Source: Candidatus Nitrosymbiomonas proteolyticus (GTDB lineage: Bacteria; Armatimonadota; Fimbriimonadia; Fimbriimonadales; Fimbriimonadaceae). From it: 64,000 nucleotides of DNA. Of the stretch, positions 1 to 64,000 are shown one piece after another (position 1 is the first letter of the stretch; each line of letters starts with the position of its first letter). Under the pieces are notes generated by a model. That model worked only from the letters and a program-made list of their open reading frames with translations. It did not search any database and was not told where the DNA came from. The DNA is taken from NCBI GenBank assembly GCA_017347465.1, contig AP021858.1, positions 806,001 to 870,000 on the forward strand, in the 5' to 3' direction. The position numbers were made by a program, and so were the translations under genes.

Positions 1-1
1 A

Positions 2-1069
<1,068 letters not shown>

Positions 1070-1417
1070 AAAGGGGGGCGAGCACCCATTTAGGGTTCGG
1101 CTCTCGCTCGACGAGATGTTGTTTGCACCAGTCTGGGTCGGGAACTGGGATGCACCTGTCATAATAGGGGTGTTGAGTTCAAATCGGACCCTCGGTCTTG
1201 GAAGAAGCGTAGACGTCTATTTGGGTCGCTGGGAACTCTGGGGCGCCTGGTGCGATTGCTCTGGGACGGGCGAACAAGGAAAGTCGGATGTACGCCCTTG
1301 AAGCGGGGCAAGAGGTTTTGGCCGTGCGGCCCGAAATGGCGCTTCTGGGGATATTGAACGGCGCAACCGACGAATCGTCATAGCCATGATCTTTGGAACC
1401 TCTCAGGAAATCGGACA
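1070..1417. other. Intergenic stretch after atpD
   Basis: These 348 bases have no convincing ORF: the short open frames present lack a ribosome binding site and resemble no known protein. A CATAAT at 1160-1165 is -10-like but has no recognisable -35. No strong terminator hairpin with a T-run was seen after atpD. Confidence 0.5.
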
Positions 1418-1957
1418 ATGTCACGCGACTGGTCGAAATTAGACGAACTGATCTTGTATGTCGCGCAACGATGCGCAGGGGACTCTCGCTTTGGGAAGAT
1501 CAAGCTCAATAAGATTCTTTTCTACGCTGACTTCAAGGCCTTTCTGAAAACCGGGAAGTCGATTACCGGGGAGAACTATGTCAAGCAGCCGTTCGGACCG
1601 GTGCCTTGCCATCTCGAAAAGCGGCTCAAGCACCTCAAGGGTAAGGACCTTGAGGTTGTTGAGACTGAGTTTTTTCGTAGGCGACAGCAACGCGTGGTTC
1701 CCAAACGCGAAGCGCGGCTCGACAAGTTTTCGGGAGAGGAGATTGCGATCGTAGACGACGTCATCCGCCAGTCGGCCAATTACACCGGATCCGATATCAG
1801 CGAGTTGTCCCATCGCTTCTCGGCTTGGCGAGTAGCGGAGATTGGAGAAGAGATTCCGTATGAGGCTGCCCTTGTCCAGACTGGGGAGAGGACGAGGGAG
1901 AAGCTCCAAGTCGCAGAGACGCTCTTGAAACGAGCGCGCGATGCGAGGTCGAAGTAG
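1418..1957 (+). CDS. Panacea-domain (DUF4065/SocA-like) antitoxin
   Basis: A 179-residue cytoplasmic protein. Its N-terminal half (LDELILYVAQRC, then KIKLNKILFYADF, then GENYVKQPFGPVP) matches the Panacea/DUF4065 fold, known as an antitoxin domain that pairs with many unrelated toxins. The C-terminal part (about residues 100-179) is charged and probably contacts the partner. An AGGAAATC ribosome-binding-like sequence lies before the ATG. The next gene starts 3 bases after the stop, the tight antitoxin-then-toxin order usual for type II modules. Family assignment comes from recognisable motifs; neutralisation of the neighbour is inference from the layout. Confidence 0.75.
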   Translation: MSRDWSKLDELILYVAQRCAGDSRFGKIKLNKILFYADFKAFLKTGKSITGENYVKQPFGPVPCHLEKRLKHLKGKDLEVVETEFFRRRQQRVVPKREARLDKFSGEEIAIVDDVIRQSANYTGSDISELSHRFSAWRVAEIGEEIPYEAALVQTGERTREKLQVAETLLKRARDARSK

Positions 1958-1960
1958 CTG

Positions 1961-2227
1961 GTGCGAAGTATCGTTCGAACGGACGAGTTCGAGCGCGAGT
2001 TGCTCCTGATCGAGCCCGATGTTGCCCGTAGTGACGAGTTTCTGGAAGGTGTCGAATGGTTGCTTTCCCGCGATCCTGTTGCCGGGCTGCAATTGAACAA
2101 TAGGGTGTGGTCGCTCGATACGAGCGAGTTCGCTCTCATCGAGCCTCTGACGGTCTATTACACCTTTGATGACAAGCGGGTTTGGCTCCTTGCCATCCGA
2201 CGTCCAATCGAACGACCGGAGGACTGA
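1961..2227 (+). CDS. Putative RelE/ParE-like toxin partner of the Panacea protein
   Basis: An 88-residue protein starting at GTG, 3 bases after the upstream stop. The pattern resembles small RelE/ParE ribonuclease or gyrase toxins: an N-terminal helix beginning TDEFERELLLIEPD, a middle helix, then a strand-rich end with LTVYYTFDDKRVWLLAIRRP, similar to the usual terminal strand of that fold. Catalytic residues cannot be assigned with confidence, so it could equally be an unrelated toxin class. Position and size support a toxin role. It ends 51 bases before an IS3 transposase scrap, consistent with an accessory, horizontally moved module. Confidence 0.55.
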   Translation: MRSIVRTDEFERELLLIEPDVARSDEFLEGVEWLLSRDPVAGLQLNNRVWSLDTSEFALIEPLTVYYTFDDKRVWLLAIRRPIERPED

Positions 2228-2277
2228 GATTTCCTTGAAGCTTGACCTGGGCAAGCCAGTCCTTGGTTTTGCGCCGG

Positions 2278-2343
2278 GCTCTCTTCGGTCTCCTGGAGGG
2301 CCTTTATGATCTGGTCTTCGCTGTAACGTTTTCCTGTGCTCAT
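2278..2343 (-). pseudogene. Remnant of IS3-family transposase OrfA
   Basis: Reading leftwards from the ATG at 2343, the first 20 or so residues, with core KRYSEDQIIKALQETE, match the N-terminal helix-turn-helix start of IS3-family OrfA proteins (typical K-R-x-[FY]-[ST]-E-[ED]-Q-I-I). Similarity then stops: the remaining frame has no Trp-containing second half and no OrfB follows. The scrap lies just after the toxin-antitoxin pair and just downstream of the cyclase gene. It is too short to be functional. Confidence 0.5.
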
Positions 2344-2450
2344 GGGTGTCTCCTTGATTCGAGACGGGAAAGCCAAGCTCGATGCAGGTCAGTTGTTGGG
2401 GGACCAGTCAATCAACCCTACCGAATCCTCCGAAAAAGTACTGGGGCAAC

Positions 2451-4202
2451 TCAGGCTGCTTCGCCGAACGGATCGCCAGCCCTCACGACTCGGTTGCGCC
2501 CGGCCCGTTTCGCTTGGTAGAGCGCGTCGTCGGCCTTCTCGATGACCGTCGTGTCCGACTCCATCGCGGGCGACCAAGCGCACACGCCGAGGCTGATCGT
2601 GATTTGCCCATATTCCGTCGGGATGCTCTGAACGGTCTGCCTCATTCGCTCGGCGATGGCCGTCGCAGCCTTGCCGTCGGGATCGCGCACCAACGCGCAG
2701 AACTCCTCGCCGCCGTATCGAGCCAGAACGTCGACATGACGTAGCGGGATGCGGAGAGCCTTACCGACCTCGCGGAGCAAGAAGTCGCCCGCCAAGTGGC
2801 CGTGCTCGTCGTTCAGCGCCTTGAAATGGTCGATGTCGGCCATGATGACGCTAAACCCCTGCCCTCTTTTGGCTAGTTCGATGAACTCGGCCAGCCGCTC
2901 CATGAGGATTCGTTTGTTCGCAAGACCGGTCAGGGAATCCGTGGCCGCCAGCTCTTCGAGTTGTTCGTTGGCTCGGAGCAGACCCTCGTTGGCTTCGTTC
3001 AGCAGTTCATGCGCGGTCTTGAGCTCCTGCAACTGAACTCGCACCTGGTCTTCCGCCGATTGCTGGCGCGTGACGTCCACCGCGACGATGATTCCACCTG
3101 CGATCTCGCCGCTCGGGCCGAACAGCGGGTGAAAGCTAAACAGAAAGTGGCGCTTGCCGTCCGTCCAACAGGCTTCGTTGACCGATCCCCCGGCAGCCAC
3201 GATCGCGGCCAGATCATCGAAGCTCCCATCCTCGAAGCTCCCGCCGAGGACTTCAGCCACGGGTCGCTGCAGCGCGTCCTCCGCCGAAAAGCCGAAGACG
3301 TTCAAAGCCTGCGCGTTCCACTCAAAGAGGTGCAACTGGCTATCGAAGGTGAGACAAGGAACCGGGAGGCCCTCAAACAACTGCGAAAACCGCTTCCGCG
3401 AGAGTTCGACCGCCTGATAGGCGAGTTCCAGGCGTTCGTAGGCGGAGGCCAGTTGTTCTCGATGCTCGTTCTCATTGCGATCGGCTTCCTCGCGCTGCCG
3501 AAGCACGGAGCCCCTCATCAGGCCGCCGAGGAGCCCAACCGTAAGAGCGAGAACGGCCGCTACCGTGAGTCCCTGGTGCATTGCAGATCGCATCGCGGCG
3601 AGCCGTTGGACATAGGTCTCTGCAGAAATGTCGACGCCCACCATCCCTGCGACTGATCCGTCTTCCCGGCGAATCGGGGCATAGCCGCTGACGAAGGTGC
3701 CCCAGCGGTCGGTGTAGGGCTCGGGGTCAGACGTAGCCAGGCCTTCGCTCAGGGCGCGGACCATGAAGTCGGAAACGTCTTCGTACTCCTCCATGATGTG
3801 AGATTTGTCGTCCACCCCGTCTCCGTCAGAGTCGCCTTCCTCGGTCGGATCGAGGACAAAGTACACCTTCCCGTCCCGAAGGACGCACGTATAGACGAAA
3901 GCGATTTCCTTGTCGGAGTCTTGGAGCTTCCGGAGCGGCGCGATCGCCCGCTCGTATTCGATCGAGGTCTCCTGACTGCGAGAAGTGAACTTGGCGTGCT
4001 CCACGGGGTCGACAACCGTAGCGGCGACCTCGGCAACTCGCTTTAGGTTCGTTCGGATGTTTTCTTTGAGGGCGTTTTCGGAAACGCGGTGCAGCACGAG
4101 CATGGAGCACAGCGCTCCAATGAACAAGACAGCGGCGATGAGAATTCCAAGAGCCACCGGGCTTCGTCCAAAGAGACGGTCCAGGGCGCGCTGAAACCTC
4201 AC
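2451..4202 (-). CDS. Membrane sensor diguanylate cyclase (CACHE-like, PAS, GGDEF)
   Basis: A 583-residue protein that would make cyclic-di-GMP from two GTP. Order: N-terminal transmembrane helix (about residues 17-37), a periplasmic sensor to about 185, a second helix (about 190-210), a coiled coil, a PAS domain (about 265-385), a short coiled coil, then GGDEF (about 415-575). The active-site loop is GGEEF at 497-501, and RHVD at 488-491 fits the RxxD inhibitory site exactly five residues before it, so product inhibition is expected. The sensor carries the acidic loop DSDGDGVDD, which resembles calcium-binding loops. Start is GTG at 4202 with a GAGGGG ribosome-binding-like sequence. Confidence 0.92.
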   Translation of the reverse strand: MRFQRALDRLFGRSPVALGILIAAVLFIGALCSMLVLHRVSENALKENIRTNLKRVAEVAATVVDPVEHAKFTSRSQETSIEYERAIAPLRKLQDSDKEIAFVYTCVLRDGKVYFVLDPTEEGDSDGDGVDDKSHIMEEYEDVSDFMVRALSEGLATSDPEPYTDRWGTFVSGYAPIRREDGSVAGMVGVDISAETYVQRLAAMRSAMHQGLTVAAVLALTVGLLGGLMRGSVLRQREEADRNENEHREQLASAYERLELAYQAVELSRKRFSQLFEGLPVPCLTFDSQLHLFEWNAQALNVFGFSAEDALQRPVAEVLGGSFEDGSFDDLAAIVAAGGSVNEACWTDGKRHFLFSFHPLFGPSGEIAGGIIVAVDVTRQQSAEDQVRVQLQELKTAHELLNEANEGLLRANEQLEELAATDSLTGLANKRILMERLAEFIELAKRGQGFSVIMADIDHFKALNDEHGHLAGDFLLREVGKALRIPLRHVDVLARYGGEEFCALVRDPDGKAATAIAERMRQTVQSIPTEYGQITISLGVCAWSPAMESDTTVIEKADDALYQAKRAGRNRVVRAGDPFGEAA

Positions 4203-4247
4203 CTGAACTCACCCCTCAATCCCGCCACGGAGAACGTCCTCATCGCC

Positions 4248-5012
4248 TCAGCCCCTAAACCCCAGGGTCAGCCCCCAAACCAATTGGTCGGGCGAGGACG
4301 ACGCGGCGCGGAGCGCTCCATCCAGGACCCGGCTGTACGTCACCGTGGGCTGGGCAAAAACCCTCTCTGAAAGCTGGAAGTTCGCGTAGACTCGCACCGC
4401 AAAGGTCGTCAAGCTGTCTTTCCCAGCGCCGTAGTTCACCGCATGAAACTTCTTGTTCCCCCACCCAAGGGCCGCATCGCCCCCGAGCGTGAGATTCGGC
4501 GACATCGAGCGTTCCCATCCCAACCCCGCCTCGCCGAAGTAGCCCCCTGCGCATTCCGCGAAGTCCAAGAAGTGGTTCGAAAAGAACGTGACGGGGCCTG
4601 CCTCAACTTCGAGCGAAATCGCCGCCTCAGCCGACGAAGGCGCTCCCATGTCGGGATAGGTGTAGTAAATCAGCGCAGGGGTGACGGTCGCCCAGCCGCA
4701 ACTCATGCTTCGGGACAGGCTCAGGTCCAGTTCGGTGCCTCCTCGCCCGCTGAGGACTTGCGAGGCGCGGCGAGACGCCCAAACGTTGAGTTCCGTGTCG
4801 CCGAACGAAAGCGTGTTCGACGTCTGGATGACGGGCTTATCGTCCAAAACGAGCCCCCGCCACACGTACTTGGAGTTCCAGGTCGTCTCGTGGGAGAAGG
4901 TGGGCGGCCCGAACTCCTGGCCGGATGCGAACGCGGTGTTCCCCACTAGCAATGCGCCCGCAGCCAAGCGCCCTCCCCGGCCCACCCGCGCCAGAAACTC
5001 CCCGTAATTCAC
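4248..5012 (-). CDS. Outer-membrane beta-barrel protein, TorF-porin-like
   Basis: About 254 residues, exported. The GTG at 5012 is preferred because AGGGAG lies about 8 bases upstream and the product then begins with a signal peptide (LAAGALLVGNTAFASG); an ATG at 5120 would add an unlikely Arg/Pro-rich leader. After the signal comes TTWNSKYVWRGLVLDDKPV, reminiscent of the TorF/Gcw_chp putative porins (typical SDYVFRG). Alternating hydrophobic strands rich in Tyr, Gly and Ser follow, and the protein ends on a barrel strand (WGLTLGFRG). Substrate is unknown. It is 45 bases downstream of the cyclase start on the same strand. Confidence 0.65.
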   Translation of the reverse strand: MNYGEFLARVGRGGRLAAGALLVGNTAFASGQEFGPPTFSHETTWNSKYVWRGLVLDDKPVIQTSNTLSFGDTELNVWASRRASQVLSGRGGTELDLSLSRSMSCGWATVTPALIYYTYPDMGAPSSAEAAISLEVEAGPVTFFSNHFLDFAECAGGYFGEAGLGWERSMSPNLTLGGDAALGWGNKKFHAVNYGAGKDSLTTFAVRVYANFQLSERVFAQPTVTYSRVLDGALRAASSSPDQLVWGLTLGFRG

Positions 5013-5161
5013 CCTTCTACTCCCTGAGTCGAGCCTCGCCTCGGGCCGCCCACGCTTCGGCAGCGCAGCGCGACCCAGCGGCACTCGAATTCGCCGCCCG
5101 CGCGCCAAAGCCCAACTCACCTTTACCTTCGGCTCACGGGACTCAGCGCAATTCGGTAGGG

Positions 5162-6931
5162 TTACGAGGTTTGAAGGAAGCGGTCTGGGCGCACTGTAGC
5201 AGGCGGAGGGCTATCAGAGACCTTCTTTCTGATCTCCGACCGATAACGCGCCCAACTGTCTTCGCCCGCATTTGGAGGCGGAGCCGGCGCGAGTCCCATA
5301 GCTTCAGCGGCGCGCAACGCTGCCAGATTAGCCACGGAATAGGCAAGCCAATCGCGAGGAAGAGCCGATCGTCCAAACTTATCGGGCAAATGCGAAAGGT
5401 CGTCGAACAACCGCACGAACATCCTTGCGGCGAGAGGATACTTCAACGGGCGTTCGCCAGGCGGCGAGTAGGGAGGCTCCAACCGCGAAAGGAGTTCGAG
5501 CCGCCGCTCCACGGGCAATGAAGTAAGCAGTAAGTAGAGCGCGTCGTAGCAACTCTCGTCAAACCAATCGTACAGCCCTACTCCAACAAGATGTTCTGGA
5601 CGCCCTACGTCGCTTTCGCCATGCACGTCCGCAGAGGCGCTTCTTAGCGTGGCTGCCATCTTCTCCGCCCCGAGTCGAGGGTCAACGTAGGCAAGGGTAA
5701 CGATCAAACTGCCTAGGGTCGTGTATTCTGGGCAAGACAGTGCGCTGCAAAGCAACCTCACCTTCGTTTCTTTGGGGAAACTCGATCTCGTGATCGCTCT
5801 GGCAATATCCACCGGATAAGTGCCGTCTGCGACTGCTTCGGAGAAGATAGAGGGAAGCCGATGAGGGTACTTCTTCTCAAGTTGAGTGAGTACCCATTGC
5901 CTCCCGTAGCCGATGCGATCAATAGCATGTCGAGCAAGGTACTCCTCTTCTGACAGTTCCTTCACGGAATGCCACCATTCGACCGCACACTGCTTGGAGA
6001 GCTTCCAAGTGTCGTCGTCGCCCAGAATGTGGCCATTACTAAGATCGATGAGAAGATGAAACACTAATGTGTCCACGTAGGTCGCGTACTCGATTCCGAA
6101 AAGATAGGAAGTCCGAGAAAGTCTCATATCGCCGATATGTTCGAGAAGAAAGGGAATTGCCTTAAGTCCCCAGCGCTGGACTCTTAGGTAGATGTCGTCC
6201 CAATTGCCCGTCTGGCCGATTGTGGATTGTGAATTGACAAGGTCAAATACGTCGTGCTGGACGGTCCCCTCTTTGTGAGGATTGCTGACTGTCGCAAGCT
6301 GCAGACCCCGCCTGACGGTGCTCCAATCGCGGTCGTAAAGGAAATGGCTTTCGAGACGTTCTTGCGTATCGGGCGGCTGAATCAAGCCGGTTCGCTCGAT
6401 AGTGGCGACAATGGAGTCAACCTCCGTGAAGGGTACCGAGCTGTCACGGAGTCTGGATAGGTGGTAGTGGATTGCGGCGTACGCGGTAAGCTGTTCGAGG
6501 GGTATTGCTTTCAAGGATTCGCCTAATTCTGTGGGAAACCCGCGCTCGCGAAGCGCAAGATAGAGAAAGAGCTGCTCGCTATCAATATGGAGATGAAGGT
6601 CGAGAGTATCAGGAGCCGAGGGCAGTGCGAACAGGAGCTTCGGTATCGACTCCGAGGGGGCGCGGTCATCGACCCTGTACATCCGGTTCACTTGAATGAT
6701 CCGATCGAAAACGTCTCGTACCTCGCAAGGCCGCGAGGGGGATCGAAAGGCGTGGATGTTGCGGCGGCCGCCGAGGCCCATCAAGAGAACCGGGACTGCG
6801 TCCTTAGGGGGAGCGGGTACAGCGAAGGCGGCTCTCAGTTCGAGCGCCCGCTGGATGTCGGGAGCGATTTGGGCGCTTAGGGGGAGTGCGATGGCGAGGA
6901 GAAGGGTTAGGAAGCCGGTCCTCATGCTCAT
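5162..6931 (-). CDS. Secreted protein of unknown function
   Basis: About 589 residues. A clear signal peptide follows the ATG at 6931 or 6925 (RTGFLTLLLAIALPLSAQ); a longer frame to 7006 adds residues without signal character. The body is mainly helical with many Leu, Arg and Trp residues and no recognised catalytic motif; it could be an alpha-solenoid (HEAT-like), but no clean repeat is visible. No strong ribosome-binding sequence precedes either ATG. Base use looks more AT-rich than neighbouring genes through 5.7-6.6 kb, which might mean later acquisition. I do not recognise the family. Confidence 0.7.
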   Translation of the reverse strand: MSMRTGFLTLLLAIALPLSAQIAPDIQRALELRAAFAVPAPPKDAVPVLLMGLGGRRNIHAFRSPSRPCEVRDVFDRIIQVNRMYRVDDRAPSESIPKLLFALPSAPDTLDLHLHIDSEQLFLYLALRERGFPTELGESLKAIPLEQLTAYAAIHYHLSRLRDSSVPFTEVDSIVATIERTGLIQPPDTQERLESHFLYDRDWSTVRRGLQLATVSNPHKEGTVQHDVFDLVNSQSTIGQTGNWDDIYLRVQRWGLKAIPFLLEHIGDMRLSRTSYLFGIEYATYVDTLVFHLLIDLSNGHILGDDDTWKLSKQCAVEWWHSVKELSEEEYLARHAIDRIGYGRQWVLTQLEKKYPHRLPSIFSEAVADGTYPVDIARAITRSSFPKETKVRLLCSALSCPEYTTLGSLIVTLAYVDPRLGAEKMAATLRSASADVHGESDVGRPEHLVGVGLYDWFDESCYDALYLLLTSLPVERRLELLSRLEPPYSPPGERPLKYPLAARMFVRLFDDLSHLPDKFGRSALPRDWLAYSVANLAALRAAEAMGLAPAPPPNAGEDSWARYRSEIRKKVSDSPPPATVRPDRFLQTS

Positions 6932-7178
6932 GAAACGGGTGGGGCCAGTGCAGGTTTCGTCGGGAGGCTTGCCGACTGAAGGTGGAGCTCTCCAAGGAGC
7001 CGTCATGCCCGGACCGGCGATGAGCGATCATTGTCCCTGTCACAGAATAGGAACCCGTTGGGGGAAGCAGCGCGGTCGTCAGGTGTGGCAGGCATTGAGT
7101 TCGGTTTGGACCCAGAGTTGGACTCAGGGCCACCGTTTCGAGCACAATGGAATCCAAGACTATGGTCAAGGGGATTGT

Positions 7179-7820
7179 ATGACAAACAAGATGAGATGCG
7201 CTTGGTCCGTCGTTGCGCTTGGGATCTGCGCTGCACTGCAAGCTCAGGTTATTTCGATCTACGTCGATGGAGATCGGCGCGATGGTCGTTTTCCACCGCA
7301 ACTCCAAAACGGCAGAACACTGATGTTTCTGCGAGACACGTTTGACGCGTTGAATTGCGCGGTTCAGTGGTATTCCGCTGATCAGCGAATCAAGGCATGG
7401 ATCGCCGAGACGGAGATTGAGCTGTGGATCGGAAAGACCGAAGCGCGTGTGAATGGACAAACGATGATGCTGGATCAAGCGCCGATTATCGACAAGGCGA
7501 CTGGAAGTACGTTGGTCCCGCTCAGGTTCATCGGCGAGGCCGTTGGAGCCGGAATCAAGTACAGCGCGCGTGGAAACCGCGTCGACATAGACCGTATGCA
7601 GATCCCCTATTGGACCGAAACGGCTCCTTTCAAAGTTGGCGATACGGTCGAAATGCTCGAGCAGACTCGCGATCGATGGATCAAGGCCAAGGTCCTTCGA
7701 GTGTTTGAAGTCAAGGTCGGGCTTGACCGCTACAACATTGAATACACCGAAGATGGTCCCAATGGGCGAGTGATGCGACCCACGATGAGCCGTAGCCACA
7801 TTCGCAAACCGCGGAGCTAG
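7179..7820 (+). CDS. Secreted protein with copper-amine-oxidase-N-like stalk domain
   Basis: 213 residues, starting at ATG 7179 with AAGGGG about 8 bases upstream, followed by a signal peptide (WSVVALGICAALQAQ). Residues about 25-140 carry the repeated strand pattern of the 'copper amine oxidase N-terminal' stalk domain: GRTLMFLRDTFDALNC, then VNGQTMMLDQAPIID, then TLVPLRFIGEAVGAGI. This domain is common in cell-surface and peptidoglycan-associated proteins and implies no oxidase activity. The C-terminal 60 residues look like a small beta domain (FKVGDTVEMLEQTRDRWIKA), possibly SH3/Tudor-like. Function is otherwise unknown. Confidence 0.75.
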   Translation: MTNKMRCAWSVVALGICAALQAQVISIYVDGDRRDGRFPPQLQNGRTLMFLRDTFDALNCAVQWYSADQRIKAWIAETEIELWIGKTEARVNGQTMMLDQAPIIDKATGSTLVPLRFIGEAVGAGIKYSARGNRVDIDRMQIPYWTETAPFKVGDTVEMLEQTRDRWIKAKVLRVFEVKVGLDRYNIEYTEDGPNGRVMRPTMSRSHIRKPRS

Positions 7821-7839
7821 GAGCTCGATAGAAACCTCC

Positions 7840-7871
7840 CATCCCTCAGCCCTCGCAGGGTTGAGGGTCTC
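7840..7871 (+). repeat. REP-like palindrome, left copy
   Basis: A 32-base sequence beginning CATCCCTCAGCCCTC and ending GGTTGAGGGTCTC. It is itself palindromic (CCCTCA...TGAGGG) and matches the reverse complement of 8098-8129 at about 29-30 of 32 positions. The two copies bracket the transposase remnant. Confidence 0.75.
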
Positions 7872-7874
7872 GTC

Positions 7875-8123
7875 ATTGCGAACTCGGATGATTTCTGGCA
7901 GGAGGTCCGCTATGTGCGCTCGAATCCCGTGCGGGCTGGACTGGCCGACAGAGAGCATGACTACAGGTGGTCGAGCGCCCTGTTTTGGGAAGAGGGCCTT
8001 GGGTCGGACGAACTCGGACGTCGAATCGACGACGCGATGATTGAGCGTTTCGCGCCGCTGGATTCTCTCGTGTTGAGGCAAGGCAAGCGTCCGGGAGGAG
8101 ACCCTCAACCCCGTGAGGGTTGA
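7875..8123 (+). pseudogene. C-terminal remnant of a REP-associated tyrosine transposase (RAYT)
   Basis: This frame has no good start codon but reads FWQEVRYVRSNPVRAGL, then HDYRWSSA, the highly recognisable C-terminal signature of the Y1/TnpA_REP family (typically YIxxNPVRAGLV...YxWSS). The N-terminal two thirds, which hold the HUH metal-binding motif and the catalytic Tyr, are missing, so the fragment cannot be active. The remnant sits exactly between two inverted REP-like palindromes, the arrangement expected for a RAYT and its REP sequences. Confidence 0.75.
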
Positions 8124-8129
8124 GGGATG
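8098..8129 (-). repeat. REP-like palindrome, right inverted copy
   Basis: The inverted partner of 7840-7871, itself palindromic (ACCCTCAACCCC then GGGTTGAGGGAT). Copy one of a larger 136-base repeat begins three bases after it. Confidence 0.75.
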
Positions 8130-8131
8130 TA

Positions 8132-8267
8132 AAAGCAAGTTTGGGGTGGCACCCGGATGGGGTCTCCGGGAGCCCTGCCGAGGGGAGTGCCTGTCCCCTT
8201 CTGCCGCGTCCCTTGAGGTGCTCGTGTTACCCTGCCCGCGAGCCGCGGGCGCTCCCAGAGACGCGGG
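8132..8267 (+). repeat. 136-bp dispersed repeat, copy 1
   Basis: Starts with AAAGCAAGTTTGGGGTGGCA and ends in a GC-rich palindromic block with CCCGCGAGCCGCGGGCGC. It matches 8539-8674 at a constant offset of 407, with perfect identity in the first 34 bases and the last 35 or so and scattered mismatches between. No protein is supported in it, although several frames are open because of the GC content. Confidence 0.85.
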
Positions 8268-8360
8268 CGCTCCCAGAGCCGAGGTCGCTTCCTGCGTTCG
8301 ACCCTCGGATAGCGATCTGCGCACAATATTCAGGAAGCTCCTAGACTTCCTCGTTCTGCT

Positions 8361-8490
8361 CTACGATTCAGACCGGGCCACCAGACCTCAAAGTCCCCGG
8401 TGTCGTCTACGAGTCAGACCGGGCCACCCGGCGCTGAGGGAAGGGCGCTCGTTTCCCCGGTCTGCCCTACGAGTCAGACCGGGCCACCCG
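8361..8490 (+). repeat. Short tandem-like repeat, three copies
   Basis: The core CTACGAGTCAGACCGGGCCA recurs at 8361 (with one T/G change), 8407 and 8467, separated by 46 and 60 bases. Flanks share CCCCGGT and the continuation CCCGG. The spacers are similar to each other rather than unique, so this is not a CRISPR array. Confidence 0.8.
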
Positions 8491-8538
8491 GCCGTCCAAG
8501 ACCGCGGGATCGCGTTAGGGGGCGGTGAGTTGCACCCC

Positions 8539-8674
8539 AAAGCAAGTTTGGGGTGGCACCCGGATGGGGTCTTACAGGGCCCTGCCGGGGAGAGTGCCTG
8601 CCTCCTTCTGGTACTCCTTCCGGGGTGCTCGCGTTACCCTGCCCGCGAGCCGCGGGCGCTCCCAGAGACGCGGG
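8539..8674 (+). repeat. 136-bp dispersed repeat, copy 2
   Basis: Second copy of 8132-8267. The two copies flank the three-unit short repeat. The stretch from here to the tRNA at 8858 shows nothing else recognisable. Confidence 0.85.
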
Positions 8675-8857
8675 GCATCCAGCGTCACTCCCTACGGCTC
8701 GGACGATGGGACTTACCTCCTTCCCGGGCAAACGGCACGAACCCTCCGCGTGCCCGACCCACCCGGCACCGAGGGGAGAAGGGAGTCAGACACCCTGCTC
8801 GAGGTGGAAGAGGGGAGACTCTGACCCCGCACGAAACGGGTTCAGCCAAGACGTCGG

Positions 8858-8951
8858 TGGCGGGAATGTGTAGGAATCGAACCCACCCGTCCCCGTAAGA
8901 GGACACACCGGTTTTGAAGACCGAGGGGCACACCAGCACCCATCCACTCCC
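8858..8951 (-). tRNA. selC: tRNA-Sec (anticodon TCA)
   Basis: 94 bases on the minus strand. Read 5' to 3': acceptor starting GGGAGTGG, six-pair D stem GGGTGC/GTGCCC with the four-base loop TGGT, anticodon loop CTTCAAA (TCA) on a TCGGT/ACCGG stem, long variable arm GTCCTC-TTAC-GGGGAC, T arm GTGGG-TTCGATT-CCTAC, acceptor 3' strand ACATTCCC, discriminator G, encoded CCA. The 8+5 layout, short D loop and long variable arm are diagnostic of bacterial selenocysteine tRNA rather than a stop suppressor. The eighth acceptor pair is a G-A mismatch. A TACGAT box (8964-8959) ends 7 bases before the first base. Confidence 0.93.
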
Positions 8952-9126
8952 GCACGAGATCGTACCCCCAGGTTCCCTTGAGGCGAGCCCGCGCGTTGCC
9001 GAAGAGTCTCTTGAAAACCGAAGTCGGCGGGTTCTGTCGTCCCGGTTCATTGAACTGTGCCTTGGCCGGCAGCGAGCCTGAAACGCCCACTTTTGGCCCT
9101 TTCGGAGCTGCTCTTCAGCGGGGTCC

Positions 9127-9651
9127 CTAGGCTTGGCGAGGGGGACGGAGCCCAGCAAGCGACTCCCGAACCAACAAGAGCCCGACGCGAAACGTCTCGA
9201 ACTCGAAGCTCAACTTCCGATACAGCGGGGCTTCGGCGTCGAAAGGCACATAATCGAAGCTGCTCACGATCTCGTAGCTTTCGCTTCCTTGACGAACGGC
9301 GTCTGGGATCGTGGGAGCTCCGGTCGCGTTCGGGAGGTGTTCGGGGAACATGCCCGACCAGAAAAGCAGGTAGTCGCCAATGTGGCGATGCACCTCGCGC
9401 TCGCGCTCGAAGGTCATGGCATTCTGCCGGATATCGCCTTCGGGAAGCATATCGTCGATGCGTTCGAGCCGGTTGCCGTCACAGTCTCGAAGCGCGAAGA
9501 GGCGCTCCCGATGCGCGAACCGCACCAGCATCGCGGCAAGGTACGCTTCGACGTCTTCGTATCCGGGCATCCCCAGCTTATGAGCGAGGGAGCGATGCAC
9601 GGCCTCTTCGAAGAACGCCTGGATCGGATGTTCGGACGGCCTGGGGTTCAT
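9127..9651 (-). CDS. Conserved hypothetical protein
   Basis: 174 residues, predicted cytoplasmic: no signal peptide or membrane segment. It is helical and rich in Arg, Glu, Phe and His, with stretches such as ERLFALRDCDGNRLERIDDM and HIGDYLLFWSGMFPEHL. I do not recognise the family. The ATG at 9651 has AGGAAG about 14 bases upstream, and the AT-rich stretch 9685-9710 between it and the divergent gene at 9788 looks like a shared promoter region. It lies immediately upstream, on the same strand, of the tRNA-Sec gene, but nothing connects it to selenocysteine metabolism. Confidence 0.6.
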   Translation of the reverse strand: MNPRPSEHPIQAFFEEAVHRSLAHKLGMPGYEDVEAYLAAMLVRFAHRERLFALRDCDGNRLERIDDMLPEGDIRQNAMTFEREREVHRHIGDYLLFWSGMFPEHLPNATGAPTIPDAVRQGSESYEIVSSFDYVPFDAEAPLYRKLSFEFETFRVGLLLVRESLAGLRPPRQA

Positions 9652-9787
9652 GTTCGTCAGCTTCCTGCGTCAAATTCTTCGATTCGCTGTATATTCTATG
9701 TACGTTATTCCGCACTTTCGGGATCGCGGGCATCCCGATCGACCTGCTAAACGCAATCCCAGGCCGGATCGACTCGTCTAAGAAGTT

Positions 9788-10723
9788 ATGAACTGCCCTC
9801 GCTGTGGCCGCCAACTCGCCTCTGGGGCTGCCTTCTGCATGCATTGCGGGCAGATGCTAGCATCGAGCGGAGGCTCGATTCCCCTTGTCGATGCGACGCC
9901 GCCCGCGAACGGTCGGCGGCTCATCGTCGGGGTGACCGGGGCAATCTTGGTCCTTGCGGGACTCCTGTTCGCCCTGGACGAAACGGGACTTTTGAGGGCA
10001 GCCGGGAGCGTCTTTCGGCCTCAATCGCTCGCCGCGCAAGGGCAATCGGGGCAACCCCCGGCCCTGCCCGCAGAGGGTTCGGCACAAGATTCAAGGATGC
10101 TTTCGTCGCCGGGGCAAGCGGGCGGTTCGAGTTTGCCCATTCCGGACTCAAAACGGTTCATGCCCGACGACGTCCGGAGGTGGTTGGAACACCTCGAACG
10201 GATCGAGCGCAAGCGGGGTGATCTCTCCCGTGAGCATCTCGCCACGGCGATCACGACGATGACAGCCCTGCAACTCGGGGGTTCGATGTCCGAAATCGAG
10301 GCTTTGCTTCGTGGCGACCTGGAGGGCTTGGACGAGAACCAGACCCCTCCCACCATCGAGAAGGCGACAACCGACATGGAGTCGATGACGCGCGCGTGGG
10401 TGTCGCTCAACGACGAGTTCCTTTCGGTTCCTCCGCCCGAAGAGTGCGTGCCGATCCGCAACCAGTACGATCAGGTCTTGCGCGAAACCGGCGCGATGAT
10501 CCTCGACATCGTACAGGCTGTGGATAACGCATCGACCGACCGGGAAGGCGCTTTGCAGGCCCTCCTCTCGATGAAGGGGAAGAGCGAGGAGCGGATCGGA
10601 CGCCCCGCGGAGCGCACCGATCAAGGCGTCGCGCAGATTTGCGACAAGTACGAGACTCGGAAGTGGTTCAGTATTTCGAGGGACTTTGGCGGAGGAGGGT
10701 TGTTGAAGAGCCTCGGTATGTAG
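9788..10723 (+). CDS. Zinc-ribbon membrane-anchored protein of unknown function
   Basis: 311 residues. The N-terminus is a CxxC...CxxC zinc ribbon (CPRCGRQLASGAAFCMHCG), followed by one transmembrane helix (about residues 43-63, LIVGVTGAILVLAGLLFAL) and a linker rich in Gln, Pro and Ser. The rest is a soluble helical domain with regular amphipathic segments (about 125-300). The zinc-ribbon-then-helix layout is common in bacterial proteins of unknown role. It runs in the same direction as the SprT-like gene 34 bases downstream. Confidence 0.7.
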   Translation: MNCPRCGRQLASGAAFCMHCGQMLASSGGSIPLVDATPPANGRRLIVGVTGAILVLAGLLFALDETGLLRAAGSVFRPQSLAAQGQSGQPPALPAEGSAQDSRMLSSPGQAGGSSLPIPDSKRFMPDDVRRWLEHLERIERKRGDLSREHLATAITTMTALQLGGSMSEIEALLRGDLEGLDENQTPPTIEKATTDMESMTRAWVSLNDEFLSVPPPEECVPIRNQYDQVLRETGAMILDIVQAVDNASTDREGALQALLSMKGKSEERIGRPAERTDQGVAQICDKYETRKWFSISRDFGGGGLLKSLGM

Positions 10724-10757
10724 GCGCCGCCTTGCGCGGACAACGATCGATCCGGCC

Positions 10758-11273
10758 ATGGCCACGAGGGTTTACCCGCCCCCAAGCGAGGAGTTGGGAC
10801 GATACGCCAGCGAGCTTCTCGCAGGGCTGCTCGTTCGGTTTCCGTTGAAGCGCTCGCCAGTGCTCGAATGGGCGCCCTATCGGGTGACGGCGGGAATGGC
10901 GATCTACGACCCACCGGGGATTCGCCTGAGCCGGCTCGTGCTGGACGACCTCCAGAAGGTCCACGATACGCTCGTGCATGAGTTCGCCCATCTCCTTGCG
11001 CTTGAGCGGGCGGGGCGAGCGGGCCGAGGGCATGGACCTGCGTGGAAGCTCGCGATGTCCGACCTTGGCGCAGAGGCCAAGGTCCATCACGACTTCGGTG
11101 TGAGGCGAAACACCAGCAGGTCCGAGGTGCGCTACACTTGTGACAAGTGCGGCACTCACCTTCGCCGCAAGCGACGCCTTCCGCGAAATAGGAAGTACTT
11201 GCATGTGGGCTGCGGGGGCGTCGTTCGCTTCGCCGGACGCTATTCGGCGAACGATGCAGAAGGCGACGCGTAG
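10758..11273 (+). CDS. SprT-like zinc metalloprotease-fold protein
   Basis: 171 residues. The zincin motif HEFAH (in DTLVHEFAHLLALE) plus a third ligand candidate in GRGHGPAWK match the SprT/SprT-like family. The C-terminus has a zinc ribbon, YTCDKCGTHLRRKRRLPRN then HVGCGG, where the family normally has four Cys ligands; the last pair looks reduced to one Cys here. SprT-like proteins include DNA-protein-crosslink proteases, but bacterial members are poorly characterised. The next gene (nnr) begins 22 bases after it. Confidence 0.8.
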   Translation: MATRVYPPPSEELGRYASELLAGLLVRFPLKRSPVLEWAPYRVTAGMAIYDPPGIRLSRLVLDDLQKVHDTLVHEFAHLLALERAGRAGRGHGPAWKLAMSDLGAEAKVHHDFGVRRNTSRSEVRYTCDKCGTHLRRKRRLPRNRKYLHVGCGGVVRFAGRYSANDAEGDA

Positions 11274-11295
11274 TACGAAATGAACTCAACCAACC

Positions 11296-12837
11296 ATGTG
11301 GATCGCTTCTTCTAAACACGCGCAAGACCTCGACGCTCTTGCCCGCTCCAAATACAGGCTCTCAGCGGCCACGCTGATGGAGCGCGCGGGGAAAGAGGTG
11401 TTCAAGGCCCTCAAGGCGATGCTTCCCGAGCGGGGCCGGATCGCCGTGTTTTGCGGCAAAGGCAACAACGGCGGCGACGGCTTTGTGGTGGCTCGTCTCG
11501 CCAAGCAGGCCGGATACACCGTCGATGTGTTTGTCGCGGCAAAGCCCTCCGAACTGGGGGCCGACTGCAAGAAGCAATTCGATAAAGCCGAGAAGGCCGG
11601 GATCGAGTGCCGGTTTGCGGACCATCCTGATTGGGAGGAAAAGCTGGACTGCCTGGGGTGTCGCGACTTGGTCGTGGATGCGCTCTTGGGCACCGGCGCG
11701 AAGGGCACCGTTCGCGGTCCGATTCGCGAGGCGATTCGCGCGATCAATTGCAGTGGAGTTCCGGTCGTGTCGGTCGATATCCCGAGCGGCATCGATTGCG
11801 ATACGGGCGAAGAAATGGGCGAGAGCGTTTGGGCCTTGCGGACGATCACGTTCGGCTTGCCCAAGAAGTTCCTCTTTCAGGGAGCCGGACTCGAAAGGGC
11901 CGGATATTGGACGGTCGCAGATATCGGCCTGCCGCAGGAGCTCCTGCAAACCCCCACCGACGCTCGCCTGATCGACGAGGAGGAAGTGGGGGACATTCTC
12001 CCCGAACGCATGAAGGGCGGGCACAAGCGCGATAACGGCTCGGTCTTGATCATCGCAGGAAGCTCGAGGATGCCGGGCGCAGCCGCCCTTGCGGCACTCG
12101 GAGCGCTCCGGTCGGGCGCAGGGCTGGTTTCGGTCGCGGGGGTCGCAGACGTATGTAGGGCGATTTCGACGAACATGCCGGAGGTCGTGCTGCTGCCGCT
12201 CAGCGAGGAAGGCGGCCTTCTCGGTCCGTCAGCCGCGCAGGAATTATTGTCGTTCGATCCCAAGTTCGATGCGGCGGTGATCGGGCCAGGTCTCACCCAA
12301 GGGGAGGCCGTTCAGGGATTCCTCAAGGAGCTTTGGAAGGACTGGCGAGTTCCTACGGTCGTGGACGCCGATGCCTTGAACGCGGTAGCGAAAGGCGTAA
12401 GGCTTCCCCGCGGGGAAGTCGTACTCACTCCTCACGTGGGCGAGCTGAGTCGGTTGCTCGAGTTCAGCGTCGCAGAGATCGAGTCCGACCGGTTTGGCAC
12501 ACTCGAAGCGGTGCTGGACAAGTTCGGCAGTTGCGCTCTGGTGAAGGGCGCGCACACGCTCGTCGGCTATCCGGGCTTTCCCGCTTTCGTCAACACCACA
12601 GGCAACCCTGGGATGGCGAGTGGCGGCATGGGCGACGTCCTGAGCGGAGTGATCGGCACGCTTCTTTCTCAGGGTCTTCCGTGCATCGACGCAGCGTTGT
12701 GCGGGGTGTATTGGCATGGCCTTGCGGCGGATTACTGCGCCTGTACTGTAGGGAATGTCGGATACTTGGCGACCGAAGTTGCAGAAATGTTGCCCCGCGC
12801 CCGTGCTACCATAACTTCAAGTTGCGAAGACGAGTAG
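11296..12837 (+). CDS. nnr: Bifunctional NAD(P)H-hydrate epimerase / ADP-dependent dehydratase
   Basis: 513 residues. It repairs damaged NAD(P)HX: the N-terminal YjeF domain (about 1-215) interconverts epimers and the C-terminal carbohydrate-kinase-like domain (about 230-505) dehydrates the S form using ADP. Epimerase motifs: GKGNNGGDGFVVARLA and PSGIDCDTG. Dehydratase motifs: VLIIAGSSRMPGAAALAA, IGPGLTQGE, VVDADALNA, LTPHVGELSRLL and NTTGNPGMASGGMGDVLSG, which holds the catalytic Asp. Length matches the E. coli-type fused protein. The downstream FHA gene starts inside its last codons. Confidence 0.95.
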   Translation: MWIASSKHAQDLDALARSKYRLSAATLMERAGKEVFKALKAMLPERGRIAVFCGKGNNGGDGFVVARLAKQAGYTVDVFVAAKPSELGADCKKQFDKAEKAGIECRFADHPDWEEKLDCLGCRDLVVDALLGTGAKGTVRGPIREAIRAINCSGVPVVSVDIPSGIDCDTGEEMGESVWALRTITFGLPKKFLFQGAGLERAGYWTVADIGLPQELLQTPTDARLIDEEEVGDILPERMKGGHKRDNGSVLIIAGSSRMPGAAALAALGALRSGAGLVSVAGVADVCRAISTNMPEVVLLPLSEEGGLLGPSAAQELLSFDPKFDAAVIGPGLTQGEAVQGFLKELWKDWRVPTVVDADALNAVAKGVRLPRGEVVLTPHVGELSRLLEFSVAEIESDRFGTLEAVLDKFGSCALVKGAHTLVGYPGFPAFVNTTGNPGMASGGMGDVLSGVIGTLLSQGLPCIDAALCGVYWHGLAADYCACTVGNVGYLATEVAEMLPRARATITSSCEDE

Positions 12838-14018
12838 CAGCGCTTCTTTTGGGTGCGGTCGTCGCGTCGTCCTCGGCGCAGACGCCCAGAACCGTCGAGT
12901 TTCAGCCGCAGGAAGGGTCCCGGCTCAAGGCTTGGGTTGCGAGCGCGCTTCCCTCCTCTGCGCCGGAATCTGCGTCCGTACTCGAGGCCCCTAAGTTCGG
13001 CTTCGCGCTGCAGGACGCCAAACCCGAAGACAGGCTCTTGGTCTGGGATGAGATTTCGGGCAACGCGCATTCGCTGGCCGTCAAGGAGTTGAAGTCTCCT
13101 TGGCCGCTCAAGCCGGAGTCGTTTGGATTCGCGGCGAAGGTCGAAGTCCGCGTGGAGTACAAGGGCCGTCCGGTGGAAACGGCGCAAGTCGAGATCGACG
13201 ATGGGGGCCGGGAGCAAACCCAACTGATCGACTCGAGTTCGAAGGGCATCGCCGAGTTTTGGTTTGTCCGGTTGGGCGAAGCGAAGGTGACTGTGCGGTA
13301 TCGGTCGGAGGGAGCGGAGGCCGGCCCTTCAGTACACCGTTTCGAAGTGTTGCGGGAGAGGAAGGACGCGGTCCCTACGCTCGTTTGCTCGCTCCCCAAC
13401 CCCACGCAAGTCATCGGTTCGGAGGGCGCGCTGGATGCGACCGGCCGAACGGGTCCTGCGCCCGCGGGCGAGCTTAGGGTCAATCCGTGGGGGAATGCCG
13501 CCGCATTCCTGATCGCGCTCGCGCTGGCGGTGGCTGTCGGTTACGGACTCTATCGCTGGCTCCAGAAGAACCGCGACACGGTGGAGAAGAAGCTTTCGGA
13601 TTTGGGCGTTGAGATTCCCGGCAAGCCCGAAGACGACCCTGCCCCTACCCTCGACCCGATCCGCCCTCAGCCTCCTCCCAAAATCGAACTCGCCGACGCC
13701 GAGCCAACGTCGGCCCCAAGCCCAGCCTCTCCCCCAGGTCTCGCCCGCCTCATCGACTCCTCGGGCGATGCATTCCCCCTCGAAGCGTCGAAGGTCGTGG
13801 TGGGCCGGGATGCGGGTGTGGACTTGATGATCGCAGACGAAGGTTCGGTCTCTCGACGCCATGCCGAGATTCGAGTCGAAGGCAGCCGCGTGTTCGTCCA
13901 AGACCTCGGCAGCACCAACGGCACGTTCGTGAATGGGGCCCGCATTGCGCAGGAAGTGGAGTTGAAGCCGGGAGACGAACTGCTGTTTGGCGCGGCGAAG
14001 TTCCGGTTCCAGAGGTAG
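12822..14018 (+). CDS. Membrane-anchored FHA-domain protein
   Basis: 398 residues, start TTG at 12822 overlapping the nnr stop by 16 bases; TACCAT at 12807-12812 could be a -10. A signal peptide (RVAALLLGAVVASSSAQ) precedes a periplasmic part with a beta-sandwich-like segment (about 110-185, KVEVRVEYKGRPVETAQVEI), then a transmembrane helix (about 225-245, AAFLIALALAVAVGYGLYRW), a Pro-rich linker and a C-terminal cytoplasmic FHA domain (about 310-398) with VGRD, SRRHAEI and DLGSTNGTFVNG. FHA domains bind phosphothreonine, so it likely receives a Ser/Thr kinase signal. It is the first gene of an FHA-FHA-VWA set. Confidence 0.85.
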   Translation: MRRRVAALLLGAVVASSSAQTPRTVEFQPQEGSRLKAWVASALPSSAPESASVLEAPKFGFALQDAKPEDRLLVWDEISGNAHSLAVKELKSPWPLKPESFGFAAKVEVRVEYKGRPVETAQVEIDDGGREQTQLIDSSSKGIAEFWFVRLGEAKVTVRYRSEGAEAGPSVHRFEVLRERKDAVPTLVCSLPNPTQVIGSEGALDATGRTGPAPAGELRVNPWGNAAAFLIALALAVAVGYGLYRWLQKNRDTVEKKLSDLGVEIPGKPEDDPAPTLDPIRPQPPPKIELADAEPTSAPSPASPPGLARLIDSSGDAFPLEASKVVVGRDAGVDLMIADEGSVSRRHAEIRVEGSRVFVQDLGSTNGTFVNGARIAQEVELKPGDELLFGAAKFRFQR

Positions 14019-14020
14019 CG

Positions 14021-15418
14021 ATGGGCCAGATATTCTTCAAGTTCCTGGTGGGCGCGGCGATGGGGCTGCTGGCGTGGGTGATCTGGGAGCGTCAGTTCCC
14101 GGTCGAACTCCTCGACCCGACTTGGGAGTCCGTCGAACTCAAGTTCGTGCTCACGCTGGGAGCGCTGATCGGGGGGGCTCTCGGACTCCTTCATGGGTTC
14201 CTCCAAGGCGGCAAGGTTCATTCGTTTCGCGGCCTGGCGATCGGTCTCGGATTGGGTCTCGTGGGAAGTTACTTCGGATACCGGTTCGGCGGCGCGCTCC
14301 TCCGGCTTTTCCCCCACGACATCTTTGTTGGCGACTACTCGATGGCCCACCGAATCCCCGCGAGGGTGTTCGCTCTCGCGCCGTTGGGTTTGCTTCTGGG
14401 TACCGCGATCGGCATTGGGGGCCTGACGCCCCGAAGGATTCTCGTAGGCGCGGTGGGGGGCTTGCTGGGCGGCGTGGCGGCCGGGATCGTCTTTGACCCC
14501 ATCGGCGGGCTGTTGGGAACGCTCGTGCTCGACCTGCGCGGGGGACGGACGACGGTCGTCGACGGCATCCCAACGGTTCAGGGCGAGGTTGGGATGGTCA
14601 GCCGCGCGGTCATGGGCATTGCCATCGGCGGGATGATCGGGCTCTTCGTCGGCATCATCGACCGCGTCACGCGGACGGCTTGGGTTCGGCTGGTACTGGG
14701 GCGGAACGAGGGGAAGGAATGGGCGATCGACGCAACACAGACCTTCCTTGGACGAAGCGAAACTGCCCACGTCCCGCTTTTTGGCGACCCCAACGTCGCG
14801 CCCATGCACGCGTGCATCGTGCGTCAAGGCCAAGCGTACTTTCTCATGGATGGCGGAAGCCCGATCGGAACGGGTCTCAACGGGCAGAGGATTAGCCAAG
14901 CGCAGCTTTTCGACGGGGCCCAGATTCAAATCGCAACGCATACTCTCGTGTTCATGCTTCGAAAGGGCTCAGCCCCAGCCCGCGCGGCGGAGGCAATACG
15001 AGCGGGTCCGTACGCGCCGGCTCCCGCTCAGGTTCCGGCAGCTACCGCCGCCTACGCCGGCGCACAGACGCCCGCGCCCAGGCCACCCTCCCAACCCACG
15101 GCCGCCGTCCCTCCCCCCTCAGCGCCCATGCCCGCTTCCGGGCCCGCCCTCACACCCCTCGACGGACCCCTCGCCGGGCAGCGAATCGAAGTGCTCCAAC
15201 CTCTCGAAATCGGGAGGGAAGGCGCGGGCGTTCGGCTAAGCTATGACCACGCGGCGTCGCGGCGTCATGCGAGCCTGACCGCTGGGCCTTCCGGATTGAT
15301 GATTCAAGACCTCGGCAGCACCAACGGAACGTACGTCAATAATCAGCGAGTGCAGACTGCAATCCTGAAACCGGGAGACCTGATTCGGATCGGCACGACG
15401 ACTTTTCGCGTCGAATAG
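14021..15418 (+). CDS. Multi-pass membrane protein with two FHA domains
   Basis: 465 residues, start ATG two bases after the upstream stop. The first 220 residues hold about six glycine-rich membrane segments (for example FLVGAAMGLLAWVIW, LTLGALIGGALGLLHGFL and RILVGAVGGLLGGVAAGIV). A first FHA-like domain (about 235-310) is degenerate: HACIV stands where RxxH-type residues are expected, and the usual STNG is SPIGTG. A long Pro/Ala linker (about 320-370) leads to a canonical FHA domain (about 375-465) with GREG, SRRHASL and DLGSTNGTYVNN. It probably works with the flanking FHA and VWA proteins at the membrane. Confidence 0.85.
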   Translation: MGQIFFKFLVGAAMGLLAWVIWERQFPVELLDPTWESVELKFVLTLGALIGGALGLLHGFLQGGKVHSFRGLAIGLGLGLVGSYFGYRFGGALLRLFPHDIFVGDYSMAHRIPARVFALAPLGLLLGTAIGIGGLTPRRILVGAVGGLLGGVAAGIVFDPIGGLLGTLVLDLRGGRTTVVDGIPTVQGEVGMVSRAVMGIAIGGMIGLFVGIIDRVTRTAWVRLVLGRNEGKEWAIDATQTFLGRSETAHVPLFGDPNVAPMHACIVRQGQAYFLMDGGSPIGTGLNGQRISQAQLFDGAQIQIATHTLVFMLRKGSAPARAAEAIRAGPYAPAPAQVPAATAAYAGAQTPAPRPPSQPTAAVPPPSAPMPASGPALTPLDGPLAGQRIEVLQPLEIGREGAGVRLSYDHAASRRHASLTAGPSGLMIQDLGSTNGTYVNNQRVQTAILKPGDLIRIGTTTFRVE

Positions 15419-15454
15419 AGTACGCCCTGACACGGAACCAGAGAGAAACGACCG

Positions 15455-16822
15455 ATGGATCGAACTGAAAGACTCGACCCGAACCGCACGCAAATGACCG
15501 GCGCGCCCAGCTCCGATCCGATGCGGACGCAAGCCCTCGGCGCAATGCCTGACGCAGGACGAACAGCGGCCTTGACCCCGGAAAAGGCCCTGAGCGCGAG
15601 CATCGTCCCTGGACGGGCGGTAACCCTTGCCAACGGCCCCGCCCGAGAGCAATTTCTGATCGAGATTCACGCGGTCGGAAGCGATGCGCCGAGCGGCTTA
15701 CCCGGCAGCCGCACACCCCTCAACCTGTGCCTTGTGCTCGATCGGTCGGGTTCGATGGAAGGTCCGCCGCTCGAATTTGCCAAACAAGCCTGCACGCGGC
15801 TGGTCGATCTGCTCGGCCCTGAAGACGTACTCAGCATCGTCACCTTCGAAGAAACGGTCGATCTGATGATGCGGCCTCAGCGCGTCACCGACCGGCAAAC
15901 GATCAAAGACGCCATTCAGCGGATCGTGCCCGGCAACACGACGAACTTCTATGACGGCATCGCGTATGGGCTGCAGCAGGTCACGCAAGTGACCGATCCG
16001 GGCCGAGCCACGAGGATGATGGTGCTTTCCGACGGTGAACCGACGGTCGGCGTCAAGGATTACGGCGCGCTCGTTCAGTTCGCAGGGGACGTCAAGGCGC
16101 GAGGGGTGACGATGTCGTTCCTCGGGTTCGGACCCGATTACAACGAGGAGCTTCTCGCGGGAATGGCCAAGAAGTCGGGGGGCAACTACTATTACATCCC
16201 TCAGCCTGAGCTATTGCCGGAGGTCTTTCGCGCCGAAATCGAGAAGCTCATGACCGTCGTGGCGCGCAACCTCGAACTCGATCTCCGAATGGCGAGGTGG
16301 GTGCAGCTACGCTCCTCCCAAGCTCAGGCTGGAGAACGGGCGGTCACGATTCCGCTCGCTGACCTCGAGCGCGGGGTTACGATCCAGCACGTAGTCGATT
16401 TGGAGTTCCCCAACCACCCCCTCGGGCATTACCGAGTTGCCAACGGGCGTCTCCGCTACGACGATTGCCTGAGCGGAAGGCAGGAGGTGATCGACCTCGA
16501 TCTCGTAATCGAGTTTTCTGCCGACGCTGGGGCCTATTCGGTTCCCGTCGACCCGCGGGTTCGACAGGCGGCTGACATCGCTCAGACCTCACGGACGGTC
16601 GAAAAGACGGTGATGGGGCTCAAGACGGGCCAGGTTACGGTCATGGGCGCGATCCAAGAACTCGAAAAGACCCAGGCGCTGCTCTTCGCCGAGGGAAAAA
16701 CAGCCGAGGCGCAGGAAGTGACGCTCGCGCTCAGGGCCCTGCGCCAAGGCGACGCGGGTACGGCGGAAAAAACCCTACTCGGAACGATGGTCCAGCTCGA
16801 TCAGGGCAAGAAAGCGGACTGA
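15455..16822 (+). CDS. von Willebrand factor A domain protein
   Basis: 455 residues, probably cytoplasmic (no signal peptide seen). The VWA domain (about 85-275) has an intact MIDAS metal site: DRSGS in CLVLDRSGSMEGPP, a Thr in GNTTNFYDG and the Asp in VLSDGEPTVG. The first 45 residues are rich in Thr and Met (DRTERLDPNRTQMTGAP, then DPMRTQALG); repeated T-Q-M/R-T-Q motifs of this kind often serve as phospho-Thr ligands for FHA domains, fitting the two FHA genes just upstream. The C-terminal region (about 290-455) is beta-rich then helical. The three genes likely form one operon. Confidence 0.85.
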   Translation: MDRTERLDPNRTQMTGAPSSDPMRTQALGAMPDAGRTAALTPEKALSASIVPGRAVTLANGPAREQFLIEIHAVGSDAPSGLPGSRTPLNLCLVLDRSGSMEGPPLEFAKQACTRLVDLLGPEDVLSIVTFEETVDLMMRPQRVTDRQTIKDAIQRIVPGNTTNFYDGIAYGLQQVTQVTDPGRATRMMVLSDGEPTVGVKDYGALVQFAGDVKARGVTMSFLGFGPDYNEELLAGMAKKSGGNYYYIPQPELLPEVFRAEIEKLMTVVARNLELDLRMARWVQLRSSQAQAGERAVTIPLADLERGVTIQHVVDLEFPNHPLGHYRVANGRLRYDDCLSGRQEVIDLDLVIEFSADAGAYSVPVDPRVRQAADIAQTSRTVEKTVMGLKTGQVTVMGAIQELEKTQALLFAEGKTAEAQEVTLALRALRQGDAGTAEKTLLGTMVQLDQGKKAD

Positions 16823-16825
16823 ATC

Positions 16826-17437
16826 TCAGACCTGAGATTGTAGGCCGCACCGCAGGACGAAATTGCGTATCATCGTCATTCCGTGTTCGCTGTCGATGGA
16901 CTCCGGATGAAACTGTACGCCCTCGATCGGGAGCGTCCTGTGCCTGATTCCCATGATCTCGCCGTCGTCCTTCGACCTGGCGGTCACGTCGTACCCTGGA
17001 GGCACGGCGTCCGAGAGCACAGCAAGTGAGTGGTAGCGAATAGCCTGAAACGGGCTGGGGATACCCTCGAACAGCCCCTTACCATCGTGCTCGATTTGCG
17101 AAGCCTTGCCGTGCATGATCGACTTCGCTCTGCCGACTTCTCCGCCCCCCGCGAGACCCATCGCCTGCATCCCCAAACACACGCCAAAGACGGGCACTCC
17201 GACCAGCGCCGCAGGCGGATGCGGCGAGGTTACTGCGTTCAGGATATCGAGACACACGCCCGAACGGTCCGGTGAGCAGGGTCCCGGCGACAGCAAAACC
17301 CCCTCAGGGCGCAACCGCGCGATCTCCTCCAGGCCGATCTCGTCGTTCCGTGCGACCTGAACCTCCGCGCCGCACACGCCAAGGTACTGAACAAGATTGT
17401 AGGTGAAGCTGTCGTAATTGTCGATGACCAGAATCAC
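16826..17437 (-). CDS. Class I glutamine amidotransferase, PabA/TrpG type
   Basis: 203 residues. It hydrolyses glutamine and passes ammonia to a chorismate-using partner, in folate (PabA) or tryptophan (TrpG) synthesis. Motifs: VIDNYDSFTYNLVQYL, the oxyanion segment LLSPGPCSPD, the nucleophile Cys in FGVCLGMQAMG and the His-Glu pair in VQFHPESIDSEHG. Nothing nearby encodes the synthase partner, so the two roles cannot be separated here. The start is GTG at 17437, with TACAAT (17449-17444) exactly 6 bases upstream, suggesting a leaderless message. It is convergent with the VWA gene, with three bases between the stops. Confidence 0.9.
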   Translation of the reverse strand: MILVIDNYDSFTYNLVQYLGVCGAEVQVARNDEIGLEEIARLRPEGVLLSPGPCSPDRSGVCLDILNAVTSPHPPAALVGVPVFGVCLGMQAMGLAGGGEVGRAKSIMHGKASQIEHDGKGLFEGIPSPFQAIRYHSLAVLSDAVPPGYDVTARSKDDGEIMGIRHRTLPIEGVQFHPESIDSEHGMTMIRNFVLRCGLQSQV

Positions 17438-17492
17438 GCGGGGATTGTAGCAGGTGGCGTCGAGGTGCGCGTTCGGCTATAGTCGGTTCGAG

Positions 17493-18719
17493 ATGCAAGC
17501 GCTCCACGCCCTGATCGTTGCCGGAATCGTCGCGGCGAATTCGGCCTTCCCCTCCGCCGAGCAAGGCGGCTCAGCAGTTCGAGTGAGGAACTCCGAGGAA
17601 CTCAGGAGGGCTCTTCAGAACGCCCCGCCCGGAACCGACGTCCTTCTTGAACCTGGCGAATACCAGGGCGGACTCCACTTCGTGGGTCTTCGGGGCTCCC
17701 TTGCAAGGCCCATCCTCATCCGCGCATCCGACCCTAAATCTCCGCCCCGATTCGTCGGAGGAGGACTCCAGTTTTCAAAGGTAAGCCACCTTGAAATCCG
17801 GGACTTAGCCATCTCGGGCGCGAAGACCAACGGCCTCAACATCGACGATGGGGGCAATCTGCGCCAACCTTCGCATCATGTGGTTCTGAGGAACATCAGA
17901 GTCTCTGATCTTCCGCAAGGCAACCACGACGGCATCAAACTCTCCGGAATCGACGATTTCTTGGTCGCCGATTCGGTGGTGGAGCGATGGGGAGGCTCGG
18001 GGATCGACATGGTGGGTTGCCACCGAGGAAAGATCGTCGGCTGCACGTTCCGCGCCGGTGGGGATAGCGGAGTCCAAGCCAAAGGGGGCTCATCGGAAAT
18101 CTCCGTCGTGCGCTGCCGGTTCGAAAACCCTGGCCACCGAGGCGTCAACGCAGGCGGCAGTACCGGATTCGAGTACTTTCGGCCGCCCCTTTCGGACATG
18201 CCTTCGAACGGAAAGTACGAGGCGAAGTCGATCACCGTAGAGGGCTGCGAGTTTGTCGGAGGGGTCACCCCGATTGCCTTTGTCGGGGTCGATGGCGCGG
18301 TGTTCCGATTCAACACGGTTTTCGAACCCGAACGCTGGGCGTTCCGCATCCTTCAGGAGACCCGAGAACCGGGATTCGTAGCCAGTCGCGACGGCCAGTT
18401 CGAGAGCAACTTGATCGTATTTCGCTCGGATCGGTGGTTCAGCGGAGGGGTCAACGTGGGGCCGGGCACTCAACCGGAGTCGTTCAGGTTCGCCCGCAAC
18501 TTCTGGCTCTGCTCCGACAAGCCCTCTTCGAGTCGCCCTCAGCTTCCCACCCCTGAAATCGGAGGGACCTACGGGCTCGACCCTGGGGTGATCGATCCCA
18601 CGAAAGGCGACGTTCGAGTGCGGGAGGGGAGTCCCGCGCAAGCGGTCGGGGCGCACGCCTACCGAACTGCCGACGAGACGCTATTCTCGCGGCTGGTCAG
18701 TCCGACGCCCGCCAAATGA
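17493..18719 (+). CDS. Secreted right-handed beta-helix protein
   Basis: 408 residues. The ATG at 17493 gives a signal peptide (ALHALIVAGIVAANSAF); TATAGT at 17478-17483 ends 9 bases before it. The body has successive parallel beta-helix coils: ARPILIRASDPKSPPRF, HVVLRNIRVSDLPQGNHDGI, DFLVADSVVERWGGSGIDM and SEISVVRCRFENPGHRGV. Such proteins are often polysaccharide lyases or epimerases, but no catalytic set was identified. Its 3' end overlaps the convergent M28-FtsX gene by 23 bases. Confidence 0.8.
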   Translation: MQALHALIVAGIVAANSAFPSAEQGGSAVRVRNSEELRRALQNAPPGTDVLLEPGEYQGGLHFVGLRGSLARPILIRASDPKSPPRFVGGGLQFSKVSHLEIRDLAISGAKTNGLNIDDGGNLRQPSHHVVLRNIRVSDLPQGNHDGIKLSGIDDFLVADSVVERWGGSGIDMVGCHRGKIVGCTFRAGGDSGVQAKGGSSEISVVRCRFENPGHRGVNAGGSTGFEYFRPPLSDMPSNGKYEAKSITVEGCEFVGGVTPIAFVGVDGAVFRFNTVFEPERWAFRILQETREPGFVASRDGQFESNLIVFRSDRWFSGGVNVGPGTQPESFRFARNFWLCSDKPSSSRPQLPTPEIGGTYGLDPGVIDPTKGDVRVREGSPAQAVGAHAYRTADETLFSRLVSPTPAK

Positions 18720-21700
18720 GAAACTGCCGCCGCAAGGCTTCGAGGAACCGCCGGTTCGTCCGAACCCAATTCGCGGGTTCTCCGCTCAATCGCCCGATAG
18801 CGACCTCGATTCCGAACACGCCCTCGACCTCGGAAGGCTCCGCGCGAATCTCGATCGATTGCGAAACCCCCAAGTCGAAGGGCGCAAGCCAGACCTGGGA
18901 GCCAAGGGGCGCCAGCGGCTTGTCCGCCCCTCGGACTTCAGCGGTCACGATGTCACCGATCGTGAAGTCCTCATAGGCCAGGAGCCATCGCTTGAGATGA
19001 GCCAACAGCGCGTCCACTTCCTCGGCGGAGATTCGGATGGGCAAGGGCACCGTCCATTCGTCTGAATCGGGCGGAGGCAACCGGAACTCGTCGTCGAGGG
19101 CGGGCGCAGCGATCTTTCGCGCGATCCTTGCAGGGTAGAGCGAACTCCCCAAAACAACTCCCGCCACCATCAGCGAGGCCAGCACCGACGAAGTCGCGCT
19201 GAAGTTGACGTACAGACCCGGAATCGCGTCGGTAGCGATAAGGAACCGGCCCAAGCCCTGCGCACAGAAGTAGCCCAGTACCGAGCCCAGCACCCCGTAG
19301 ACCAGGGACTCCGCGAAGTAGAGCAGGGCGACATGGTTGGGCGCAAGGCCGATCGCGCTGAAGATTCCGATCTCCCGCGTCCGCTCGTACACTCCTGCGA
19401 CCATCGTGTTGACGACGAAAAGCAGCGCGATGAGCGCTTGGATGAGCACGAGCGCTACGCCGGAGGCTCGTGACCCTTGCTGGACGCTGAAGTAACGAGC
19501 TTCCAAGCCCCGATCGGTCGGCACGGCCGCAAAGAGATTCAGCCGCAGCCTGGGCATCAGGTTCTCCAGCTCGCTTGGGACCTGATCCTCTGCGCCGAAA
19601 CCCACCGCCAACGAGCGAATTTCGCCCCCCAACTCGAGGGCCGATCGGGCCGGAAGCAACGCCACGGAGGACGGGTCGAGCCTGAGGTAGCTCCTGAGGG
19701 CGTCCGCATGGGCTCCCGTTTGGTCGTGAAGCTGCTTGGAGAGCGTGAAGTCAGCGGGCAAGGGCGGGTCGCCGTCGAGGTCGATCAAGGCCTTGACCCG
19801 TCTCTCGTCGAGCAGGCCGATCACCCGAAATCTCTCGCCCGAACAGCTCACTTGCGCCCCGGCGAGGTTCTCCGGCGAGATGCCGAGCTTCTCCGCCGCG
19901 CTTCGGGGAAGTATGGCCGCGTCGCGCTCACCTTCTTCGAACCAGCGACCCCCAGGCGCGAGCGCCGAAGCCAGCGAGGGTCGCAAGGGTTCCAAGGGAT
20001 CGAGACCCATGAACGCGCGCGCCTCCCACGCCTGGGCACCCCGAGAGAACCGAAACGTGTTCGTGTCGCTGAGGTCCGCGCCGTAGTACCAGACCCTCCT
20101 TGCGACCGACGCGCGACCCGCAAAGTGCTGCTCCAGGATTCTACTTGCGGAATCGGGAAGGGGGTCGAGATTTGGCTGCCGCACCACGATCCCGGCGTAA
20201 GAAGCGGGCTTGCTGGTCGGGAGATCGAACACCTTGAGTTCGGAAACGACCGAGGTCAAGCTCAGTCCTACGAACGTGACGACCACCAGCACAAGCGTCG
20301 TCAACGTGGTCCGCAACCTCCTTCGGCGGAGGTTTTCGACGCCCAACTGAAACGCGATCAAGCCCACGCCGATCCTGCCGATGTCGAGTTGCCGGACTCC
20401 CAGCCTCGCAAGGCGATCCACTCGGAGTGAAGTCTCGAACTTGGCGATCACGAACGACCCCACAAGAACGCTCAACGAGCCCATCACGAACGCAACGAAA
20501 ATCATCGTCGGGTTGCTCACGATCTCAAACGCCGGGTGTAAGAACCGCAGCGCGAGAAACGCGGCAACGAAAATCGCTGTGCTGAGAAGGATCTGGCGAG
20601 CGAACACCCTCGATCCAAAGAGCAAACGTTCGGCAAAGTAGCTAAACGGCAAGAGCAGGATGAGGTAGTAAACGACCCCGCTGACCACGTTGTTGGCCAC
20701 GCCCTGTACGACCGGATGAACTCGAAGCGAGAGTCCCCAGGCCTGCGAGGCGTGTCGGTCGCCCGATTGCGGATCGCGGTCCGCGAAGGCCGCCGCCGCG
20801 AGGTCGATGCTGCCTTTCGCCTGTTGCTGCAACGCAACGACCGAAGGACTGATCATCCGGTACTTGGCAAACGTCTCGATCCGGGATTGATTGAGCGTCC
20901 AAAAATCGCGGGCCGCCGCCAAAGAAGGACTCAGGAGGAGGCTCGCTGAATGGTCTCCGTCCTCCGTGGCGAATCCACGTCCGTGGGGCTTGCTCGACGT
21001 GGCGTTCGAAAGCAACACCCTAAGCTCACCGTTCTTGGAGTAAAGGAGGAGCTTCCATCGCGAGCCTGGAGCGACGAACAGCACCAGCGAGTCTTCAGCC
21101 TCCGAGTTCAATCGTGGGTCGTGCCATGCCACGTATGCGCCGTAACTCTTGGGCGGGGCGTCGGCTACCGGGTCGAGAACCTGGGGCAACACCAGGGGTT
21201 GAAGGTCGTGGGGATCGGCAAGTTCATAAAGGTCGATGGCCTCGCAATCGAAGACGACGAGGGGCGCCTCTCGCCGGGCGGTCCGAAGCGAAAACCAGTT
21301 GGGAAACGACGAAAGCCCCGACTGCCCGACGTTCGGAGCGGCCGTCACGCCGCCCGAAAGTGGGTCGATGCGGTAGGCCTCCAAGCGGGTCATCGACTGC
21401 AGGGTGCGAAATCGTGCGGTGACCGGCGATGCCCCGACAAAGCGGTAGCGAGCCTCCCTTCCGACCGTGGCCTCGATCATCGTGGGACGAACGCCCATTT
21501 GGGTCTTGTGGTCGTGGACGTTCAGGGCGATCGAATCGGGCACGCTCGTGTCAGGAAGAAAGCTCTTCAGGGGGTCGAACTCGACAACCCGCCCCGAAAG
21601 CTCGGCAAACCCTCCGACGAGCGACATCCTCTGGGGTTGGGAGGTCCGCAGCGGGAGCCTGTCCTGGTTCCACGCGTCGATATCTGTGGTGTCATTCGCA

Positions 21701-23085
21701 ACGTGGTTGAGGAGGCAGGCCAAGGCTTGAGTCTGGCGGAAGAGCGACTGAACGTCGACGTGTTCGAGCGTATCGAACGGCGTGTCGAAGCGGGAACGCG
21801 CGTCGTCGACCGTTCGGAACGTGAGAGCGTTGTACCGAGCCTGAAGAAACGGCTCACAATCGGCGGCGAACCTGCCCGGAACGTCGTTCTTCCAGGGCCT
21901 TCCATCCGAGTCGTTGACCGCATCGAGCAGAAGCGATCGCGGGTCCGACACGCCGAGATGCGGCGCGATCCTCTCCGCGTAAGCGCGCAGTTGCCGCGAG
22001 AGAGCGCGAACTTCGTCAGTGGCCTCGGGCCGGACCTCATAGAACCACCCCCTGGCGAACGAGCCGAGCCCGGAGTTGCCTGTGCTGAGGTCAAGCGTGA
22101 GGGCGCAGAGGAGGCTCTGGCGGTCCGTCTCGATCCGCCGCTGAACGAACTCGCGCGCCCCTTTGAGCGCCATTCCATGCCCCGATTGGACTAAGAACGT
22201 CAGCGGGCGGCGAGGGGGGTTTCCCTTGAAGTACCGGGCGAGTTCGAGTAGCGCAGATAGTCCGGAGGAAGCATCCGCCCCCGGCGAAAGGCCCGGAACG
22301 ACGCTCATCGAGTCCGCATAAGCGGCGAGCACGATTCGTTCGTGCTTGGCTCCAGGGTCTGCGCCTGGAAGGTCAGCGAGAAGGTTGTAGGTTTCCTTGA
22401 CCACCCACGTCTGGCGGCATCGGAGGCCAGCCACACGTTCCTCGGCGGCCGCAGGAAGCACCCGCGAGGCGGCCTTTGCGGGCAGCCAGAACCTTGGCGC
22501 GTCGTGGGGCGCGGCACTGAACTTGGCCTCGAACTGGAACCGGGTCGCGAAGTCCGGTTCGAGGTAGATGACGGCTTTGACGCCGAGCCGAAAGAGCGTT
22601 TGCCAACGAACCTCTGAATCGAAGTCGATGACGGCGAGCGCGCCTTTCAGGACTTTGCCCTTGAGGTCCGACGGACGCCCCGCTCCGAGATACATCAGGC
22701 GGCCCGAAAGATCGCTCGTCGAAGTGCGAATCAGGTTCGGCCAGAGGGGATAGAGGGTCGTAGGGACTTCGCTTCCGAGATCGAGCGCGGCGACGCTTTC
22801 AGGTTGGGGGACCGTGATCGTAAAGGCCTCCCGCCGAATGTTCTGGAACCCAAGCTCTCGAAGCCGAGCCTCGGCGAACTCAAGCGTCTTGCGCTCGCCA
22901 TCAGAGCCCGCCAAGCGCGAGCCGAATCCGGCGATTCGCGCGAGGTCTTGAGTGAGATTCTCCTTGGAGACCGACCTCGCTATGCGGCCGTAATCTCGGG
23001 AGGGGGAGCCAGGCGGTTGGGCCGGGATCGATGCCGCCAAGAGGGCGATGGCAACTCCGCACCCGCACCAGCCTCCCCAATCCAT
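18697..23085 (-). CDS. Fusion of degenerate M28 peptidase domain and FtsX-type permease
   Basis: 1462 residues. The ATG at 23085 gives a signal-like N-terminus (CGCGVAIALLAASIPAQ); an upstream TTG at 23139 is less likely. Residues about 50-480 follow the M28 Zn-aminopeptidase layout (a PA-like insert, then VLAAYADSMSVVPGLSPGAD), but the usual metal-binding HxD reads YAD, the Glu-Glu pair is replaced (LVQSGHGMALKG) and the final His is Phe (FDTPFDTLEH), so the domain looks inactive. From about residue 760 there are membrane helices, two core regions and a C-terminal FtsX/MacB-like permease with ERTREIGIFSAIGLAPNHVALL. No ATPase is adjacent. The very C-terminus is a soluble domain. Confidence 0.8.
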   Translation of the reverse strand: MDWGGWCGCGVAIALLAASIPAQPPGSPSRDYGRIARSVSKENLTQDLARIAGFGSRLAGSDGERKTLEFAEARLRELGFQNIRREAFTITVPQPESVAALDLGSEVPTTLYPLWPNLIRTSTSDLSGRLMYLGAGRPSDLKGKVLKGALAVIDFDSEVRWQTLFRLGVKAVIYLEPDFATRFQFEAKFSAAPHDAPRFWLPAKAASRVLPAAAEERVAGLRCRQTWVVKETYNLLADLPGADPGAKHERIVLAAYADSMSVVPGLSPGADASSGLSALLELARYFKGNPPRRPLTFLVQSGHGMALKGAREFVQRRIETDRQSLLCALTLDLSTGNSGLGSFARGWFYEVRPEATDEVRALSRQLRAYAERIAPHLGVSDPRSLLLDAVNDSDGRPWKNDVPGRFAADCEPFLQARYNALTFRTVDDARSRFDTPFDTLEHVDVQSLFRQTQALACLLNHVANDTTDIDAWNQDRLPLRTSQPQRMSLVGGFAELSGRVVEFDPLKSFLPDTSVPDSIALNVHDHKTQMGVRPTMIEATVGREARYRFVGASPVTARFRTLQSMTRLEAYRIDPLSGGVTAAPNVGQSGLSSFPNWFSLRTARREAPLVVFDCEAIDLYELADPHDLQPLVLPQVLDPVADAPPKSYGAYVAWHDPRLNSEAEDSLVLFVAPGSRWKLLLYSKNGELRVLLSNATSSKPHGRGFATEDGDHSASLLLSPSLAAARDFWTLNQSRIETFAKYRMISPSVVALQQQAKGSIDLAAAAFADRDPQSGDRHASQAWGLSLRVHPVVQGVANNVVSGVVYYLILLLPFSYFAERLLFGSRVFARQILLSTAIFVAAFLALRFLHPAFEIVSNPTMIFVAFVMGSLSVLVGSFVIAKFETSLRVDRLARLGVRQLDIGRIGVGLIAFQLGVENLRRRRLRTTLTTLVLVVVTFVGLSLTSVVSELKVFDLPTSKPASYAGIVVRQPNLDPLPDSASRILEQHFAGRASVARRVWYYGADLSDTNTFRFSRGAQAWEARAFMGLDPLEPLRPSLASALAPGGRWFEEGERDAAILPRSAAEKLGISPENLAGAQVSCSGERFRVIGLLDERRVKALIDLDGDPPLPADFTLSKQLHDQTGAHADALRSYLRLDPSSVALLPARSALELGGEIRSLAVGFGAEDQVPSELENLMPRLRLNLFAAVPTDRGLEARYFSVQQGSRASGVALVLIQALIALLFVVNTMVAGVYERTREIGIFSAIGLAPNHVALLYFAESLVYGVLGSVLGYFCAQGLGRFLIATDAIPGLYVNFSATSSVLASLMVAGVVLGSSLYPARIARKIAAPALDDEFRLPPPDSDEWTVPLPIRISAEEVDALLAHLKRWLLAYEDFTIGDIVTAEVRGADKPLAPLGSQVWLAPFDLGVSQSIEIRAEPSEVEGVFGIEVAIGRLSGEPANWVRTNRRFLEALRRQFLIWRASD

Positions 23086-23229
23086 ACTCGGCAGTTCGCC
23101 GAAGGCGGGCCCTTGTCCTGCGAATTCGAGCGGACGCAAACGGGATCGGCGCTCCCTGAACCGCTGGATTGCGGCCCAAGGAGCGCGGATCGTCCTCCGA
23201 TCCTACGGGGGTTGATCGGGTCCAGGCGC

Positions 23230-23838
23230 TTACTTCTTTCGGAGCCTGCGACCCGCGACTGCGCCGAGGCCCAGCAGGAGGCCGATCATCGAAGCGGGCT
23301 CGGGCACCGGGGACATCTGCGCCTGGCCGGCGTTGAGCGGGTCCGGAACCCAGTAGATCGCGTCGTTGTCGGTTCCTCGTGCCGAATACACGAGATTCGC
23401 AAACGCGAGATCGGCAACATTCGAGGCCTGGAAGTTGCCCGAAGAGAAGTCCGCCACAGCGCCGCCGTCATAGAGGGCTTCCCAAATCGCCGCCTGCATC
23501 GATTGGGCCTTGGCGTTCGAGTCGGCTGCCCCGAAGTAAGCAGCAACCATGTTGCCAGCTTCCTTTAGCGGGCTGGCAAGAGTCGTGCTGAACTGGGGCG
23601 GGAGCGTGTCCCACGGGTTTCCCGGAATCGTGTTCACCAGGTCCACGCAAAACGTCTTGATCGAACCGTAACCGTACGACGAATCGGTGAACTTGAGCTT
23701 TCCAGCGAAAAAGTTGCCGGTTCGGACGGTTCCGCTTACCGAGAGCGACTGTCCGGTCGAAGTGCCGTCGAACGTGAAGTCGGCCGAAGCAGTCCCGACG
23801 ATAAGCGCGCCGAGCGCGAGTGTCCATAGTCCTTTCAT
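23230..23838 (-). CDS. PEP-CTERM sorted secreted protein
   Basis: 202 residues. The ATG at 23838 has AGAGGT about 8 bases upstream; a longer frame upstream is not needed. It has a signal peptide (LWTLALGALIVGTASA), a beta-rich body with FCVDLVNTIPGNPWDTLP and MQAAIWEALYDGGAVADF, and a classical C-terminal tail: VPEPAS, a hydrophobic helix (IGLLLGLGAVAG) and a basic end RRLRKK. PEP-CTERM tails are cut by exosortase on export, and proteins of this kind usually belong to the extracellular matrix. The protein at 29733 shares the same body pattern. Confidence 0.88.
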   Translation of the reverse strand: MKGLWTLALGALIVGTASADFTFDGTSTGQSLSVSGTVRTGNFFAGKLKFTDSSYGYGSIKTFCVDLVNTIPGNPWDTLPPQFSTTLASPLKEAGNMVAAYFGAADSNAKAQSMQAAIWEALYDGGAVADFSSGNFQASNVADLAFANLVYSARGTDNDAIYWVPDPLNAGQAQMSPVPEPASMIGLLLGLGAVAGRRLRKK

Positions 23839-23994
23839 ACAATCAACCTCTAAGTCAGAATCGAAGTCGCCGCCAGGCGATCCGTATAATAGATTCGTTC
23901 GTACAGAACGTATTTGTGACTGAACCCCGCAGAATTGCTGGGCGACCGCGGATGCGAGATTGGGGGGGCTCCCCTCTACTGTCATACTAGGCTC
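23839..23994. promoter_or_regulatory. Divergent promoter region with a 15-bp palindrome
   Basis: This region lies between the PEP-CTERM gene (leftward) and ccmA (rightward). It holds TATAAT at 23885-23890 and the inverted repeat CGTTC-GTACA-GAACG at 23896-23910, an operator-like spacing. The palindrome next to the -10 suggests a repressor site; which gene it serves is unclear. Confidence 0.4.
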
Positions 23995-24573
23995 GTGTTG
24001 CGCGTCGAGGGATTGGGGCGGAAGTTCTCTGGTCGCTGGATCTTCCGGAACCTCAACTTCGAGTTGGGGGCGGGTGACGGGCTTGTCGTAACGGGTCGCA
24101 ACGGTTCGGGCAAGTCCACCCTTCTCAAGGTGATCTCCGGGTTGCTTTCGCCTAGCGAAGGGCGCTCGCACTTCCACGGAGACCTCCGGCTCGATTTGGG
24201 CTACGCGGGGTTGGAGCTTGCCTTGTATCCGAGCCTAACCGCGACCGAGCATCTTGAGTTCTCCGGCAAGTCGCGGGGCGTGCCCTCCAGGTCAACCGCG
24301 GTGCTCGACGAGGTGGGACTGGGGCACGCCGCCGACAAGCGCATCAGCCAAATGTCCTCGGGAATGAAGTCCCGCTTGCGACTCGCCTTGGCGATCCAGG
24401 CCCAGCCGAAGCTCCTCATCCTCGACGAACCTGGCGTGAGCCTCGACGAACTGGGCAAAGAGGTCGTCGAGCGCGTCTGCGCGGATCAGAAGCAGAGGGG
24501 CACGCTGATCCTCGCCACCAACGACCCCGCGGAGAGGAGGTTTGCCACGCATGAACTCGAGTTGGCGAACTGA
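23995..24573 (+). CDS. ccmA: Heme exporter ATP-binding protein
   Basis: About 192 residues, taking GTG at 23995 (TTG at 23998 is an alternative) because the conserved start LRVEGLGRKF follows directly; a frame from 23935 adds an unrelated leader. It is the ABC ATPase that, with CcmB/C/D, moves or releases heme for c-type cytochrome maturation (System I). Walker A is GRNGSGKST, the signature is QMSSGMKSRLRLA (SSGMK for the usual LSGGQ, as in many CcmA), and Walker B is LLILDEP. It overlaps ccmB by 23 bases and is the first gene of the ccmABCD cluster. Confidence 0.88.
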   Translation: MLRVEGLGRKFSGRWIFRNLNFELGAGDGLVVTGRNGSGKSTLLKVISGLLSPSEGRSHFHGDLRLDLGYAGLELALYPSLTATEHLEFSGKSRGVPSRSTAVLDEVGLGHAADKRISQMSSGMKSRLRLALAIQAQPKLLILDEPGVSLDELGKEVVERVCADQKQRGTLILATNDPAERRFATHELELAN

Positions 24574-25225
24574 AATCCTCGCCGTGCTTCGTAAGGAGGC
24601 TCAAGTCGAATGGCGAACCCGGAGCGGCCTGATGACCGCGGGCCTGTTCGGTCTCGCCGCGACCGCTGCGACGACCTTTGCCGCGATGACCGAAAAGCTC
24701 ACCCCCGGCGTCATAAGCGCCCTGCTTTGGATCACGCTGTTGTTTGCGGCTACCGTATGGCTGCCCAGGGCGTTCTTGGTCGAATCAGAACAGGGAACGA
24801 CCGACCTCCTGCGCTTGCTGGTTCGCCCTCACGCGCTTTTTTGGGGCAAGGCGCTCTTCAATCTGGTATCGATGTCGATCGGCGCGCTCGGATTGGCGGC
24901 TCTTCTCTTGCTCTTGGTGGGGGCGGTTCCCACCCAACCCTTCCTTTTCTTAGTGTGCTTGGTCAGCGGAATCGCCGCGCTTTCAGGAACGATGACGCTT
25001 TGCGGGGCGCTTGCGGTCGATGCCGGCAATCGGTTCCTACTTGCGGGCGCGATCTCGGTTCCGCTCCTGATTCCACTCCTTGCGATCGCAGTCGCTGGCA
25101 CGGGCGCTTCGTTCGAGGTTGCGGCGTCAGCGCAGGCGGTCGTGTCAGCCGTCGGGCTCGTATGCTACGCTGTGGCAACGTTCGCGCTTGGCCCGCACAT
25201 TTTCGCAGCCGTCTGGAAGATATGA
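24551..25225 (+). CDS. ccmB: Heme exporter membrane protein B
   Basis: 224 residues. The ATG at 24551 is chosen because AGGAGG (24535-24540) sits about 10 bases upstream; a TTG at 24542 is too close to it. Six membrane segments are visible, from GLMTAGLFGLAATAATTFAA to VVSAVGLVCYAVATFALG. The family features are the cytoplasmic N-terminus EILAVLRKEAQVEWRTR and the segment FLVESEQGTTDLLRLLVRP. It forms the ABC membrane part with CcmA and CcmC. Its stop overlaps the ccmC start (ATGA), indicating coupled translation. Confidence 0.9.
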   Translation: MNSSWRTEILAVLRKEAQVEWRTRSGLMTAGLFGLAATAATTFAAMTEKLTPGVISALLWITLLFAATVWLPRAFLVESEQGTTDLLRLLVRPHALFWGKALFNLVSMSIGALGLAALLLLLVGAVPTQPFLFLVCLVSGIAALSGTMTLCGALAVDAGNRFLLAGAISVPLLIPLLAIAVAGTGASFEVAASAQAVVSAVGLVCYAVATFALGPHIFAAVWKI

Positions 25226-25968
25226 AGAGCCCGTATTTGGCCGTGACCTCTCTGCTGATCGTCCTCGGAACGGTCTTAGCGATGGCCGTTTACGATCTGA
25301 AGGCATTTCAGGTTCCCGAACTCGCCCGCATCGTTTTCTTTCATCTGCCGGCAGCCCTGCTTTCGACCGGATACCTGATGTTTGCGACCTGGCAAGCGTT
25401 CCAAGTCGCTCGGTCGTCGGAACTGCGGCACGACCACCGTATGGCGGCGGCTATGAGGCTCGCGTTCGTGTTGGGAGTCCTGACGCTCGTGACCGGCAGC
25501 CTGTTTTCCAAGGTTCAATGGGGGGCTTGGTGGAACTGGGATCCGCGGCAGACCTCGTTCCTGCTGGTGATGCTGATCGTCGGAGCGTTCTTCGCGCTTC
25601 GCGCGGCCATCCCAGACGAGATCAAGGCGGCAAGGGCTTCGGCCGGATACGCGCTTGCAGCCTCGCTTCCGATTCTCTTTCTCGTGTTCGTGTATCCGAG
25701 ATTGCCGCAGGTCGTCAGTCTACACCCCGATGTGGTCCGGCAGGGCAGCATGGATGGCGCCTACTGGGGAGTTCTGCTCTTGATCCTTGCGGGGATGCTG
25801 CTCTTGACCGCGCGAATCTACCGACTCGACGTGGCGTGCTCCGAACTCGAAGCGCGCTGGGAGGATACGAATGGAAAACTGGATGATAGCGGCCGTCCCG
25901 CCCCTACTGGTGTGGTTCGGCCTGTGGATGTATCTGGCCAAGGTGGACCGACGTCTGCGCGACCTTGA
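25222..25968 (+). CDS. ccmC: Heme exporter protein C (WWD domain)
   Basis: 248 residues with six membrane helices. The heme-handling WWD motif WGAWWNWDPRQTS (about residues 98-110) is intact, and the flanking conserved His residues are in FFHLPAAL and SLHPDVV. CcmC presents heme to CcmE in c-type cytochrome maturation; ccmE, ccmF and ccmH are not in this window. The last 33 codons, rich in Gly and Pro, run past the usual end of the family and overlap the whole 5' part of ccmD in another frame. Confidence 0.92.
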   Translation: MKSPYLAVTSLLIVLGTVLAMAVYDLKAFQVPELARIVFFHLPAALLSTGYLMFATWQAFQVARSSELRHDHRMAAAMRLAFVLGVLTLVTGSLFSKVQWGAWWNWDPRQTSFLLVMLIVGAFFALRAAIPDEIKAARASAGYALAASLPILFLVFVYPRLPQVVSLHPDVVRQGSMDGAYWGVLLLILAGMLLLTARIYRLDVACSELEARWEDTNGKLDDSGRPAPTGVVRPVDVSGQGGPTSARP

Positions 25969-25984
25969 CGAGAGAATGCGGTAG
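25871..25984 (+). CDS. ccmD: CcmD-like heme exporter small protein
   Basis: A 37-residue protein from ATG 25871 to TAG 25984, almost entirely inside the 3' end of ccmC in a different frame. It reads as one hydrophobic helix (MIAAVPPLLVWFGLWMYLA) followed by KVDRRLRDLDERMR, the standard CcmD layout (helix, then a charged amphipathic tail starting K-x-D-R-R/L). Gene order ccmA-B-C-D supports it. CcmD helps release holo-CcmE from CcmABC. The methyltransferase gene follows after 5 bases. Confidence 0.8.
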   Translation: MENWMIAAVPPLLVWFGLWMYLAKVDRRLRDLDERMR

Positions 25985-25989
25985 TTCGA

Positions 25990-26763
25990 GTGAGTCGAGA
26001 TGCCGAAGGCCTAATCTCGGAGGCCGGTTCGTTTCACCGCGTCGCCCCGTTTTACGACGACCTCATGAAGGGCGTTCCGTATCGAATGTGGGTGAGCTAT
26101 TACCGTTTGCTCCTCGCGACTCAAGGCGTCGCGCCCACCCAAGTTCTCGACTGCTGTTGCGGCACGGGGATCGTCGCGGAGATGCTCGCCGAATTGGGCT
26201 GGCAGGTGACGGGGTTCGACATCTCTTTGCCGATGATCGAGCAAGCCCGGCAGAAAGCGGAAAGCCAAAGTCTGGGGATTCGCTACGAGCGCCAAGACGC
26301 GGCCGAACTCGACCTCGACGAGCAGTTCGACGCGGCGTATTCGTTCTATGACAGTTTCAACTACGTCACCGACCCCCAGCGCCTCGCCGCGGCCTTCCGC
26401 CGAATCGCTCTCCACCTCCGGCCAGGGGCATCGTTCATCTTTGACATGAACACCGCCTTCGCCTTCGAGCAGCGGCTTTTCAACCAACAGCAGTTGGGGA
26501 AGCAGCGGAACCTCCGCTACCGTTGGCGGGGCGATTGGAACGCCGACACCCGGCTTATCACCGTTCGGATGAAGTTCTGGGTCGGATACGAGGAGTTTGA
26601 GGAAGTTCATGTCCAGCGAGCCTATGAGACCGACGAGATCGTGAACATGCTGGACCGGGCGGGATTCGAGGACGTCCGAACGTTCCACAGCTATACCTTG
26701 GATCGTCCTCGCGAGGACAGCGACCGAATCCACTTCGTCGCGACCCTTGCCGGCCGCGAGTAG
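25990..26763 (+). CDS. SAM-dependent methyltransferase
   Basis: 257 residues, GTG start 5 bases after ccmD. Class I Rossmann motifs: motif I VLDCCCGTGIVAEML, motif II acidic residue in VTGFDISLPMIEQAR, post-motif FDAAYSFYDSFNYV and LRPGASFIFDMNT. The C-terminal half has the strand pattern of the family that methylates small molecules or proteins (YETDEIVNMLDRAGFEDV). The substrate is unknown. Placement after ccmABCD may be only transcriptional read-through. Confidence 0.85.
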   Translation: MSRDAEGLISEAGSFHRVAPFYDDLMKGVPYRMWVSYYRLLLATQGVAPTQVLDCCCGTGIVAEMLAELGWQVTGFDISLPMIEQARQKAESQSLGIRYERQDAAELDLDEQFDAAYSFYDSFNYVTDPQRLAAAFRRIALHLRPGASFIFDMNTAFAFEQRLFNQQQLGKQRNLRYRWRGDWNADTRLITVRMKFWVGYEEFEEVHVQRAYETDEIVNMLDRAGFEDVRTFHSYTLDRPREDSDRIHFVATLAGRE

Positions 26764-26820
26764 GCCCCCAACGAGGTTTCGACAGCCCCGTGCAAGGGGC
26801 AGGGGGGGTAAAGTCCCCGC

Positions 26821-27612
26821 GTGCCCCACGACTTCGCGATACCCGGCGATTGGCTCACGCTGGTGGTTCTCTTCGTCGTGGGTGGCGTGGCGAGCGCGAT
26901 CAACACGGTGGCGGGAGGGGGCTCACTGCTCTCGTTCCCCAGCTTGATCGGGTTCGGGGTTCCCTCGGTCGAGGCCAACGCCACCAACGCAGCCTCGCTA
27001 TGGCCCGGCTCCATCGGCGGGGCATTCGGCTTTCGAAACTTGCTCTCTGTCGCGGGCCACCACCTCAAAACCCTGCTGCCGCCGACGCTGATCGGGTCCG
27101 TCCTCGGCGCGTGGATCCTGATTCATTCGAGCCCGAAGTCGTTCGATTTCGCGGTGCCGTTCTTGATTCTCCTTGCATCGCTGATGCTGGCCTTTCAATC
27201 GCGGATCAAGTCGTGGTCGATCCGACATAGCCGCGAGGTCTCGCCTCTGGCCGGGATCGTGATTCAGTTCTTCGTCGCGCTCTATGGCGGCTACTTCGGC
27301 GCAGGGATGGGCCTCATGATGCTGGCTTCGTTTACGCTCTACATCGAGGGCACGATCCACGAACTCAACGCGATGAAGGTGTGGTTGGGCCTCGTGATCA
27401 ACTTCGCCGCCACGGTTTTGTTCCTCATTTCGGGCAAGGTCTTGCTCGTAGCCTGCCTTGCGGTGGCGCTGGGAGGAATCCTGGGCGGATACCTCGCCGC
27501 TGTACTCTCGCAAAAGGTCGACTCCGAGAAGCTGCGGATCGCCATCGCGGCTTATGGGTTCGCTATGTCGGCGTACTTCTTCTATCGCCTGGTTCAGTCA
27601 AACCTTATTTGA
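26821..27612 (+). CDS. TSUP/TauE-family membrane transporter
   Basis: 263 residues with about eight membrane helices in two similar halves, each starting with a glycine-rich segment (FVVGGVASAINTVAGGGSLL; FFVALYGGYFGAGMGLMML), the hallmark of the TauE/SafE (TSUP) family, which exports sulfite or organosulfonates or takes up sulfur compounds. The start is GTG at 26821 with TAAAGT (26809-26814) 6 bases upstream and no ribosome-binding sequence, suggesting a leaderless mRNA. It overlaps the convergent S9 peptidase gene by 8 bases. Confidence 0.88.
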   Translation: MPHDFAIPGDWLTLVVLFVVGGVASAINTVAGGGSLLSFPSLIGFGVPSVEANATNAASLWPGSIGGAFGFRNLLSVAGHHLKTLLPPTLIGSVLGAWILIHSSPKSFDFAVPFLILLASLMLAFQSRIKSWSIRHSREVSPLAGIVIQFFVALYGGYFGAGMGLMMLASFTLYIEGTIHELNAMKVWLGLVINFAATVLFLISGKVLLVACLAVALGGILGGYLAAVLSQKVDSEKLRIAIAAYGFAMSAYFFYRLVQSNLI

Positions 27613-29620
27613 GCCAGCGACGCCACCACCCCAGAATCTCGTTCAGCCGATGAAGCCGAAGGTCGGGGGGGCCGCTACGCGACATACCGTGGGACGTGTT
27701 GGAGGGATATCGCACGAAGCGGCTCGGAACGCCCTCCTGTTGGAGCGCGGTGAACACCTGTTCGCTCTGCTCGACGTTGCACCGGAGGTCGCCTTCCGAG
27801 TGGATGATCAGCATCGGGGTCTTGACGCTCTTGAAGTAGGCGATCGGCGACTGCTTCCAAAGTTCTTCGATGTCCTTGAGATCGCCCCAAGCGGTTCCCT
27901 TGAAGTAGGCGTCTTTGTTGAAGGGAAAGTCGCTGTTGCCGGCCATCGAAACCATGTTCGAGACGCACCGGTCGGTGATCGCAGCCTTGAGCTTTGGTGT
28001 TTGCCCCACGACCCAGTTCGTCATGTACCCGCCGTAGCTTCCTCCCATCACGCCCATCGAACCCGCATCGATATAGGGCTGATGCTCCATCCAGTGCAAG
28101 ACGGTCTGAATGTCGATCCAATCCTTGTTGCCCCAATCCCCCTTGATCGCCTCGCAAAACGCCTCGCCGTAGCCTTTCGAACCCCGGGGATTCGAGTACA
28201 CGACCACATAGCCCTCAGCGGCGAGGACCTGGAACTCGTGGAAGAACGTCCATCCGTATTGCGCGTGCGGGCCCCCGTGAATCTCCAGAACCGCAGGGTG
28301 CGTTTTCTTCGAGCCCGTTTCCGTGGGCTCGATCACCCATACGTGGACTCGGGAGCCGTCGGGAGTGTCGAGCCAGAAGTCCTTCGGCTCGGCGATCTTG
28401 AGACCCGAGAGGAGCTTGCCGTTGAAATCGGTCAGGACTTGAGGTTTGCCTTGAGTGCGGTCGAGGTCCAGCACGGCGACTTCGTGCAGCGTCGTCGCAT
28501 CTCCCCAGGTGCAACTGACCTTGGACCCATCCTTGGAGACCGTTCCAAGCGCGACGTTGTGCTTGCCTTGCGTGAGGAACTCGACGCCCCCTTTCTCGCG
28601 CGAGACCATCGCCACGTGCTGTTCCCCGTTTGCGCCGATCTGGACGTAAAGGGCGTTCGAATCGGGCGCCCAAACAAGGGCGGCCTCGAAACTCGCTTCT
28701 TTGGAGTCACCCAGCGTCGCAGCCGTCAGACAGTAGTCGTCGCTTTCAGTAAGACATCGGGGGTCGCCTCCTTCGGCCGGGACCACCCATAGCCGGTCGT
28801 TCTTTACGCCCCAGGGGTCATCCTCCGAAACCCTGCCTGCATAGGCGATCCACTTTCCGTCTGGGGAGACCTTGACGCCGCCTTTCGGACCCTTGGGCAG
28901 TCCGGCGAGCTTCTTGACCTTGCCCTTGAGGTCGACAAGATACATCTGGTCGTTGTCGGGCTCGGCAAACGGCCGCTTGTTGGCGGTGTGGCAAACGGCG
29001 AGCGATTTCGAATCCGGGAACCAGTCGAAGCTGAAGAACCCTGTGGGATCCTTGTCGTAAAGGACCCTGTGCTCGCCCGTCGCGACATCGACGACGTACA
29101 GGGCAAATCGCTGCGGGCCGAAGTAACCGTCGCCGTCCAACCGGTACCAAATGTCCTCCAGTTCCCAAGGCGGGTCGCTCAGCCCCTTTTCTTCCCGCTC
29201 TTTCTTGGCCTTCTCCGTTCGGTTGGGGTGCGTCTCGCGGAAGCTGACGGCGATCATCGAACCATCGGGCGACCACGAAAAAGCGCCAATGGAGCCCTCG
29301 GGCAGCGATGTGAGCTTTTGGGCCTCTCCCCCCGAGGCAGAAAGAAGGTGAATCTGCTGGGAAGGTTTTTCCCTTCCCGAAACGAAGGCGATACGATCGC
29401 CGGTCGGTGACCACCTCCCCGCGGCGTTGCCCCCTTCACCCGCCGTCCATTGCTTCACTTCGCCGGAGAGCGACACCGAGTACAAGTTCGTGATGTACTT
29501 GTTCTTTTCGTTGATGTGCTTCTTCGCAAAGAGCACGCACGACCCGTCGGGGCTCATCCGGGCGTCGCCGACGAACTGAAATTGGAGCAACGTGTCCGGC
29601 TGGATCGGCTTCTTGGGCAT
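27605..29620 (-). CDS. S9 family prolyl-oligopeptidase / acylaminoacyl peptidase
   Basis: 671 residues, start ATG 29620 with TAACCT (29633-29628) 7 bases upstream. The N-terminal two thirds is a beta-propeller with WD-like turns (FVGDARMSPDGSCVLFA, WSPTGDRIAFVSG, FDWFPDSKSLAVC). The C-terminal alpha/beta-hydrolase domain has the nucleophile Ser in GGSYGGYMT, the Asp in HSEGDLRC and the His in SNTSHGMSR. No signal peptide, so probably cytoplasmic and acting on short peptides. It overlaps the convergent TSUP gene by 8 bases. Confidence 0.92.
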   Translation of the reverse strand: MPKKPIQPDTLLQFQFVGDARMSPDGSCVLFAKKHINEKNKYITNLYSVSLSGEVKQWTAGEGGNAAGRWSPTGDRIAFVSGREKPSQQIHLLSASGGEAQKLTSLPEGSIGAFSWSPDGSMIAVSFRETHPNRTEKAKKEREEKGLSDPPWELEDIWYRLDGDGYFGPQRFALYVVDVATGEHRVLYDKDPTGFFSFDWFPDSKSLAVCHTANKRPFAEPDNDQMYLVDLKGKVKKLAGLPKGPKGGVKVSPDGKWIAYAGRVSEDDPWGVKNDRLWVVPAEGGDPRCLTESDDYCLTAATLGDSKEASFEAALVWAPDSNALYVQIGANGEQHVAMVSREKGGVEFLTQGKHNVALGTVSKDGSKVSCTWGDATTLHEVAVLDLDRTQGKPQVLTDFNGKLLSGLKIAEPKDFWLDTPDGSRVHVWVIEPTETGSKKTHPAVLEIHGGPHAQYGWTFFHEFQVLAAEGYVVVYSNPRGSKGYGEAFCEAIKGDWGNKDWIDIQTVLHWMEHQPYIDAGSMGVMGGSYGGYMTNWVVGQTPKLKAAITDRCVSNMVSMAGNSDFPFNKDAYFKGTAWGDLKDIEELWKQSPIAYFKSVKTPMLIIHSEGDLRCNVEQSEQVFTALQQEGVPSRFVRYPSNTSHGMSRSGPPDLRLHRLNEILGWWRRWLK

Positions 29621-29732
29621 GAAACCGAGGTTACCCTTCGGGGCGGCAGTCATTCTTGCCTGGATTCTTCCGCCATCGCTCCATTGGCACGCCTCATGCA
29701 CTCCCTGAGGGCACAGCAACGGAGAACAAACC

Positions 29733-30407
29733 ATGAATCGGCTACCTATCATTGCACTGGCGAGCGCCGCCCTATGTGGATCAGCGCTTGCTTTTCCTAC
29801 GATGAACTTCGACAGCAAAGGAAAGGGCAGGAACGTCAAGATTTCGGTCGACGAAGGCGACCACTACTCTACGGTCTTCAGCGGCGAACTGAACCTCTGG
29901 TTCAACACCTCCGCCACCGACTCCGTCCTTCTGACCGGCTTCTGCACGACGCCCGACGTCGTGATGTCGGGTGGGACATGGGGAGTGACGGCCACCGACA
30001 CGACCTTCCTTGGCAGCAAGGGCGGGCAGATCGCTCACCTGGTCAACACCTACGCGCCGTCCATCTTCGCAGCGGGCGATACTTCGGCGCACAAGGACGC
30101 GGCCATGGCCCTTCAACTCGCCGTTTGGGAGATCGCGTTCGAGACCTCCTCGACGTTTGACGTCACCGACGGCCTGTTCCGCGCCAAGAGGACGGACGGA
30201 AGCGCGTTCACGACCGCCCAGACCAGCCTCATCGATACGTACCTCAACGACGATGGATCAGACGTTGCGCCGCTCTATGCGGCCGCGCTCGATCAACACG
30301 GCCACCGCACCAGCCAGGACATCGTCACCCCCGTGCCGGAACCGGCCTCCCTCGGTGCGCTTGCGGTCGGACTCCTTGGCGTGCTTCGACGCCGCAACGC
30401 GAAGTAA
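29733..30407 (+). CDS. PEP-CTERM sorted secreted protein
   Basis: 224 residues. The ATG at 29733 follows GGAGAACAAACC. It has a signal peptide (PIIALASAALCGSALA), a beta-rich body with FCTTPDVVMSGG and LQLAVWEIAFE, and a tail PVPEPASLGALAVGLLGVLR ending in RRNAK. The body resembles the other PEP-CTERM protein at 23230-23838 (shared FC...D, A-[IV]-W-E-x-[LA]-[YF] segment), so the two are probably paralogs with a surface role. A strong terminator follows. Confidence 0.88.
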   Translation: MNRLPIIALASAALCGSALAFPTMNFDSKGKGRNVKISVDEGDHYSTVFSGELNLWFNTSATDSVLLTGFCTTPDVVMSGGTWGVTATDTTFLGSKGGQIAHLVNTYAPSIFAAGDTSAHKDAAMALQLAVWEIAFETSSTFDVTDGLFRAKRTDGSAFTTAQTSLIDTYLNDDGSDVAPLYAAALDQHGHRTSQDIVTPVPEPASLGALAVGLLGVLRRRNAK

Positions 30408-30432
30408 CTCTTTCATTGGTTCGCTTGCGCTT

Positions 30433-30466
30433 TGGACCGAGAGCAAATGCTTTCGGTCCATTTTTT
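30433..30466 (+). terminator. Rho-independent terminator
   Basis: A twelve-pair stem TGGACCGAGAGC / GCTTTCGGTCCA with one G-T pair and an AAAT loop, followed by six Ts (30461-30466). It ends the PEP-CTERM transcript. Confidence 0.9.
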
Positions 30467-30521
30467 CACTATCCGCCCAGAGAGGTGACCCAAACGCTGG
30501 GACAACCGCACTTGGGCAGAG

Positions 30522-31424
30522 CTACTTGAAGTGCCTTCCGACTTCGTTGGCGTAGTCCTTCCCCAGCCAGTGCGCATTCTCGGACAGCCAGTCGCTCAGT
30601 TTCGTCGAGCACTTCGCGGGCTCCGTGGAAACCAACAATCCGCTCATAAGCCCCCTGACCTCTTCACGGGTGAGTACCACATCCTTCAACCTGATTCCCA
30701 GGAGAGCGCTCGCCCAGTAGGCGCAGCTTGGAGGCATGTGGACAATCCGCGCAGGGCGCCCGATCGCCTCAGCGATACGTCGCACCCAATCGCCGAAGGC
30801 GAACACTTCAGGGCCGCAAGCGTCCGTTGTTTCCGAGCCCTTTGCGTCCAGACTTGCCAGCATTAGCGCCGCATAGTCCTCCACAAAAGTGGGCTGCATC
30901 CCGTATTTCCCGCTTCCGGGCACACCGAAAAGGGGGAGATTCCTCAACACCCACGCGATGTTGTTGATCAACACGTCTTCCCTGCCGAAGATCACGTTCG
31001 GTCGAAGGATCGTGAATGGGATTCCTGTCGCCTTGAGGTGTTCTTCGACCTGGGCCTTGCCACGGTAGTAGCCGAGAGGCGATTGGAGCGAGGGGTTCGT
31101 GATGCTGGTGTGGACGATTCGCCCGACGCCCGCTCTGCTGGCGGCGTCGAAGAGCAGCTTCGAGTTCTCGACCGCCCTCTCAAAGGTCATGCCGCGGTAG
31201 GGAAAACGAATCCAGTACGTATTCACAAACGCATGCGCGCCCTTCATGGCCTCCACGAGGCCGTCTGGATCACTAAAATCCATTCGCGCAACTTCAACCT
31301 TGCTTCCAAAGGGGTTGGGGCGGTCAGGGTGTCCGGTGAGAGTACGCACGGGCTCGCCACGCTCGACAAGCAGCTTTGTGAGGTACTTGCCTGAGTACGA
31401 GAATGCGCCGGTGACGATCGTCAT
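30522..31424 (-). CDS. NAD(P)-dependent epimerase/dehydratase-like (atypical SDR) protein
   Basis: 300 residues, start ATG 31424 with AGGA about 9 bases upstream. The N-terminal dinucleotide-binding segment is IVTGAFSYSGKYLTKLL, a variant of TGxxGxxG in which Ser-Tyr replaces Gly, as in NmrA-like/NDUFA9-like SDRs. Other visible parts are the strand VARMDFSDPDGLVEAM, the YYRGKAQVE segment with the catalytic-type Tyr and Lys, and TILRPNVIFG. It could be a quinone-pool-associated or redox-sensing protein; the substrate is unknown. Confidence 0.8.
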   Translation of the reverse strand: MTIVTGAFSYSGKYLTKLLVERGEPVRTLTGHPDRPNPFGSKVEVARMDFSDPDGLVEAMKGAHAFVNTYWIRFPYRGMTFERAVENSKLLFDAASRAGVGRIVHTSITNPSLQSPLGYYRGKAQVEEHLKATGIPFTILRPNVIFGREDVLINNIAWVLRNLPLFGVPGSGKYGMQPTFVEDYAALMLASLDAKGSETTDACGPEVFAFGDWVRRIAEAIGRPARIVHMPPSCAYWASALLGIRLKDVVLTREEVRGLMSGLLVSTEPAKCSTKLSDWLSENAHWLGKDYANEVGRHFK

Positions 31425-31536
31425 TTGGGTCTTCCTGTCCTGCACGGTACCCGGCACCAGGGGAAGCCAAGGTTCGAATCCAATACCGCACCCTTCCGGT
31501 AGAGGTCTTCATTCGAGGAAGCGAGGATTGATCTTG

Positions 31537-33924
31537 CTACTTGGGTCGAATGCTCAGTTTGAGCGTCGAATACCCATCGATCTCGAAGTGCTCGATCCGA
31601 ATCCTGTGCGCGCCGCCAAGCGAAACCTGGGCGGAGTCGAGGGTCGGGCCGTGCCAGGTCCAGTTCTCGACCACGAGCTTGTCGTCGATCCAGACTTTCA
31701 CGCCGTCATCGCTCGTGACCTCAAGCACGTATTCCCCAGGGGGAACCTGGAACGTCCCTTCGGCGAGCGTCGCAAAGAAGTCCGCCGGGAGCCCTGGGCC
31801 GATCGCGCCGCCCCATGCATAGTTCAGTTCCTGGACGCGCTCTTCCCGGATCGCCTTGCCCTCCTTGAGCATCTTCCTGAAGGCGTCGTACTGAGTCCGA
31901 GGTTCCTGCGTGCCCTTGTCGTAAACGAACCACTTCACGGTCCAATCGATCGGCAAGTGAAACCTCCGATAACCGAATCTCACTGGCTGACCCGCGGGGG
32001 TGACCCTGCCGCGGAAGTCCGTAGTCGCTTCGCCCACGTACTCGAATTCAAGCTGGCGATCGATCGACTGCCCGGCCTCGTACTTGACCCTGAGGAACGT
32101 GGGGGTTGGGAAGTGGGTCGGCGCATGGCCGATCTCCTTCCAGTTCTCGCCGTCGGCAGAGGTGGCGACGATCTTCATGTCCACGGCCCGCAAGAGCCTC
32201 GCCATGCCCGACGGGCCCAACACCTCGAAGACCTGCTCTCCGCTTTCGATCTTCGTTCGGGGCCAGAGCTTGGGCGACTTGAAGTCGTAGGGCCCCCATT
32301 CATCCACGAGAATGTAGCGCCTGCCCCTGAGTTGGCCCGGCTTCAGGAACGGGCGAATGCCGCCCTCCAGGGGGCGAGGGGCGAACGGCGCGACCGCGCC
32401 TTGGTGCGGCTCGACACCTTTGAAATCGCTCGGCATGGGGTACCACGCGACTTGGAACCTCGCAAGGTAGTCCTCGGTTTTGAGATCGAGCCCCTGGATT
32501 ACGTTTCCGCTCCCCAACATGAGGGGGGGCGACGGCTTGTAGGAGGGGTCGGTCTCGATCGAGTTATCGACGCCTTCGGGGATCGGAATAGCCTCCGTGG
32601 CGAGCACGAGATTCCCCCGGAACTGGAGTCCCGGCGCTTGGCCGTCCACCTTCACGACCTCTTTCACGCTGCCAAAGAGGTTGCCAAGGATGCGCGCGCC
32701 CTTGGTGTCTCGCAGCCGCACCGCAGTTCCGGCGAGGTCATGGAACTGGTTCTCGTGAAGGTACGGGTCGCGGCTCGAAGTGTCTCTGTTCTTCGGGTAG
32801 CCCCAGTTGGGGTCTTGGCTGGGGTTTTGCCAAAGAACGATCCCGTTCAAATCGCGCCGGAAGACGTTTCGATAGAACTCATTGTCCTGCCCGTGCTCGA
32901 GGGCGATGCCTTCGGCGTTCAGCCCGAAAGTATTGGCGATCACCTTCGTGTCGTAGCTGTAGCCGCCCCAAATCCCGTGCCAGCACTCGAGGATCAGGTT
33001 GTTGACGAACGAGTTGCGGCTGAAGGTGGCCTCGATCCCGTTCGTCGGCGCGTGGCTGAAGTCGTTGCCGAAAAGCAGGTTGTCGTTGCAGCCCCCTTGC
33101 CCGGTGTCCATCGTGGTCTGGCCCGCCCACAAAAAGAACCCATCGCCGCCGTGCGTCACGGAGTTGTAGGCGAACACGTTCTTGTGAGACTGCTCGTAGA
33201 CGAGGATGCCTGCGGAGTCCTGACCCCTGTTGTAGACGCCGTGGCTGTAGCCGCGAACGCACCAATCGATCCGGTTGTGGAGGATGCGGTTCGCGCTCGA
33301 TCGGTACATCGCAAGCCCCACGCCGGAGAGAAACGAGAAGTTGGAGTTCCCCACGAGCCCCTGATCGCACCGGGTGAGCATGAGTCCGTTGAGCGAGCCG
33401 ATCACTCGAAGGTTCCGCACCTCGAACCCGTCGCAATCTTCGAGATAGGCCCCACAACCCTTGGCGATCCACTCGCCCTTTTCGTTGTGGTGATAGCTCA
33501 TCCAGTCCGCGCCGTCCTCGCGGTCCAGCGTCGAAAGCAAGCGCGGTTTGTAGCCGTAGGAAAAGTCGCAGTCCAGTACCTTGAGACCCCGGACGCCTCG
33601 GGCGAAAAGCCCGATCCTGTAGCCTCGGGCCTTGAGGTTCTTGACCGTAACGTTCGAGCCCTCGACGATCAGGGCGGTCCCCTTTCTCCGGTCAGGATCG
33701 ACGTCTTCACCGGTTCCCCGCAAAGTCGCGCCGCCAAAGTCCACGACGATTCCGTCGCCCTGAATGCGGATCGCCGAGGATTGGGCGTCGTCTGCCGCGT
33801 TTGCGAATTCGTACACCTTGGCGACGACTCTGGCCGAGCCCCGAATCACCATTCCGGGCCGAAGTTCGATCGCTTGTTCCGAACCGGGCGCAAGACTCAT
33901 GCAAAGGGCGGCGAGGTAGATCAT
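31537..33924 (-). CDS. Secreted beta-helix protein with C-terminal PA14 domain
   Basis: 795 residues, start ATG 33924 with GGAG about 8 bases upstream and a signal peptide (MIYLAALCMSLAPGSEQ). Residues about 50-400 form a right-handed beta-helix (GIVVDFGGATLRGTGEDV, NVTVKNLKARGYRIGLF, SANRILHNRIDWCVRGYS). A middle part (about 400-650) is beta-rich, and the C-terminus (about 660-795) is a PA14 domain, a carbohydrate-binding fold (FQVPPGEYVLEVTSDDGVKV, then WIDDKLVVENW). This suggests a surface polysaccharide-binding or degrading role. It lies 16 bases downstream of the amidohydrolase gene. Confidence 0.85.
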   Translation of the reverse strand: MIYLAALCMSLAPGSEQAIELRPGMVIRGSARVVAKVYEFANAADDAQSSAIRIQGDGIVVDFGGATLRGTGEDVDPDRRKGTALIVEGSNVTVKNLKARGYRIGLFARGVRGLKVLDCDFSYGYKPRLLSTLDREDGADWMSYHHNEKGEWIAKGCGAYLEDCDGFEVRNLRVIGSLNGLMLTRCDQGLVGNSNFSFLSGVGLAMYRSSANRILHNRIDWCVRGYSHGVYNRGQDSAGILVYEQSHKNVFAYNSVTHGGDGFFLWAGQTTMDTGQGGCNDNLLFGNDFSHAPTNGIEATFSRNSFVNNLILECWHGIWGGYSYDTKVIANTFGLNAEGIALEHGQDNEFYRNVFRRDLNGIVLWQNPSQDPNWGYPKNRDTSSRDPYLHENQFHDLAGTAVRLRDTKGARILGNLFGSVKEVVKVDGQAPGLQFRGNLVLATEAIPIPEGVDNSIETDPSYKPSPPLMLGSGNVIQGLDLKTEDYLARFQVAWYPMPSDFKGVEPHQGAVAPFAPRPLEGGIRPFLKPGQLRGRRYILVDEWGPYDFKSPKLWPRTKIESGEQVFEVLGPSGMARLLRAVDMKIVATSADGENWKEIGHAPTHFPTPTFLRVKYEAGQSIDRQLEFEYVGEATTDFRGRVTPAGQPVRFGYRRFHLPIDWTVKWFVYDKGTQEPRTQYDAFRKMLKEGKAIREERVQELNYAWGGAIGPGLPADFFATLAEGTFQVPPGEYVLEVTSDDGVKVWIDDKLVVENWTWHGPTLDSAQVSLGGAHRIRIEHFEIDGYSTLKLSIRPK

Positions 33925-33940
33925 GGCGCTCCGCCAGCTT

Positions 33941-35563
33941 TTACCCGGCTTTTCGTACTCTTCGCCCCTCCACCCACACTTCGACCGGCCGGATCTGATC
34001 CCAGCGGCGGAACGGTCCAAACGGCGACGCATTCAGGATGAGGAAGTCGGCCCGGTAACCCGGCTCGATCTTGCCGATCTCGTCTTCCATGAACATCGCG
34101 TAGGCGGCGTAGGTCGTATAGCAGCGAAGGGCCTCAGCCACCGTCAGGTTTTCTTGCGTCATCCAGAACTTGCCGTCGAGCGTCTTTCCTGTGACTGCGG
34201 CCTCGATTCCGAGGAACGGATTGATGGAAACGACGGGCCAATCGGAGCCGAAGGCCACGATTGCGCCGGAATCGAGCAGCGACTTGAAGGCGTAGCTCGC
34301 CCTGCTTCGACGCTCGCCGATGCGCTCTTCGGCATATCTCCCGTCGTCCGCCTTGTGATAGGGCTGCATGCTGGCGATCACGCCGAGCGCGCCAAACCGG
34401 GGGATGTCTTCGGCCAAGAGGTGTTGCGTGTGCTCGCTCCGGCACCTCGCCGCGCGAAGTTGTGGATAGGCCTTTTGAAGGATATTGAGCAACACGTGGT
34501 TCGCTTCGTCGCCGATCGCGTGGCAGATCGTTTGGAGCCCCGCTCCTTGAGCGTCGCGGCAGTCCTTCTCAAACTCGCCTTCGATCATGCCCGGCATCGG
34601 CAGGCCGCGCCAGTCTTCTTTTCCGGGCTCGTTATCAGAAAACGGGTCGCGCATATAGGCGGTCCGGGAGCCGAGCGAGCCATCCATGTACGCCTTGAAT
34701 CCCCGGACGGACACCCATCCGTCGCGCCCCTTGAACCCCTTGAGCGCCTTCCTCGCACCCGAAACCGAACCCACGGTCGGGTACAAGGAAAACCGCACCG
34801 ACAGGCCGCCCTCTTGGGCCAACTTCTCGTAACGCGACAAGTCTCCCAGCCCGGAAATGTCGCTGACGGCCGTGACGCCGTACTTGTTGGCTTCCTCCAT
34901 CGCTTGCCGAAGCGCCTTCAGAACCTGACCCTCCGTCGCCGGGGGAATCCTACGGCCCACAAGGCCCTGAGCCGTCTCACGGAGAATGCCTGTGGGCTCG
35001 CCCGTGGAAGGGTCCTTGTCGATCACTCCGCCCGGCGGGTTGGGCGTGTCCTTGGTGATCCCCGCGAGTCGGAGCGCCGCGGAGTTCGCAAGCCCTGAGT
35101 GGCCGTCCATCCGGTCGAGCCACAGCGGACGGCCCCCGGTCACGGCATCAACCCACTCCTTGCGCGGAGACTCGGGCTTAGCCCAGCTTTCAACCGTCCA
35201 TTGCCCGCCCAGAATCCACTCCTGGGGTCCCAATCTTTCGGCGTACTCCCTAACTTTACGGATGAAGTCCTCTTTGTCCGCGGCTTCGCGCAGGATGAGG
35301 CGCGACAAGTCGAGACCTCCTCCGATCATGTGCGCGTGGGAGTCGATAAGGCCAGGAAGCACCGTCCGCCCTTGCGCGTCGATCCGCTGGGTCCTGGGGC
35401 CGATGTAGGAGCCGTTCCGGTCCCCCACATACACGAACCTACCTTGCCGAACCGCGGCGAACTCGGCGAACGTCGGCCTTCCGTCGCTCCAAATCTTTGC
35501 GTTCTCGATCACGAGGTCGGCGGGCGCAACGACCCACGGCAGCACAAGGGCAAGGAACGTCAT
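33941..35563 (-). CDS. Amidohydrolase family 3 (YtcJ-like), exported
   Basis: 540 residues. It belongs to the metal-dependent amidohydrolase superfamily: VLPGLIDSHAHMIGGG carries the HxH ligands, SEHTQHL and CHAIGDEANH provide His ligands, and AFGSDWPVVSINPF holds the catalytic Asp. The N-terminus (MTFLALVLPWVVAPADLV) is a short hydrophobic stretch, so it may be exported. The substrate is unknown; family members hydrolyse amides or cyclic imides. The start at 35563 has TAGAAT (35577-35572) 8 bases upstream. Probably co-transcribed with the beta-helix gene. Confidence 0.88.
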   Translation of the reverse strand: MTFLALVLPWVVAPADLVIENAKIWSDGRPTFAEFAAVRQGRFVYVGDRNGSYIGPRTQRIDAQGRTVLPGLIDSHAHMIGGGLDLSRLILREAADKEDFIRKVREYAERLGPQEWILGGQWTVESWAKPESPRKEWVDAVTGGRPLWLDRMDGHSGLANSAALRLAGITKDTPNPPGGVIDKDPSTGEPTGILRETAQGLVGRRIPPATEGQVLKALRQAMEEANKYGVTAVSDISGLGDLSRYEKLAQEGGLSVRFSLYPTVGSVSGARKALKGFKGRDGWVSVRGFKAYMDGSLGSRTAYMRDPFSDNEPGKEDWRGLPMPGMIEGEFEKDCRDAQGAGLQTICHAIGDEANHVLLNILQKAYPQLRAARCRSEHTQHLLAEDIPRFGALGVIASMQPYHKADDGRYAEERIGERRSRASYAFKSLLDSGAIVAFGSDWPVVSINPFLGIEAAVTGKTLDGKFWMTQENLTVAEALRCYTTYAAYAMFMEDEIGKIEPGYRADFLILNASPFGPFRRWDQIRPVEVWVEGRRVRKAG

Positions 35564-35629
35564 GCGGCAAGATTCTACGCGCCGCTTGCTTCTTCCTTCC
35601 CAAAAAGGACCTCGAGCACCCGTCAGAGT

Positions 35630-38242
35630 CTACGGGCGTCGGGCCACTTCGGCCATGTCGTTCCAGTTGGCGCCGAGCTTCGCGTCGACCTCGATGGGCA
35701 CGCTAAGTTCCAACGCCGATTCCATCGCCGAGCGGATCGGCTCGATCAGATCACGCTCTCCTTCGGCGAGTTCAAAGACCAACTCGTCGTGAACCTGGAG
35801 AAGCATCAGGGTTAGGCGTCCTTCGAGCAGGCCTTGCGCGCGGATCATCGCGAGTTTGATGAGGTCGGCGGCCGTGCCCTGCAAGGGGGCGTTGATGGCC
35901 TGCCGCTCGGCATACAGCCGCTCGTTGCGATTCTGCGCGTGGATTTCCGGGAAGTAGCGCCGCCTGCCGCACAGCGTCGTGGTGAATCCCTTGGCCCGCG
36001 CCTCAGCGATCATCGACTCGGTGAAGGCCTTCACGCTGGGGAAGCGCTGGAAATAGGTTTCAATGAGAGTTCGGGCTTCGGCGACTGAGAACTCGCCCCC
36101 CAACTGATTGGCCAATCCAAAGTCGGTCACGCCGTAAAGCACCGCGTAGTTGAGCATCTTGGCGTAGCGGCGATGCTCCTTCGAAACGGCGTCTTCGGGT
36201 TCGCCAAACATGAGCGAAGCCGTCACCGTATGAACGTCCTCGCGCCGTTCGAAAGCGCTCACCAGGGCTGGGTCGTGGCACATGTGGGCGAGCAGACGCA
36301 GTTCAACTTGCGAATAGTCGAACGACGCGAGATCAAACCCCTCTGAGGCAACGAACGCCCGGCGAATTTCGCGTCCCAGTTCGGTTCGAATCGGGATGTT
36401 CTGCAAGTTGGGATCGTTCGAGCTGAGCCGACCCGTGGCGGCGACGGTCTGATTGAACGTCGTATGAATCCGCCCATCCTCTGCGATCATCCTCGGCAAG
36501 GCGTCGGCGTAGGTGGACTTGAGCTTCGTCAGTTCCCGCCACGAAAGGACCTCTCGAACGATCGCGTGTTCAGGCGCGAGGTTTTGGAGCACTTCCGCAC
36601 CCGTCGCGTAGCCTGTTTTGGTCTTCTTGTCAGAGGGCAGGCCGAGCTTCTCAAAGAGCACCTCGCCGAGTTGCTTGGGGGAGCCGATGTTGAACTCCTC
36701 CCCAGCGAGTTCATAGACCCTCGCCGTGGTCGCCTCGATGTCCTTGCCCAGCTTGGCGGAGAACTCGGTAAGCACCGCCTTGCTGGTGGCGATGCCGCGC
36801 CTCTCCATTTCGGCAAGTAGGGGCGCGAGGGGCTGCTCGATCGAGACCAGAACGGAGAGTTGCGACTCCTTTTCGAGCCGATCCTTCATTTCTGCCCGCA
36901 ATCGAAACAACCCGACCGCGGCCTGTTCGGCGGATTCGGGCGGGGGACAGTCGAGGTACCCCTGAATAAGCTGGCGCAGCGGGTAATCCGAGCGGCCGGG
37001 CTGGAGTACGTAGGCCGCAAGCAGGGCGTCAAACGCCACGGGCGACTTCCCAAGCGAGGGCATCGCGCGGAAAAGCTGCTTGGAGTCGTGGGTGATTACT
37101 TGGCTCGGACGCTCTTCAAAGAGCCGCATCGCCCAAGCGAGGGGCGCCCGAAGAACCCCTTCGCCCCGGCAAATCCAGGCTTGGGAAGCCTCGTCCGCAA
37201 ACATCGCTCCCTGGCCTGCCCCTTGGAACTCCGTGAGGAGCGCGAATTCCCGGTCGCCCACAAACTCGGCGAGGGCTTCCCAGTCCGTTGCGTCGGCGGC
37301 CTCGGCGCGGAGCGTCTCGCGGACCTCTTCGACCGTCGCCGCAACAGATTCCGGCGAACCCTCGAGGTAGGGCGCAAGCACAGCACCGACCCTTCGCGAG
37401 TGATTCCGCATTTCAAACGAATCCAGCATCGCCTTGGCCGCATTGAACTCAGTCGAAGTCAAACGAAAGGGCCGGAAGTCGTACTCGATACCCACGTCGC
37501 GCACGATCGTGGCGAGCCACTTGGACTTCGGCAGTTGCTCCTTGGCAGGATCGATCTTCTTCTGGTACTTGGGTTCGACCTGGTCGAGATGAGCCAGGAT
37601 TTCTTCGACTGAAGCCCACTTCTGCAGAAGGTCCGTCGCGCCCTTCGCGCCGATCCCGGGGACTCCGGGGATGTTGTCGCTCGGGTCGCCTACAATCGCT
37701 TTCCAGTCGGGAAGCCGCTCGGGTTCGACACCGAACCTCTCGATGACGTCTTCGGGGGAGTACACCTTCGTGTCGGTCACTCCGGTTCGGGGGACGATCA
37801 CCGACACCGCAGAGTCGACGAGTTGGAGTTGGTCGAGGTCGCCGGTGAGGATCGTGGTCTGGTATCCCTTCCCTTCAGCAAGCTTGGAGATCGTTCCGAT
37901 GATGTCGTCGGCTTCGAAGCCTGTGACTTCGAGGGTGGGGATGCCCAGCGCCGAAATGAACTCACGCGCGGCGACGAGTTGGGAGATCAGCTCGGGTGGG
38001 GTCTCCGATCGGGTGCCTTTGTATTCGGAGTACTCCGCATGTCGGAAGGTCTTGCCGGGCGCGTCGAGCGCGACGACCACACCGTCGGGCCTCAGGTTTT
38101 CAAGCGCATAGAACAGCATCCCCGTGAAGCTGAAGAGCGCGTTGGTGGGCCTGCCGTCGCTGGTGCTGAGGAATCGAGTGGCGTGAAACGCCCGGAACAG
38201 CAGGCTATACCCATCGATCACCAGCAACTTCCGATCCGGCAT
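35630..38242 (-). CDS. polA: DNA polymerase I
   Basis: 870 residues. The N-terminal 5'-3' exonuclease (about 1-270) shows LLVIDGYSLLFRAFHA, GFEADDIIGT and GDPSDNIPGVPGIGAKGA. The middle proofreading domain (about 300-470) lacks the acidic residues of a DEDD nuclease (FALLTEFQG for the expected D-x-E) and is probably inactive, as in Taq. The polymerase domain has SFDYSQVELRLLAH (motif A), the O-helix RRYAKMLNYAVLYG and QVHDELVFE (motif C). O-helix residue 699 is Tyr where E. coli has Phe762. The ATG at 38242 has TAACGT (38254-38249) 6 bases upstream. Confidence 0.97.
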   Translation of the reverse strand: MPDRKLLVIDGYSLLFRAFHATRFLSTSDGRPTNALFSFTGMLFYALENLRPDGVVVALDAPGKTFRHAEYSEYKGTRSETPPELISQLVAAREFISALGIPTLEVTGFEADDIIGTISKLAEGKGYQTTILTGDLDQLQLVDSAVSVIVPRTGVTDTKVYSPEDVIERFGVEPERLPDWKAIVGDPSDNIPGVPGIGAKGATDLLQKWASVEEILAHLDQVEPKYQKKIDPAKEQLPKSKWLATIVRDVGIEYDFRPFRLTSTEFNAAKAMLDSFEMRNHSRRVGAVLAPYLEGSPESVAATVEEVRETLRAEAADATDWEALAEFVGDREFALLTEFQGAGQGAMFADEASQAWICRGEGVLRAPLAWAMRLFEERPSQVITHDSKQLFRAMPSLGKSPVAFDALLAAYVLQPGRSDYPLRQLIQGYLDCPPPESAEQAAVGLFRLRAEMKDRLEKESQLSVLVSIEQPLAPLLAEMERRGIATSKAVLTEFSAKLGKDIEATTARVYELAGEEFNIGSPKQLGEVLFEKLGLPSDKKTKTGYATGAEVLQNLAPEHAIVREVLSWRELTKLKSTYADALPRMIAEDGRIHTTFNQTVAATGRLSSNDPNLQNIPIRTELGREIRRAFVASEGFDLASFDYSQVELRLLAHMCHDPALVSAFERREDVHTVTASLMFGEPEDAVSKEHRRYAKMLNYAVLYGVTDFGLANQLGGEFSVAEARTLIETYFQRFPSVKAFTESMIAEARAKGFTTTLCGRRRYFPEIHAQNRNERLYAERQAINAPLQGTAADLIKLAMIRAQGLLEGRLTLMLLQVHDELVFELAEGERDLIEPIRSAMESALELSVPIEVDAKLGANWNDMAEVARRP

Positions 38243-38380
38243 GACGGTACGTTACCTCGGAGGGGGAGCCTGCGGAAGCGCCGTTTCGGGGAGGAAACCG
38301 GTCGAGCAGGTAGAATACGGTTTTCTGCGACTTTTGCCAGCGCATTCCAAAGGAGACCGGGACGCTCCCGGACTGAACCT

Positions 38381-38713
38381 ATGGTTTACCGGCCCATTCG
38401 TTACGAACAGATTATGAAGATCGCTGAGGACTACGACGTTCGCGCGCGTCGCATGTTCAACGGGATGGGCATCTACACCGGCGAGAGGATGTTCGCCTTT
38501 CTTTACGACGAGGAGATCGGACTCAAGCTCTCGCCCGAGCACCAACAGGAAGCCCTCGCGCTGCCGGGAGCCGAGCCGCTCCGACCCGACCCGCAAGGCG
38601 AGCCAATGAAGGAGTACGTGAAGATGCCCCATGAGGTGCTCGACAACTACGAGGTGTTGGCCCAGTGGATCGAGCGCAGCACGACGTACGTCCAGCGGAA
38701 GATCGCCCGATAG
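38381..38713 (+). CDS. TfoX N-terminal domain protein
   Basis: 110 residues. The core RARRMFNGMGIYTGERMFAF, then YDEEIGLKLSP, matches the TfoX N-terminal domain (typical M-F-G-G-x-G-[IV]-[YF]). Stand-alone domains of this type are common small cytoplasmic proteins of unknown role, sometimes tied to competence or nucleic-acid binding. The ATG at 38381 has no close ribosome-binding sequence (AGGAGA lies 25 bases up); ATG 38414 is an alternative. A TAGAAT at about 38313 may be its promoter. Confidence 0.75.
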   Translation: MVYRPIRYEQIMKIAEDYDVRARRMFNGMGIYTGERMFAFLYDEEIGLKLSPEHQQEALALPGAEPLRPDPQGEPMKEYVKMPHEVLDNYEVLAQWIERSTTYVQRKIAR

Positions 38714-38803
38714 GCTGGCGCATCGCTGAATGCAGGGCCGCTTGGCCGTTCTCGCGAATGAGCGAAACTCCGCGGCGCGCTCGGCCGTAGCTGTTACAGG
38801 ACC

Positions 38804-39490
38804 ATGCTTTCGATCCTCATCGCTTCCGCCCTTCAAGGTTTGCCGACGAATCTCAGCGTGGATTTTTCGGGAATGCCCCTTTTGCGAACCGACGCCCCAG
38901 CCTCGTATCGCGTGCTTTCGCATAGCGTCACGCTCGAACTCGTCAAGGGTGAAGTGATCGTGAACTCAACGACGCTTTACAAGAACGGGCCTGAGGCCAG
39001 GACCCTCACCCTAACCCTACCCCGCAGACGCTTTGGGGACTCGGATTCCGGCGCGGCAGACTTCGCCATCGCCGGCACTTGGGACCGGCTGGCGATCCCG
39101 TTCCGGGCGCTGACGGAAAAGGGCTCCACCAAGACCGAAGGCTCTCACACGCTCTACCGGAGCGACCTCGGCGCTCAGGTGAAGATGGCGCCGAACGCCA
39201 CCCATGCGCTCAAGATCGCCTACAAGACGCCGGTCGGAATCTGCGGGTACGAACGCAAGCAACGGATCGTCGGCTATCAATTCGAGGGTTCGGGGCGCAT
39301 CGAGCAACTGAACTTCTCGTTCAAGTACACGCAGCAAGAGGTGTTCAACCTCCCTGATCCACGCCCGGAGTGGCCTTGGCAAATCGGCACGAAAGGCGCT
39401 TACATCCGCCGCGAGCCTTTCGACCTCATCGACCGCTTCGTCTACTTCACGTTCTATCCCGGCGGGTTCCGTCCGACCGACGGAAGATGA
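38804..39490 (+). CDS. Secreted protein of unknown function
   Basis: 228 residues with a short hydrophobic N-terminus (MLSILIASALQGLPT). It is a beta-rich protein with segments such as SYRVLSHSVTLELVKGEVIV and IEQLNFSFKYTQQEVFNLP, suggesting a beta-sandwich. No catalytic motif or family was recognised. It lies between the TfoX-like gene and the M42 peptidase gene on the same strand, with gaps of 90 and 37 bases, so they may form a loose transcription unit. Confidence 0.6.
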   Translation: MLSILIASALQGLPTNLSVDFSGMPLLRTDAPASYRVLSHSVTLELVKGEVIVNSTTLYKNGPEARTLTLTLPRRRFGDSDSGAADFAIAGTWDRLAIPFRALTEKGSTKTEGSHTLYRSDLGAQVKMAPNATHALKIAYKTPVGICGYERKQRIVGYQFEGSGRIEQLNFSFKYTQQEVFNLPDPRPEWPWQIGTKGAYIRREPFDLIDRFVYFTFYPGGFRPTDGR

Positions 39491-39527
39491 GCCTGCCTGC
39501 GCTCGGATTGGGGTAAACACGCAAGCG

Positions 39528-40604
39528 GTGCCCGAACCTAGGGGCCGGAGTACGCTTTTGTCGCGATTCGAGATTTCAAAGGATTACCTCGTCCACGCCC
39601 TCGTGGACCTCTTGAACACGCCTAGCCCGACCGGAAACACCGACTGGGCCGTGAGCTTTGTCGAGCAAGAGCTCGAAGCCTTGGGCGTGCCGTACGTCCG
39701 GACGCCCAAAGGAGCGGTCGTGGCGACGCTCGAAGGCCTTCGACACGACAGGCCCCGCGCCCTGACCGCCCACGTCGACACCTTGGGGGCCGTGGTCAAG
39801 GAGATCAAAGCGAACGGCCGCCTCAGACTTTCTGCGCTGAACGGCGTCGTATGGCCCACGGTCGAAAGCGAAGGGGTCACGATCTCGACGCGCGGAGGGA
39901 GGCAACTCCGAGGCTCGATCGTCTTTGCGAACGGAGCTGCCCACGTCAACAAAGAGGCTCGAACAGCGGTCCGCGACGACGCGAACCTGGAAGTCAGGAT
40001 CGACGAGCGAACGAGGTCGGCCGAAGAGACCAGGCTGCTCGGCATCGACGTCGGCGACTTCGTGGCCTTCGATCCTCGCGTCGAAGTGCTCGAATCCGGG
40101 TTCGTCCGCTCGAGATTCCTTGACGACAAGTCGGCGGTAGCCTGCCTTTTGGCGGCAGTCAAGGCGCTGCGGCAAGTCGAAATCACCCCTTCTCAGCGCG
40201 CGACGCTGCTCTTCAGCAACTACGAAGAGGTCGGGCACGGCGGAATCGACGGGCTGCCTACCGACCTTGCCGAGCTTGTGGTCGTGGATATGGCCGCTCT
40301 CGGTGAGGGACTGCAGGGCGACGAGTTCCACTGCTCGATTTGCGTGAAGGATTCTTCCGGACCCTACAGCCGCAGGCTGACGGAGCGGCTGCGAAACCTG
40401 GCCGAGCGCGCCGGGATCGACCTCAAGGCCGACGTGTACCCCTACTATTCGAGCGACGGGTCGGCATATTGGCAGGCGGGTGGCCAAGCCGAGGTGGCTC
40501 TGATCGGTCCTGGGGTGGATACAAGCCACGGTTACGAGAGAACGCACATCGACGCTCTGCTGGATACGTCTCAGCTTCTCGCGGAATACCTGTTCGAAGA
40601 GTGA
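39528..40604 (+). CDS. M42 family metallo-aminopeptidase
   Basis: 358 residues, likely GTG start at 39528 (TTG 39558 is an alternative beginning at a better-conserved position). It is a di-metal peptidase that removes N-terminal residues from short peptides, usually as a dodecameric cytoplasmic shell. Metal and catalytic residues are present: His in ALTAHVDTLG, Asp in FLDDKSAVACLL, the Glu pair in LLFSNYEEVGHGG, Asp in LVVVDMAALG and His in GVDTSHGYERTH. Length matches the family (about 350). Confidence 0.9.
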   Translation: MPEPRGRSTLLSRFEISKDYLVHALVDLLNTPSPTGNTDWAVSFVEQELEALGVPYVRTPKGAVVATLEGLRHDRPRALTAHVDTLGAVVKEIKANGRLRLSALNGVVWPTVESEGVTISTRGGRQLRGSIVFANGAAHVNKEARTAVRDDANLEVRIDERTRSAEETRLLGIDVGDFVAFDPRVEVLESGFVRSRFLDDKSAVACLLAAVKALRQVEITPSQRATLLFSNYEEVGHGGIDGLPTDLAELVVVDMAALGEGLQGDEFHCSICVKDSSGPYSRRLTERLRNLAERAGIDLKADVYPYYSSDGSAYWQAGGQAEVALIGPGVDTSHGYERTHIDALLDTSQLLAEYLFEE

Positions 40605-40693
40605 CCTGAAGGTGCTTCCCCCTGCAAAACTTGCGGGGTTCAACCGAAAACTACCGTGGAGCGAAACGCTCGCGCGGAAGGAAGCAACTCGAT

Positions 40694-40969
40694 ATGCCCA
40701 ACGAACTCAAGGCGACTCGCGCTAGTCGAGCCGTCAGCATCAGCACAGCGAGCCTCATTACTGGGGTCGAAGTCCACACGCTTCGGTACTGGGAGCGCGA
40801 ATTCGCGCCCTATCTCTCTCCAATACGAACGGACGGCGGGCAACGGAGGTATCGGCCGGAGGACATTCAAACGGTGTTTCATATCAAGCGGCTATTGCGC
40901 GACGAGCTTTTCAGCATTGCCGGGGCCAAGAGGCACCTCGCGCGGATGATTCGAGGAGTGGCTGCCTAA
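40694..40969 (+). CDS. Short MerR-family HTH regulator
   Basis: 91 residues, ATG 40694 with AAGGAAG about 12 bases upstream. The helix-turn-helix and wing are typical: SISTASLITGVEVHTLRYWE, then REFAPYLSPIRTDGGQRRYR, then EDIQTVFHIKRLL. The C-terminus is short (LFSIAGAKRHLARMIRG) with no effector domain or metal-binding Cys, so it belongs to the short MlrA/HspR-like group. The glycosyltransferase-TPR gene starts 4 bases after it, so it may regulate its own operon. Confidence 0.88.
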   Translation: MPNELKATRASRAVSISTASLITGVEVHTLRYWEREFAPYLSPIRTDGGQRRYRPEDIQTVFHIKRLLRDELFSIAGAKRHLARMIRGVAA

Positions 40970-40973
40970 ACCC

Positions 40974-43040
40974 ATGGGCGAAATCCACCCTCAGGTCAAG
41001 GCCGCGAGAGAGAAATCCCTCGCCAGCGATCACCTCGGCGCTCTTGAGATTCTGGAGCGCGCCCTCTCGTCGGAGTCCGGCTGCCCGGAACTCCTCGCCG
41101 AGCGGGGATTGCTTCTGACCCTGTTGCAGCGCGAAGACGAGGCGCTCGAATGCCTCTTGGCCGCCCCCACCGCCCCGGAGGCCGGCCAACTCGCTCAGGT
41201 TCTGCGAAACTACTTTTTCTGCCGCGCCTTGATGGCAACGAAGCTCGGCTTCGACGACGCCCTCGGACGCGAACTCCAAGGAAGGCTCGACGCTGAGTTT
41301 CCCGGCACGCCTACGCCCCAAACGGGCATCCGGCTTTCTGCGTGCCTGATCGTCAAGAACGAGTCGAAACACCTCGTCCGCTGCCTCAAATCGATCGCAG
41401 GGAAGGTGGATGAGATCGTCGTCGTGGACACTGGATCGACAGACGACACCGTCGAAATCGCGCGCGAGTTCGGAGCGGTCGTCGGGTTCTTCGAGTGGTG
41501 CGACGACTTCGCGGCTGCGCGAAACGAGAGCCTGAGGCTCGCGACCGGGGACTGGGCGCTCTGGATCGACGCCGACGAGACCGTAGACCCCGGAAGCTGG
41601 AACGCGATTCAAGAAGGGCTCATGCGGCCCCAGTTCGGGGGCTATTACCTCGACATCGTCAACTACATGGATGAGAGCGGCGAGAACGCATGCTACATCC
41701 ATGCCCCGGTGCGCCTTTTCCGGCTCCTTCCCGAAACGACTTTCGAAGGCAGGATCCACGAACAGATCATTCCGAGCCTCGACCGCATGGGGCTGCCCTG
41801 CGCCTCGCTCAAGGGCGCGAAGATTCACCACTTCGGCTATCGGCCGAGCGACATGGCCGAGAAACGGAAGGCGGAGCGGGCCATTCGGATGCTCGAACGG
41901 GAGGTGCGCGAATCACCCGGAGACGCCTTTCAGTGGTTCAACCTGGCGAACGCCTACAGCGTCGTCCAGCGTCACGAGGATGCGATTCAGGCGGCCCGGA
42001 AGTGCATCGCGCTTCTCGACCCTCGGAACGCCTACGCCTCGCTTGCGTATCAGATTCTCAGTTGCGCGTTGACGCTCTCAGGACGGCCTGCGGAGGCGCT
42101 CTCCGTATGCGAAGAGGCCCGCGAACGGGGGCATTTTACGGTTCTGAACAGCTTTGAACTCACGCACGCGCTGTTCCGACTTCGGAGGTTCGAAGAAGCG
42201 CTCGAAGCAAGCGACGAGTGCATGGGAATGACTTGGCCCGAAGGTCTGACCGGCGACTTCAGCATCCTCACCTACAAGCGCCACACGCTGCGCGGGCAGA
42301 TTCTCTGCGAGTTGGGCCGGTTGAACGAGGCTCTAAGCCTCCTCGACCACTCGCTCTCCCTCGATCCCGAGTTCGCCATCGCGCGCTTTTCGAAAGGCAT
42401 CGTGCTCGAGAAGATGGGGCGGACTGAATCGGCCCTCGACCTATACGAAAGCTGCTTCGAATCGCCGGGCATCGCCCAACCTGCGCTGAAAGCGGCCGCC
42501 AGGGTTTGCCGCTCGCTGGGAAGGGAGGCCGACGCTCGCTCGCTGAGCGAAAGAGCTTGGTATACCGACCCCGATGACCTCGATAGCTGGTCCGAATGGG
42601 TTTCTTCGCTCGAACGAGACCGCAACATCGACGGACTTCTTAGGGCCTACGAGGCGTATGCGAAACTCCGCGAGCCGAACACGGCGATCCTCATCAATTG
42701 GGGCCGGGCTCTTCAGGAGGCAGGTGAGTTCGAGGCTGCGCTACGCTGCTTCGTGCAGGCGATCCAGCAATCGCCCGGCGACCCCAACGCCCATTTCAAC
42801 GCCGGCGACGCGCTGTACCGCATGGATTCCTTCTCGCAGGCAACGCAGTTTTATGAGTCTGGACTCCGACTCGATCCGACCAACCCTGAAGGCTGGTTCA
42901 TGCTCGGCAACGCCATGGGTCAGATCGGGGTGTGGCAGGGCGCGAAGCTTGCCTATGAGCAGGCCCTAAGGTTCGACCCGAACCACGAAAAGGCGCTCGC
43001 CAACCTCTCGGTAGCGGTCGAAGAGTTGGCTGCAGCCTAA
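40974..43040 (+). CDS. Family 2 glycosyltransferase with TPR repeats
   Basis: 688 residues. An N-terminal TPR-like helical pair (1-110) precedes a GT-A glycosyltransferase (about 118-330): LSACLIVKNESKHLVRCLKS, IVVVDTGSTDDTVEIA and ALWIDADETVDPGSW (DxD metal site). From about 330 to the end come TPR units (FQWFNLANAYSVVQRHEDAI, NAHFNAGDALYRMDSFSQA, WFMLGNAMGQIGVWQGAK). This layout is frequent in soluble enzymes that glycosylate surface structures or proteins. Its stop overlaps the convergent maf gene by 4 bases. Confidence 0.9.
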   Translation: MGEIHPQVKAAREKSLASDHLGALEILERALSSESGCPELLAERGLLLTLLQREDEALECLLAAPTAPEAGQLAQVLRNYFFCRALMATKLGFDDALGRELQGRLDAEFPGTPTPQTGIRLSACLIVKNESKHLVRCLKSIAGKVDEIVVVDTGSTDDTVEIAREFGAVVGFFEWCDDFAAARNESLRLATGDWALWIDADETVDPGSWNAIQEGLMRPQFGGYYLDIVNYMDESGENACYIHAPVRLFRLLPETTFEGRIHEQIIPSLDRMGLPCASLKGAKIHHFGYRPSDMAEKRKAERAIRMLEREVRESPGDAFQWFNLANAYSVVQRHEDAIQAARKCIALLDPRNAYASLAYQILSCALTLSGRPAEALSVCEEARERGHFTVLNSFELTHALFRLRRFEEALEASDECMGMTWPEGLTGDFSILTYKRHTLRGQILCELGRLNEALSLLDHSLSLDPEFAIARFSKGIVLEKMGRTESALDLYESCFESPGIAQPALKAAARVCRSLGREADARSLSERAWYTDPDDLDSWSEWVSSLERDRNIDGLLRAYEAYAKLREPNTAILINWGRALQEAGEFEAALRCFVQAIQQSPGDPNAHFNAGDALYRMDSFSQATQFYESGLRLDPTNPEGWFMLGNAMGQIGVWQGAKLAYEQALRFDPNHEKALANLSVAVEELAAA

Positions 43041-43639
43041 GCGCTCGTTGGGTCAGACGCGAAGAGCCTCGCGAGTTCCTCTCGCAGGCGTTCTACGGGC
43101 AGTCCCGCGACGTTCTTGATCGAACCCTCGACCTCCGCGATGAAGCCCCCTGCCGCGCCCTGAATGCCGTAGGACCCGGCCTTGTCCATTGGCTCGCCCG
43201 ACGCTACATAAGCCGCGATTTCACTCAAGGTGAGCTCCCGAAAGCGCACGAGGGACCGTTCGACAAACCCGTATTCGCCGTCCGGCCAGAGCAAGTACAT
43301 CGCCGTAAACACCTCATGGGCCCTCCCGGACAGCTTCTGGAGCATCGCGACCGCCTCCTCGGGCGACTCCGGCTTGCCCAATATCACCTTCGTGGAGCCG
43401 GAGGTCAGCACCACGAGTGTGTCGCCCGCAAGGACGAGGGCCTGAGGCCGACTCCCAAAGGTCGCGAGGGCCTTCGCTCGCGCCAGTTCGAGCGCAACCT
43501 CTTCCGGCGGCAGACCGGGAGGCGGGGTTTCGTCGATCTCGGCAGGGGCCACTTCGAATTCGGGAAAGATCTCGCGCAGCATCGATTGCCGCCTAGGAGA
43601 CGAACTCGCAAGAATCACTCGATCGGGCCGGTTTCGCAC
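43037..43639 (-). CDS. maf: Maf-family nucleoside triphosphate pyrophosphatase
   Basis: 200 residues, taking GTG 43639 rather than the longer frame to 43678, because TATCTT (43652-43647) lies exactly 7 bases upstream and the usual Maf start RVILASSSPRR follows closely. Maf proteins hydrolyse non-canonical NTPs and can affect septum formation. Motifs: SSSPRRQSMLR, the substrate loop EIDETPPPG, LVLAGDTLVV (usual ADT reads GDT), ILGKPESPEEA and the C-terminal GSYGIQGAAGGFIAEVEGS. The shift of A-D-T to G-D-T is a mild deviation. Confidence 0.92.
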   Translation of the reverse strand: MRNRPDRVILASSSPRRQSMLREIFPEFEVAPAEIDETPPPGLPPEEVALELARAKALATFGSRPQALVLAGDTLVVLTSGSTKVILGKPESPEEAVAMLQKLSGRAHEVFTAMYLLWPDGEYGFVERSLVRFRELTLSEIAAYVASGEPMDKAGSYGIQGAAGGFIAEVEGSIKNVAGLPVERLREELARLFASDPTSA

Positions 43640-43683
43640 TCGCGCTAAGATACCGAGCCACGACCCCGCCTTGTGCAATCAGA

Positions 43684-43689
43684 TACAAT
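43684..43689 (+). promoter_or_regulatory. -10 box (TACAAT) for the aminotransferase gene
   Basis: TACAAT at 43684-43689 lies inside the longest open frame of the aminotransferase. This favours the TTG start at 43742, which has AAAAGAGG (43727-43733) about 8 bases before it, over the ATG at 43673. No clear -35 box was seen. Confidence 0.4.
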
Positions 43690-43741
43690 CTTTCCTCGGG
43701 ACAAGTCGCTCCGTTGCTCTGCCCCAAAAGAGGTTTTGCGC

Positions 43742-44845
43742 TTGAGAGTTCCCTTCTATGACATCCGCGCCCAGTACGATGAGTTGAAGGCGCAATTGGA
43801 CGCAGCCACCAGCGAGGTGCTATCGACCGGCGCGTATGTGATGGGCAAGTACCACAACGGGCTCGAGGCGTCGATCGCGGAGTGGCACGGATGCAAGCAC
43901 GGGATCGCCGTCAACAGTGGAACCGACGCCCTGCGAATTCTCCTCGACGCTGCTGGTGTCGGACCAGGCGACGAGGTCATCACAACGGCGTTTACGTTCG
44001 TGGCGACGGTCGAAGTGATCGTTCAAGTTGGCGCGACGCCGGTCCTGGTGGACATCGACCCGGACCACTACCAGATCGTCCCTGAGAGGGTCGAGGCCAG
44101 CATCTCCCCTCGGACGAAGGCGATCATGCCGATTCACCTTTTCGGACAGCTTGCCGAAGTGAATCGGTTGCGGCAGATCGCGGAGCGAAACGGAATCGTG
44201 GTCTTGGAAGACGCCGCCCAAGCGCTCGGTTCTCACCACGAGGGCGTGTATGCGGGCAATTTTGGACTGGGCGCAGGGTTCAGCTTCTACGTCACCAAGA
44301 ACCTCGGCGCGGCGGGCGACGGCGGGATGATCTTGACCAACGACGACGGAATCGCAGCACGCTGCCGGTCGATCCGGGTTCATGGTATGGGTCGGCAGCG
44401 ATATTACTACGACCACGTGGGCTATACAAGCAGGCTCGCCGAGTTGCAGGCCGCTATCCTCAGCGTCAAGTTGACCCGTCAAGAGGCCTGGAACGCACGA
44501 CGCAACGAGATCGCTGCCCTTTATCAAGGGGTTCTCGAAGACAGCCCCGTTACGATTCAGCGGGTTCTCCCCGGCAACAACACGACGTGGCACCAATTCA
44601 CCCTCCGCGCCCCGAAGCGAGATGAGTTGCAGGCGTTCCTCAAAGAGCGTGAGGTGGACTCGATGATCTACTACCCGGTGCCGTTGCACTTCCATGAGCC
44701 GTACCGCCATTTGGCCTCCGGCCCAGGTAGCCTGCCTGAAACGGAGAAGCTCTGTGAGGAAGTTCTGAGCTTGCCGATTCATCCTCACCTCTCGGACGAG
44801 CAAGCGCTATTCGCGGCGCAGCAAGTCCGGGAGTTCTATGGCTGA
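43742..44845 (+). CDS. DegT/DnrJ/EryC1/StrS sugar aminotransferase
   Basis: 367 residues from TTG 43742, the usual family length. A PLP enzyme that transaminates keto-sugar nucleotides for surface polysaccharide or glycan synthesis. Motifs: VPFYDIRAQYDELK at the start, TGAYVMGKYHNGLE, AVNSGTDALRILL, the PLP Asp in VLEDAAQALGSHH and the Schiff-base Lys in SFYVTKNLGAAGDGG. The C-terminal half has the family's HQFTLRAPKRDELQAFL and YYPVPLHFHEPYRHL. It may work with the nearby glycosyltransferase-TPR protein on a shared glycan. Confidence 0.92.
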   Translation: MRVPFYDIRAQYDELKAQLDAATSEVLSTGAYVMGKYHNGLEASIAEWHGCKHGIAVNSGTDALRILLDAAGVGPGDEVITTAFTFVATVEVIVQVGATPVLVDIDPDHYQIVPERVEASISPRTKAIMPIHLFGQLAEVNRLRQIAERNGIVVLEDAAQALGSHHEGVYAGNFGLGAGFSFYVTKNLGAAGDGGMILTNDDGIAARCRSIRVHGMGRQRYYYDHVGYTSRLAELQAAILSVKLTRQEAWNARRNEIAALYQGVLEDSPVTIQRVLPGNNTTWHQFTLRAPKRDELQAFLKEREVDSMIYYPVPLHFHEPYRHLASGPGSLPETEKLCEEVLSLPIHPHLSDEQALFAAQQVREFYG

Positions 44846-44874
44846 CACCTAGGGCTTGCCCCTTCGCCGGAACC

Positions 44875-45558
44875 ATGACCGTACCTCCCTTCATCCCCCA
44901 ACCCGTTGAGATTCGAAGGAACGTCACGACCGAGCGATACCCGGTCATGGTGGGGTTCGTAAGGCGAGTTTCGCTGCTTCACTTCTTGTCGGTCCTGTTC
45001 GTCGCGGGCGTGGCCGCGTTACCCTCCCCTTGGGTAGACCCTTCGGTTGCGGGCTGGGCCACCCTGGGACTCCTCGTGGCCCTGAGCTTGGCAAGGACTC
45101 TCGCTCGCGGCAGAAGGGTCGAAGTCGTTGTGTCCGGCGTGATCCTTGTTGCGTTCTTGGTCGCCCTGGGGTCGGCGGTGAGAGTGTGGATCGAAGACGG
45201 CTGGCCGTTGGAGTCCCTCCTTGTGGGGGTCGCCTGCGCCGTCGTTTATGTTACGGCCTGCGGCAGGGACCTCAGCTATGTGGGGATGCTCGTGCTCTCC
45301 ATTCTCGCGTCGAGTGGTCTGATCGTCGCAGGGGGGATTTGGCTACGAACGCCGGGCCTGACGCTTTCCGTCGCCCTGAGCCTGAACGCCTTGTACCTGA
45401 TCTTCTACGTTTATGATCTGGCGTCGCTGCTTTCTCGGAGGCGGTTGGGGGAAGAGATCGGGGCCGTCGCGGACCTGTACCGGGACGTTCTCAACCTCTT
45501 CGGCTACCTGATGCGAGTGGCCCACCATTGGCGGAGGCATAGGATTTGGCTCAAGTGA
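44875..45558 (+). CDS. Integral membrane protein, Bax-inhibitor-1/YccA-like
   Basis: 227 residues with about six membrane segments (for example VSLLHFLSVLFVAGVAALPS, VVVSGVILVAFLVALGSAV, GMLVLSILASSGLIVAGG). The end, VADLYRDVLNLFGYLMRV, resembles the highly conserved BI-1/YccA C-terminus (A-L-x-L-Y-L-D-x-[LI]-N-L-F-x-x-L-L-R). BI-1-like proteins are membrane proteins linked to calcium leak or FtsH regulation. The match is partial, so the family call is tentative. The P-II-like gene starts inside its stop codon (GTGA). Confidence 0.55.
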   Translation: MTVPPFIPQPVEIRRNVTTERYPVMVGFVRRVSLLHFLSVLFVAGVAALPSPWVDPSVAGWATLGLLVALSLARTLARGRRVEVVVSGVILVAFLVALGSAVRVWIEDGWPLESLLVGVACAVVYVTACGRDLSYVGMLVLSILASSGLIVAGGIWLRTPGLTLSVALSLNALYLIFYVYDLASLLSRRRLGEEIGAVADLYRDVLNLFGYLMRVAHHWRRHRIWLK

Positions 45559-45905
45559 GCAAGGGGCTGCTCCGCATCGTCTGCTATCTTCGATCCCACA
45601 AGCTCGAAGAAGTCAAGACCGCGATCGCCGCCACGGGCGTTTCGGGCATGACCGTTTCCGACGTGCGGGGTTGCGGCAATTCCCCCGAATCTGCGGCGTG
45701 GTTTGGCACCGAGGGCTTTCTCGTTCCGCTGCCGATCCGCTCGAAGATCGAAGTGGTGATTCCAGAGTCGAGGAAAGACGATGTAGTGGCGACGATTCTC
45801 GAAAACGCGCGGACGGGCGAGCACGGCGACGGTAAAATCTTCGTCGAGAGGATCACCGACGCGATTCGCATTCGTACGAAAGAACGCGGATCGGCCGCAG
45901 TGTAA
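45555..45905 (+). CDS. P-II-like signal transduction protein
   Basis: 116 residues from GTG 45555, which overlaps the upstream stop by 4 bases (translational coupling). The B-loop region TGEHGDGKIFV, with the following VERITDAIRIRT, is the P-II signature that binds ATP, and the start (LLRIVCYLRSHKLEEVKTAI) fits. The T-loop is unusual: GCGNSPESAAWFGTEGFL lacks the uridylylated Tyr51 and the flanking Gly-Arg-Gly pattern of GlnB/GlnK, so modification by GlnD is not expected. It may regulate the membrane protein beside it rather than nitrogen genes. Confidence 0.85.
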   Translation: MSKGLLRIVCYLRSHKLEEVKTAIAATGVSGMTVSDVRGCGNSPESAAWFGTEGFLVPLPIRSKIEVVIPESRKDDVVATILENARTGEHGDGKIFVERITDAIRIRTKERGSAAV

Positions 45906-45968
45906 CGAATTATGTGAGGACGCGATGCGTCCATATAGGGACGGCCCGAGAAGGGTCCACGAACAGCT

Positions 45969-47726
45969 ATGATGTCTACCGCTTTTGTACTCGCCACGGC
46001 ACTTCTCCTTGGATCGCCCAAGGTCGAGATCAACGTCAACACCGAGGAAGGCCAGTCGCTCTCCGGAGTTCACGTCTTCCGTCTTACGGTGACTTCGGAC
46101 CATCCGGTCTCCCAAGTGGAGTTTTACGTAGGATCGGACCTGAGAGAAACCGACACGAGCACGCCTTACGAGTTCATGCTCGACACCCTTACCGAAAAGG
46201 ACGGCGCGCTCCAGGTGAGCTTTGCCGCCTATACGACCGAAGGGGAAAGCGCGAAGAAGGCTCTTAACGTCCGGATCGACAACCAGCTTTCCAAGGGCGC
46301 GGACTTTCACGTGAACCGAGGGAATGAGCTTCTTGCCGTTAGCAAGTGGGACGAGGCGATTCAGGCGGGCCGCACCGCGCTCCTCATCGATTCCAACTCG
46401 AACCCCGCCCGTTTGGTGATGGCCCGAGCCTACTTGGGTAAAGGGGTGCTCGACCAGGCGCAGCGCTATGCCGAAGACGCGATCGCTTCGAACGCCAACT
46501 TCCGCGAGGCGAAGGAACTGCTTGCGGCGATCAACTTGCGCCGGGCGTTTGTGACCTTCAATCGCGGCGAAAACCGGCAAGAAACGCTTGTGGCGATCCA
46601 AACGGCCATGAAGGATGCGATCGAAGTTCGAAAGCAGGTGCTCGACGAGGTCGTCGATTCGATGGGAACGCCTAACGACTCCAATCGAATGGCTTATGCA
46701 GACGCCGCAATCCGGGCGGGCCGATATTCCGCGGCGATTCTCGCGCTGACCCCTGCGTTCCGCTCAACCCCAGAAGACAGCGCCATCGCCAATCGCCTCG
46801 CCTACGCCCAACTAAGGGCCATGAGGCTGAGCGATGCAGCCGCGACCCTCCGCGAGCACCGGCGAAGGACGGTTCCCGACGCTTTCGGTTGGATGCTCGT
46901 CGCGATCCTCGAGGCTCACCAAGGCAACAACAACGCGAGCGATGAAGCTGTCCGCGAGGCGGTCCTGAGCGACGCCGAGGACCTCGGTGTGCAGACGGGC
47001 CAAGCTTATCTGGCGCTTAAGCGACGCCAGTTCGGGGTTCTGCGCCAACTCATCGCAAGCCTCGCGCGGGACGAAAGCCAACGCACGGAAGTGCAGTACT
47101 ACATCAGCATCGCTTCGTACGCCCTGACCGAGTTCGAGCCCTCACGACAAGCCTTTGAGGCCGCCGTGTTGTCCGAACCCGCCAACAGCGACATGTACGT
47201 TCAACGGGGCAACGAAGCTCTCGCCCTGGTAGCGGCGGGACGGCTCGATGCGGGAGAAAACGAGTTCCAAGTCAAGGTCGCCAAGGCGTTTTACGAAGCC
47301 GCGCTGACGGCCCGTCCGAACGCTCCCGACGCGCTGACGGCCCTCGCAATCGTAAACGTTTACGACAAGAAAACAGCCGAAGGGTATCGCTTTGCGAAGG
47401 CAGCCGTTGCCGCCAGCCCCGGCTACCCGGCAGGCCATTATGTCCTCGCCATGGTCGCCTCGATCCGCGAGTCCGAACTCAGGGCGGCTGCGGAAGCGAT
47501 CCGCACGGGCGCAACCGGCGGAGTTCTGACGAGTTCGCAACGCCAAGAGATGGACGGTTATCTCCAAACGGCCTCGGCGATCGGGAAGGAAGCGGCAGAC
47601 GCCAACCGAACCGCGGGCGAACTGGACAAGACCTATCTGGCCGGGAGAGTGATCCCCACCAAGCAGGACGCGAACCAGTATTTCCTGTATCACGGCCGGG
47701 TCCCGCTCCTCGTCCCGCCGAAGTAA
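45969..47726 (+). CDS. Exported TPR-repeat protein with Ig-like N-terminal domain
   Basis: 585 residues. A signal peptide (STAFVLATALLLGSPK) precedes an Ig-like beta domain (about 20-105, SGVHVFRLTVTSDHPVSQVE, then FYVGSDLRETDTSTPYEF) of the kind that binds partners, followed by about ten TPR-like helical pairs (GNELLAVSKWDEAIQAGRTA, ARAYLGKGVLDQAQRYAEDA, and so on). No enzymatic motif. A small hairpin GGACGC-GAT-GCGTCC at 45918-45932 stands between the P-II gene and this one. It is likely a periplasmic scaffold or cell-envelope adaptor. Confidence 0.8.
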   Translation: MMSTAFVLATALLLGSPKVEINVNTEEGQSLSGVHVFRLTVTSDHPVSQVEFYVGSDLRETDTSTPYEFMLDTLTEKDGALQVSFAAYTTEGESAKKALNVRIDNQLSKGADFHVNRGNELLAVSKWDEAIQAGRTALLIDSNSNPARLVMARAYLGKGVLDQAQRYAEDAIASNANFREAKELLAAINLRRAFVTFNRGENRQETLVAIQTAMKDAIEVRKQVLDEVVDSMGTPNDSNRMAYADAAIRAGRYSAAILALTPAFRSTPEDSAIANRLAYAQLRAMRLSDAAATLREHRRRTVPDAFGWMLVAILEAHQGNNNASDEAVREAVLSDAEDLGVQTGQAYLALKRRQFGVLRQLIASLARDESQRTEVQYYISIASYALTEFEPSRQAFEAAVLSEPANSDMYVQRGNEALALVAAGRLDAGENEFQVKVAKAFYEAALTARPNAPDALTALAIVNVYDKKTAEGYRFAKAAVAASPGYPAGHYVLAMVASIRESELRAAAEAIRTGATGGVLTSSQRQEMDGYLQTASAIGKEAADANRTAGELDKTYLAGRVIPTKQDANQYFLYHGRVPLLVPPK

Positions 47727-47734
47727 GACCCGAC

Positions 47735-48682
47735 TCAGGAGGTTGCTGCGGAGCGCCAGCGATCGATGGCGACCGCCGCGACGATGATGCATCCCGTGAC
47801 CACCTCTTGCACCCAGTTCGGCAAGAGGACGTGGGAGCAGCCTGACTTGATCGTCGACATGATCAACGCGCCCAGCAGACTCCCCCAGACCGATCCCGTG
47901 CCGCCCGATAGGCTCGCGCCGCCGATAACCGTGGCCGCGATGACCTCGAGTTCGAGCCCCACCGCCACCGTGGGATCGCCCACCGTGAGCCGAGAAAACT
48001 GAATCAACCCCGCGAGGCCCGCCGTCGCTCCTCCCAAAACGTACACCCACACACGAGTCCGCTCCACGGGCACCCCGCTCACCCTTGCCGCCTGCTCGTT
48101 GGACCCGACCGCCACGACGTGCCGGCCGAAGACCGAGTTTCGCAGGGAGTAGGCGGCAACGGCTGAGAGCAGAATCAGCGCCCAGACGCCCCAAGGGACG
48201 ATCATCCATTTCCGATCGGCCCCTAGTTGAGAGATGAGGTCGCTGAGCCAAGTGAGGGGCGCGTCGATCTTCTGGTCGTGGGCGATCCCCTTCGCAACCC
48301 CACGGATCACGAGGAAGCTCCCCAGCGTCACGATGAAAGCGCCCACCCGAAGGCGGGTGATGAGCACTCCGTTCAATAGCCCGCAAAACGCCGCGCCGGC
48401 GACTCCGATCCCGGCAGCGAACGCAGGCGAAAGCCCACGTTCCAGGCTGAATGCGATAAGAACGGTCACGAAGGCGATCATCGAACCGACCGAGAGGTCG
48501 ATCCCTCCGCTGACGATCACGTAAGTCATCCCGACGGCGGCGAACCCCACGATCGTCGACTGCCTGAGGATCGTCTCGAAGTTCTCGCGGCTGGAGAAGT
48601 TGTCAGGCGCAAGTAGCGCGAAAACACCAAAGACCGCCAGCCATGCCGTGAGAAGCCCCAGAAAGTTCGCGTATCGCTTCAC
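47735..48682 (-). CDS. Sugar ABC transporter permease (RbsC family)
   Basis: 315 residues, GTG start. It has about nine membrane segments and the family signature VGMTYVIVSGGIDLSVGSM, with the cytoplasmic EAA-like loop region NEQAARVSGVPVERTRVWVY. It forms the membrane channel of a CUT2-type importer, usually as a homodimer with a double ATPase (RbsA). No RbsA-like gene is adjacent, so the ATPase must be elsewhere. It lies 15 bases downstream of its substrate-binding protein gene. Confidence 0.92.
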   Translation of the reverse strand: MKRYANFLGLLTAWLAVFGVFALLAPDNFSSRENFETILRQSTIVGFAAVGMTYVIVSGGIDLSVGSMIAFVTVLIAFSLERGLSPAFAAGIGVAGAAFCGLLNGVLITRLRVGAFIVTLGSFLVIRGVAKGIAHDQKIDAPLTWLSDLISQLGADRKWMIVPWGVWALILLSAVAAYSLRNSVFGRHVVAVGSNEQAARVSGVPVERTRVWVYVLGGATAGLAGLIQFSRLTVGDPTVAVGLELEVIAATVIGGASLSGGTGSVWGSLLGALIMSTIKSGCSHVLLPNWVQEVVTGCIIVAAVAIDRWRSAATS

Positions 48683-48697
48683 AAGGACCAGCCCGAT

Positions 48698-49687
48698 TTA
48701 CGATTGCGGCGGCGCGAGCAGCTTGGCGATGTCGGGTTCGGAGCGGTTTTCTTTGGTGGCCAACACCGCCCCCGTGTCGATTCTCTTCTCCACCTGTTCG
48801 CCCCGCAGATGGCTTACCAAAGTCTTGACGGCGAGATAGCCCATCTTGTGCGGGTCCTGAAGAACCAGGCCATCGATCTCTCCGGCCTCCAACGCGGCGA
48901 CAAGCTTGGGCGAAGCGTCGAACCCTACGAAACGGACCTTGCCCGCAAGGCTTGCTCCTTGCAGGGCTCGCAGCATCCCGAACGTCGAGCTCTCATTGGG
49001 GCAGAAAATGCCTTCGAGGTCGAGCCCGTCCGCCTTTCGAAAACGAGACAGCAGGTTCTCACTGGCCCGCTGAGCGGTTTCGACCGTCGCACCCGCGTAC
49101 TGATTCGACGATACCACCTTCAAACCCGCTTCTTGGGCCGCCTTGAGAAACCCCTCCTCGCGCTGGGTGGTGCTGGCGCTACCCTCTTGATAGCGAAGCA
49201 CGATCACCCTGCCCGAACCCCCCAATAGTTCGGCCATACGTTCCCCGGCGATCTGGCCGCCGCGGAAACTGTCGGTCGCAACGAAGCTCACGGTCTCGAC
49301 GTCCTTCAGCGCGGAGTCGAAAATGAGCACAGGAATCCCCGACTTCTGGGCCGTATCCACAGGCAACCGTAGCGCCGTATCGTCGAGCGGGGCGAGAACG
49401 ATTCCATCGACTTTCTGGGTGATGAAGTTCTCAACGACCTTGATCTGCTCTTCTCGGTCGTCCTCCTTCAGCGGCCCCTTCCAAATCACCTCGACGCCGA
49501 ACTCGTTGCCCGCTTCCTGAGCGCCAGCGTTGACCGACTTCCAAAACTCGTGCGTCGTGCCTTTTGGAATCACGGCAACGCGCAGCTTGCCCTCGGGCGA
49601 TGCCGGCCCATTCGAGGGCGCAACCGGAGAACCGCAGCCTGCCAGCGCCAAAACGGGGAGCAGAAAAGCCAGGACCTGAACTCTCAT
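48698..49687 (-). CDS. Sugar ABC transporter substrate-binding lipoprotein (RbsB family)
   Basis: 329 residues. A lipobox LALAGCGS shows it is a lipoprotein anchored in the membrane facing the periplasm. The periplasmic-binding fold type I is recognised by VAVIPKGTTHEFWKSVNAGA, VDGIVLAPLDDTALRLPVD and KVRFVGFDASPKLVAALEAG. SD AGAGG lies about 9 bases before ATG 49687, and TAGAAT at 49718-49713 is a likely -10. The ligand is probably a pentose or hexose; the upstream neighbour is a galactokinase-like gene. Confidence 0.92.
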   Translation of the reverse strand: MRVQVLAFLLPVLALAGCGSPVAPSNGPASPEGKLRVAVIPKGTTHEFWKSVNAGAQEAGNEFGVEVIWKGPLKEDDREEQIKVVENFITQKVDGIVLAPLDDTALRLPVDTAQKSGIPVLIFDSALKDVETVSFVATDSFRGGQIAGERMAELLGGSGRVIVLRYQEGSASTTQREEGFLKAAQEAGLKVVSSNQYAGATVETAQRASENLLSRFRKADGLDLEGIFCPNESSTFGMLRALQGASLAGKVRFVGFDASPKLVAALEAGEIDGLVLQDPHKMGYLAVKTLVSHLRGEQVEKRIDTGAVLATKENRSEPDIAKLLAPPQS

Positions 49688-49750
49688 CTAAGCACCTCTT
49701 CGAGACCCTTCCATTCTAACCGTTCCCAGCAAGAGGGCGGCGGCAACGCC

Positions 49751-51082
49751 TTACGCCAGACGCTCACATGCGCGGCCGGGCCGAAAGCTCCAGAACGCCG
49801 CCTGGCTCGCGGCCTCAGGGAACTGGTCCTCGTACGTCCGACGCCACTCTCGGAGAAACTCGGACGCGCGGCCTGCCCGGACGATCGCCCAAAGGCTGCC
49901 CCCGAATCCCGCGCCGAACGAGGAAGCGGCGTCGGCCCCGGCTTCGTAGGCCCACGCCGCAAGGAACGAGGTTTCCGGAGTCTGGTTTCGCAGGAGCGTC
50001 TCTGCCGCGCGCTGCGATTCTCTCGCCAAGTCGCCGAGAGACTCGAAGTCCTCTTGAGTCAACGCGCGGCTCGCCAAGGGAACCCACTCGTTGCTTTCGG
50101 ACTGAAAGTGCTCCAGTCGCCTCTTGAGATCGGTCCGGTCAGGCGGGATCGACCGGAGCGCGTTCGAGTAGCCCCAAACGGCGAGCGCCTCCGCCAGATG
50201 GCGAAACTTCCGCCCCGCGGCAGACTCGCAAAGATCGTGAAGCTCCGAGGCGAGCCGGGAAGCCAAGTTGTACTCTTCCTTGGCCGCACCCGCTTTGTGC
50301 GCATGGAGCCCGCTGAAGGCCACCGCGACCACCCGCTCTGATGCCAGTCGGCAGGCCGATTCTCGGTGCGCCGGCAGGTAAGAGTACGTCGAAAATCGCT
50401 CGGCCTCCGAGCAAAGAATCGCAACGTGGTCCTCACTTCCCCCGCGGGTGCCGACCCCCTCCGCCGAGTCCAGGCCCTCAAACGCGCGCCCAGCTTCGAC
50501 GCACGCAAGATACTCCGCGAGTCGCGGGAGGTCTTGAAACGCGCGGAAGAACGCCTCAGAGTCGCGAAGTTGGGCCGCCGCCAGAGCGCACAGGCACGTC
50601 CCAATCAGCACCGCCGAGGAACTGCTCATCCCCGATTCGGAGGGAACGTCGCTGGCGAAAGAAATCAGCGCGCCGCCTCGAAAACCGCCGAAATCCGCAG
50701 CAAGCCGCCGGAGCCCCACTTCGGGATAGAGCTTCCAGTCCGGCCCCGATGCCTCCCCTTGCCCGAGGTCGATCACGACTTCTTCCCCCCGCACCCTGTC
50801 GAAAACTCGGAATCCCGGCTCGTTGGACGGTTGCGCGAGAAAGACCAAAGCCCGATCGGAGGCGCAGGTGATCGACCTCCCGCCCGCATAGTCCGTATGC
50901 TTGCCGAAAAGCTCGATCCGTCCCGGAACGCGAAAGATCGCGGCGGGCGCCTCAGCGTCGATTCGTTCCAAAAGAAGACGAAGGAGCGGCTCTTCCTGCG
51001 CCCTCGCCGAGGACCCAACCGCCTCCACGCTTTCGGGGGCGCGAAGGAGATCAGAGACCGAGGCGGGCGAAGAAGAGGTCAT
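49751..51082 (-). CDS. GHMP kinase, galactokinase-like
   Basis: 443 residues from ATG 51082; the frame extends to 51199 but without conserved sequence. The galactokinase signature is GRIELFGKHTDYAGG (usual GRvNLIGEHtDY, with K for E), the ATP loop is PSESGMSSSSAVLIG, and the C-terminal motif is SFGAGFGGSLWAIV (usual GGC). These are GHMP-superfamily hallmarks and fit a sugar-1-kinase. Because the substrate-signature Glu is Lys, a different sugar is possible. It precedes the sugar receptor and permease genes on the same strand, so uptake and phosphorylation of one sugar is a reasonable inference. Confidence 0.8.
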   Translation of the reverse strand: MTSSSPASVSDLLRAPESVEAVGSSARAQEEPLLRLLLERIDAEAPAAIFRVPGRIELFGKHTDYAGGRSITCASDRALVFLAQPSNEPGFRVFDRVRGEEVVIDLGQGEASGPDWKLYPEVGLRRLAADFGGFRGGALISFASDVPSESGMSSSSAVLIGTCLCALAAAQLRDSEAFFRAFQDLPRLAEYLACVEAGRAFEGLDSAEGVGTRGGSEDHVAILCSEAERFSTYSYLPAHRESACRLASERVVAVAFSGLHAHKAGAAKEEYNLASRLASELHDLCESAAGRKFRHLAEALAVWGYSNALRSIPPDRTDLKRRLEHFQSESNEWVPLASRALTQEDFESLGDLARESQRAAETLLRNQTPETSFLAAWAYEAGADAASSFGAGFGGSLWAIVRAGRASEFLREWRRTYEDQFPEAASQAAFWSFRPGRACERLA

Positions 51083-51214
51083 GCGAAGTTTCGAAGTCCA
51101 TCGTGGCAGGCTTTTCGGGATTTGCGCTACGTCCACGGCGAGGCGCGCACCGAGCGGGCAAACTCGCCCCCAGGGCCCTCTTGCGTGCCCCGAAAGCATC
51201 GGCTAACATGGATC

Positions 51215-53482
51215 ATGCGATCTTTGCCTCCACGATTGGCCATGTGGCTTGTTCTAGCCCTCGTCCTTGGGCCCGCGACGGGCCACGCAGATTCGGTCCG
51301 TCCCTACCGGCCCTCGCCAACCGAAGTTCGGGAGAACTACCGCAAGGCGCAGTCCTTGCGAAGCCTCTACTCGAATAAGGCCCTCAACCTGAACCTGCAA
51401 GCGAATTGGTACGACTCGGGCAAGAGGCTCTGGTACCGCCGAGACACTGCCCCCGAGCGGACCGAGTTCGTGTCGGTGAATTGCGATTCGGGAGAGCGGA
51501 GACCGCTCTTCGATCACAAGCGGTTTGCCGAGGCGCTCGCGAAAGTTACCGGCAGACCCGCCGAAGCGAACCAGCTCCCGATCACGGGGGTCCGCCTCGC
51601 GGAAACGGGGAGGTCGCTGAGCTTCAGTTCCGCCGGCAGGTCGTATTCCTGCAACCTCGATACCTATGAAATTGCCGCCACCGAAGCCCCTCCGATCAAC
51701 CGGCCTCCGGCCAACCGCGGGGGCTCCGGCGACTCTGCGCGTTCGCCCGACCGGAAGTGGACCGCCCGGATCGTCGACCGGAACCTCGCGCTCCAAGCGG
51801 AAGGCGGCGACCCGGTCCCGCTCACCAAGGACGGCGACGAAAAAGCCTATTACGCGCGTCCCACATGGTCGCCGGACTCTCGGTTTCTCGTGTTTTTCAA
51901 GGTAACCGCAGGCGACAGGCTCCCGGTCTACCTTGTCGAATCGTCGCCGTCGTCGGGCGGCAGGGCCAAGCTGATCACCCGAAGCTATGACCTTCCCGGC
52001 GATAAGGTCGATACCTATGAGGTGCTCGTCTGCGACCCGGCTACGGCGGAGGTCCGAGCTACTCAGGCCGAAGTCATCGACTACTGGCAAATGCCCTCTG
52101 TCCGGTGGAATCGTGCAGGGGATCGCTTCACCTACGAGAGGCTCGACCGAGGATATGGCCGCTGGCGGATCCTCGAGATCGACCCATCGACCGGAGACTC
52201 CCGAACGCTCGTCGACGACCGGCCAACGACCTTCTTCGATATCACGAGCAAGTATTCGTACTACTCTTCGCGGACGGACGAGATCATCTGGCGGTCGGAG
52301 AAGACGGGGTGGGCACACCTTTATCTCACCGACCCCGCGACCCTCAAAACGCAAGCGATTACGTCGGGGAAATGGGTCGTCCGAACTGTGCTTCACGTTG
52401 ACGAGGAGCGCCGCAAGATCGCCTTTGCGGCCAGCGGAGTTCACCCAGAGGAGGACCCCTATTTCCTTCACTACTTCGAAATTGGGTGGGACGGCAAGGG
52501 GCTCAGGGAACTCACGCCGAGTCCCGGCAACCACCAAACGCAGTTCTCCCCCACTAGGGAGTACTTCGTCGATTCGCATTCAGCGGTCGATTCTGCGCCG
52601 GTCCACGAACTCCGGAGGACCGCCGACGGATCGCTAGTCGCGGTGCTCGAACGGACTGACCTCACTGCGCTCGAAGCCACCGGCTGGCGTCCTCCCGAAG
52701 TGTTCGTCGCCAAAGGCAGGGACGGCGAGACCGACATCTGGGGCTTGATCTTCCGTCCCTCCCACTTCGACCCCGAAAAGTCCTATCCGATCATCGAAGA
52801 CATCTATGCGGGCCCGCAAGACTCGTTCGTTCCCAAGAGCTTCGCGCCGTACTTTTCGATGCAAGCCCTCGCCGAACTTGGGTTCATCGTCGTGAAAATG
52901 GACGGCATGGGCACGAGGAACCGCTCGAAGGCGTTTCACGACGTTTGCTGGAAGAATCTGGGGGATCACGGGTTCCCAGATCGCATTCTCTGGATTCGGG
53001 CGATGGCCGAGAAGTACCCAAGCGCCGACCTTGCGAGAATCGGCGTCTTCGGCACTTCGGCCGGAGGGCAAAGCTCCACCGCGGCCCTCCTCTTCCATCC
53101 CGATTTCTATAGGGTCGCCGTCTCCGCCTGCGGATGCCACGACAACCGAATGGACAAAGTGTGGTGGAACGAGCAGTGGATGGGTTTTCCGGTGGGGCCG
53201 CACTACGAAGAGCAGTCCAACATCACCCATGCGGGCAAGCTGAAGGGCAAACTGCTGCTCATCGTCGGTGAACTCGATCAGAACGTGCCCCCGGAGTCGA
53301 CGTATCGCCTGGTGGATGCGCTGATCAAGGCGGGGAAGGACTTCGACTTCCTGATGATCCCCGGCGCGGGTCACACGAGCGGCGGAAGCTATGGAGACCG
53401 AAGGCGGTGGGATTACTTCGTCCGTCACCTGCTCGACGCAGAGACGCCCGACTGGAACTCAGAAGAGGGCGCGGGCGGGTGA
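51215..53482 (+). CDS. Exported dipeptidyl-peptidase IV-like S9 peptidase
   Basis: 755 residues, ATG 51215 with TAACAT (51204-51209) 5 bases upstream; the frame runs back to 50366 but those residues are antisense to the kinase gene. A signal peptide (LAMWLVLALVLGPATGHA) precedes a DPP-IV N-terminal beta-propeller (about 60-480, WSPDSRFLVFFKVT, YYSSRTDEIIWRS) and an alpha/beta hydrolase domain with the nucleophile Ser in GVFGTSAGGQSS, Asp in VGELDQNVPP and His in PGAGHTSGG. Likely a periplasmic or secreted post-proline peptidase. Confidence 0.92.
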   Translation: MRSLPPRLAMWLVLALVLGPATGHADSVRPYRPSPTEVRENYRKAQSLRSLYSNKALNLNLQANWYDSGKRLWYRRDTAPERTEFVSVNCDSGERRPLFDHKRFAEALAKVTGRPAEANQLPITGVRLAETGRSLSFSSAGRSYSCNLDTYEIAATEAPPINRPPANRGGSGDSARSPDRKWTARIVDRNLALQAEGGDPVPLTKDGDEKAYYARPTWSPDSRFLVFFKVTAGDRLPVYLVESSPSSGGRAKLITRSYDLPGDKVDTYEVLVCDPATAEVRATQAEVIDYWQMPSVRWNRAGDRFTYERLDRGYGRWRILEIDPSTGDSRTLVDDRPTTFFDITSKYSYYSSRTDEIIWRSEKTGWAHLYLTDPATLKTQAITSGKWVVRTVLHVDEERRKIAFAASGVHPEEDPYFLHYFEIGWDGKGLRELTPSPGNHQTQFSPTREYFVDSHSAVDSAPVHELRRTADGSLVAVLERTDLTALEATGWRPPEVFVAKGRDGETDIWGLIFRPSHFDPEKSYPIIEDIYAGPQDSFVPKSFAPYFSMQALAELGFIVVKMDGMGTRNRSKAFHDVCWKNLGDHGFPDRILWIRAMAEKYPSADLARIGVFGTSAGGQSSTAALLFHPDFYRVAVSACGCHDNRMDKVWWNEQWMGFPVGPHYEEQSNITHAGKLKGKLLLIVGELDQNVPPESTYRLVDALIKAGKDFDFLMIPGAGHTSGGSYGDRRRWDYFVRHLLDAETPDWNSEEGAGG

Positions 53483-53788
53483 TCGGGCGGGACCCTTCGC
53501 GCCGTCCTTGAAGCGCCGTTGTCTGGGGTGAGCCTTCGCTCGTGAGGGCAGGCGCTTCTTTGTCTGGGGGGAGTGGGCGACGCCGAACCTTCGTGCCCGC
53601 GGGGCGGGAGGGTTCAACTCGCAGCGCCCGCCTCGATGCCTCGCGCGAGTGAGCGTGCAACTCCGGGTCTGCGCCCGGGCCCACTTCGCAAAGGCAGGCT
53701 TCATGTGGGTACCGTGCGAGTTCTCAGGGCCTGGGCCGGTATAATCCCACTTCGCGGTCGCGTCGCCCAAGCGGCCCGTCAACGGCGT
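53483..53788. other. Intergenic stretch with tRNA-Ala promoter
   Basis: About 306 bases without a supported gene. The -10 box TATAAT is at 53740-53745, about 43 bases before the tRNA-Ala, without a clear -35. Two loose copies of a motif GCGC...TTGTCTGGGG occur near 53515 and 53553. No terminator with a T-run was seen after the peptidase gene. Confidence 0.5.
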
Positions 53789-53864
53789 GGGGATGTAGCT
53801 CAGCTGGGAGAGCGCTGCAATCGCACTGCAGAGGTCGTGAGTTCGAATCTCATCATCTCCACCA
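53789..53864 (+). tRNA. tRNA-Ala (anticodon CGC)
   Basis: 76 bases with encoded CCA. Acceptor GGGGATG pairs with CATCTCC with the G3-T70 wobble that identifies alanine tRNAs. D arm GCTC-AGCTGGGA-GAGC, anticodon arm CTGCA-ATCGCAC-TGCAG (anticodon CGC), variable loop AGGTC, T arm GTGAG-TTCGAAT-CTCAT, discriminator A. It is complete and so still functional after integration of the island, whose left repeat begins at position 32 in the anticodon loop. Confidence 0.97.
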
Positions 53865-53866
53865 GA
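53820..53866 (+). repeat. attL-type direct repeat (3' half of tRNA-Ala)
   Basis: Forty-seven bases identical to 63949-63995: from the anticodon loop (ATCGCAC) through the CCA plus GA. The next base differs (C against T), then TCAA matches again. Location in a tRNA 3' half is the classical target of tyrosine-recombinase integrases. Confidence 0.92.
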
Positions 53867-53871
53867 CTCAA

Positions 53872-53906
53872 AGGAACCTGAATTGGTTCCTAAGATTGGT
53901 TCCTAA
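53872..53906 (+). repeat. Inverted and direct repeats at the island's left end
   Basis: AGGAACC (53872-53878) and GGTTCCT (53885-53891) form a seven-base inverted repeat; ATTGGTTCCTAA occurs at 53882-53893 and again at 53895-53906. A related AAAGGAAC follows at about 53953. This cluster immediately inside attL resembles recombinase or accessory-protein binding sites. Confidence 0.5.
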
Positions 53907-53993
53907 ACAAAATGGGTTCTGCGCGACTCCGAGCAGCGCATCATCAGCCTTTAAAGGAACATGGGCGAGCGCCGGGGCGTTATAATTGACGTG

Positions 53994-54461
53994 ATGCGGC
54001 GAACGCGCAGCGTGATCCATATGGTCGCCATGCTCGTGCTCTTGGCGGGATTCGTTCCCACGAGCGTGATCGCTTCGCTGTTCAACACCAGTTGCAAAAT
54101 GGATTGCTGCGTCGGGAAGTCGACGCACGAGGCGGCCGATCCGGTCTGCGTCAAAGGTTGCGAGACGGAGAAAGGGCACAAGTCTAAGCCAGCTCAGTCG
54201 ATTAAAGAGTCCCAATCAGACGACTGCAAATGCAGCATCAGTTCAGTTCCGGGCACGCCGCAGCCGGACATCGCAGCAACGGTTGCCTCTAGTTTTCAAA
54301 TCTCTAAGGTCGTTGCCGACCTTCCTGTTGAAAGGAAGGGCATTCTCGCATTCTTAGAGCCTGAATCAGAGCCTGGAATCTTCGGAACGGATTCCGGTCC
54401 GCCGACCTTCGGGCCCAACTACGTCTCCCTTGGGCGCGCGCCTCCTGTGCATCTTGCGTAA
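53994..54461 (+). CDS. Exported Cys-rich protein of unknown function
   Basis: 155 residues from ATG 53994 (GTG 53991 and ATG 53961 are alternatives; TATAAT at 53981-53986 lies 7 bases before the ATG, arguing for this leaderless start). The N-terminal hydrophobic stretch (IHMVAMLVLLAGFVPTSVIA) is a signal anchor; then three Cys clusters, SCKMDCCVG, VCVKGCETE and DCKCSIS, about eight cysteines in 50 residues. The C-terminal half is Pro/Gly-rich. Cys clusters in this setting imply thiol-metal binding. I do not recognise the family. First gene of the rightward island operon. Confidence 0.7.
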   Translation: MRRTRSVIHMVAMLVLLAGFVPTSVIASLFNTSCKMDCCVGKSTHEAADPVCVKGCETEKGHKSKPAQSIKESQSDDCKCSISSVPGTPQPDIAATVASSFQISKVVADLPVERKGILAFLEPESEPGIFGTDSGPPTFGPNYVSLGRAPPVHLA

Positions 54462-54532
54462 CCCCCGCTCGACACTCCGTCGCGTGGGATTCGTCGTAGA
54501 CGCAAGTCCCTTACCAAAGCACAGGAAAATCA

Positions 54533-56218
54533 ATGATTCAAACTCTCATCGTCTTCACGGCGATGGCGCTTGGCCAAACTCCGGCACTCAAATGCCCGGT
54601 CATGGGCAGCGCCGTCGCCCCATCGTCGCCGGTCGTGGAATACAACGGCTCGCGATTTCAGTTCTGCTGCGCAGGCTGTGACGCCAACTTCGCCAAGTCT
54701 CCGGAAGCGTTTCTGAAGACTCAGCGATCTGCAAAGAACACGGTTGGAGTCTTTCTGTTCGATCCGGTCAGCCGATTGCGGCTGGATGCGGACAAAGCCA
54801 AGGCAACGGCCGACTTTGATTCGGTCCGCTATCCCTTCCAGTCGGAAGAGAACAAGGCGGCATTCTTGGCAAACCCCAAGAAGTTCGCTGCCGTGCCCGC
54901 GAAGGAGGCTCTCTATTGCCCGGTTGGCAAGGAGGCCGTCCCTTCCTATTCCAAGGCAAGCGACTACGTTGACCACGACGGGGTGCGCTGGTACATGTGT
55001 TGCGCCGGATGCGGCGGGCCCTTCGAGAAGGACCCCAAGAAGTATCTCTTCGCGGGAATCGAGAAGAACATTCAAGTCGCCAAAGCGATCAAGCACGACG
55101 CTTCGCATCACCCTGTGACCTCTGACGTCAAGGTCGTCACCAAGGTGCAGTTCGGCAAATACGAAGCCGTCCTTCGCGTTCCAGAGGAAGGTCTGTACGC
55201 TCAGGAAGAGATCGATGTGGAGTTCCGCGTCGTCGACACGACGGCTAAGGACCCGGTGGAAGACGGCTTCAAGGGGGTGGGGGCAATCGAAGCGACCGCC
55301 GTCATGACGATGCCGAGCATGGCGGGGATGCCCGAAGCCAAGCCCGAAGTGCACCGTGAAGGCGTACCCGGCGACTACGGCGTCGTTCTGTTCTTTCCCC
55401 ACGGCGGAGATTACAAGATTGCCCTGACGCTGAACATTCCGGGCCAAGGCAAACATGACATCGCGTTTCTAGTGGACGTGAAAGACGAGCGCCCAGCCAA
55501 CGTCGCCAAGCCACAGCCCTTTCAACTCAAGGTTGTCGATTGGCCCGTTCATGCAATGGCTGGCCAACCGAGCAACCTGAAGTTGCGAGTCGTCGACACG
55601 AAGACCGGAAAGGTTCAGAGCGCATTCGATGTCGCTCATGAGAAGCAGTTCCATCTCTTGCTTGCCAGCAAGGACCTCAACTGGTTCCTTCACGAACACC
55701 CCGAAATGGCAAGAGATGGCACGTGGTCAATTCCGATCACGTTTCCCGCTGGAGGGGATTACTGGGTGTACGGCGACGTTGCTCCTAGCGGCAAAGGATC
55801 ACGGGTCCTCATCGCGAAGGTCAGCGTCCACGGCGACAAGCCGACGTGGGATACCAAGTTGAATCTCACGACCACTGCAGCCGACGGCGGTCTTAAGGGG
55901 GAGCTTGTGACTCGCGACATCCAGGTCGGTCGAAAGACCACCTTGATGGTCAAGCTCACTGACGAGAAGACCGGCCAGGCTGCTGGGGATACCGTCAAGT
56001 GGCTCGGAGCGGCAGGTCACATGATGATCTTCCACCAAGACGGTCAGACGGTCGTGCACAGCCACCCTGCCGAAGACGAGGAGAGTGAAGCTCAGGTGAA
56101 GCAAGGCATGGTCCACTTCACGGGCCGGTTCCCCAAGCCTGGACTCTACAAAGTTTACGCCCAGTTCGATTGGCGCGGCGCGGTTCGGACGCTCGGCTTC
56201 GCCATCGAGGTGAAGTGA
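54533..56218 (+). CDS. Exported multi-YHS-domain metal-binding protein
   Basis: 561 residues, ATG with AGGAAA upstream. A signal-like N-terminus (IQTLIVFTAMALGQ) is followed by three YHS-type units: LKCPVMGSAV with FCCAGC (1), a degenerate unit without Cys, FDPVSRLRLD then ENKAAFLANPKKFA (2), and LYCPVGKEAV with YMCCAGC (3). YHS domains bind copper in CopA-like partners. The remaining 350 residues are beta-rich FixH/YtkA-like domains (TAVMTMPSMAGMPEA, LLASKDLNWFLHEHPEMA, GAAGHMMIFHQDG) full of His and Met. This suggests periplasmic buffering or delivery of copper. Confidence 0.8.
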   Translation: MIQTLIVFTAMALGQTPALKCPVMGSAVAPSSPVVEYNGSRFQFCCAGCDANFAKSPEAFLKTQRSAKNTVGVFLFDPVSRLRLDADKAKATADFDSVRYPFQSEENKAAFLANPKKFAAVPAKEALYCPVGKEAVPSYSKASDYVDHDGVRWYMCCAGCGGPFEKDPKKYLFAGIEKNIQVAKAIKHDASHHPVTSDVKVVTKVQFGKYEAVLRVPEEGLYAQEEIDVEFRVVDTTAKDPVEDGFKGVGAIEATAVMTMPSMAGMPEAKPEVHREGVPGDYGVVLFFPHGGDYKIALTLNIPGQGKHDIAFLVDVKDERPANVAKPQPFQLKVVDWPVHAMAGQPSNLKLRVVDTKTGKVQSAFDVAHEKQFHLLLASKDLNWFLHEHPEMARDGTWSIPITFPAGGDYWVYGDVAPSGKGSRVLIAKVSVHGDKPTWDTKLNLTTTAADGGLKGELVTRDIQVGRKTTLMVKLTDEKTGQAAGDTVKWLGAAGHMMIFHQDGQTVVHSHPAEDEESEAQVKQGMVHFTGRFPKPGLYKVYAQFDWRGAVRTLGFAIEVK

Positions 56219-56370
56219 TGCAGACCCTAGGATCAAACGCACTCATCACGGCCGGCGTCGGCGTTTACGCCTGGTTGGTTCTTCGCCGCCTAGGCGTAGG
56301 CCATCCGGACAGCAAGCCAGACTGTGGTTGCGGCTCCGGGAAAGCTTGCAAAGGCAAGGTGCAATCATGA
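56218..56370 (+). CDS. Small single-pass membrane protein with Cys tail
   Basis: 50 residues; its ATG overlaps the upstream TGA. One membrane helix (NALITAGVGVYAWLVLRRL) precedes a short tail with Cys-x-Cys and one more Cys (PDCGCGSGKACKGK). The layout matches FeoB-associated Cys-rich membrane peptides, but no feoB is present; here it probably binds metal at the membrane for the cupredoxin or copper proteins around it. The next gene overlaps its stop (ATGA). Confidence 0.7.
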   Translation: MQTLGSNALITAGVGVYAWLVLRRLGVGHPDSKPDCGCGSGKACKGKVQS

Positions 56371-56726
56371 GAGCCCCTCAAGCCTTTCTGCTTGCAGCCT
56401 TCGCCACCGCTGTCGCGGCCGGTTGCAAGTCCGAACCAGTTGCGGCATCAACAACCGAAGGCGTCCAACGCGCAACCATCACGATCGATGGAGGCAAGTA
56501 CACACCGAACCTCATCACGGTCCAGCGTGGCAAGCCCGTGGCACTGACATTCAAGGGCGGCCAAGAGCTTGGCTGCGGAGGCACGGTTGTCTTCAAATCC
56601 CTCAACCAATCGAAGGAGGTCGAATCCGGCAAGTCCGTGACTTTCACCTTTACGCCCGACAAGGCCGGTGAGATCCCGTTCACCTGCGGCATGGACATGT
56701 ACGACGGCAAGGTCGTCGTCAAGTGA
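56367..56726 (+). CDS. Cupredoxin-domain lipoprotein
   Basis: 119 residues, ATGA overlap with the upstream gene. The lipobox VAAGCKSE suggests a lipoprotein. The cupredoxin fold of the EfeO/CopA-associated type is clear: RATITIDGGKYTPNLITVQR, QELGCGGTVVF and GEIPFTCGMDMYDGKVVV, where C-x-x-x-V-V-F and C-G-M-D-M are the probable copper ligands of this family. It likely carries copper in the periplasm between the YHS protein and the outer membrane. Confidence 0.85.
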   Translation: MRAPQAFLLAAFATAVAAGCKSEPVAASTTEGVQRATITIDGGKYTPNLITVQRGKPVALTFKGGQELGCGGTVVFKSLNQSKEVESGKSVTFTFTPDKAGEIPFTCGMDMYDGKVVVK

Positions 56727-56746
56727 ATCCTCAAGGAAACAGAACT

Positions 56747-57232
56747 ATGAACATCATCAACACAATCTCGAAGTCCCTCGCCCTGTTCGCCGTCATCGGC
56801 ACACTCGGCCTCGCTCCGATCGCTTCGGCGCACGAAGGCGACTGCCCTTACTGCAAGATGAAGCTGGTCCAAAACACCAAAGAACAGGACAACGAAGTCG
56901 TTCTGAAAACGGGCAACAAGCGCATCGAGTATCGGTGCATGTACTGCGTCATCAAGGACCAGGGCCGATACAAGGGCGATCTCGTCGTTTACGCTCCGAG
57001 CGAGAAGGTAGGCGAGCCGGTCGTCCTCAAGCGCACGGGCGGCAAGTGGGCCGCTCCCGAAGGCGCGGTCTTCCTCAACACCTTCAAGAAGCACGCCGAT
57101 TGCGCCGCGTTGTCCCGAGCGTTTTCGAGCAAGGCCGCCTTTGATGCCTATGTTGCGAAGCATAAAGTCGAAGGCGCAAAGGCGCTTACGTTTGCCGAGT
57201 TCGCAGAAGCGGTAACCAAGCCAGCCAAGTGA
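56747..57232 (+). CDS. Periplasmic CxxC/RCxxC module protein (NosL-like)
   Basis: 161 residues, ATG 56747 with AAGGAAAC upstream; a GTG at 56723 is an alternative. A signal peptide (SLALFAVIGTLGLAPIASA) is followed by Cys33 and Cys36 in DCPYCKM, Cys64 and Cys67 in YRCMYCVI, and Cys119 before ALSRAF. The same pattern, with the same spacing style, makes up the C-terminal domain of the next protein. The first cysteine pair with Met recalls the NosL copper-site style, but the whole module is not one I can name. It overlaps the next gene by 4 bases. Confidence 0.7.
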   Translation: MNIINTISKSLALFAVIGTLGLAPIASAHEGDCPYCKMKLVQNTKEQDNEVVLKTGNKRIEYRCMYCVIKDQGRYKGDLVVYAPSEKVGEPVVLKRTGGKWAAPEGAVFLNTFKKHADCAALSRAFSSKAAFDAYVAKHKVEGAKALTFAEFAEAVTKPAK

Positions 57233-58794
57233 AAACTATGAAAGCCATCACCCTACTTGGCATCACAGCCATAGCCTCGCTCGGCTTGGCGCAAGATCAT
57301 TCCGGTCATCAAATGGCCGGAATGAAAAAGCAGACTGAGCTTCCAGCCATGCCGAGAGACATGCCCGCATGGCTTGCTGCACCCGGCGCAGACCACCTCT
57401 TCTACAAAGCAGCGCCCTACAACTGGGCGATCAATCGAATTCCCAAGTTCGCGAAGGACATGTACGCAACAGGAGTTGGTCACGCCATGGCCTATGAGGC
57501 TCTCGTGCGAGGTGAGGCTTCTACGCTCGAAACGAAGACCTTCGACACGATCAACTGGGTACTGAAGAACCAGCCAGCTATGCCGGTGGACGAAGGCGCG
57601 ATCTCGCCAACTTTCCTGCGCAAGTACGGCTATCTGGAGAAGGTTTTCGACTGGGCGCATACGCTCCACTTCCAAACGATCGACGTTTTCGCCCATCCAG
57701 GGTGGACCGACGAGCAGAAGGAGAAGGAGATCGAGCGGCTCTGGGCGTTCTACGAAGCTCAGCCGTACGCGATCACGGGGTTGCCCATGAACATGGATTA
57801 CCTCGACAGCTTTTCGTATTCGATGAAGTTCCGCACCGACTACCCAAAGGTGAACGGCCTCTTCTGGGGCTATCACTGGTTGCAGACCGTGAACTACGAC
57901 ATGCTCTACCGCGTTCCGGTCAAGGATCAGGCTCCTCAATACGAAGTGCTTGGCGCGAGATATCACGAGACTGAACTGTACAAGACGGACCGCGATTTCA
58001 TGCCGATGACGGCCGAAATGAGCCCTCGATTCGCAAAGCGATTTCCCCAGATCGCGAACGCTTTCGATAACCTCCACATGCTTCACGACAACGTGAACGA
58101 TATCCTTGCCCAGCCGCAACTCACCGAAGCTCAGAAGCAGGAGCAGGTAAAGATCGCGATCTACCGCGTCCTCGCCACCACTCATATCAGCGAAACGCCG
58201 GGTGAAAGCGAAGGCAAAGAGAACTCACTCCACGACCATCGCCACCCGCCGAGCATGCCAGGAATGGGCTGGATGAAGGGCAGCGAGGACGACATCATGT
58301 GGATGTCGGGAATGGGCTGGATGGACATGAGCGCATGTTCCCACTGCTCGATTCCGATGCCCGAAGGCAACCCTTGGGGCGCGACCGTTTCCGCCGAAGG
58401 ATGGACGATGATGGTGCGATGCCTCATGTGCGCCCGAGACATGGCGGGGGAGACGCCGGGCCGCGCCATCATTCGAGCCGCAACCAACGACCCGAACCGT
58501 TTGCTCGTGCTCATCTCCGATGAAGAGGGCAATTGGACCTCGAACATCGACGGCATCGTGTTCTTGGAGAAGTACGGCGAGCATCCCGAATGCTCTGGCT
58601 GGTCTCGCGCGTTCACTACGCTTGCCGCGCTTGAGAAGTATGTTTCGGAAAACCCGGAGTACAAGGATACGAAACCGCTGAACCTCGCGGAATGGGCTGC
58701 ACTCAATCACGGCACCCCCGATACATATCGCAAGATCGACAAGCCCAACCCTTACAAGCCCGGACCTCCGCCCGCGAAAGGAGGAGGTCGATGA
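57229..58794 (+). CDS. Exported protein with His/Met-rich linker and C-terminal CxxC/RCxxC module
   Basis: 521 residues, ATG 57229 within a 4-base overlap. After a signal peptide (ITLLGITAIASLGLAQ) comes a His/Met-rich strip (HSGHQMAGMKK). The helical body (about 30-320) has many Trp and Tyr residues (YGYLEKVFDWAHTLHFQTID) and no recognised family. A Met/His/Gly-rich hinge (HDHRHPPSMPGMGWMKG, then MWMSGMGWMDMSA) leads to the C-terminal module with Cys370/373, Cys398/401 and Cys455 before GWSRAF, paralogous to the protein just upstream. The metal-ligand-rich hinge supports a copper role. Confidence 0.75.
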   Translation: MKTMKAITLLGITAIASLGLAQDHSGHQMAGMKKQTELPAMPRDMPAWLAAPGADHLFYKAAPYNWAINRIPKFAKDMYATGVGHAMAYEALVRGEASTLETKTFDTINWVLKNQPAMPVDEGAISPTFLRKYGYLEKVFDWAHTLHFQTIDVFAHPGWTDEQKEKEIERLWAFYEAQPYAITGLPMNMDYLDSFSYSMKFRTDYPKVNGLFWGYHWLQTVNYDMLYRVPVKDQAPQYEVLGARYHETELYKTDRDFMPMTAEMSPRFAKRFPQIANAFDNLHMLHDNVNDILAQPQLTEAQKQEQVKIAIYRVLATTHISETPGESEGKENSLHDHRHPPSMPGMGWMKGSEDDIMWMSGMGWMDMSACSHCSIPMPEGNPWGATVSAEGWTMMVRCLMCARDMAGETPGRAIIRAATNDPNRLLVLISDEEGNWTSNIDGIVFLEKYGEHPECSGWSRAFTTLAALEKYVSENPEYKDTKPLNLAEWAALNHGTPDTYRKIDKPNPYKPGPPPAKGGGR

Positions 58795-59555
58795 GACGAC
58801 TTCTGCTCATCTCAGGGCTCCTTCTCAGTTCGCTCGCGTTCGCCAGCGACCACAACAACATTGAAGCAGGACGCCCGCTCCGCTTCGACGACGCTTACTC
58901 CATCGCCTTTCGCGAGCGCGCATTCGAGTTTGGCTTGTCGCTGGATACGTTTCGGCGGCGCGGACCCACCTACGGAAACAAGACCGAGTTCAAATACGGC
59001 TTGGCCAAGAACCAAGACATTTCCGTCGCATTCGAGCCCACGTATTCAAGCTCTGAGCGAAGGGGCGATATCGGAAACGTCGAAATCGGCTACTTCAACG
59101 GACTTCGCCGCGAGATCGACAACTCGCCCGCACTTGCTTACCGAGTGGACGTCGGCCTTCCGACCGGGCGCGGCGCGAAGGGGCTCGATCTTCGGTTCCG
59201 TGGAATCGCGACGAAAGCGCTGGGTCAGTACGACAAGGTTCACCTCAATCTCGATCTGAACATGAACACCAACCCGGGCCCGGGCGAGCGTCGTCACACC
59301 GTAGGCGCAGTTCTGGGCTATTCCAAGCCATTGGGCTACCCGCGCCGTTTCGATCAGACCCTGGTAGCCGATTTCGCCATCCAGCAAAGCAAGAATGAAG
59401 GTGATGGCTTCGTAGGGTCGGTCGGCCTCGGATTGCGTCGTCAAGTTAGTCCCCGAGCCGTGTTCGACATCGGGATTACCTCCGACATCTTCTCGACGAA
59501 GGGGGCAGAGCGAAGCCCAGTCCGCTTTGCCATCGGCTACTCGGTTAGTTTTTAG
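58791..59555 (+). CDS. Outer-membrane beta-barrel protein, transporter-like
   Basis: 254 residues, ATG 58791 overlapping the upstream stop, with GGAGGAGG just before. A signal peptide (LLLISGLLLSSLAFAS) is followed by about ten amphipathic strands (FEFGLSLDTFRRRGPTYGNK, FKYGLAKNQDISVAFEPTY, FVGSVGLGLRRQVS) and a C-terminal aromatic residue (GYSVSF), typical of Omp85-assembled barrels. It resembles the metal- or phenol-related outer-membrane 'transporter' family; the substrate is unknown. Last gene of the rightward operon. Confidence 0.75.
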   Translation: MRRLLLISGLLLSSLAFASDHNNIEAGRPLRFDDAYSIAFRERAFEFGLSLDTFRRRGPTYGNKTEFKYGLAKNQDISVAFEPTYSSSERRGDIGNVEIGYFNGLRREIDNSPALAYRVDVGLPTGRGAKGLDLRFRGIATKALGQYDKVHLNLDLNMNTNPGPGERRHTVGAVLGYSKPLGYPRRFDQTLVADFAIQQSKNEGDGFVGSVGLGLRRQVSPRAVFDIGITSDIFSTKGAERSPVRFAIGYSVSF

Positions 59556-59564
59556 TCAACGGGG

Positions 59565-59583
59565 TGGGCACTTTTTGTGCCCA
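59565..59583 (+). terminator. Hairpin between convergent operons
   Basis: TGGGCAC and GTGCCCA form a perfect seven-pair stem with a TTTTT loop. There is no T-run after it, so it is probably a weak or bidirectional terminator between the barrel gene and the TlpA gene. Confidence 0.5.
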
Positions 59584-59650
59584 TCTCCATCTTAGATTCG
59601 AGGGAAGTCGTCTTTCGCATCCGCGCTATTCGTACCAAGCAGTTAGGAAG

Positions 59651-60301
59651 CTACTTGGGCAAGTTGGCAGAGATGCCAGCTTCGAGGGTCTTTTCAGTCT
59701 GCTTTCCCGTCCATTGCGCGATGATCTGGCCGTCCCTTACTAAGAACATGGCGGGAATGTTCTTGACGCCCCATTTCTGCCAGGTTCTCTGATCGTCGTG
59801 GAGGACGGGGTTGGGGAACTTGTGGCCTTTGAGGAACTTGTCAAGGTTGGGCTGCTTTTCGTCGATGCTGACGCTGAGAATCTCGAAACCCTTCTCCTTG
59901 TAGCGGGCGTGGAGCTTGTCCAGCATGGGCATCATGGCTTTGCAGGGGGCGCACCAGGTGGCCCAGAAATCCACGAGCACGAGCTTGCCTTTCATCGATT
60001 CGGCATCCCAGGTCTTGCCTGTGGTGTCGACTAGAGCGAATTCAGGCACGGGCCGGGGCAATACAGGCGGTACGTATGCATCCGGGTCCTTCTTGAACGC
60101 GGCGATTTCCTTCGTGTTGCAGAAGTAGTACGCGTTGCCTTTGTACATCAGACCCCCGGCTGGTTTTTCGGGGCCATCGTTGGGGCAGAGGAGGCACTTG
60201 GCCTCTTTGGGAAGGTCTTTCTTGGCGATGTCGGTCGGCGTGTCTTGGCCCATCGAGACAAGCGATGCAAAGGCCAGGAGTAGAGTAGCGATTGTTTTCA
60301 C
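59651..60301 (-). CDS. Fusion of YHS-like domain and TlpA/ResA thioredoxin
   Basis: 216 residues, GTG 60301, four bases after the upstream stop. A signal peptide (TIATLLLAFASLVSMGQ) is followed by a short YHS-like unit with Cys36, Cys39 and Cys61 (EAKCLLCPNDG, MYKGNAYYFC, FKKDPDAYVP), then a TlpA-type thioredoxin (about 85-216) with the active-site WCAPC at residues 116-120 and cis-Pro in KNIPAMFLV. It probably reduces or rebuilds disulfides in the Cys-rich periplasmic copper proteins, or delivers copper. Last gene of the leftward operon. Confidence 0.85.
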   Translation of the reverse strand: MKTIATLLLAFASLVSMGQDTPTDIAKKDLPKEAKCLLCPNDGPEKPAGGLMYKGNAYYFCNTKEIAAFKKDPDAYVPPVLPRPVPEFALVDTTGKTWDAESMKGKLVLVDFWATWCAPCKAMMPMLDKLHARYKEKGFEILSVSIDEKQPNLDKFLKGHKFPNPVLHDDQRTWQKWGVKNIPAMFLVRDGQIIAQWTGKQTEKTLEAGISANLPK

Positions 60302-60305
60302 GTGA

Positions 60306-60920
60306 TTAGAATCCCCAGCCGATGGTGATCGCTGGATGCTTGAACCAGATCCACCCGGCTTGAATGAAATAGTTGGATTGCGAATAGGTGACGAGCAGGT
60401 GCGATTTCCTGCCGTCGTTCATGGCGATGGCAGTCCACTCGGGTGAGAAACGGTAACTCGCGCCGAACGGATAGACGAGCTTTTTCTCGAAGCCCGAGTA
60501 GGTGATCGAGAGATATGGCGATAGCTGGGTACCGGGAATCGTCTTGCCGAAGTTGGCGCTGGCGAGTTGATAGCCCTCGGGCGTCCCGATGCGGTCCGAA
60601 CTTGTGTTGAAGAAGATCATCGGTCTCTTCTCGTTCTCGCTCTGAACGACCCACGTCGCCCTCAACCCTAGTTCTTGGACGGCGAAGTTGTACTCCGTTC
60701 CGATCTGGAAGTTGGGCGTAGCGTTGTAGTCGATCGTCAATCGGTGCCGTGGTCGCAGTTGAGGCGTGTCGGCGAATCGATAGGCGATTACCCATCTCTT
60801 GTTGAGGCTTCCCGAACCGAGAAGCTGGCCTTCGCCGGGTCACCCAGTTCACGTTGGGACGCTCGTCTGACAATATGCCAGGACGGGCAGAGCGGCGAAC
60901 AGAACAGCTATTTTCCGCAT
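60306..60920 (-). CDS. Outer-membrane protein with two in-frame TGA codons; candidate selenoprotein
   Basis: A 204-codon frame from ATG 60920 to the TAA at 60308-60306. The start lies in the last 13 bases of the Cys-rich peptide gene, and the N-terminus is a typical signal peptide (MRK then IAVLFAALPVLAYC). Codons 24 (60851-60849) and 27 (60842-60840) are TGA, in the order V-P-T-TGA-T-G-TGA-P-G-E-G, the spacing of CxxC. After them 177 codons stay open: a barrel-like protein (LTIDYNATPNFQIGTEYNF, YLSITYSGF, end ITIGWGF). Because tRNA-Sec is present and a SECIS-like hairpin follows, selenocysteine is possible. Two nonsense mutations in a dying gene, or initiation at TTG 60740, remain possible. 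Confidence 0.6.
60805..60831 (-). promoter_or_regulatory. SECIS-like hairpin after the TGA codons
   Basis: On the minus strand CTTCTC (60824-60819) pairs with GGGAAG (60813-60808) around the loop GGTTC, extended by AGG/CCT. The loop begins 21 bases after the second TGA and 30 after the first, inside the 16-37 window described for bacterial SECIS elements, and it contains the required G and U. A short GC-rich hairpin can occur by chance here. Confidence 0.4.
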
Positions 60921-60994
60921 GGACATCCACAGGTGCAGGTCGAGCCGGGGCATTGCCCAGAGGCGCAGCAGTCGCAATTACAGTTACAGTTCAT
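60908..60994 (-). CDS. 28-residue Cys-rich metallothionein-like peptide
   Basis: Runs from ATG 60994 to TAG 60908 and has 10 cysteines in 28 residues, at positions 3, 5, 7, 9, 10, 15, 20, 22, 24 and 26 (start MNCNCNCDCC, end CTCGCPCGK), mostly C-x-C spacing. AAGGAGA lies about 6 bases before the ATG. It overlaps the arsR stop by 11 bases and the next gene's ATG by 13, so translation is coupled on both sides. This fits a cytoplasmic thiolate cluster peptide that buffers Cu(I) or similar ions. It matches no metallothionein family I can name. Confidence 0.75.
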   Translation of the reverse strand: MNCNCNCDCCASGQCPGSTCTCGCPCGK

Positions 60995-61373
60995 GTTTTT
61001 CTCCTTGATCGAGTTGGTTTGGGCCGAGAACGCAATAGCCGTCTACTCTGATGGCGAGCCTCCTTCTGATCCTTTCCGCGTCGCGCTGGCCGCGTTGGTC
61101 CGCTTTGAGCGCTGCCGCGTAGTGGTTCAAAACGGCTTCAAGTGCGGGCTTTGCGCTCGGCTCGATGCTGTAGTTGATCCACTTGTGCCTCTGTGTGGTG
61201 GAGAGGACTCCCGCCTGACGGAGGGTTTGCAAATGGTTGGAGAGCGTTGATTGACTCATCTCCAGGGCATCGGCAAGCTCACAGACGCAAAGCCCGTTCT
61301 TGAGCAGTGCCGCAAGGATTCGCACACGAGTGGGATCGGCGAGAGCTTTGCCAAACAGGACGACATCGTTCAT
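60984..61373 (-). CDS. ArsR/SmtB-family metal-sensing repressor
   Basis: 129 residues from ATG 61373. A winged helix follows the ArsR pattern: KALADPTRVRILAALLKNG, then the metal-sensing alpha-3 sequence LCVCELADAL (CxC as in ArsR/CadC sensors), then the recognition helix SQSTLSNHLQTLRQAGVL and wing RHKWINYSIE. An extra Cys (GYCVLG) near the C-terminus may complete the metal site. Such proteins release DNA on binding As(III), Cd(II), Cu(I) or similar. It is divergent from copA across a 60-base intergenic region and heads the arsR-peptide-barrel-TlpA transcript. Confidence 0.9.
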   Translation of the reverse strand: MNDVVLFGKALADPTRVRILAALLKNGLCVCELADALEMSQSTLSNHLQTLRQAGVLSTTQRHKWINYSIEPSAKPALEAVLNHYAAALKADQRGQRDAERIRRRLAIRVDGYCVLGPNQLDQGEKHEL

Positions 61374-61433
61374 GGCTTCATACCAGGATACGAGGATATG
61401 ATAGCACAAGTTCCTGCCAGCGTAGAATAGAGC
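61374..61433. promoter_or_regulatory. Divergent arsR/copA promoter and operator region
   Basis: Sixty bases. For copA, TAGAAT (61423-61428) stands 5 bases before the ATG, giving a probably leaderless mRNA. GGATACGA then GGATATGA (about 61386-61401) form an eight-base near-direct repeat with an AT-rich neighbour, a plausible ArsR operator covering both promoters. Confidence 0.5.
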
Positions 61434-63830
61434 ATGGCACTTGACCCCGTTTGCGGGATGATGGTTGACCCCGCCGATGCGGCGGGGTCGTTTGAACACG
61501 CGGGCACAACTTACTATTTCTGCGGCAAGAGTTGTCTGGAGCGATTCAAGTCGAACCCCGAGAAACATCTGGCCCCTGAGCCAATCGAGGCAGCAGAGCC
61601 TCAAGATGTGCGGCTTGAGTACACCTGCCCCATGCATCCCGAGATCGTGCAGAAGGGTCCGGGCAGTTGCCCGAAGTGCGGCATGGCGTTGGAGCCGCTC
61701 CATCCGGCCGCGACGGTCAAGAAGACGCAATGGACTTGTCCGATGCATCCGCAGATCGTGCAGGACAAACCGGGCAGTTGCCCCATCTGCGGGATGGCGC
61801 TTGAACCGATGGAGGTGAGCCCCGACGACGAGAATCCCGAGCTTGTGGACATGACCCGCCGGTTCTGGGTTTCGACCGTCCTCTCGATACCGCTTCTATT
61901 GGCAGTGATGCCCCATCTGTTCGGATTCGACATCGCGAACTGGATACCGCATGGAGTTCTGGGCTGGGCACAGTTTGCGCTCGCTACGCCGGTGGTGCTT
62001 TGGGGAGGGTGGCCATTCTTCCAGCGCGGTTGGGCTTCGGTTGTCCATCGCAGCCCCAACATGTTCACGTTGATCGCGCTGGGGACCGGAGTGGCTTGGC
62101 TGTACAGCGTGGTCGGCGTCATCGCCCCCCACGTGTTTCCGCCTTCGTTCCGCAACAAGATGGGTGGTGTGGACCTGTATTTCGAGGCAGCAGCCGTTAT
62201 CACGACGCTCGTCTTGCTGGGTCAGGTCCTAGAACTTCGAGCACGGAGCGCGACGAGCAGCGCCATTCGGGCTCTACTCGACCTTTCACCCAAGCAGGCT
62301 CGGCTGGTTCGAGACGGAAAGGAAGAGGACATCCCGCTGGAACATGTCCATATGGGTGATTCGTTACGTGTGCGCCCTGGGGAGAAGATTCCTGTGGATG
62401 GCATCGTGATCGACGGCCGAAGCTCGGTAAATGAGTCCATGATCACCGGCGAGCCTATGCCCGTTCAGAAGGCCGAAGGCGACAGAGTGACGGGGGCGAC
62501 GGTTAACGGAACGGGGAGCTTCCTAATGCGGGCTGAGCGCGTGGGAAGTGAAACCCTGCTTGCCCAGATCGTGAAAATGGTGAGCGAGGCACAGCGCTCG
62601 CGGGCTCCCATTCAAAAGTTGGCCGACACGGTTTCTGGCATATTCGTGCCGATTGTGGTGTTGGTCGCGATCATTTCCTTTGTCGTTTGGGCCATGTTCG
62701 GGCCAGCGCCTGCAATGGCGTATGCGGTCATCAATGCGGTCGCGGTGTTGATCATCGCCTGCCCTTGCGCACTGGGTTTAGCGACTCCGATGTCGATCAT
62801 GGTCGGAACCGGGCGCGGTGCACAGGCCGGTGTTCTCATCAAGAGTGCGGAGGCGTTGGAGGCGTTCGAGAAAGTTGACACTCTGGTGGTTGACAAGACG
62901 GGCACGCTCACCGAGGGCAAGCCACGGGTGGTTGCCGTCGTTCCTCTGGCAGAACTCTCGGATACCGAGGTTCTTGAGGTGGCGGGAGGGATCGAGCAAG
63001 GCAGCGAACATCCCCTGGCGGCGGCGATTCTCGCTGGCCTCAAGGAACGTAGCATCGAGCCGAGCAAGGTGCAGGATTTTGAGTCGGTCACCGGCAAAGG
63101 CGTGCGTGGCAAGATCGGCAACGACGACGTTGCGCTCGGAAACTTCGCCTTGATGGAGTCTGTTGGCGTGACCCCGGGGGACGCCGCGACGAAAGCAGAG
63201 GCGATGCGAGCCGAAGGCCAGACCGTCATGTTCGTCGCTAAGGGGACAAAGGTTGTGGGTCTGATCGGCGTTGCGGACCCGATCAAGACAACAGCATCTG
63301 AAGCATTGGTCGCTTTGCACGAAGAGAAGATTCGCGTCGTCATGGTCACGGGCGACAGCAAGACCACGGCGCAGGCGGTTGCCACAGGACTCGGCATTGA
63401 CGAAGTCCATGCCGACGTTTTGCCCGAAGGCAAGATTGAGATCATCAAGCGACTCCAATCGGAGGGGCGGTTCGTTGCGATGGCCGGTGACGGGATCAAC
63501 GACGCCCCTGCTCTTGCTCAAGCTCAGGTTGGAATCGCGATGGGAACTGGCACCGACGTGGCAATGGAAAGCGCTGGCATCACCCTCCTCAAAGGCGATC
63601 TAACGGGACTGGTTCGGGCGAGAAGACTCAGCCGTGCGACAATGAGCAACATCCGCCAGAACCTCTTTTTCGCTTTCGTCTACAACGTCGCGGGAGTTCC
63701 AATTGCTGCGGGCGCTCTTTATCCGTTCACTGGTCTTCTACTGGGTCCGGTGATCGCGGCATTGGCAATGAGCTTAAGTTCTGTGTCCGTGATTGGCAAT
63801 GCGCTGAGGCTACGGAGCACAAAACTGTAG
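61434..63830 (+). CDS. copA: Copper-exporting P1B-type ATPase with YHS and heavy-metal-binding domains
   Basis: 798 residues. Order: YHS domain (Cys7, Cys30, Cys34), two copies of the short heavy-metal-binding domain ([38 protein letters not shown]), then the P-type ATPase core. Cu+ ligands: CPC at 443-445, YN in TM7 ([11 protein letters not shown]) and MxxSS in TM8 ([11 protein letters not shown]), the P1B-1 signature. Phosphorylated Asp487 is in [13 protein letters not shown] reads TGEP; hinge motif [10 protein letters not shown] is intact. It exports Cu(I), possibly Ag(I), from cytoplasm to periplasm. Its promoter is shared with arsR. Confidence 0.96.
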
Positions 63831-63885
63831 CGTCGAATCGTTGCCCTTTAACGAGGCATCACGCCTGCGACCACTGCAACGTACA

Positions 63886-63917
63886 ACTGCAGAGGTCGAT
63901 TAGGTTCAAAAACGACC
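63886..63917 (+). repeat. Partial att-like repeat with hairpin near the right end
   Basis: ACTGCAGAGGTCG (63886-63898) matches 13 bases of the tRNA-Ala sequence at 53825-53837. It is followed by a stem GGTCG (63894-63898) / CGACC (63913-63917) and GCTTTT, which may serve as a weak copA terminator. It could also be an accessory recombination site or the remnant of an earlier integration. Confidence 0.4.
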
Positions 63918-63948
63918 GCTTTTGGCGAATTTGTGTGTTGATAGAGAC

Positions 63949-63995
63949 ATCGCACTGCAGAGGTCGTGAGTTCGAATCTCATCATCTCCACCAGA
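63949..63995 (+). repeat. attR-type direct repeat (3' half of tRNA-Ala)
   Basis: Exact 47-base copy of 53820-53866. The 5' half of a tRNA is absent before it: the bases preceding 63949 do not continue the tRNA. The window ends 5 bases later, so whatever lies beyond, including a possible integrase gene, cannot be seen. Confidence 0.92.
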
Positions 63996-64000
63996 TTCAA

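Follow-up and report, generated by a model that had tools for sequence, protein, structure and literature searches.

A selenocysteine tRNA gene with a conserved acceptor mismatch and a predicted Sec pathway in a bacterium of the Armatimonadota

Introduction

The stretch of DNA analysed here (the window) comprises 64,000 nucleotides, positions 806001-870000 of the genome of Candidatus Nitrosymbiomonas proteolyticus, a single contig of 2,809,316 bases that is 99% complete. A preliminary description of the window pointed to a well-formed gene for selenocysteine tRNA (tRNA-Sec), located far from any gene of the selenocysteine (Sec) machinery, next to repeats. The locus raises the question of whether such a gene is functional, which partners in the genome it could work with, and which genes would make use of it.

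Results

The tRNA gene

ARAGORN, applied to the window, calls a tRNA-SeC with anticodon TCA on the minus strand at 8858-8951, with the following elements.

8858..8951, minus strand: tRNA-Sec gene (selC) with encoded CCA (ARAGORN; Rfam RF01852, 74.4 bits; ViennaRNA fold)
8915..8917, minus strand: anticodon UCA, which reads UGA (ARAGORN position 35 and the sequence)
8858..8861, minus strand: discriminator G followed by the encoded CCA (from the sequence; GCCA is also found in the tabulated relatives)

The covariance-model scan that had been suggested as a check was run with Infernal. The Rfam model RF01852 matches 8862-8951 at an E-value of 2.1e-13 over the entire window and with 74.4 bits, which passes the gathering score of 47, and the model is covered end to end (1-91 of 91). 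The ViennaRNA prediction is a cloverleaf with an acceptor stem of 7 bp, a D stem of 6 bp, an anticodon stem of 5 bp, a variable arm of 7 bp and a T stem of 5 bp. The features that mark a tRNA as tRNA-Sec, namely the UCA anticodon, the 6-bp D stem, the long variable arm and discriminator G73, are all present. ARAGORN, RF01852 and the predicted fold thus agree with the earlier statement that D stem, variable arm and anticodon are intact. The folding energy calculated with ViennaRNA is unexceptional (z -1.68, with 15 of 200 shuffles equally good); free-energy z-scores are weak proof of structure and carry no weight in the assignment.

The gene shares with selC of E. coli the UCA anticodon, the 6-bp D stem, the long variable arm, the discriminator G and the encoded CCA, as well as the length of the acceptor and T arm, which is 13 nucleotides in both. 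The E. coli gene fits RF01852 better (83.8 bits, compared to 74.4). It is concluded from the sequence that the tRNA-Sec gene is genuine and very probably functional. The only other tRNA gene in the window is a tRNA-Ala with anticodon CGC at 53789-53864 (64.6 bits).

Sec machinery in the genome

The preliminary description was right that the window contains no selA, selB or selD. All three are located elsewhere in the genome, and each scores above its curated cut-off.

749280-750185 of the genome: SelD (350.3 bits)
779085-780914 of the genome: SelB (354.1 bits)
2365264-2366562 of the genome: SelA (445.6 bits)

The proteins are full length and show no damage apart from a UGA in SelD. The genome therefore has selA, selB, selD and selC together, which is the gene set of the bacterial Sec-decoding trait. 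It also has candidate selenoproteins, in that an in-frame UGA and a SECIS-like hairpin occur both in SelD and in a deiodinase-like gene, described below. The finding that had been proposed as counting against Sec decoding, a genome without SelB and SelD, was looked for, and both are present. The suggestion that this genome decodes UGA as selenocysteine is consequently well founded, with SelA, SelB and SelD above cut-off and two UGA-containing redox genes carrying SECIS-like hairpins. Formate dehydrogenase had been named as a possible selenoprotein, and the genome encodes four proteins with molybdopterin domains, none of which has an internal stop.

Co-occurrence among relatives

The distribution of the trait was examined in 41 genomes, consisting of this one and 40 relatives. 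Strong tRNA-Sec matches (at least 66 bits) are found in 27 of them, and ARAGORN calls a tRNA-SeC in every one of these 27. In the remaining 14 genomes the best match reaches at most 50.1 bits, and the three such matches that were checked are ordinary tRNA-Ser or tRNA-Arg. SelA and SelD are each above cut-off in 27 of the 41, and these are the same 27 genomes that have tRNA-Sec; the three components are jointly absent from the other 14, with no intermediates. The only genome in the set from the same genus (G001) has neither tRNA-Sec nor SelA nor SelD, which suggests that the whole Sec trait was lost recently.

A wider sample of the phylum gave SelD above cut-off in 130 of 237 Armatimonadota genomes. 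With a limit of E 1e-30, 132 of the 237 have a SelD match, and a TGA lies inside the matched stretch in 108 of these 132, the position of the TGA having been checked in 24 genomes of the set of 41.

The eighth acceptor position

Bacterial tRNA-Sec normally has eight acceptor pairs and five T-stem pairs, according to the accessible text of PMC5330540, which also describes exceptions to this 8+5 rule. Because exceptions have been published, a departure from the rule was not taken as excluding tRNA-Sec. The gene in the window does depart from it, having seven standard acceptor pairs and a G-A mismatch, then five T-stem pairs.

8944, minus strand: eighth acceptor nucleotide, G, opposite the A at 8869 and forming no standard pair (RF01852 alignment, fold and relatives)
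8869, minus strand: A directly 3' of the T stem, the unpaired partner of 8944 (A in 25 of 27 tRNAs)

The E. coli gene has C-G in place of this mismatch. In the order to which the bacterium belongs, 26 of 27 tRNA-Sec genes lack a standard pair at the eighth acceptor position, the exception being a G-C in G010, and the two 3' bases that are not A are a G and a C, in a tally that pools two alignments, with the values for L035 and L039 coming from the earlier one.

The closest parallel considered is provided by the 12-bp (7+5) tRNA-Sec variants of Secmarker, in the accessible text of PMC5330540, which are likewise one standard pair below 8+5. As described there, they have seven residues between the T stem and the discriminator, often with a bulge or a shortened linker, whereas the tRNA-Sec in the window keeps eight residues, with a 1x1 mismatch and zero nucleotides lost, as does the group of tRNAs that share the mismatch. 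The chances appear about even that the tRNA-Sec of the order is a stable structural variant whose eighth acceptor pair has given way to a conserved mismatch with A, and which keeps the length of 13 layers without 13 standard pairs. If this is true, SelA and SelB of the lineage would need to recognize length, and not full pairing. The conserved mismatch is in any case a mild oddity in an otherwise ordinary tRNA-Sec.

SelD and its hairpin

SelD has one in-frame TGA, within the motif CAG-U-AAK, and we take this UGA to be at the catalytic position of the family. The closest named SelD, which is 97% identical, is labelled 'Chthonomonadaceae bacterium isolate H1_ARM1', and the next closest are mostly labelled Fimbriimonadaceae, Chthonomonas or Armatimonadetes. 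The mRNA would form a hairpin with a 6-bp stem and a loop CGUGC that begins 32 nt past the UGA. The arrangement is that of known Sec-containing SelD (TIGR00476), which likewise has a catalytic-site UGA and, behind it, a hairpin that falls within the range of bacterial SECIS elements; nothing notable differs. The bacterial SECIS model set out in the accessible text of PMC13188914 has an upper stem of 4-16 bp and an apical loop of 3-9 nt, is located 16-37 nt after the UGA, and carries a G within the first two positions of the loop. The SelD gene of this genome fits this model, as do all eight of the deiodinase-like genes discussed below.

Among the 27 Sec-positive genomes, the codon at this site of SelD is TGA in 24 and Cys in three. 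In the 24 Sec-type genes standard pairs make up 85.4% of the hairpin cells, two-sided changes number 18, and the covariation score is 0.341, compared to a mean of 0.100 for shuffled alignments, with none of 500 shuffles as high. Kinship alone can lift related sequences above such shuffles, but controls in which the partner was slid by 1 to 3 columns gave only 0.037-0.082, far below the score of the hairpin, and argue against this. In the three Cys-SelDs (G002, G006 and G028, at loci L169, L176 and L153 respectively), which retain SelA and tRNA-Sec, only 44.4% of the hairpin cells pair, which is about the level of shuffling. Because their SelD has Cys and no hairpin, and yet SelA and tRNA-Sec are kept, some other selenoprotein probably uses the Sec system in these three genomes.

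A deiodinase-like gene

The second gene with an in-frame TGA was found outside the window.

977162-977650 of the genome (L241:1402-2013): deiodinase-like gene, in-frame TGA at TUPPFR

Its product matches the Pfam family T4_deiodinase (PF00837) with 97.8 bits against a cut-off of 27, and the TGA falls within the active-site motif TUPPF. The protein also matches the solved structures of type III deiodinase (E 4.9e-20) and type II deiodinase (E 1.2e-15). Genes of this kind are above cut-off in eight of the 41 genomes; all eight have the TGA, and all eight genomes are Sec-positive. Three further matches, weaker at 19.5-21.8 bits, contain no stop.

A hairpin of 5-7 bp with the loop (A)GGU or (A)GGC is present in all eight genes, 16-17 nt past the UGA. 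None of 2000 shuffles reaches as much stem as these hairpins, where the shuffles are of single bases and preserve neither codons nor dinucleotides. From its sequence, the gene at 977162 is assigned as encoding a deiodinase-like selenoprotein with a thioredoxin fold and a TUPPF active site. It resembles the bacterial deiodinase-like selenoproteins presented in the accessible text of PMC1088965 and PMC13188914, in belonging to PF00837, in having Sec in the active site, and in having a bacterial SECIS. It differs from the example listed in the latter text in that the active site is TUPPF, and not a UxxC motif.

Other candidate selenoproteins

All in-frame TGAs in the window were scanned for coding potential on both sides, and no selenoprotein was found. 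Pfam scans of 48 picked window genes or gene pairs gave no domain cut by a TGA. The coding-potential scan is insensitive to Sec near the N-terminus, since in a test the true UGA of SelD was absent from its six best candidates. A selenoprotein with N-terminal Sec could thus have escaped, and the negative result for the window is of moderate strength. The preliminary description had also mentioned a selenoprotein candidate in the window, not named exactly, for which the coding scan and the Pfam searches give no support.

The strongest two-sided candidate, TGA 25966, marks the boundary between two separate genes, one CcmC-like and one for a methyltransferase, no domain spanning it, and TGA 56724 comes after a complete cupredoxin domain and is read as a normal stop. 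A metal-handling cluster is located at 54533-63827 of the window, and consists of a YHS/YtkA protein, a cupredoxin, a thioredoxin-like protein with YHS, an ArsR-type regulator, and a P-type ATPase with heavy-metal-binding and YHS domains.

In the family search, glutathione peroxidase has Cys, and the TGA of thioredoxin is a normal stop. Matches to MsrA, MoeB, GlpC-like and OsmC proteins have no internal stop, and for ArsC and DsbA no separate match was obtained. In an all-against-all BLAST of readthrough frames near the sel genes, matches in antisense frames swamped the output. The number of selenoproteins is at least two, a lower bound to which HesB, AhpD-like, DsbG-like, glutaredoxin, SelW-like and other families may add.

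Genomic neighbourhood

From the tRNA-Sec gene the distance to selB is 34 kb and that to selD 65 kb, and selA is over 1.2 Mb away. Its surroundings were compared with the corresponding stretches from 20 of the 26 Sec-positive relatives. G013 has the gene order of the window: tRNA-Sec, a gene of 174 amino acids, a zinc-ribbon gene, SprT-like, NnrE/D, two FHA genes and a VWA gene. Portions of this neighbourhood are retained in G014, G018 and G009.

9130..9651, minus strand: 174-aa gene with no Pfam match, adjoining tRNA-Sec also in G013, G014 and G018 (conserved synteny)

Linkage to sel genes was seen in G006, where selB is 4 kb from tRNA-Sec, and in G026, where selD adjoins it. In ES-bin-173, selD adjoins relatives of the VWA and FHA genes of the window. 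Because G013, G014, G018 and G009 keep the neighbourhood and only G006 and G026 show linkage, it is concluded that part of the family has inherited the place of tRNA-Sec, and that among the 20 relatives it is unusual for the gene to be linked to sel genes. In E. coli, selC is likewise remote from selA and selB, being 75 kb from selA, and it is far from selD. A selABC operon is common elsewhere (accessible text of PMC5330540 and PMC1794560), and may be the source of the expectation of linkage. The distance from the machinery, which had been presented as notable, is therefore the usual situation, in these relatives and in E. coli.

The repeats reported beside the tRNA gene are real, and occupy 7840-8674 of the window. 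This intergenic stretch has two direct-repeat blocks of 72 and 51 nt with a spacing of 407 bp (88-98% identical), three copies of a 41-nt element, and an inverted repeat of 35 nt whose arms lie near 7840 and 8095.

Discussion

Taken on its sequence, the feature is almost certainly selC, the only Sec tRNA gene of a member of the Armatimonadota that has every component of the bacterial Sec pathway and uses it in at least two genes. Following established biochemistry, SerRS would charge the tRNA with serine, SelA would convert Ser-tRNA to Sec-tRNA with selenophosphate supplied by SelD, and SelB would deliver the Sec-tRNA to those UGA codons that precede a SECIS hairpin. The users of the pathway would be SelD itself and the deiodinase-like thioredoxin-fold protein with the TUPPF site. 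The four sel genes are scattered over the chromosome, with the tRNA in an inherited neighbourhood and not beside its partners.

The same scattering, together with the patchiness of the trait, which is absent from the same-genus G001 and from 13 other relatives, could also be expected if the tRNA were a relic, in a genome where Sec decoding is lost or decaying and both in-frame UGAs, in SelD and in the deiodinase-like gene, are now read as stops. We regard this as very improbable. SelA, SelB and SelD are full length and undamaged save for the UGA of SelD, the genome preserves the SECIS-like hairpins, and in the relatives tRNA, SelA and SelD go together, all three being retained in 27 genomes and all three missing from 14, with nothing in between.

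Less probable still, to the point of being hardly credible, is some other suppressor of UGA, for example a long-arm tRNA with a UCA anticodon that inserts serine or cysteine. The missing eighth acceptor pair does bring the acceptor nearer to the 7-bp elongator type, but the 13-nucleotide length of acceptor and T arm is retained, and the D stem of six bp and the long variable arm do not suit such a tRNA. Neither does the score, which is 74.4 bits compared to at most 53.1 for secondary hits, three of which proved to be ordinary tRNA-Ser or tRNA-Arg, nor the strict co-occurrence with SelA and SelD.

No paper on selenocysteine in Armatimonadota turned up in the library of papers searched, although supplementary tables may list these genomes. 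The term Armatimonad- is absent from the main texts of PMC5330540, PMC5029168, PMC13188914 and PMC4561486, and in the accessible text of PMC4807772 the mentions of Armatimonadetes and of selenocysteine are unrelated. For Fimbriimonas combined with selen-, the titles and the openings of the abstracts concern community or other surveys.

The tRNA-Sec gene is thus a sound annotation, and part of an ordinary, complete and very probably functional Sec system, which is no surprise. What it usefully adds is the extent of Sec in the phylum, a deiodinase-like selenoprotein and an acceptor mismatch that is conserved. The finding places complete selenocysteine decoding in the Armatimonadota, a little-studied phylum. 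In genomes of this kind, automated annotation may truncate SelD and the deiodinase-like gene at the UGA. Because the components are strictly present or absent together in the 41 genomes, including a loss within a genus, the group is a neat natural experiment on trait loss. The deiodinase-like selenoprotein, being significantly similar to animal deiodinases, could provide a handle on what such bacterial proteins reduce.

Follow-up and report, generated by a model that had tools for sequence, protein, structure and literature searches.

The window analysed here is a stretch of 64,000 nucleotides from the genome of Candidatus Nitrosymbiomonas proteolyticus (contig AP021858.1, positions 806,001 to 870,000). 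Towards its right end lies an island of about 10 kb (53820-64000) that encodes YHS and cupredoxin-like proteins, a P-type ATPase, and an operon with what is very likely a selenoprotein gene. The gene has two in-frame TGA codons spaced like the cysteines of a CxxC motif, and we refer to its product as the UxxU protein. The features relevant to this work are the following:

8858..8951, minus strand: tRNA-Sec gene with the anticodon TCA, outside the island (ARAGORN; Rfam RF01852, 74.4 bits)
53820..53871, plus strand: 3' segment of tRNA-Ala, left direct repeat of the island
59651..60301, minus strand: gene for a protein with a YHS domain and a TlpA/ResA-like thioredoxin domain, next downstream of the UxxU gene, an adjacency that recurs across the phylum
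60306..60920, minus strand: gene for the predicted UxxU outer-membrane selenoprotein, 204 amino acids, stop codon TAA at 60308-60306
60312..60794, minus strand: predicted 12-stranded beta-barrel domain, residues 43-203 (AlphaFold model; Foldseek)
60807..60825, minus strand: SECIS hairpin, 8-bp stem GCUUCUCG/CGGGAAGC, apical loop GUU
60840..60842, minus strand: TGA codon 27, which we take as selenocysteine (invariant Sec/Cys alignment column)
60849..60851, minus strand: TGA codon 24, likewise taken as selenocysteine (invariant Sec/Cys alignment column)
60867..60920, minus strand: signal peptide MRKIAVLFAALPVLAYCQ, recognised from the sequence and from the N-terminal hydrophobic segment conserved among homologs; exact cleavage site undetermined
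60908..60994, minus strand: metallothionein-like Cys-rich ORF of 28 amino acids, MNCNCNCDCCASGQCPGSTCTCGCPCGK, overlapping the start of the UxxU gene (read from the sequence)
60984..61373, minus strand: ArsR/SmtB metalloregulator with a CxC in LCVCEL, over the HTH_metalloreg cut-off, with CmtR as the next-best model
61434..63830, plus strand: CopA-like P-type metal ATPase containing YHS and HMBD-like segments (by sequence reading only), divergent from the operon
63949..64000, plus strand: tRNA-Ala segment, right direct repeat and end of the island (51/52 identical)

Direct reading of the sequence places the start of the UxxU frame at the ATG at 60920-60918. The two TGA codons are separated by Thr-Gly, so that the motif reads Sec-Thr-Gly-Sec (UTGU), and TGA27 is followed by 177 sense codons up to the terminal TAA, before which no in-frame TAA or TAG was found within the gene. 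The N-terminal tail of the protein is QTSVPTUTGUPGEGQLLGSG. Standard ORF calling splits this frame and recovers only a piece of 144 amino acids that starts at TTG 60740. The initial annotation, made from the sequence alone, had described the signal peptide, the two TGA codons around Thr-Gly, the 177-codon segment and the absence of TAA and TAG, and all of this held when the frame was re-read.

Support for a coding role of the two TGA codons comes from comparison with related genomes. A search of 60 relatives revealed homologs in 27 of 61 genomes, mostly with exactly two internal TGAs and with 35-49% identity; profile searches brought the count to 67 out of 113 genomes in the class and 77 out of 291 in the phylum. 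In every phylum match above 100 bits the internal stops are TGA and never TAA or TAG, and both TGAs are kept not only in the homologs at 35-49% identity but also in other families of the phylum. Identical TGAs are present in two other assemblies assigned to different genera, and the UxxU gene of one assembly (G015) matches that of the window codon for codon. Near-identical contigs belong to Fimbriimonadaceae ACE_ARM1 and Chthonomonas sp. UBA2362; the contig scan with specific peptide patterns retrieved only these two near-identical copies. The motif could be read in 65 distinct homologs, of which 45 have UxxU, seven CxxU, one UxxC and twelve CxxC. All four combinations of Sec and Cys thus occur, and we conclude that both positions exchange the two residues. 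The UxxU variants comprise UTGU, UVGU, UAGU, USGU, UPGU, UPSU, UPIU and UPLU. Where a UGA is replaced, the residue is always cysteine, and the invariant alignment columns are the Sec/Cys positions 24 and 27, Met1 and five other residues. A second barrel subfamily has the motifs CPLU (L024, L041, L042, L045 and L013), UPxU (L044 and L047) and CPLC (L025 and L048); in two genomes (G034 and G067) a gene of this subfamily adjoins a UxxU gene. Plasmid records contained no relative, and a sequence search of the PDB found none either.

The hairpin downstream of the UGAs provides a further signal at the RNA level. Its distance is 22 nt from UGA27 and 31 nt from UGA24, and its folding energy is -10.2 kcal/mol. 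The published criteria for bacterial SECIS elements (PMC13188914) call for a loop of 3-9 nt with a G in the first two positions, a stem of 4-16 bp, a distance of 16-37 nt from the UGA and a minimum free energy of at most -7.5 kcal/mol. Every one of these criteria is met for UGA27, and the spacing to UGA24 is also inside the permitted range. In nearly all Sec forms a possible stem-loop begins 14 nt after UGA27, with a G opening the loop. Covariation was evaluated with 37 distinct sequences from two subfamilies that differ in the coding sequence at the hairpin site: 94.6% of the cells are paired as compared to 73.0 +/- 1.7% in shuffles, compensatory double changes occupy 45 cells versus 11.2 in shuffles, and the covariation score is 0.585 versus 0.179; none of 500 shuffles reached either of these last two values. 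The pairing and covariation measures fall once the partner is slid by a single column, and RNAalifold returns the same helix. Moreover, synonymous recoding of the same peptides yields 5.49 +/- 0.20 of the 8 pairs, as opposed to 7.67 observed. Of 53 Sec forms, 46 have a stem of at least seven pairs, a number that no CxxC form (0 of 12) reaches; the Sec forms with fewer than seven pairs in the fixed geometry are five UxxU and two CxxU proteins. Since the hairpin is retained at the same place in L036 (CxxU) and in L038 (UxxC), it is plausible that one hairpin can serve either UGA. That a single hairpin serves both UGAs of the window gene is inferred from the spacing, and the efficiency of readthrough is unknown.

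The organism possesses the machinery for selenocysteine insertion. SelA, SelB and SelD are encoded in the genome, all over the curated cut-offs, and SelD itself contains selenocysteine (GUAAKLG). For the comparison across relatives we used SelA as the presence marker; at an E-value of 0.001 the tRNA-Sec search is unspecific, as other long tRNAs match, and SelB matches everywhere, so that for SelB the curated cut-off alone was used. Among the 291 genomes of the phylum, SelA is present in 57 of the 60 genomes with UGA-bearing homologs as compared to 92 of the 231 others (Fisher p 6e-16). Of the three exceptions, two (G125 and G126) encode a SelB that passes the cut-off, at a distance of about 2 kb from the family gene; the third (G054) is only 73% complete. 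Conversely, all five genomes without SelA in which the homolog was read (G004, G033, G071, G074 and G088) have CPLC or CPIC. The UxxU gene lies about 2 kb from selB on contigs G125:C347 and G126:C100, and about 1.5 kb from selA on G108:C231.

Taken together, these results strongly support the initial annotation in its reading of the gene as one for a selenoprotein, which came through all of its named refutation tests that were run. The tRNA-Sec gene it had noted at 8858-8951 was confirmed by ARAGORN and Rfam RF01852, and the SECIS-like hairpin it had seen at a suitable distance was located at 60825-60807, fits the bacterial SECIS model and covaries. The outcomes that would have refuted it were not met: selA, selB and selD are all present, codons 24 and 27 are each occupied by Sec or Cys in the homologs, none of those examined starts past the TGAs with a signal peptide of its own, and independent assemblies show the same TGAs, which are therefore neither chance nor sequencing errors. 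We consider it almost certain that UGA24 and UGA27 encode selenocysteine and that the gene is a true selenoprotein gene, even though there is no wet-lab evidence of selenium incorporation or expression.

The remainder of the protein is predicted to form a small beta-barrel. The AlphaFold model (pLDDT 85.8, pTM 0.79) has 12 strands by our own count, which rests on prediction only, and confidence is low (pLDDT about 59) for the UxxU tail that precedes the barrel. The best TM-scores in Foldseek (0.53-0.65) were obtained with KdgM and with a designed 12-stranded barrel. FapF came first by E-value, but with an rmsd far above that of KdgM, and kinship to FapF is not claimed. From the model and the fold matches, which support the barrel proposed earlier, we infer an outer-membrane location with the N-terminal tail in the periplasm. 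No thioredoxin fold was found around the UxxU motif; in the model, it precedes an all-beta barrel. The window protein has no Pfam match, a weak generic match to OMP_b-brl was obtained for 4 of 33 homologs, and none of the 33 aligned members matches an NCBIfam family. We found no entry for the family in the 2026 selenoprotein catalogue (PMC13188914), although one worded differently from our search terms might have escaped us. In the parts of its table that were examined, the only proteins listed with UxxU are Prx-like, MerA-like metal-binding and FmdB proteins, and the only ones with selenocysteine at the outer membrane are a TonB receptor and a barrel of the MtrB/PioB type. The initial annotation knew of no described selenoprotein of this form. 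By the libraries checked, we are dealing with a new family of bacterial selenoproteins, predicted small outer-membrane barrels with a Sec pair that are spread through the Armatimonadota.

The genetic context points to metals. Going downstream, the operon consists of the ArsR/SmtB gene, the 28-aa Cys-rich ORF, the UxxU gene and the YHS-TlpA gene, with ends that overlap or almost touch. The adjacency of the UxxU and YHS-TlpA genes recurs in the family, the order and distant families of the phylum; many loci lack an adjoining YHS-TlpA gene. An ArsR neighbour recurs in three loci, as does a Cys-rich ORF, the latter with a different sequence at the equivalent place (L087, L092 and L093). In some homologs, YHS domains are fused to CxxC (CAGC) barrels; such fusions (L039, L023 and L119-L123) occur in genomes that possess SelA. 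The island also encodes a secreted protein of 521 amino acids (57229-58794, plus strand) without a Pfam or NCBIfam match. A genome of another genus (G008) matches the segment 53786-64000 with 99.99-100% identity, one of a third genus (G015) with 95%, and the UxxU gene is absent from one genome of the same species and one of the same genus. This near-identity across genera, the 52-bp tRNA-Ala repeats and the absence of the gene in close kin indicate that the island has most likely moved recently.

The known system that comes closest to the UxxU barrel as a working analogue is PcoB, whose 12-stranded barrel sits in the outer membrane and bears a flexible N-terminal tail related to metals (PMC9210255, PMC12509749). 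PcoB/CopB and the UxxU protein, as predicted, share the 12-stranded barrel, periplasmic termini, a flexible N-terminal tail and a location in metal-resistance operons. However, the UxxU protein is a selenoprotein without a match to the CopB Pfam family, it has other operon partners, and its tail is not rich in His and Met as in PcoB/CopB but carries UxxU instead. Selenocysteine in a bacterial outer-membrane beta-barrel is also found in the GSU2204/MtrB-PioB family (NF041027; PMC13188914, Table 1), but these proteins are listed as having one Sec and a CXXCH motif, whereas the UxxU family has two Sec on a short tail and no NF041027 match. The metal-binding protein NF041115, a putative mercuric reductase, shares the double Sec of UxxU and the metal context (PMC13188914); in contrast, the UxxU family is a predicted outer-membrane barrel without sequence match to it. 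Finally, YHS domains as in the YHS (seleno)proteins of NF041384 are partners or fusions of the UxxU barrels, but the Sec of the UxxU family lies in the barrel tail, outside the YHS domain; the matches to NF041384 in the YHS fusion and the neighbour are sub-threshold only.

Could the TGA codons have a different meaning? The broken frame in standard ORF calling is what one would see if they were genuine stops in a gene that has decayed, or the result of faulty assembly. This is practically ruled out, since dozens of diverged homologs have both TGAs at identical codon positions, they are identical in separate assemblies, no strong match has TAA or TAG, and Cys is found in genomes without SelA. 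In the absence of direct proof of selenium, the UGAs might be read through or reassigned to Trp, Gly or Cys. Reassignment is contradicted by homologs that end in TGA stops, and the covarying SECIS, the co-occurrence with SelA and SelB and the restriction of replacements to Cys make either possibility highly improbable. A programmed termination that releases a secreted peptide of the first 23 codons, with the barrel made from an internal start, finds support in the 144-aa ORF opened by TTG 60740. Yet this ORF has neither a signal peptide nor the first barrel strands, in the homologs the barrel follows UxxU without interruption, and the CxxC homologs form one continuous frame, which leaves virtually no room for this idea. 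On these comparative data, we have discarded the pseudogene, reassignment and internal-start readings.

A more serious competitor accepts the selenoprotein but views the Sec pair as part of a thiol-peroxide redox enzyme or a periplasmic disulfide relay, with the metal genes as mere neighbours. The UxxU/CxxC spacing and the TlpA/ResA-like partner are typical of such relays; on the other hand, the site is on the tail of an outer-membrane barrel rather than in a thioredoxin fold, and ArsR, the Cys-rich peptide, the YHS partner and the YHS fusions indicate metals. On balance we lean slightly against the relay, without being able to dismiss it.

We therefore favour, with high confidence, a new-family selenoprotein that is decoded with one SECIS and has a Sec pair on the tail of a barrel. 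According to this explanation, SelB with Sec-tRNA-Sec would be recruited by the one hairpin and decode both UGA24 and UGA27 to give Sec-Thr-Gly-Sec. The signal peptide would export the protein, which would fold as a small 12-stranded outer-membrane barrel and carry the selenol pair on its flexible periplasmic N-terminal tail. There, the pair may bind soft metals and/or be redox-active at the outer-membrane channel of a metal-resistance operon, and the YHS-TlpA thioredoxin encoded alongside may hand over the metal or re-reduce the diselenide. The case for this periplasmic soft-metal or redox function with the YHS-TlpA partner is no stronger than the case against it: it is inferred, and neither the metal nor the chemistry has been established. 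The same applies to the role in Cu(I) binding or redox chemistry suggested initially, which remains an inference; the operon fits metal handling, and neither a metal nor a reaction has been shown. A bolder reading takes one bacterial SECIS at a fixed place to serve two UGAs nine nucleotides apart, and sees in the resulting selenol/diselenide pair, on the periplasmic tail of an outer-membrane metal channel, a selenium-based metal gate that moves from genus to genus on a metal-resistance island; this is a speculation that we would rather doubt than endorse.

The literature searched contained nothing relevant on selenoproteins of the Fimbriimonadales or Armatimonadetes, with almost no selenoprotein literature found for the phylum, and nothing on two UGA codons with a bacterial SECIS. 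Our work adds a selenoprotein family that is truncated by standard gene calling and is not listed in NCBIfam, Pfam or the 2026 catalogue, and it would place selenocysteine at the outer membrane rather than in a thioredoxin fold, and in a context of metal handling. The natural series of UxxU, CxxU, UxxC and CxxC proteins, with and without the hairpin, may serve as a test of the advantage of selenocysteine over cysteine, and of how one SECIS serves two UGAs.
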